Origin: Anaerolinea sp.
GTDB taxonomy: Bacteria; Chloroflexota; Anaerolineae; Anaerolineales; Anaerolineaceae
Assembly: GCA_020216845.1 (NCBI GenBank)
Contig: JAIWNK010000012.1
Location: forward strand, 1 to 10,000
Direction of reading: 5' to 3'
Length of the DNA stretch: 10,000 nt
Below the pieces are notes generated by a model. The model did not search any database. It was not told the DNA's origin and saw only the letters and a list, made by a program, of their open reading frames with translations. The position numbers and the translations under genes are program-made. Below, in pieces: positions 1-10,000 of this stretch; the first letter of the stretch is position 1; each line of letters starts with the position of its first letter.

Positions 1-1021
1 CAATCCAGCGCTCCCGATTCTGCGCCAACCAATTGGCATCCGCAATCACCGGATGCTCCGGCACCTGTGCATACCGCACAAATGCATCCGGCAAGCCGGT
101 CATCATCCGCACCGGATACACAAACATTTGCCCGGCCACATCCGCCTGAAACTTCGGCCCGAGCATGAAATCTACAAATTTCTCTGCCAGGGCACGTTGT
201 GACGTTCCCTTCAAAATGCCAACAAACTCCACCTGCCGAAAACACATCTTTGGCCCAACCAACGAGGCAGTTGGCGCCTCCGTCAACGGCTCTGAAGCGA
301 ACATCACCTCTGCCGCCGGACTACTGGCATAAGACACCACCATCGGCCGCGGGCCCTTCCCAGAAGAGCCGCTGAAATGCGTGTAATAGGCCGTCTCCCA
401 ATCATTTGCCACCAACACATCATTTTCCACCAAGTCTTGCCAGAAGTCCAAATAACGCTCATCGCTGAAATTCGCCACCGTCAACGCTAAAAACGCCAGC
501 CCCGGCGAGGAAGTTGCCGGGTTTTCCACCACCAGCAACCCGCGATATTCCGGCTTGGCCAAATCGGCCAGGCGCTGCGGCAGCGCCAGCCCCTTTTCGG
601 CAAAATAGCGCACATCATAATTGATGCACACATCCCCATAATCTACCGGCAGGGCGCGCAGCTGAGCATCCAGCTGATATTCCTGCGGCACATCGCTCAA
701 CAACGGCGAGCGATACGTCTCAAACAAATCCGCCTCTAACGCCCGCGCCAAAAACGTGTTATCCACCCCATAGAGCACATCTGCCTGCGGCGCCTCGCGC
801 GTCAAAATGGCCTGATTCAGCATCGAGCCTGCATCCCCACTCTGAATGAACACCAAATGAACGTTGTTCTCACGCTCAAACTGTGCTACCAATTCCTCGC
901 TCATCGCAAAGGAATCATGCGTCATCACCCGCAGCTCCACCGGCTGCGCCGTCGCTTTGGGGCCACACCCCGCCAACACCAATGCCAACACACACACCAT
1001 CCACAACCAACGCATTTTCAT
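1..1021 (-). CDS. thiB: Thiamine ABC transporter substrate-binding lipoprotein (3' end beyond window)
   Basis: This gene encodes the extracytoplasmic thiamine/TMP/TPP-binding component of the ThiBPQ importer. About 340 codons are visible and the frame is open to the window edge. The ATG at 1019-1021 starts MKMRWLWMVCVLALVLAGCG, a lipoprotein signal peptide with lipobox LAGC (Cys19 lipidated), so it is membrane-anchored. Family hallmarks that I read in order are a QSGDAGSMLNQAILT segment, ADVLYGVDNTFLARALEADLF, LPVDYGDVCINYD, LLVVENPATSSPGLAFLA, WETAYYTHFSGSSGKGPRP, VVSYASSPAAEV and QMFVYPVRMM. All are typical of ThiB/TbpA (COG4143). A GGAGG Shine-Dalgarno lies 6 nt before the ATG, inside the last codons of thiN, and the ATG overlaps the thiN TGA as ATGA, so translation is coupled. 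It is co-regulated by the upstream TPP riboswitch. The permease and ATPase genes would be expected to the left, outside the window. Confidence 0.93.
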   Translation of the reverse strand, partial: MKMRWLWMVCVLALVLAGCGPKATAQPVELRVMTHDSFAMSEELVAQFERENNVHLVFIQSGDAGSMLNQAILTREAPQADVLYGVDNTFLARALEADLFETYRSPLLSDVPQEYQLDAQLRALPVDYGDVCINYDVRYFAEKGLALPQRLADLAKPEYRGLLVVENPATSSPGLAFLALTVANFSDERYLDFWQDLVENDVLVANDWETAYYTHFSGSSGKGPRPMVVSYASSPAAEVMFASEPLTEAPTASLVGPKMCFRQVEFVGILKGTSQRALAEKFVDFMLGPKFQADVAGQMFVYPVRMMTGLPDAFVRYAQVPEHPVIADANWLAQNRERWI

Positions 1022-1710
1022 TTTGTTCCTCCATTGTTCAAATCAACCTCGTCCTTCTGACGAGTGTGAATACACAACAACACCCCTTGCTCTACCCAAA
1101 CATGCGCCCGCTGCCCCAACAAACGATTGCTAATGCCGCGCGTGCGCTGCGGATAGAGCACTTCGCCACGCAAGGGATAGGCCAACCCCTCCGTGCGCAC
1201 ACCATGCGCCGGTCCAAGCAACGGCAGCAAAGAAACCACATCGCCTGCCTGCCCTTGCACTTCTGCCTCACCGCGAATCAGCCACACTTCGTCCACGCCA
1301 TCATCCAGGCGCACATCCAGCCCCGACCAACGCTCATCCAATAACAAAAACACATTCCCCAATGTTTGATCCAACCGCCCCCCCAAACCGCCCAAAATGC
1401 GCACCACGCCCAGCCCTTGCTCCGCCACAAAGCGCAAAGCCAGCTCCAAATCTGTTTCATCCTTTTCTACCGGATAGCGCTCTATGCGCACCCCCAGCCC
1501 GGTCAGGCGCGCCAAGTCACCCGCCGTCACCGAATCCAGATCACCAATCAGCACATCCGGCACAAGGCCCAAAGCCGTTACAAACCGTAATCCCCCATCC
1601 ACGGCCACCACAAAATCTTGCGCCCGCAGCAAAGCCCCCAGCGCCTCCACCGAAGCCACGCCGTTGACAAACAACAAAGCTCGCTCAAAATGATTGCTTC
1701 CATCGCTCAT
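1018..1710 (-). CDS. thiN: Thiamine pyrophosphokinase (thiamine diphosphokinase)
   Basis: This cytoplasmic enzyme transfers pyrophosphate from ATP to thiamine, making TPP from imported thiamine; it pairs logically with the ThiB importer gene that follows. The predicted protein has 230 residues, normal for the family. The N-terminal catalytic domain shows VAVDGG (about residues 35-40), PDVLIGDLDS (51-60), YPVEKDETDLELAL (79-92) and ILGGLGGRLDQTLGN (105-119), the acidic and nucleotide-binding signatures of TPK. The C-terminal thiamine-binding domain shows VSLLPL, GVRTEGLAYPL and RGISN. I chose the ATG at 1710 because GAGGG (1721-1725) lies 10 nt upstream. The longer in-frame GTG at 1752 would place the regulatory hairpin inside the coding sequence. 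The product TPP is the riboswitch ligand, which gives feedback repression. The symbol thiN follows bacterial usage; tenI/thi80-type names also exist. Confidence 0.92.
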   Translation of the reverse strand: MSDGSNHFERALLFVNGVASVEALGALLRAQDFVVAVDGGLRFVTALGLVPDVLIGDLDSVTAGDLARLTGLGVRIERYPVEKDETDLELALRFVAEQGLGVVRILGGLGGRLDQTLGNVFLLLDERWSGLDVRLDDGVDEVWLIRGEAEVQGQAGDVVSLLPLLGPAHGVRTEGLAYPLRGEVLYPQRTRGISNRLLGQRAHVWVEQGVLLCIHTRQKDEVDLNNGGTK

Positions 1711-1714
1711 AACA

Positions 1715-1742
1715 CAACAACCCTCGTCGGCGAGGGTTGTTG
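1715..1742 (-). promoter_or_regulatory. SD-sequestering hairpin, expression platform of the TPP riboswitch
   Basis: A perfect 12-bp inverted repeat with a 4-nt loop: CAACAACCCTCG, CCGA, CGAGGGTTGTTG on the minus strand. The 3' arm contains the thiN Shine-Dalgarno GAGGG (1721-1725), so folding would hide the ribosome binding site. The 5' arm CAACAACCC (1734-1742) can instead pair, 8 of 9 positions, with GGGATGTTG (1758-1766) at the 3' edge of the aptamer. That would release the SD when the aptamer is unoccupied. No T run of terminator quality follows (TGTTATG), so I favour translational over transcriptional control. Confidence 0.75.
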
Positions 1743-1757
1743 AAGAATCCACAAAAG

Positions 1758-1847
1758 CAACATCCCTACGCCGGCATGATCCGGATCAGGTACTGCGGGT
1801 CGAGAACTACGGTTCTCCTCTCAGCCCGGCGCCCGGGCTCCCCGTTG
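1758..1847 (-). ncRNA. TPP riboswitch aptamer (THI element)
   Basis: The minus strand reads CAAC (P1) then GGGGAGCC, a hairpin AGCCCGG-GCG-CCGGGCT, the conserved CTGAGAGG, a second hairpin GAGAAC-CGTA-GTTCTC, ACCC, then ACCTGATCCGGATCATGCC and GGCGTAGGGA, closed by GTTG (P1). These are the conserved THI-box blocks in the right order and spacing. It begins a few nucleotides after the predicted transcription start and ends 48 nt before thiN. It should bind TPP and switch off the thiN-thiB mRNA. P1 is short (4 bp), which fits easy exchange with the downstream hairpin. Confidence 0.95.
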
Positions 1848-1860
1848 TCAATGTGCCTAG

Positions 1861-1889
1861 AGTGTATCGCACTCGTTGTCGTTTGTCAA
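1861..1889 (-). promoter_or_regulatory. Sigma70-type promoter of the thiN-thiB operon
   Basis: TTGACA (1884-1889) is a perfect -35 hexamer. It is followed after exactly 17 nt by TACACT (1861-1866), a 4/6 match to the -10 consensus. Transcription would start near 1854, just ahead of the riboswitch P1. The promoter is divergent from, and about 30 bp from, the promoter of the diguanylate cyclase gene. Confidence 0.8.
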
Positions 1890-1895
1890 GCATGA

Positions 1896-1923
1896 TTGCA
1901 TAAACTTAAATTTAAGCTACAAT
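1896..1923 (+). promoter_or_regulatory. Candidate promoter of the diguanylate cyclase gene, giving a leaderless mRNA
   Basis: TACAAT (1918-1923) matches the -10 consensus 5/6 and sits 6 nt before the ATG at 1930, so transcription would begin at or next to the start codon. A weak -35, TTGCAT (1896-1901), lies 16 nt upstream. No Shine-Dalgarno stands before the ATG. The arrangement is that of leaderless genes; the exact -35 is uncertain. Confidence 0.5.
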
Positions 1924-1929
1924 GAAGAT

Positions 1930-3993
1930 ATGAGCCCACCCACCTTGTTCAGCCTCATCGCTGGCATTCTTGTTTTGGTTGCGGTCTACGGCTACCTTTA
2001 CCTTCAATACCGCCAACGCTGCCTTGGACTGTGGGCCGCCAGTTGGACCACCTACGTCCTCGGCTTTGCGCTGCGCCTCGTTTATGGCAGCACCACACCC
2101 AGCGCCTGGGAATACATCCTTGGCCTGCTCGCTGGCCTGCTGCTGCTCAGTGGGGCGCTGGACTTTCTCGACCCGCACTCCGCCCAACAAATTCCGCGGC
2201 TCATCCTTGCCGGGGTTCTTTCCACAGGCTGGATTGGCCTCTCCATCGCCCTGCGTCAGCCATTTTTGATCCAGATTCTGCCCGCCATGCTCATGTTTGC
2301 CTTTGCCTTCGGCTACATCGGCCTGCATCTTTTACGCGCCCCCGCCCTATCTGCCCCCGGACGCATCGTCCTCAGCAGCGCCTTTCTGCTTGCCAGCCTC
2401 GCCAGTCTGCTCACCATCGTCTGGCTCAATCAACCGCAGCGCATCTGGGTTGAAAACCTGAGCTGGTTCATTGCCCCATTGATTGCCCTCGGCCTGCTCA
2501 TGGTCTTCACCGAGCGTCAACAACACCAACAGCATCAGGCACAACTCACCTATCAACATCAGCTCGAGCGCGACCTGCGCCAAAACCAACAGGATTATCA
2601 AAGCCTCATTGAACAACAAAGTGTCGGGGTCAGCATCGTCGCCCTGGATGAGACCATCCTGTTTGCCAACCCAGCTGCGGAGCAAATTTTTGGCGTCCCC
2701 GCCGGCATGTTGGCCGGGCGCAACTTGCGCGACTTCACCACCGCCGAACAATTCGCCGCATTGCACGCTCAAACCGTTCTGCGCCAAACCGGCCTCAGCA
2801 ACTCGTATGAAATGGTCATTACCCGCCCAGATGGCGAGCTTCGGCACATCCTGGTCAGCGCCAGCCCGCGCCGCAACCCCGATGGCCAATTCGATAGCAC
2901 CATTGGCGTCTTCCAAGACATCACCGAGCGCAAACAAGCCGAAGTGCGCATCCAACAATTGCTACTCACCGAACGCACCTACCGCCAACAAGCCGAAACC
3001 CTGCGCGAAGCCACCACCGCCCTCGTCTCTGCGCTTGACCTGGACGAAGTCTTGCAGCGCGTTTTTACGCATTTGCGCAACGTCATCCCCTATGACAGCG
3101 TATGTGTCTTTTTGTTTGAAGGTCAACGGCTGCGCGCCGTCGCCGGCTCCGGGTTTGAACACCCCGAACTGGTCATCGGTCAGGAAATGGACACCAACAA
3201 CCCCCTCCTGTCCGAAGCGTTGACCCTCAAAAAACCGATGATCCTCGCCGACGTTCATCGCGACTCGCGCTTTGTCCATTGGGGCGATTCGCAGCATACC
3301 CGTGCCTGGATGTGCGTCCCGCTCATCTGGCACAGTGACATGATTGGTTTCCTCACCATTGATCACAATCAGCCCAACACCTACACACAAGAACACGGCA
3401 TTCTTGCCCAGGCTTTTGCCAATCAGGCAGCACTTGCCATTCAAAACTCGCGCATGTTTGCCCGCATCGAACACCTCGCCATCACCGACCCGCTCACCGG
3501 CCTCTACAACCGCCGCCATCTGTTTGACCTTGCCCGTCGCGAATTCAACCGCTATCAGCGCTACCACAACGAAATGGCCGTCATCATGTGCGATATTGAC
3601 CACTTCACCCAAGTCAACAACACCTATGGCCATGCCATCGGCGATATCGTCTTGCAAGCCATCAGCCGCCGCATGACCCAAAACCTGCGCGAAAGCGATA
3701 TTTTGGGCCGCTATGGCGGCGAGGAATTCATGATGGTTCTGACCGAAACCCCTCAATCACAAGCCATTGAGGTAGCCGAGCGCCTGCGCAGCAACATTGC
3801 GCACCCGCCCATCCCCGCCGAAGGCCATCAAATTTCTCTCACCCTCAGCATTGGTGTTGCCTCAGCCACGCCCAATTGTCCCGACCTTGATACGCTCATC
3901 CGTCACGCCGATCAAGCGCTTTATCAGGCCAAAGAAAACGGTCGCAATCGGGTCGTCTGCCGGCAAAATGCCGACACTAATCCAGCCAAATAA
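1930..3993 (+). CDS. Membrane diguanylate cyclase (7TM-PAS-GAF-GGDEF)
   Basis: This sensor enzyme should make cyclic di-GMP from two GTP. The protein has 687 residues from the ATG at 1930. About seven hydrophobic helices fill residues 5-196, and a Gln-rich coiled coil (about 197-221) links the membrane to a PAS domain (about 222-338, ending in the typical FQDITERKQAE). A GAF domain (about 358-512) and a GGDEF domain (about 516-680) follow. The active site is GGEEF (596-600). The RESD at 587-590, five residues before it, is an intact inhibitory I-site, so product feedback is expected. The metal-binding stretch CDIDHFTQVN is present, so the cyclase looks catalytically competent. An upstream in-frame TTG (1876) is possible, but it would overlap the promoter region. 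The gene is monocistronic and runs tail-to-tail into the minus-strand regulator gene, with 17 bp of overlap. The signal sensed by the 7TM/PAS/GAF parts cannot be told from sequence. Confidence 0.93.
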   Translation: MSPPTLFSLIAGILVLVAVYGYLYLQYRQRCLGLWAASWTTYVLGFALRLVYGSTTPSAWEYILGLLAGLLLLSGALDFLDPHSAQQIPRLILAGVLSTGWIGLSIALRQPFLIQILPAMLMFAFAFGYIGLHLLRAPALSAPGRIVLSSAFLLASLASLLTIVWLNQPQRIWVENLSWFIAPLIALGLLMVFTERQQHQQHQAQLTYQHQLERDLRQNQQDYQSLIEQQSVGVSIVALDETILFANPAAEQIFGVPAGMLAGRNLRDFTTAEQFAALHAQTVLRQTGLSNSYEMVITRPDGELRHILVSASPRRNPDGQFDSTIGVFQDITERKQAEVRIQQLLLTERTYRQQAETLREATTALVSALDLDEVLQRVFTHLRNVIPYDSVCVFLFEGQRLRAVAGSGFEHPELVIGQEMDTNNPLLSEALTLKKPMILADVHRDSRFVHWGDSQHTRAWMCVPLIWHSDMIGFLTIDHNQPNTYTQEHGILAQAFANQAALAIQNSRMFARIEHLAITDPLTGLYNRRHLFDLARREFNRYQRYHNEMAVIMCDIDHFTQVNNTYGHAIGDIVLQAISRRMTQNLRESDILGRYGGEEFMMVLTETPQSQAIEVAERLRSNIAHPPIPAEGHQISLTLSIGVASATPNCPDLDTLIRHADQALYQAKENGRNRVVCRQNADTNPAK

Positions 3994-5071
3994 CCCGCCC
4001 CATCAAAGCACACTCATACCCGCCCAATCGCGTCAATGTATTCCGAGCAGCGGCACTATTCAGCCACTCGCCCAGCGCCTGCACAACCGCATGATCATAC
4101 ACCTCAGCCAGAACAACCAAATCGTACCGCTCCAGCGTCAAGAAGACAAAGTGTAGCCCCTGCGCCAGTGCCGCCGCCTCCAGACCCAGCCCCACATCTG
4201 CCCGACCTTCCGCAACCGCCCGCGCCACGGCCAAATGTGTTTCCACCCCCTGCTGATAACCGGCAACCTCTGCCGCAGCAATCCCCAACCGTTTCAGCTG
4301 CGCATCCAACCAAACGCGCGTCCCCGAACCAGGCTGCCGATTGACAAAACGCAGATCCGGCTGCACCAAATCTTCCAGCCCACGCACTCGCCCTAACCAG
4401 TCGGCACGCAACATCAACCCCAAGCGCCGCTGCGCCAACGTCATCAACGCCACCCTACGCCCCGGCAACAATCGCCGCACAAACGGCACATTATATTCAT
4501 CTGTCTCCACATCCCACAAATGCGCTCCAGCCAGGTGTGCCTGTCCGTTGGCCAGGGCCATCAGCCCGCCCAAACTGCCCGCAAACTCCACCTCCAGCCC
4601 CAACGGCAACGGCAGCGCGAATGCCATCTCGGTCACCGCCGGGTCGTGACTGCCAACAAAGCGCAACACCTGCTCGGCAGCACGCAGCGGCACCGCATTG
4701 GAAAACTGTTGCCAGCGATCCAGCGCCAAATGCAGCGCCTGCTGCACTTCCAGCGGCGTGTACCCCGCTGTGAGCGTCTCCAGCAAAAACGCCTCGGCGC
4801 GGTGCAACAACGCCGCCCGCCGCAACAGATCGTCATTGGCCCGTGGCAAATTGGGCACCACGCGCGTCCCCTGCCCGGGCCGGCTGCTCAACAGCCCCTG
4901 ACGCACCAGTTCCGCATAAGCTCGCTGCACCGTGCCAATCGTGCAATTCCATGCCTGTGCCGCAACGCGCACCACCGGCAGCCGATCGCCCGGCTTTAGC
5001 CGTCCATCCAAAATCTTGCGCCGGATGTCTTCCGCAATCTTCTGATACAGAAATTGCTCATCCATGCTCAC
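3977..5071 (-). CDS. GntR-family HTH regulator with C-terminal periplasmic-binding-like (COG1910/PBP_like) domain
   Basis: This is a cytoplasmic one-component transcription regulator of 364 residues. The N-terminal winged helix (about 8-72) has the GntR layout: LYQKIAEDIRRKILDG, LKPGDRLPVVRVAAQ, TIGTVQRAYAELVRQGLL and RPGQGTRVV. A helical linker follows. From about 150 to 350 lies a PBP-like fold with GSLGGLMALANGQAHLAGAHL, FVNRQPGSGTRVWLD, GRADVGLGLEAAA and the closing DLVVLAEVY. This resembles the molybdate/tungstate-binding-like domain (COG1910, PF12727) fused to HTH domains. The ligand is therefore plausibly a small anion such as molybdate or tungstate, but no Mo or W gene lies in the window. 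The GTG at 5069-5071 overlaps the protease TGA (GTGA), suggesting coupling; an ATG two codons later (5065) is an alternative start. It ends in TAG overlapping the 3' end of the diguanylate cyclase gene. Confidence 0.85.
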   Translation of the reverse strand: MSMDEQFLYQKIAEDIRRKILDGRLKPGDRLPVVRVAAQAWNCTIGTVQRAYAELVRQGLLSSRPGQGTRVVPNLPRANDDLLRRAALLHRAEAFLLETLTAGYTPLEVQQALHLALDRWQQFSNAVPLRAAEQVLRFVGSHDPAVTEMAFALPLPLGLEVEFAGSLGGLMALANGQAHLAGAHLWDVETDEYNVPFVRRLLPGRRVALMTLAQRRLGLMLRADWLGRVRGLEDLVQPDLRFVNRQPGSGTRVWLDAQLKRLGIAAAEVAGYQQGVETHLAVARAVAEGRADVGLGLEAAALAQGLHFVFLTLERYDLVVLAEVYDHAVVQALGEWLNSAAARNTLTRLGGYECALMGRVIWLD

Positions 5072-7275
5072 CGCAAAATTCCCGGCAAGAACAGTCCATG
5101 CATCAGCGCAGTAAACGCATCCTCACCGGTCGGCCAGGCCTCCACATTGCCAGCGCCATCCGTCGCCCGACAGCGAAAAGCATAGCGATGGCCCACCTGC
5201 CCGTCGTAAAGCGAGCTTGTCTCCGTCCCGCTATACCAATCCGTCCAGGCCCCGTCATCCACCTTGACCTGCACGGCGTAGCCCGCCACCCCGCTCAACG
5301 CATCGCTGCCGCTCCACTGCACCACAAAATCTACATCGCCCAGCTGCCACGCCGGCAATGCCTGCACCGCCGATTGCGGCGCCGCCCGATCCAGCGTAAT
5401 GGAATCCACGGCTGCCACCGACACGTTCCCGGCCGCGTCCCGATATTGCACAAAGACCGTCTTCATTCCATCACTACCGCTCAAAGTATAGGCTGCTGTT
5501 GACGCATAGGCCTGCCAGGCGGCCCAACTGCTGCCATCATTGCTAAAGCGCATCTCCGTCACCCCGCTGCCCGGCAACGGATCATTGCCCGACAAACTGA
5601 GCATCACGCTTGGATTGTTGGTGTAGGGCGCATCGGCATTGATTGCGATTCCGCCAGTTGGCGGCAAACTATCCACCGAAAATGAATAGCTGACCACTTG
5701 TGCGTTCATCCAACGGTTGGTCGCCTGCAACACAATCGTATGCGGCCCCTGCGGCAACCCCGTCACCTCAAAATCGAACTCCTCGGCCACCTCGTCAATC
5801 ACCCCATCCAACGGCACAATCGTTGTCCAACTTCCGCCATCCAACTGATAGCTGAGGCTAATGAGACGGTTGATCGTCATCGAATTGCCATTGGGTGAAG
5901 GATATGGTTGATCTTCCACGCTGCCCACAAACCGCACCGTCGCCCCGGTCCAACTGCCCGGCGCCTGCGTAATCGCAAACCCCGGCAGCGTATCCACCGG
6001 ATCGAGCTTGCCATCGCCATCGCTATCGCGCATGCCCACCTGCTGCTGACTGACCGTGCAAACGCCACTCGCGGTTGACCCCGTGCGCATCAGACACGAC
6101 ACCAACTTGCACGATGTGCAGCCCCAGCAATTGCTGCTGCCACTGTCGTTGCCATCGCACTGTCCATTGCCGTTTTGATCACAGCCGGCCGAGCAATTTT
6201 CGTTTGCAATGCCCAAATACCCCAACGCACCGCTACACGCACAACAAGCATAGCCCGGTGAACAATACTCATCCCCGGCACCGAAATCATGTCCGAACTC
6301 ATGCGCCATCACGCTATCCATGTTGCCAATGCCCCAACCGTCGTTGTCATACGTCATCACCACCACCGGCGGGTTAACATACGTATAACCAAAATACCCC
6401 GACGGGAACATACCATCCGCATCGTTCAAGCTATCCGCCACAAACGCCACCACCGCCCAATCGGCGCCATATTGTGTGCGGATTGCGTTCAAATAGTCAT
6501 AGGCCTGCAGAGACCACGTCGTCCCGGGGTAACCAAGCGCCGTCAGCGCCTCGTTCATCCACAGCCCATCATCCGGATAGCCATGCTGAATCGGCTCATA
6601 ACCGGTTGGCACCTGCTGATGCACAGCATAAACAAATTGCAACGCTCCCGCCGGATTGGTCACCGCCCACCAGTTCATTGCGTTGGTAATTTCGTTGATC
6701 ACCGTCTGCATGCGCGTTGAATCCCAATTTTCGGTTTGCGGCTCGTGCCCGCCGTTGCTCTCCGGCAAAATGATGCCGACCACCACCCGCCCGGCCATGA
6801 ACTCGCTCAAGTCATATGGCCCGGGCAAGCCATGCGCCTCGCTCGGCACCTCCGGCAAGTCCACATCCAATGTCAGCACGTCATTGGTCAACGGCCGTCC
6901 GCTCAGACTCGTCTCAAAAGGCTGCAGCGCCCCACGCCGTTCATTCCAGAGCGCCGCTGCCGCCTGCGCCAGGGGACTGCGCCCAGCCAGCAAGCCCTCC
7001 GTCACCGGCCCGCGCACCACCGTCACCCCCGCCGGCGGTGCTGCCCATAGCGGCAACGACCCCAGCAACACATCCGGCGGAAAGATATCGCGCACACACC
7101 CACCGCGCTGCTCAATTTCCCGCACGGCCACCTGCCAATCCCCCTCCACCAGCAAGAACGCATCCACCGCACAACTGATTTGCGCAGCCCCAGCCCCCAC
7201 CGCACCCTGCACCTGCAAACTGCCCCCCAACAGCGTCACTACCAGCAACCCCGCCAAAACCCATTGAGCCTTCAT
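5068..7275 (-). CDS. Secreted metzincin-like zinc metalloprotease with Ig-like repeats
   Basis: A 735-residue exported protein. The ATG at 7275 (SD GGGAG 8 nt upstream) opens a Sec signal peptide, MKAQWVLAGLLVVTLLGG, cleaved near VQGA. The catalytic region carries HEFGHDFGAGD (residues 325-335). This is the HExxHxxGxxD form of the metzincin zinc site, with Asp as the probable third ligand and Glu326 as general base. SCLMRTG (Met396) may be the Met-turn. Between them is a Cys-rich insert of about a dozen cysteines with a DQNGNGQCDGND calcium-like loop; a second loop, DSDGDGKLDPVD, follows. Three Ig-like or FN3-like beta domains fill about 430-535, 536-630 and 631-720. The chain ends LFLPGILR. 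Substrate and exact peptidase family are unknown; the site resembles snapalysin-type Asp metzincins only in motif. The gene stands downstream of the DGR terminator, so it should have its own promoter. Confidence 0.8.
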   Translation of the reverse strand: MKAQWVLAGLLVVTLLGGSLQVQGAVGAGAAQISCAVDAFLLVEGDWQVAVREIEQRGGCVRDIFPPDVLLGSLPLWAAPPAGVTVVRGPVTEGLLAGRSPLAQAAAALWNERRGALQPFETSLSGRPLTNDVLTLDVDLPEVPSEAHGLPGPYDLSEFMAGRVVVGIILPESNGGHEPQTENWDSTRMQTVINEITNAMNWWAVTNPAGALQFVYAVHQQVPTGYEPIQHGYPDDGLWMNEALTALGYPGTTWSLQAYDYLNAIRTQYGADWAVVAFVADSLNDADGMFPSGYFGYTYVNPPVVVMTYDNDGWGIGNMDSVMAHEFGHDFGAGDEYCSPGYACCACSGALGYLGIANENCSAGCDQNGNGQCDGNDSGSSNCWGCTSCKLVSCLMRTGSTASGVCTVSQQQVGMRDSDGDGKLDPVDTLPGFAITQAPGSWTGATVRFVGSVEDQPYPSPNGNSMTINRLISLSYQLDGGSWTTIVPLDGVIDEVAEEFDFEVTGLPQGPHTIVLQATNRWMNAQVVSYSFSVDSLPPTGGIAINADAPYTNNPSVMLSLSGNDPLPGSGVTEMRFSNDGSSWAAWQAYASTAAYTLSGSDGMKTVFVQYRDAAGNVSVAAVDSITLDRAAPQSAVQALPAWQLGDVDFVVQWSGSDALSGVAGYAVQVKVDDGAWTDWYSGTETSSLYDGQVGHRYAFRCRATDGAGNVEAWPTGEDAFTALMHGLFLPGILR

Positions 7276-7316
7276 CACACACACTCCCAGAAATTCAGAA
7301 ACAATCCGTTTCTTCT

Positions 7317-7322
7317 ATCATA
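7317..7322 (-). promoter_or_regulatory. Possible -10 element for the metalloprotease gene
   Basis: TATGAT on the minus strand, 5/6 match to the -10 consensus, lies about 40 nt before the protease ATG and just past the DGR terminator. I find no convincing -35 at 16-18 nt upstream, so this is only a candidate. A promoter is needed in this gap because the DGR transcript should end before it. Confidence 0.3.
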
Positions 7323-7353
7323 CAACAAATAATAACCAATAGCTATAGTCTTG

Positions 7354-7393
7354 AAAAAACTGCCCGGGCTGGAAAAGCCAAAACAACCCGGGC
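7354..7393 (-). terminator. Rho-independent terminator of the DGR operon
   Basis: On the minus strand GCCCGGGTT (7385-7393) and AGCCCGGGC (7362-7370) pair over 9 bp, including one G-U, around a 14-nt loop. AG and then six T's (7354-7359) follow directly. It lies about 120 nt beyond TR and closes the target-RT-avd-TR transcription unit. The self-complementary CCCGGG cores make other local folds possible. On the plus strand the T-rich tail is weaker and there is no plus-strand gene to terminate. Confidence 0.8.
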
Positions 7394-7513
7394 TATTTTC
7401 TATTTGCCTGACCCAAAGGTCAGACGGGAACAGTCAGCGCTTGCTTGCACGAAGCACCCCTGATTGAGCTGCTCACCCAACCAGATTCTGGCACCGCGCC
7501 TGATGAAAGCAAT
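7394..7513 (-). ncRNA. TR 3' spacer of the DGR RNA
   Basis: These 120 nt without a recognisable gene lie between the 3' end of TR and the terminator. They contain a small hairpin, CTGACC-TTTG-GGTCAG (7408-7423). In the Bordetella phage DGR the RNA directly 3' of TR is needed for cDNA priming and for RT-Avd binding, so this stretch is the expected equivalent. That role is inference from position only. In the frame of TR it stays open until a TAG at 7400-7402. Confidence 0.5.
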
Positions 7514-7619
7514 GAAGAGGCGAAAACCGGCATTGTTGTTGAAGTTCGAAGGTACGTTCCTGTTCCGGTACGAGCAGCGAGCGTTTCTATGATCATTGTT
7601 CCACGAACCGCCCCGCAGC
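7514..7619 (-). repeat. DGR template repeat (TR)
   Basis: 106 bp matching VR (9214-9319) without gaps, offset exactly 1700 bp. On the minus strand it reads in the VR frame as [20 protein letters not shown] and continues [14 protein letters not shown], rich in AAC/AAT codons as DGR templates are. It holds 25 adenines in 15 codons, and 14 of them differ in VR. No non-adenine base differs. The last 18 nt, GCCGGTTTTCGCCTCTTC, contain no adenine and are identical in both copies, matching the place of the initiation-of-mutagenic-homing segment. TR starts 17 nt after the avd stop codon and should be copied from the operon RNA by the reverse transcriptase. Confidence 0.97.
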
Positions 7620-7636
7620 CTCCTGACGTTCCCAAC

Positions 7637-8017
7637 TCAAGCACCTTCCTGTGTGCATAAGTCCTGTTCCACCTTTGGGGCCGGGCCGACTTTCTTCATC
7701 CAACCGCCCAACAAACGGCCCACCTCAACCAACATCTCAGCCCCGTGTTCATACTGTCCAATCTTCAGTAAATGACGGTCATAGCTCAAGCGCAGGTACA
7801 AACGCAACATCGCCAGCAAATGGTCCGCCTCTTTCAATTCAAAAAGCGGATTGGCACTATGTGCGGCCTTTGCCAATTTACTATACAAATCAAATGCAGC
7901 ATCCTCTAACCGCCGCGCCATACGAAAGCGCTCACTCTTGGGAAAATTTTCAGTTTCGCCCAACAACCAGATGATAAAACGATAGGTGCAACTGAACACC
8001 GGAGAAGTCTTTTCCAT
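7637..8017 (-). CDS. avd: DGR accessory variability determinant (Avd-like four-helix bundle)
   Basis: A 126-residue basic helical protein. Avd forms a pentameric barrel of four-helix bundles that binds the reverse transcriptase and the TR RNA and is needed for mutagenic cDNA synthesis. Family features that I see are YRFIIWLLGETENFPKSERF (helix 1 and the FPK turn), ARRLEDAAFDLYSKLAKA, the LLAMLRLYLRLSYDRHLL helix, IGQYEHGAEMLVEVGRLLGGW and a basic MKK end. The ATG at 8015-8017 has GAGG 5 nt upstream and sits 7 nt after the RT stop. The longer frame from 8077 would overlap the RT gene and add an unlike N-terminus, so I reject it. TR follows 17 nt after the stop. The same bundle family includes the 23S rRNA intervening-sequence proteins, but the context settles the role. 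Confidence 0.93.
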   Translation of the reverse strand: MEKTSPVFSCTYRFIIWLLGETENFPKSERFRMARRLEDAAFDLYSKLAKAAHSANPLFELKEADHLLAMLRLYLRLSYDRHLLKIGQYEHGAEMLVEVGRLLGGWMKKVGPAPKVEQDLCTQEGA

Positions 8018-8024
8018 CCCCACC

Positions 8025-9074
8025 TCACAGCACCACCGAACGAAGCATCGCCATCCGCAGTCCCCAGGTATCACCATGCTGCGCGTGATGGATCCATCCC
8101 TGAATGCTGGCCTGCATCTGTTGCAAACTGCGCTCCCCCGCCCAATAAGCCTTCAGTCCCGTTCGTAGCCGACGGCGAAACTGCACCACTTTGCGACGCT
8201 TCAAACGTCGATGGGATGGAAAGACTTGAAAACCCAAAAAGGGAATTCCAATTGCGCACGGACGCGGCTGTGCGCTGCCCTCGTGCACGGTTAGCCGCAA
8301 ATCCGCAAGCCGCCTGATCACAGCCTGTCGCCACATATGCATCTGCCGCAAATCATCTCCAAAAAGCAGCATATCATCCACGTAACGCACATATCCCCCA
8401 ACGCCTAATCGCCGTTTAATAAAATGATCCAGCCCATTCAAATACACATTCGCCCAAAACTGACTGGTCAAATTGCCAATTGGCAACCCGCGCGGGCGTA
8501 TTGCTGCCAATAAATCATCCCCCGGGAAGTAAACCATCTCATACTCTGTTGCTAGCACCCCTTCCCCACCGCGTAAGATTCTAGCGCACAGATCGAGAAC
8601 GTCCTCATCCCTGATCCCTTGCTGCAATTGCTGTAACAAAATAGCGTGATCCACCGACGGGAAAAACTTGCGCACATCGAGCGGCAACACATAACGAAAA
8701 CGCCGCAAATATTGCGTTGCCCGATCCAACGCCTTATGCGTTCCTTTACCGACCCGATTTGCATAGCTATCATACACAAAGCGCCGTTCCCACAACGGCT
8801 GAATCACATTGCACAAAGCATGATGCACAACCCGATCGCGAAAGGGTGCCGCCGAAATCAACCGGCGCTTGGGATCATGAATCCAAAAATTCACGTATTC
8901 TCCTGGCTGATAACTTGCAGAGCGCAGTTCATCGCGCAGCCTCAAAAGATTCTCCTCTAAATCAAATTCAAAACTTGCCACAGCCGCGTGACTACGCTTG
9001 CCACGTGCCGCCTGTTCAAACGCCATTCGCAAGTTCAAGAAACTTGTCAATTGTTGCCACAGAGTTGGTTGCAT
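8025..9074 (-). CDS. DGR reverse transcriptase
   Basis: An RNA-dependent DNA polymerase of 349 residues that copies TR RNA into cDNA with errors at adenines. Visible motifs are RSASYQPGEY and PKRRLISAAPFRDRVVHHAL (68-87, RT0/RT1), VLPLDVRKFFPSVDHAIL (129-146, catalytic Asp133) and RGLPIGNLTSQFWANVYLN (195-213). The last has the (I/L/V)GNxxSQ block that distinguishes DGR enzymes from the QGxxxSP/SQ of group II intron and retroviral enzymes. Next come YVRYVDDMLLFGDD with YVDD at 231-234, and IPFLGFQVFPSHRRLKRR (277-294). There is no maturase, endonuclease or RNase H domain, as usual for DGRs. I chose ATG 9074 because MQPTLWQQLTSFLNLRMAFE fits the family N-terminus. The in-frame start at 9158 would run through the hairpin/G-quadruplex. 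The SD is weak (AAAAGA). The stop is 7 nt before avd. Confidence 0.96.
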   Translation of the reverse strand: MQPTLWQQLTSFLNLRMAFEQAARGKRSHAAVASFEFDLEENLLRLRDELRSASYQPGEYVNFWIHDPKRRLISAAPFRDRVVHHALCNVIQPLWERRFVYDSYANRVGKGTHKALDRATQYLRRFRYVLPLDVRKFFPSVDHAILLQQLQQGIRDEDVLDLCARILRGGEGVLATEYEMVYFPGDDLLAAIRPRGLPIGNLTSQFWANVYLNGLDHFIKRRLGVGGYVRYVDDMLLFGDDLRQMHMWRQAVIRRLADLRLTVHEGSAQPRPCAIGIPFLGFQVFPSHRRLKRRKVVQFRRRLRTGLKAYWAGERSLQQMQASIQGWIHHAQHGDTWGLRMAMLRSVVL

Positions 9075-9125
9075 CGTCTTTTCATCTGCCTTTCTAACCC
9101 ATGATTGCTCAAAAATTTTGCGCGG

Positions 9126-9150
9126 CTGGGGGCGGGAAGCCCGCCCCCAG
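9126..9150 (-). repeat. Strong GC hairpin between VR gene and RT gene
   Basis: Perfect 11-bp inverted repeat, CTGGGGGCGGG on both strands' 5' side, with a 3-nt loop. It lies 12 nt after the target stop and 63 nt beyond the VR 3' end. Hairpin/cruciform structures just 3' of VR aid homing in the Bordetella phage DGR, though there the distance is only a few nt. A T5 run (9111-9115, minus strand) lies about 10 nt after the stem, too far for a good terminator, but some attenuation of RT expression is possible. Confidence 0.6.
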
Positions 9151-9161
9151 ACCCCCACCCC
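9134..9161 (-). other. Canonical G-quadruplex motif
   Basis: The minus strand carries four G runs, GGGG-T-GGGGG-TCT-GGGGG-C-GGG, with loops of 1, 3 and 1 nt. It begins directly after the target gene stop and overlaps the 5' arm of the hairpin at 9126-9150, so the two folds are mutually exclusive. It would form in the mRNA and in the coding strand. Confidence 0.6.
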
Positions 9162-9162
9162 G

Positions 9163-10000
9163 TCAGAAATTCAGCATTTCAGAAACCAGCATTTCAGGAG
9201 GACGGAGCAAGGAGAAGAGGCGAAAACCGGCATCGCCGTGGAAGTTCGAAGGGACGAGCCTGAACCGGGACGAGCAGCGAGCGAAACTATGACCATTGTT
9301 CCACGAACCGCCCCGCAGCACGCGCCGCCCATCATCCTCCAATCCCTCAGCCGCCTCCGCCTGATAGGGATACGGCCGATAGAGGCTCAACGTCCACTCC
9401 CACACATTGCCATTCACATCCTCCAATTGCAGCTCACCAAAACCACCACCGGCCACAAACGCGCCCACCGGCGAAGGGCGCCGCAAGCCTGCCTCAAAGG
9501 TGTTGGCCGCACCCTCCAGCCAATCCTCTCCCCAGGCATAGCGCAGCCCCTGTGGCCCGCCGGCCGCCGCCTCCCAAAACGGCTCGGCCGGCAGGTCAAA
9601 ATGCCCGCCGACTTGTGCGCTCAGCCAGGCGCAATAGGCGCGCGCCTCAAACCAGGTCACCCCAACCACCGGCTGTGTCGGCTGCGCAAATTCGGCCACC
9701 TCCCAAAGCGCCGGGCGGCTGCGCCGCACCTCCTCCGCAGTTTCGGCAAAAGTCTCCTGCACCTGTTGGCGCGTCATCCTTGCCAGCTGCTCATAGGCCT
9801 CCATTTCTGACGGCGTTGCCCGCCCAGCCAACGCCAGCCGCCAGCCCGGATTCTGCTGCATGGTTTCCCAAACCGACAGCACTGCCCTCAGCCGCCCGCC
9901 GCCCACGGCCTCACCCTGCCGCCAGCGCTGCGCCAGCCCGCCCTGCCACCAATCTTCCTGCTCATAGCCACCCGCAGCCACAAAACAGGCAAACTCGGCG
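9163..10000 (-). CDS. DGR target protein, FGE-sulfatase/C-type-lectin fold (5' end beyond window)
   Basis: At least 278 residues; the frame is open to the right edge (AEFACFVAAGGYEQEDWW...), so the start and any N-terminal domain are outside. The fold is recognisable from FACFVAAGGY, QPVVGVTWFEARAYCAWLSA, the FDLPAEPFWEAAAGG block, YAWGEDW, DVNGNVWEWTLSLY and VLRGGSW. The last leads into the variable repeat and then GFRLF. Compared with ordinary FGE-like domains, there is an extra charged helical stretch of about 60 residues before QPVVGV. SWNN replaces the SWxC of true formylglycine-generating enzymes, so it is a ligand-binding display scaffold rather than an FGE catalyst. The VR encodes surface loops of the lectin-like fold, so binding specificity is expected to vary between cells. 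The last residues, EMLVSEML, come from a short DNA repeat. It heads the DGR operon. Confidence 0.92.
   Translation of the reverse strand, partial: AEFACFVAAGGYEQEDWWQGGLAQRWRQGEAVGGGRLRAVLSVWETMQQNPGWRLALAGRATPSEMEAYEQLARMTRQQVQETFAETAEEVRRSRPALWEVAEFAQPTQPVVGVTWFEARAYCAWLSAQVGGHFDLPAEPFWEAAAGGPQGLRYAWGEDWLEGAANTFEAGLRRPSPVGAFVAGGGFGELQLEDVNGNVWEWTLSLYRPYPYQAEAAEGLEDDGRRVLRGGSWNNGHSFARCSSRFRLVPSNFHGDAGFRLFSLLRPPEMLVSEMLNF
9172..9197. repeat. Two copies of an 11-bp direct repeat at the target gene 3' end
   Basis: CAGCATTTCAG occurs at 9172-9182 and 9187-9197 (15-bp period), and encodes the doubled EML at the end of the target protein (SEML, PEML). It lies between VR and the G-quadruplex. This may be a simple replication-slippage duplication. 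Confidence 0.6.
9214..9319 (-). repeat. DGR variable repeat (VR)
   Basis: This is the C-terminal codons of the target gene, aligned base for base with TR (7514-7619). It reads RGGSWNNGHSFARCSSRFRL then VPSNFHGDAGFRLF. Against TR there are nine amino acid changes (D to G, R to S, N to F, Y to S, N to F, N to L, N to H, N to G, N to D) and one silent change (GTA to GTC). All 14 nucleotide changes are at TR adenines, going to T (5), C (5) or G (4). The A-free 3' end is conserved. On the target stop side the match ends 49 nt before the stop codon. Confidence 0.97.

Follow-up and report, generated by a model that had tools for sequence, protein, structure and literature searches.

The window, by which we mean the whole 10,000-nucleotide stretch of DNA that was analyzed, carries on its minus strand the C-terminal part of a target gene with a variable repeat (VR), genes for a reverse transcriptase (RT) and the accessory protein Avd, a template repeat (TR) and a predicted RNA fold (Table 1). 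In the original prediction, these features were taken to form a complete diversity-generating retroelement (DGR). Directly behind the DGR, positions 5068-7284 of the minus strand encode a protein of 738 aa that weakly matches M6 metalloproteases and OmpL47-type proteins.

Table 1. Features of the locus in the window (RT-less cassettes at three other loci in the last three rows).
Feature	Position	Strand	Remarks
Target gene, C-terminal part	9163..9999	-	278 aa with FGE/C-type-lectin fold; PF03781 over cut-off; ORF open at 9999
VR	9214..9319	-	Target codons 912-947; 106-bp ungapped match to TR with adenine-only differences
Inverted repeat	9126..9150	-	Perfect, 11 bp, GC-rich, loop of 3 nt; starts 63 nt past VR; putative hairpin or cruciform for target recognition
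DGR reverse transcriptase	8025..9074	-	349 aa from ATG; RVT_1; best PDB match 8ub7; a 349-aa database protein is also known
Avd accessory protein	7637..8017	-	126 aa; inferred start at the ATG after the RT stop; ORF open from 8077
TR	7514..7619	-	25 adenines
RNA element, helix 1	7406..7425	-	8 pairs, 4-nt loop; predicted fold in this sequence
RNA element, linker	7394..7405	-	Single-stranded, A-rich, 12 nt, AAATAGAAAATA; conserved in relatives
RNA element, helix 2	7362..7393	-	10 bp, 12-nt loop, then AG and six T (7354-7359); covariation in relatives
L127 cassette	8261-8637		TR/VR and element; 15/16 mismatches at adenines; target KAP-FGE
L128 cassette	8844-9247		TR/VR and element; 19/20 mismatches at adenines; target TIR-FGE
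L136 cassette	8495-8808		TR/VR and element; 15/16 mismatches at adenines; target NACHT-FGE

The RT translation contains both IGNLTSQ and YVDD, as had been predicted, and we take these to be DGR RT motifs. Its best match in the PDB is 8ub7 (E = 3.6e-48), presumably the RT complex of the Bordetella phage BPP-1 DGR (the entry labels read "Reverse transcriptase" and "Avd"), followed by group II RTs at E = 3e-20. The NCBIfam group II family scores the RT at 137 bits, its cut-off being 300, and PADLOC returns generic RT models (25 of 62 families listed). Avd, whose presence had also been claimed, exceeds the cut-offs of Pfam PF22296 (bAvd) and NCBIfam NF033474, with weak matches to 4dwl (E = 3e-4) and to chain B of 8ub7 (E = 9e-4); a structure predicted for Avd without an alignment had a pLDDT of 48 and was left out of the analysis. 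The assembly searched amounts to 1.83 Mb in pieces, including 10-kb ones, and is 76% complete; a single RT match reaches E = 1e-20 in it, and a scan of genome_contigs with the RT confirmed no relative. A phage or plasmid origin of the DGR is unsupported: the closest phage RT is 37% identical among the matches listed (12 of 160 records) and the closest plasmid RT 48% identical among the matches listed (12 of at least 5000 records). The DGR is probably located on the chromosome, and the names carried by similar database proteins suggest that its host is one of the Anaerolineae/Chloroflexota.

TR and VR align on the minus strand without gaps over 106 bp at a fixed offset of 1700 bp, in agreement with the original prediction, which had also described their divergence as restricted to adenines. 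The 14 mismatches indeed fall on 14 of the 25 TR adenines (six A>T, four A>G and four A>C) and on none of the 81 remaining bases, for which the probability by chance is 4e-11. The estimate of 4^25 nucleotide variants is correct as well (10^15.05), and TR permits 10^13.57 distinct stop-free proteins, with one codon (AGA) that can be converted into a stop. VR occupies codons 912-947 of 963 in the target and lies inside PF03781, at the 3' end of the lectin-fold gene.

The target ORF runs on in frame into the next 10-kb assembly piece, C151, so that C150 and C151 hold a single reading frame, and this join is supported by a database protein of equal length, 963 aa, that is near-identical from end to end. 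The claim that RT, Avd, TR, VR and a lectin-fold target are all present and intact holds for their presence, but the target is incomplete in the window and becomes intact only once C151 is added. A search of the genome for the FGE family returned three rows, namely the target, one protein on C72 and the missing N-terminal part at the edge of C151. The joined target is 963 aa long from its likely start and consists of a central STAND-type NACHT NTPase (residues 167-256) and a single C-terminal CLec/FGE domain (residues 639-946). Judged by this domain content, the target is an NLR-like receptor with a NACHT NTPase and a C-terminal FGE domain.

We compared the target to natural alleles from a database protein search with the joined target, in which the best 120 of 628 matches were listed; P0121, P0122 and P0123, like the remote-gene allele P0241 treated below, are protein records, so the comparison is at the protein level. 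P0121 differs from the target at 13 of 963 residues, of which 12 fall among the 15 adenine-touched VR codons, none among the 21 other VR codons and one among the 927 codons outside VR (P = 5e-24 for the clustering on adenine-touched codons). All 15 adenine-touched codons of this allele can be reached from TR through adenine changes alone. For P0123, which shares 80% identity with the target over the region searched, the differences amount to 13/15 adenine-touched, 2/21 other VR and 233/908 outside codons, and 14 of its 15 adenine-touched codons are reachable from TR, with one missed. For P0122, the target of a sister species, the numbers are 6/15, 5/21 and 103/920, a pattern explained by a frameshift in the second half of its VR; either this allele is dead or its C-terminus was misassembled. 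The expectation that VR would vary across strains while the remainder stays constant is thus borne out for the target by P0121 at the protein level, and since its differences are confined almost wholly to the adenine-touched VR codons, we conclude that the DGR has acted in nature. There is next to no chance that the locus is an ordinary diverged duplication, or that its RT comes from another system (group II intron, retron or DRT): generic RT profiles do match the RT as well, but the duplication is ruled out by the adenine-only differences and the P0121 pattern, the other RT identities are ruled out by the PDB ranking and the sub-cut-off NCBIfam scores, and the presence of Avd argues against both.

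Inverted repeats are frequent behind VRs. Stems of at least 8 bp were found behind 19 of 37 VRs, as compared to 4.5% of 1850 random windows, and 16 of these 19 have 3-nt loops. Target recognition by BPP-1 requires the hairpin behind VR, and in phage-related DGRs a distance of 4-34 bp separates VR from hairpins whose loops are 4 nt long (PMC3240598).

When 121 relatives were searched at E = 1e-20, the own genome among them, 17 had an RT match, and at 1e-60 a match was obtained in 82 of 396 genomes of the class. After two pairs in L041 and one in L046 had been discarded as spurious, the fetched sister loci gave 14 TR/VR pairs in 13 of 20 loci. These pairs contain 264 mismatches, of which 255 coincide with a TR adenine, although only 444 of the 1548 positions are adenines; the count refers to pairs of at least 80% identity, as only such pairs were retained by the TR/VR finder. 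Among the class loci, the finder gave a TR/VR pair in 21 of 28.

The hairpin at 7354 had been described as a clear terminator. Comparative analysis instead identified it (10 bp, 12-nt loop, six T) as part of a conserved RNA element, and it was not listed in a terminator scan that allowed loops of 3-8 nt. The comparison comprised 34 TR loci, namely the window, 12 sister loci (without L043) and 21 class loci. Of the 34 loci, 26 have the motif [GC]C[AG]AATA at a distance of 50-230 nt past TR, as compared to 3% of 5657 random 180-nt windows; 15 of the 21 class loci are included in this count, and these are only partly independent since the pattern was set after they had been inspected. About 12 nt past the motif, a 10-bp stem with at least nine of ten pairs is present in 25 of the 26 loci (5.9% in shuffled sequences) and with all ten pairs in 19 (0.3% in shuffled sequences), with several pair types per position; the nine-pair stem of L054 is probably due to chance. 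In a 10-sequence alignment (A2) from which the window was left out, 100 of 100 cells pair, both sides change in seven of the ten pairs, and the covariation score is 0.80, as compared to 0.27 for shuffled and at most 0.15 for slid alignments. Another alignment, A3, includes mirror-strand rows and was fitted to the structure, and A2 gives the cleaner count.

A model of the element built from the 10-sequence alignment has its best match in the own genome at 7358-7409 on the minus strand (E = 6.6e-5), followed by five weaker matches (E = 0.03-0.9). At E = 0.01, the model detects 25 of the 34 TR loci, 89-210 nt behind TR, including 15 of the 24 loci that were not in the seed. At 1e-4, it matches 61 places in 53 of 396 class genomes; 29 of these places, some of them seed loci, have a listed RT match no more than 3 kb away, and all 29 are on the strand of the RT. 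Among the fetched loci with both element and RT, the two are on the same strand in 34 of 36 cases and on opposite strands in two. In a phylum sample searched at 1e-5, 4 of 301 genomes match, all four from the same order, with the own genome below the threshold. The search of Rfam gave a single match, at E = 0.94 and under the gathering score, and the model found nothing better than E = 0.97 in BPP-1, one Nostoc and one Prosthecochloris locus. No description of the defined element (helix 1, an 11-12-nt linker and helix 2) was found in Rfam or in the largely open-access literature searched.

It is improbable that the hairpin behind TR is a mere transcription terminator whose conservation is uninformative on DGR function. 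The six T in the window and the T-rich tails of several relatives would fit a terminator, but the A-rich linker is conserved as well (AAATA or GAATA in 25 of 25), and the T-run is absent from several copies of the element that are 3'-terminal; the contrast in T-runs between 3'-terminal elements and those that precede the RT is not significant (P = 0.28). Moreover, 20 of the 29 RT-near places lie 386-806 nt behind the RT gene and nine lie 10-148 nt before it, so that the element trails TR in either gene order, as would not be required of a plain terminator. Rather than a "terminator", the hairpin is more plausibly part of a structured domain at the 3' end of the template RNA. The RNA of the BPP-1 DGR is reportedly treated in a cryo-EM study from 2025. 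The spacer behind the TR of BPP-1 folds and recruits bRT-Avd, and an internal spacer adenine primes cDNA synthesis (PMC12875486). By analogy, we infer that the RNA element may be the version of the BPP-1 TR-spacer RNA domain in this class.

We fetched stretches of 7-18 kb around 13 of the 32 element places distant from a listed RT match. Three of these, L127, L128 and L136, hold a TR/VR pair with the element behind TR, and neither RT nor Avd was detected there by tblastn at 1e-3 within 17-18 kb; in these genomes, an RT match is located on another contig and is partial in one case. In L130 and L132, Avd is present and the RT is absent from the fetched stretch. The L129 locus (8090-9240) retains only remnants of an RT beside Avd, TR, VR and the element, with 24 of 24 mismatches at adenines, and its genome is a single contig without an RT match at 1e-60. 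The remaining seven of the 13 places have no credible TR/VR pair. L134, L135, L137, L138 and L139 have a match to the element and neither RT, Avd nor a credible TR/VR pair in the fetched stretch. No report of TR-element cassettes that lack an RT was found in the same largely open-access literature. The RNA element offers a search handle for template RNAs lacking an RT, some of them in cassettes that would escape a survey based on the RT.

When TR was used as a query, a third place was found at C72:2547-2618, within another NACHT-FGE gene whose product is 1017 aa after joining C71 and C72. The VR of this remote gene matches TR in its 3' part only; the 5' part does not match, and a gap is required. 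Differences in the 3' tract (66 bp, codons 991-1012) are seen at 6 of 15 adenines and at 1 of 51 other bases (Fisher 3e-4, for tract bounds that were set by eye), and the stem behind the remote VR has only 6 bp. An allele of the remote target, P0241, has 47 differences over 1017 aa; only four of them are located in residues 973-1017, at 1002, 1004, 1005 and 1006, which are the last four TR-adenine codons, and the five preceding adenine codons of the tract are unchanged. The probability that four of 47 differences fall within the nine adenine codons of the tract is 4e-4. Another record, P0242, was excluded for the remote gene, as its C-terminus breaks off within VR. The changes at the last four adenine codons suggest that the DGR acts in trans, and they would be accounted for if retrohoming started at the 3' side and covered only a short tract, a reading that is supported, not proven. 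It is unlikely that the remote gene is diversified, now or formerly, by another DGR that is absent from the assembly rather than by this TR. Such a DGR could reside in the missing quarter of the genome and would agree with the unmatched 5' half and the single non-adenine difference, but the own genome has only one RT match at 1e-20, and both the adenine bias of the tract and the fact that P0241 is changed within this VR at the last four adenine codons alone argue for this TR. The N-termini of the target (C151) and of the remote target (C71/C72) have the motif [FI][VI]GRDQ in common; a looser form of it occurs in the first 300 residues of 45/109 and 12/100 NACHT-FGE relatives longer than 800 aa, as compared to 5/1045 shuffles.

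Taken as a whole, the locus is best explained as a complete and recently active DGR with the order target(VR)-RT-Avd-TR-RNA element that rewrites the C-terminus of a NACHT-FGE protein, and we hold this with high confidence. The DGR interpretation of the original prediction is thereby supported by the RT, Avd, TR, VR and lectin-fold target together with the VR variation at the protein level. Adenine-specific random copying into cDNA is established for BPP-1. Here, TR and the structured RNA behind it would be transcribed, and RT and Avd would bind at the conserved element 3' of TR and reverse-transcribe TR, inserting random bases at the adenines, as in BPP-1. The cDNA would then replace VR at the C-terminus of the NACHT-FGE protein, the outcome of which is seen in the TR/VR comparison and in the natural allele, and the second NACHT-FGE gene may be altered in trans as well, within a short tract at the 3' end of its VR. 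The chances are about even that the element is a portable docking and priming site for RT-Avd by which one RT could serve several templates and targets, in a dispersed trans-acting network for receptor diversification that would include the remote NACHT sensor and the RT-less cassettes and would take the place of self-contained units.

As for the purpose of the DGR, we lean toward variation of the surface with which NLR-like sensors bind their ligands, perhaps as a defense against phages. The diversified NACHT-FGE proteins could alternatively serve signaling or self/non-self recognition rather than phage sensing, which we consider the less probable role, though one with a real chance of being right, and the operation of the DGR would be unchanged. 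No N-terminal effector domain was found over the Pfam cut-off in either NACHT-FGE target, nor was an effector domain or defense gene identified that accompanies them, and the cyanobacterial study interprets DGR targets as signaling proteins (PMC7517822). Against this, antiviral STAND proteins are likewise built from a NACHT domain and a C-terminal sensor that varies (PMC10907252). The target is a clear natural example of an NLR-like receptor in which rewriting is limited to the recognition patch, two alleles being near-identical over the 963 residues except at the adenine codons of the template. With one RT, one TR and two receptors, the system is also a compact one in which to ask if bacterial DGRs constitute adaptive immunity.

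Like the antiviral STAND and bacterial NACHT proteins, the targets combine a NACHT NTPase with a C-terminal sensor domain. Unlike these, they have no recognized N-terminal effector and their FGE sensor is diversified by a DGR. The BPP-1 DGR likewise has an RT, Avd, adenine-specific TR/VR differences and structured RNA behind TR, and it has a hairpin behind VR to which the inverted repeat described here may correspond. It differs in its phage tail target and in its gene order, mtd-avd-TR-RT; its RT is 35% identical to the RT described here, and the element model (R1) has no convincing match in BPP-1. The hairpin is located 4 bp behind VR in BPP-1, as compared to 63 nt with a 3-nt loop here.

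Remote DGR targets have been reported in cyanobacteria, where remote VRs likewise reside in CLec genes elsewhere in the genome (PMC7517822). The cyanobacterial hosts belong to another phylum, and the remote gene described here has allele evidence and a tract that is 3'-only. A DGR survey states that its own approach would miss remote targets (PMC8144416).

In target architecture, the system resembles the DGRs of multicellular bacteria that act on NACHT/STAND-FGE proteins, for which targets in trans, loci that are incomplete and variation in nature have been described (PMC10907252). In Thiohalocapsa PB-PSB1, the targets of DGR 3 and DGR 6 (clade 5D) likewise combine a NACHT NTPase with a C-terminal FGE/CLec domain that carries VR, and the DGRs of this species also have more than one target, targets in trans and variation in natural populations (PMC10907252). 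Unlike the Thiohalocapsa DGRs, the system described here has one RT in its own 76%-complete assembly. A strict match at all non-adenine bases is applied in that study (PMC10907252), from which the remote VR departs by one mismatch in the 3' tract and an unmatched 5' part. DGRs form a large known class, and given the NACHT-diversifying DGRs of that study, this kind of system has already been described; the newer parts here are the RNA element and the RT-less cassettes.
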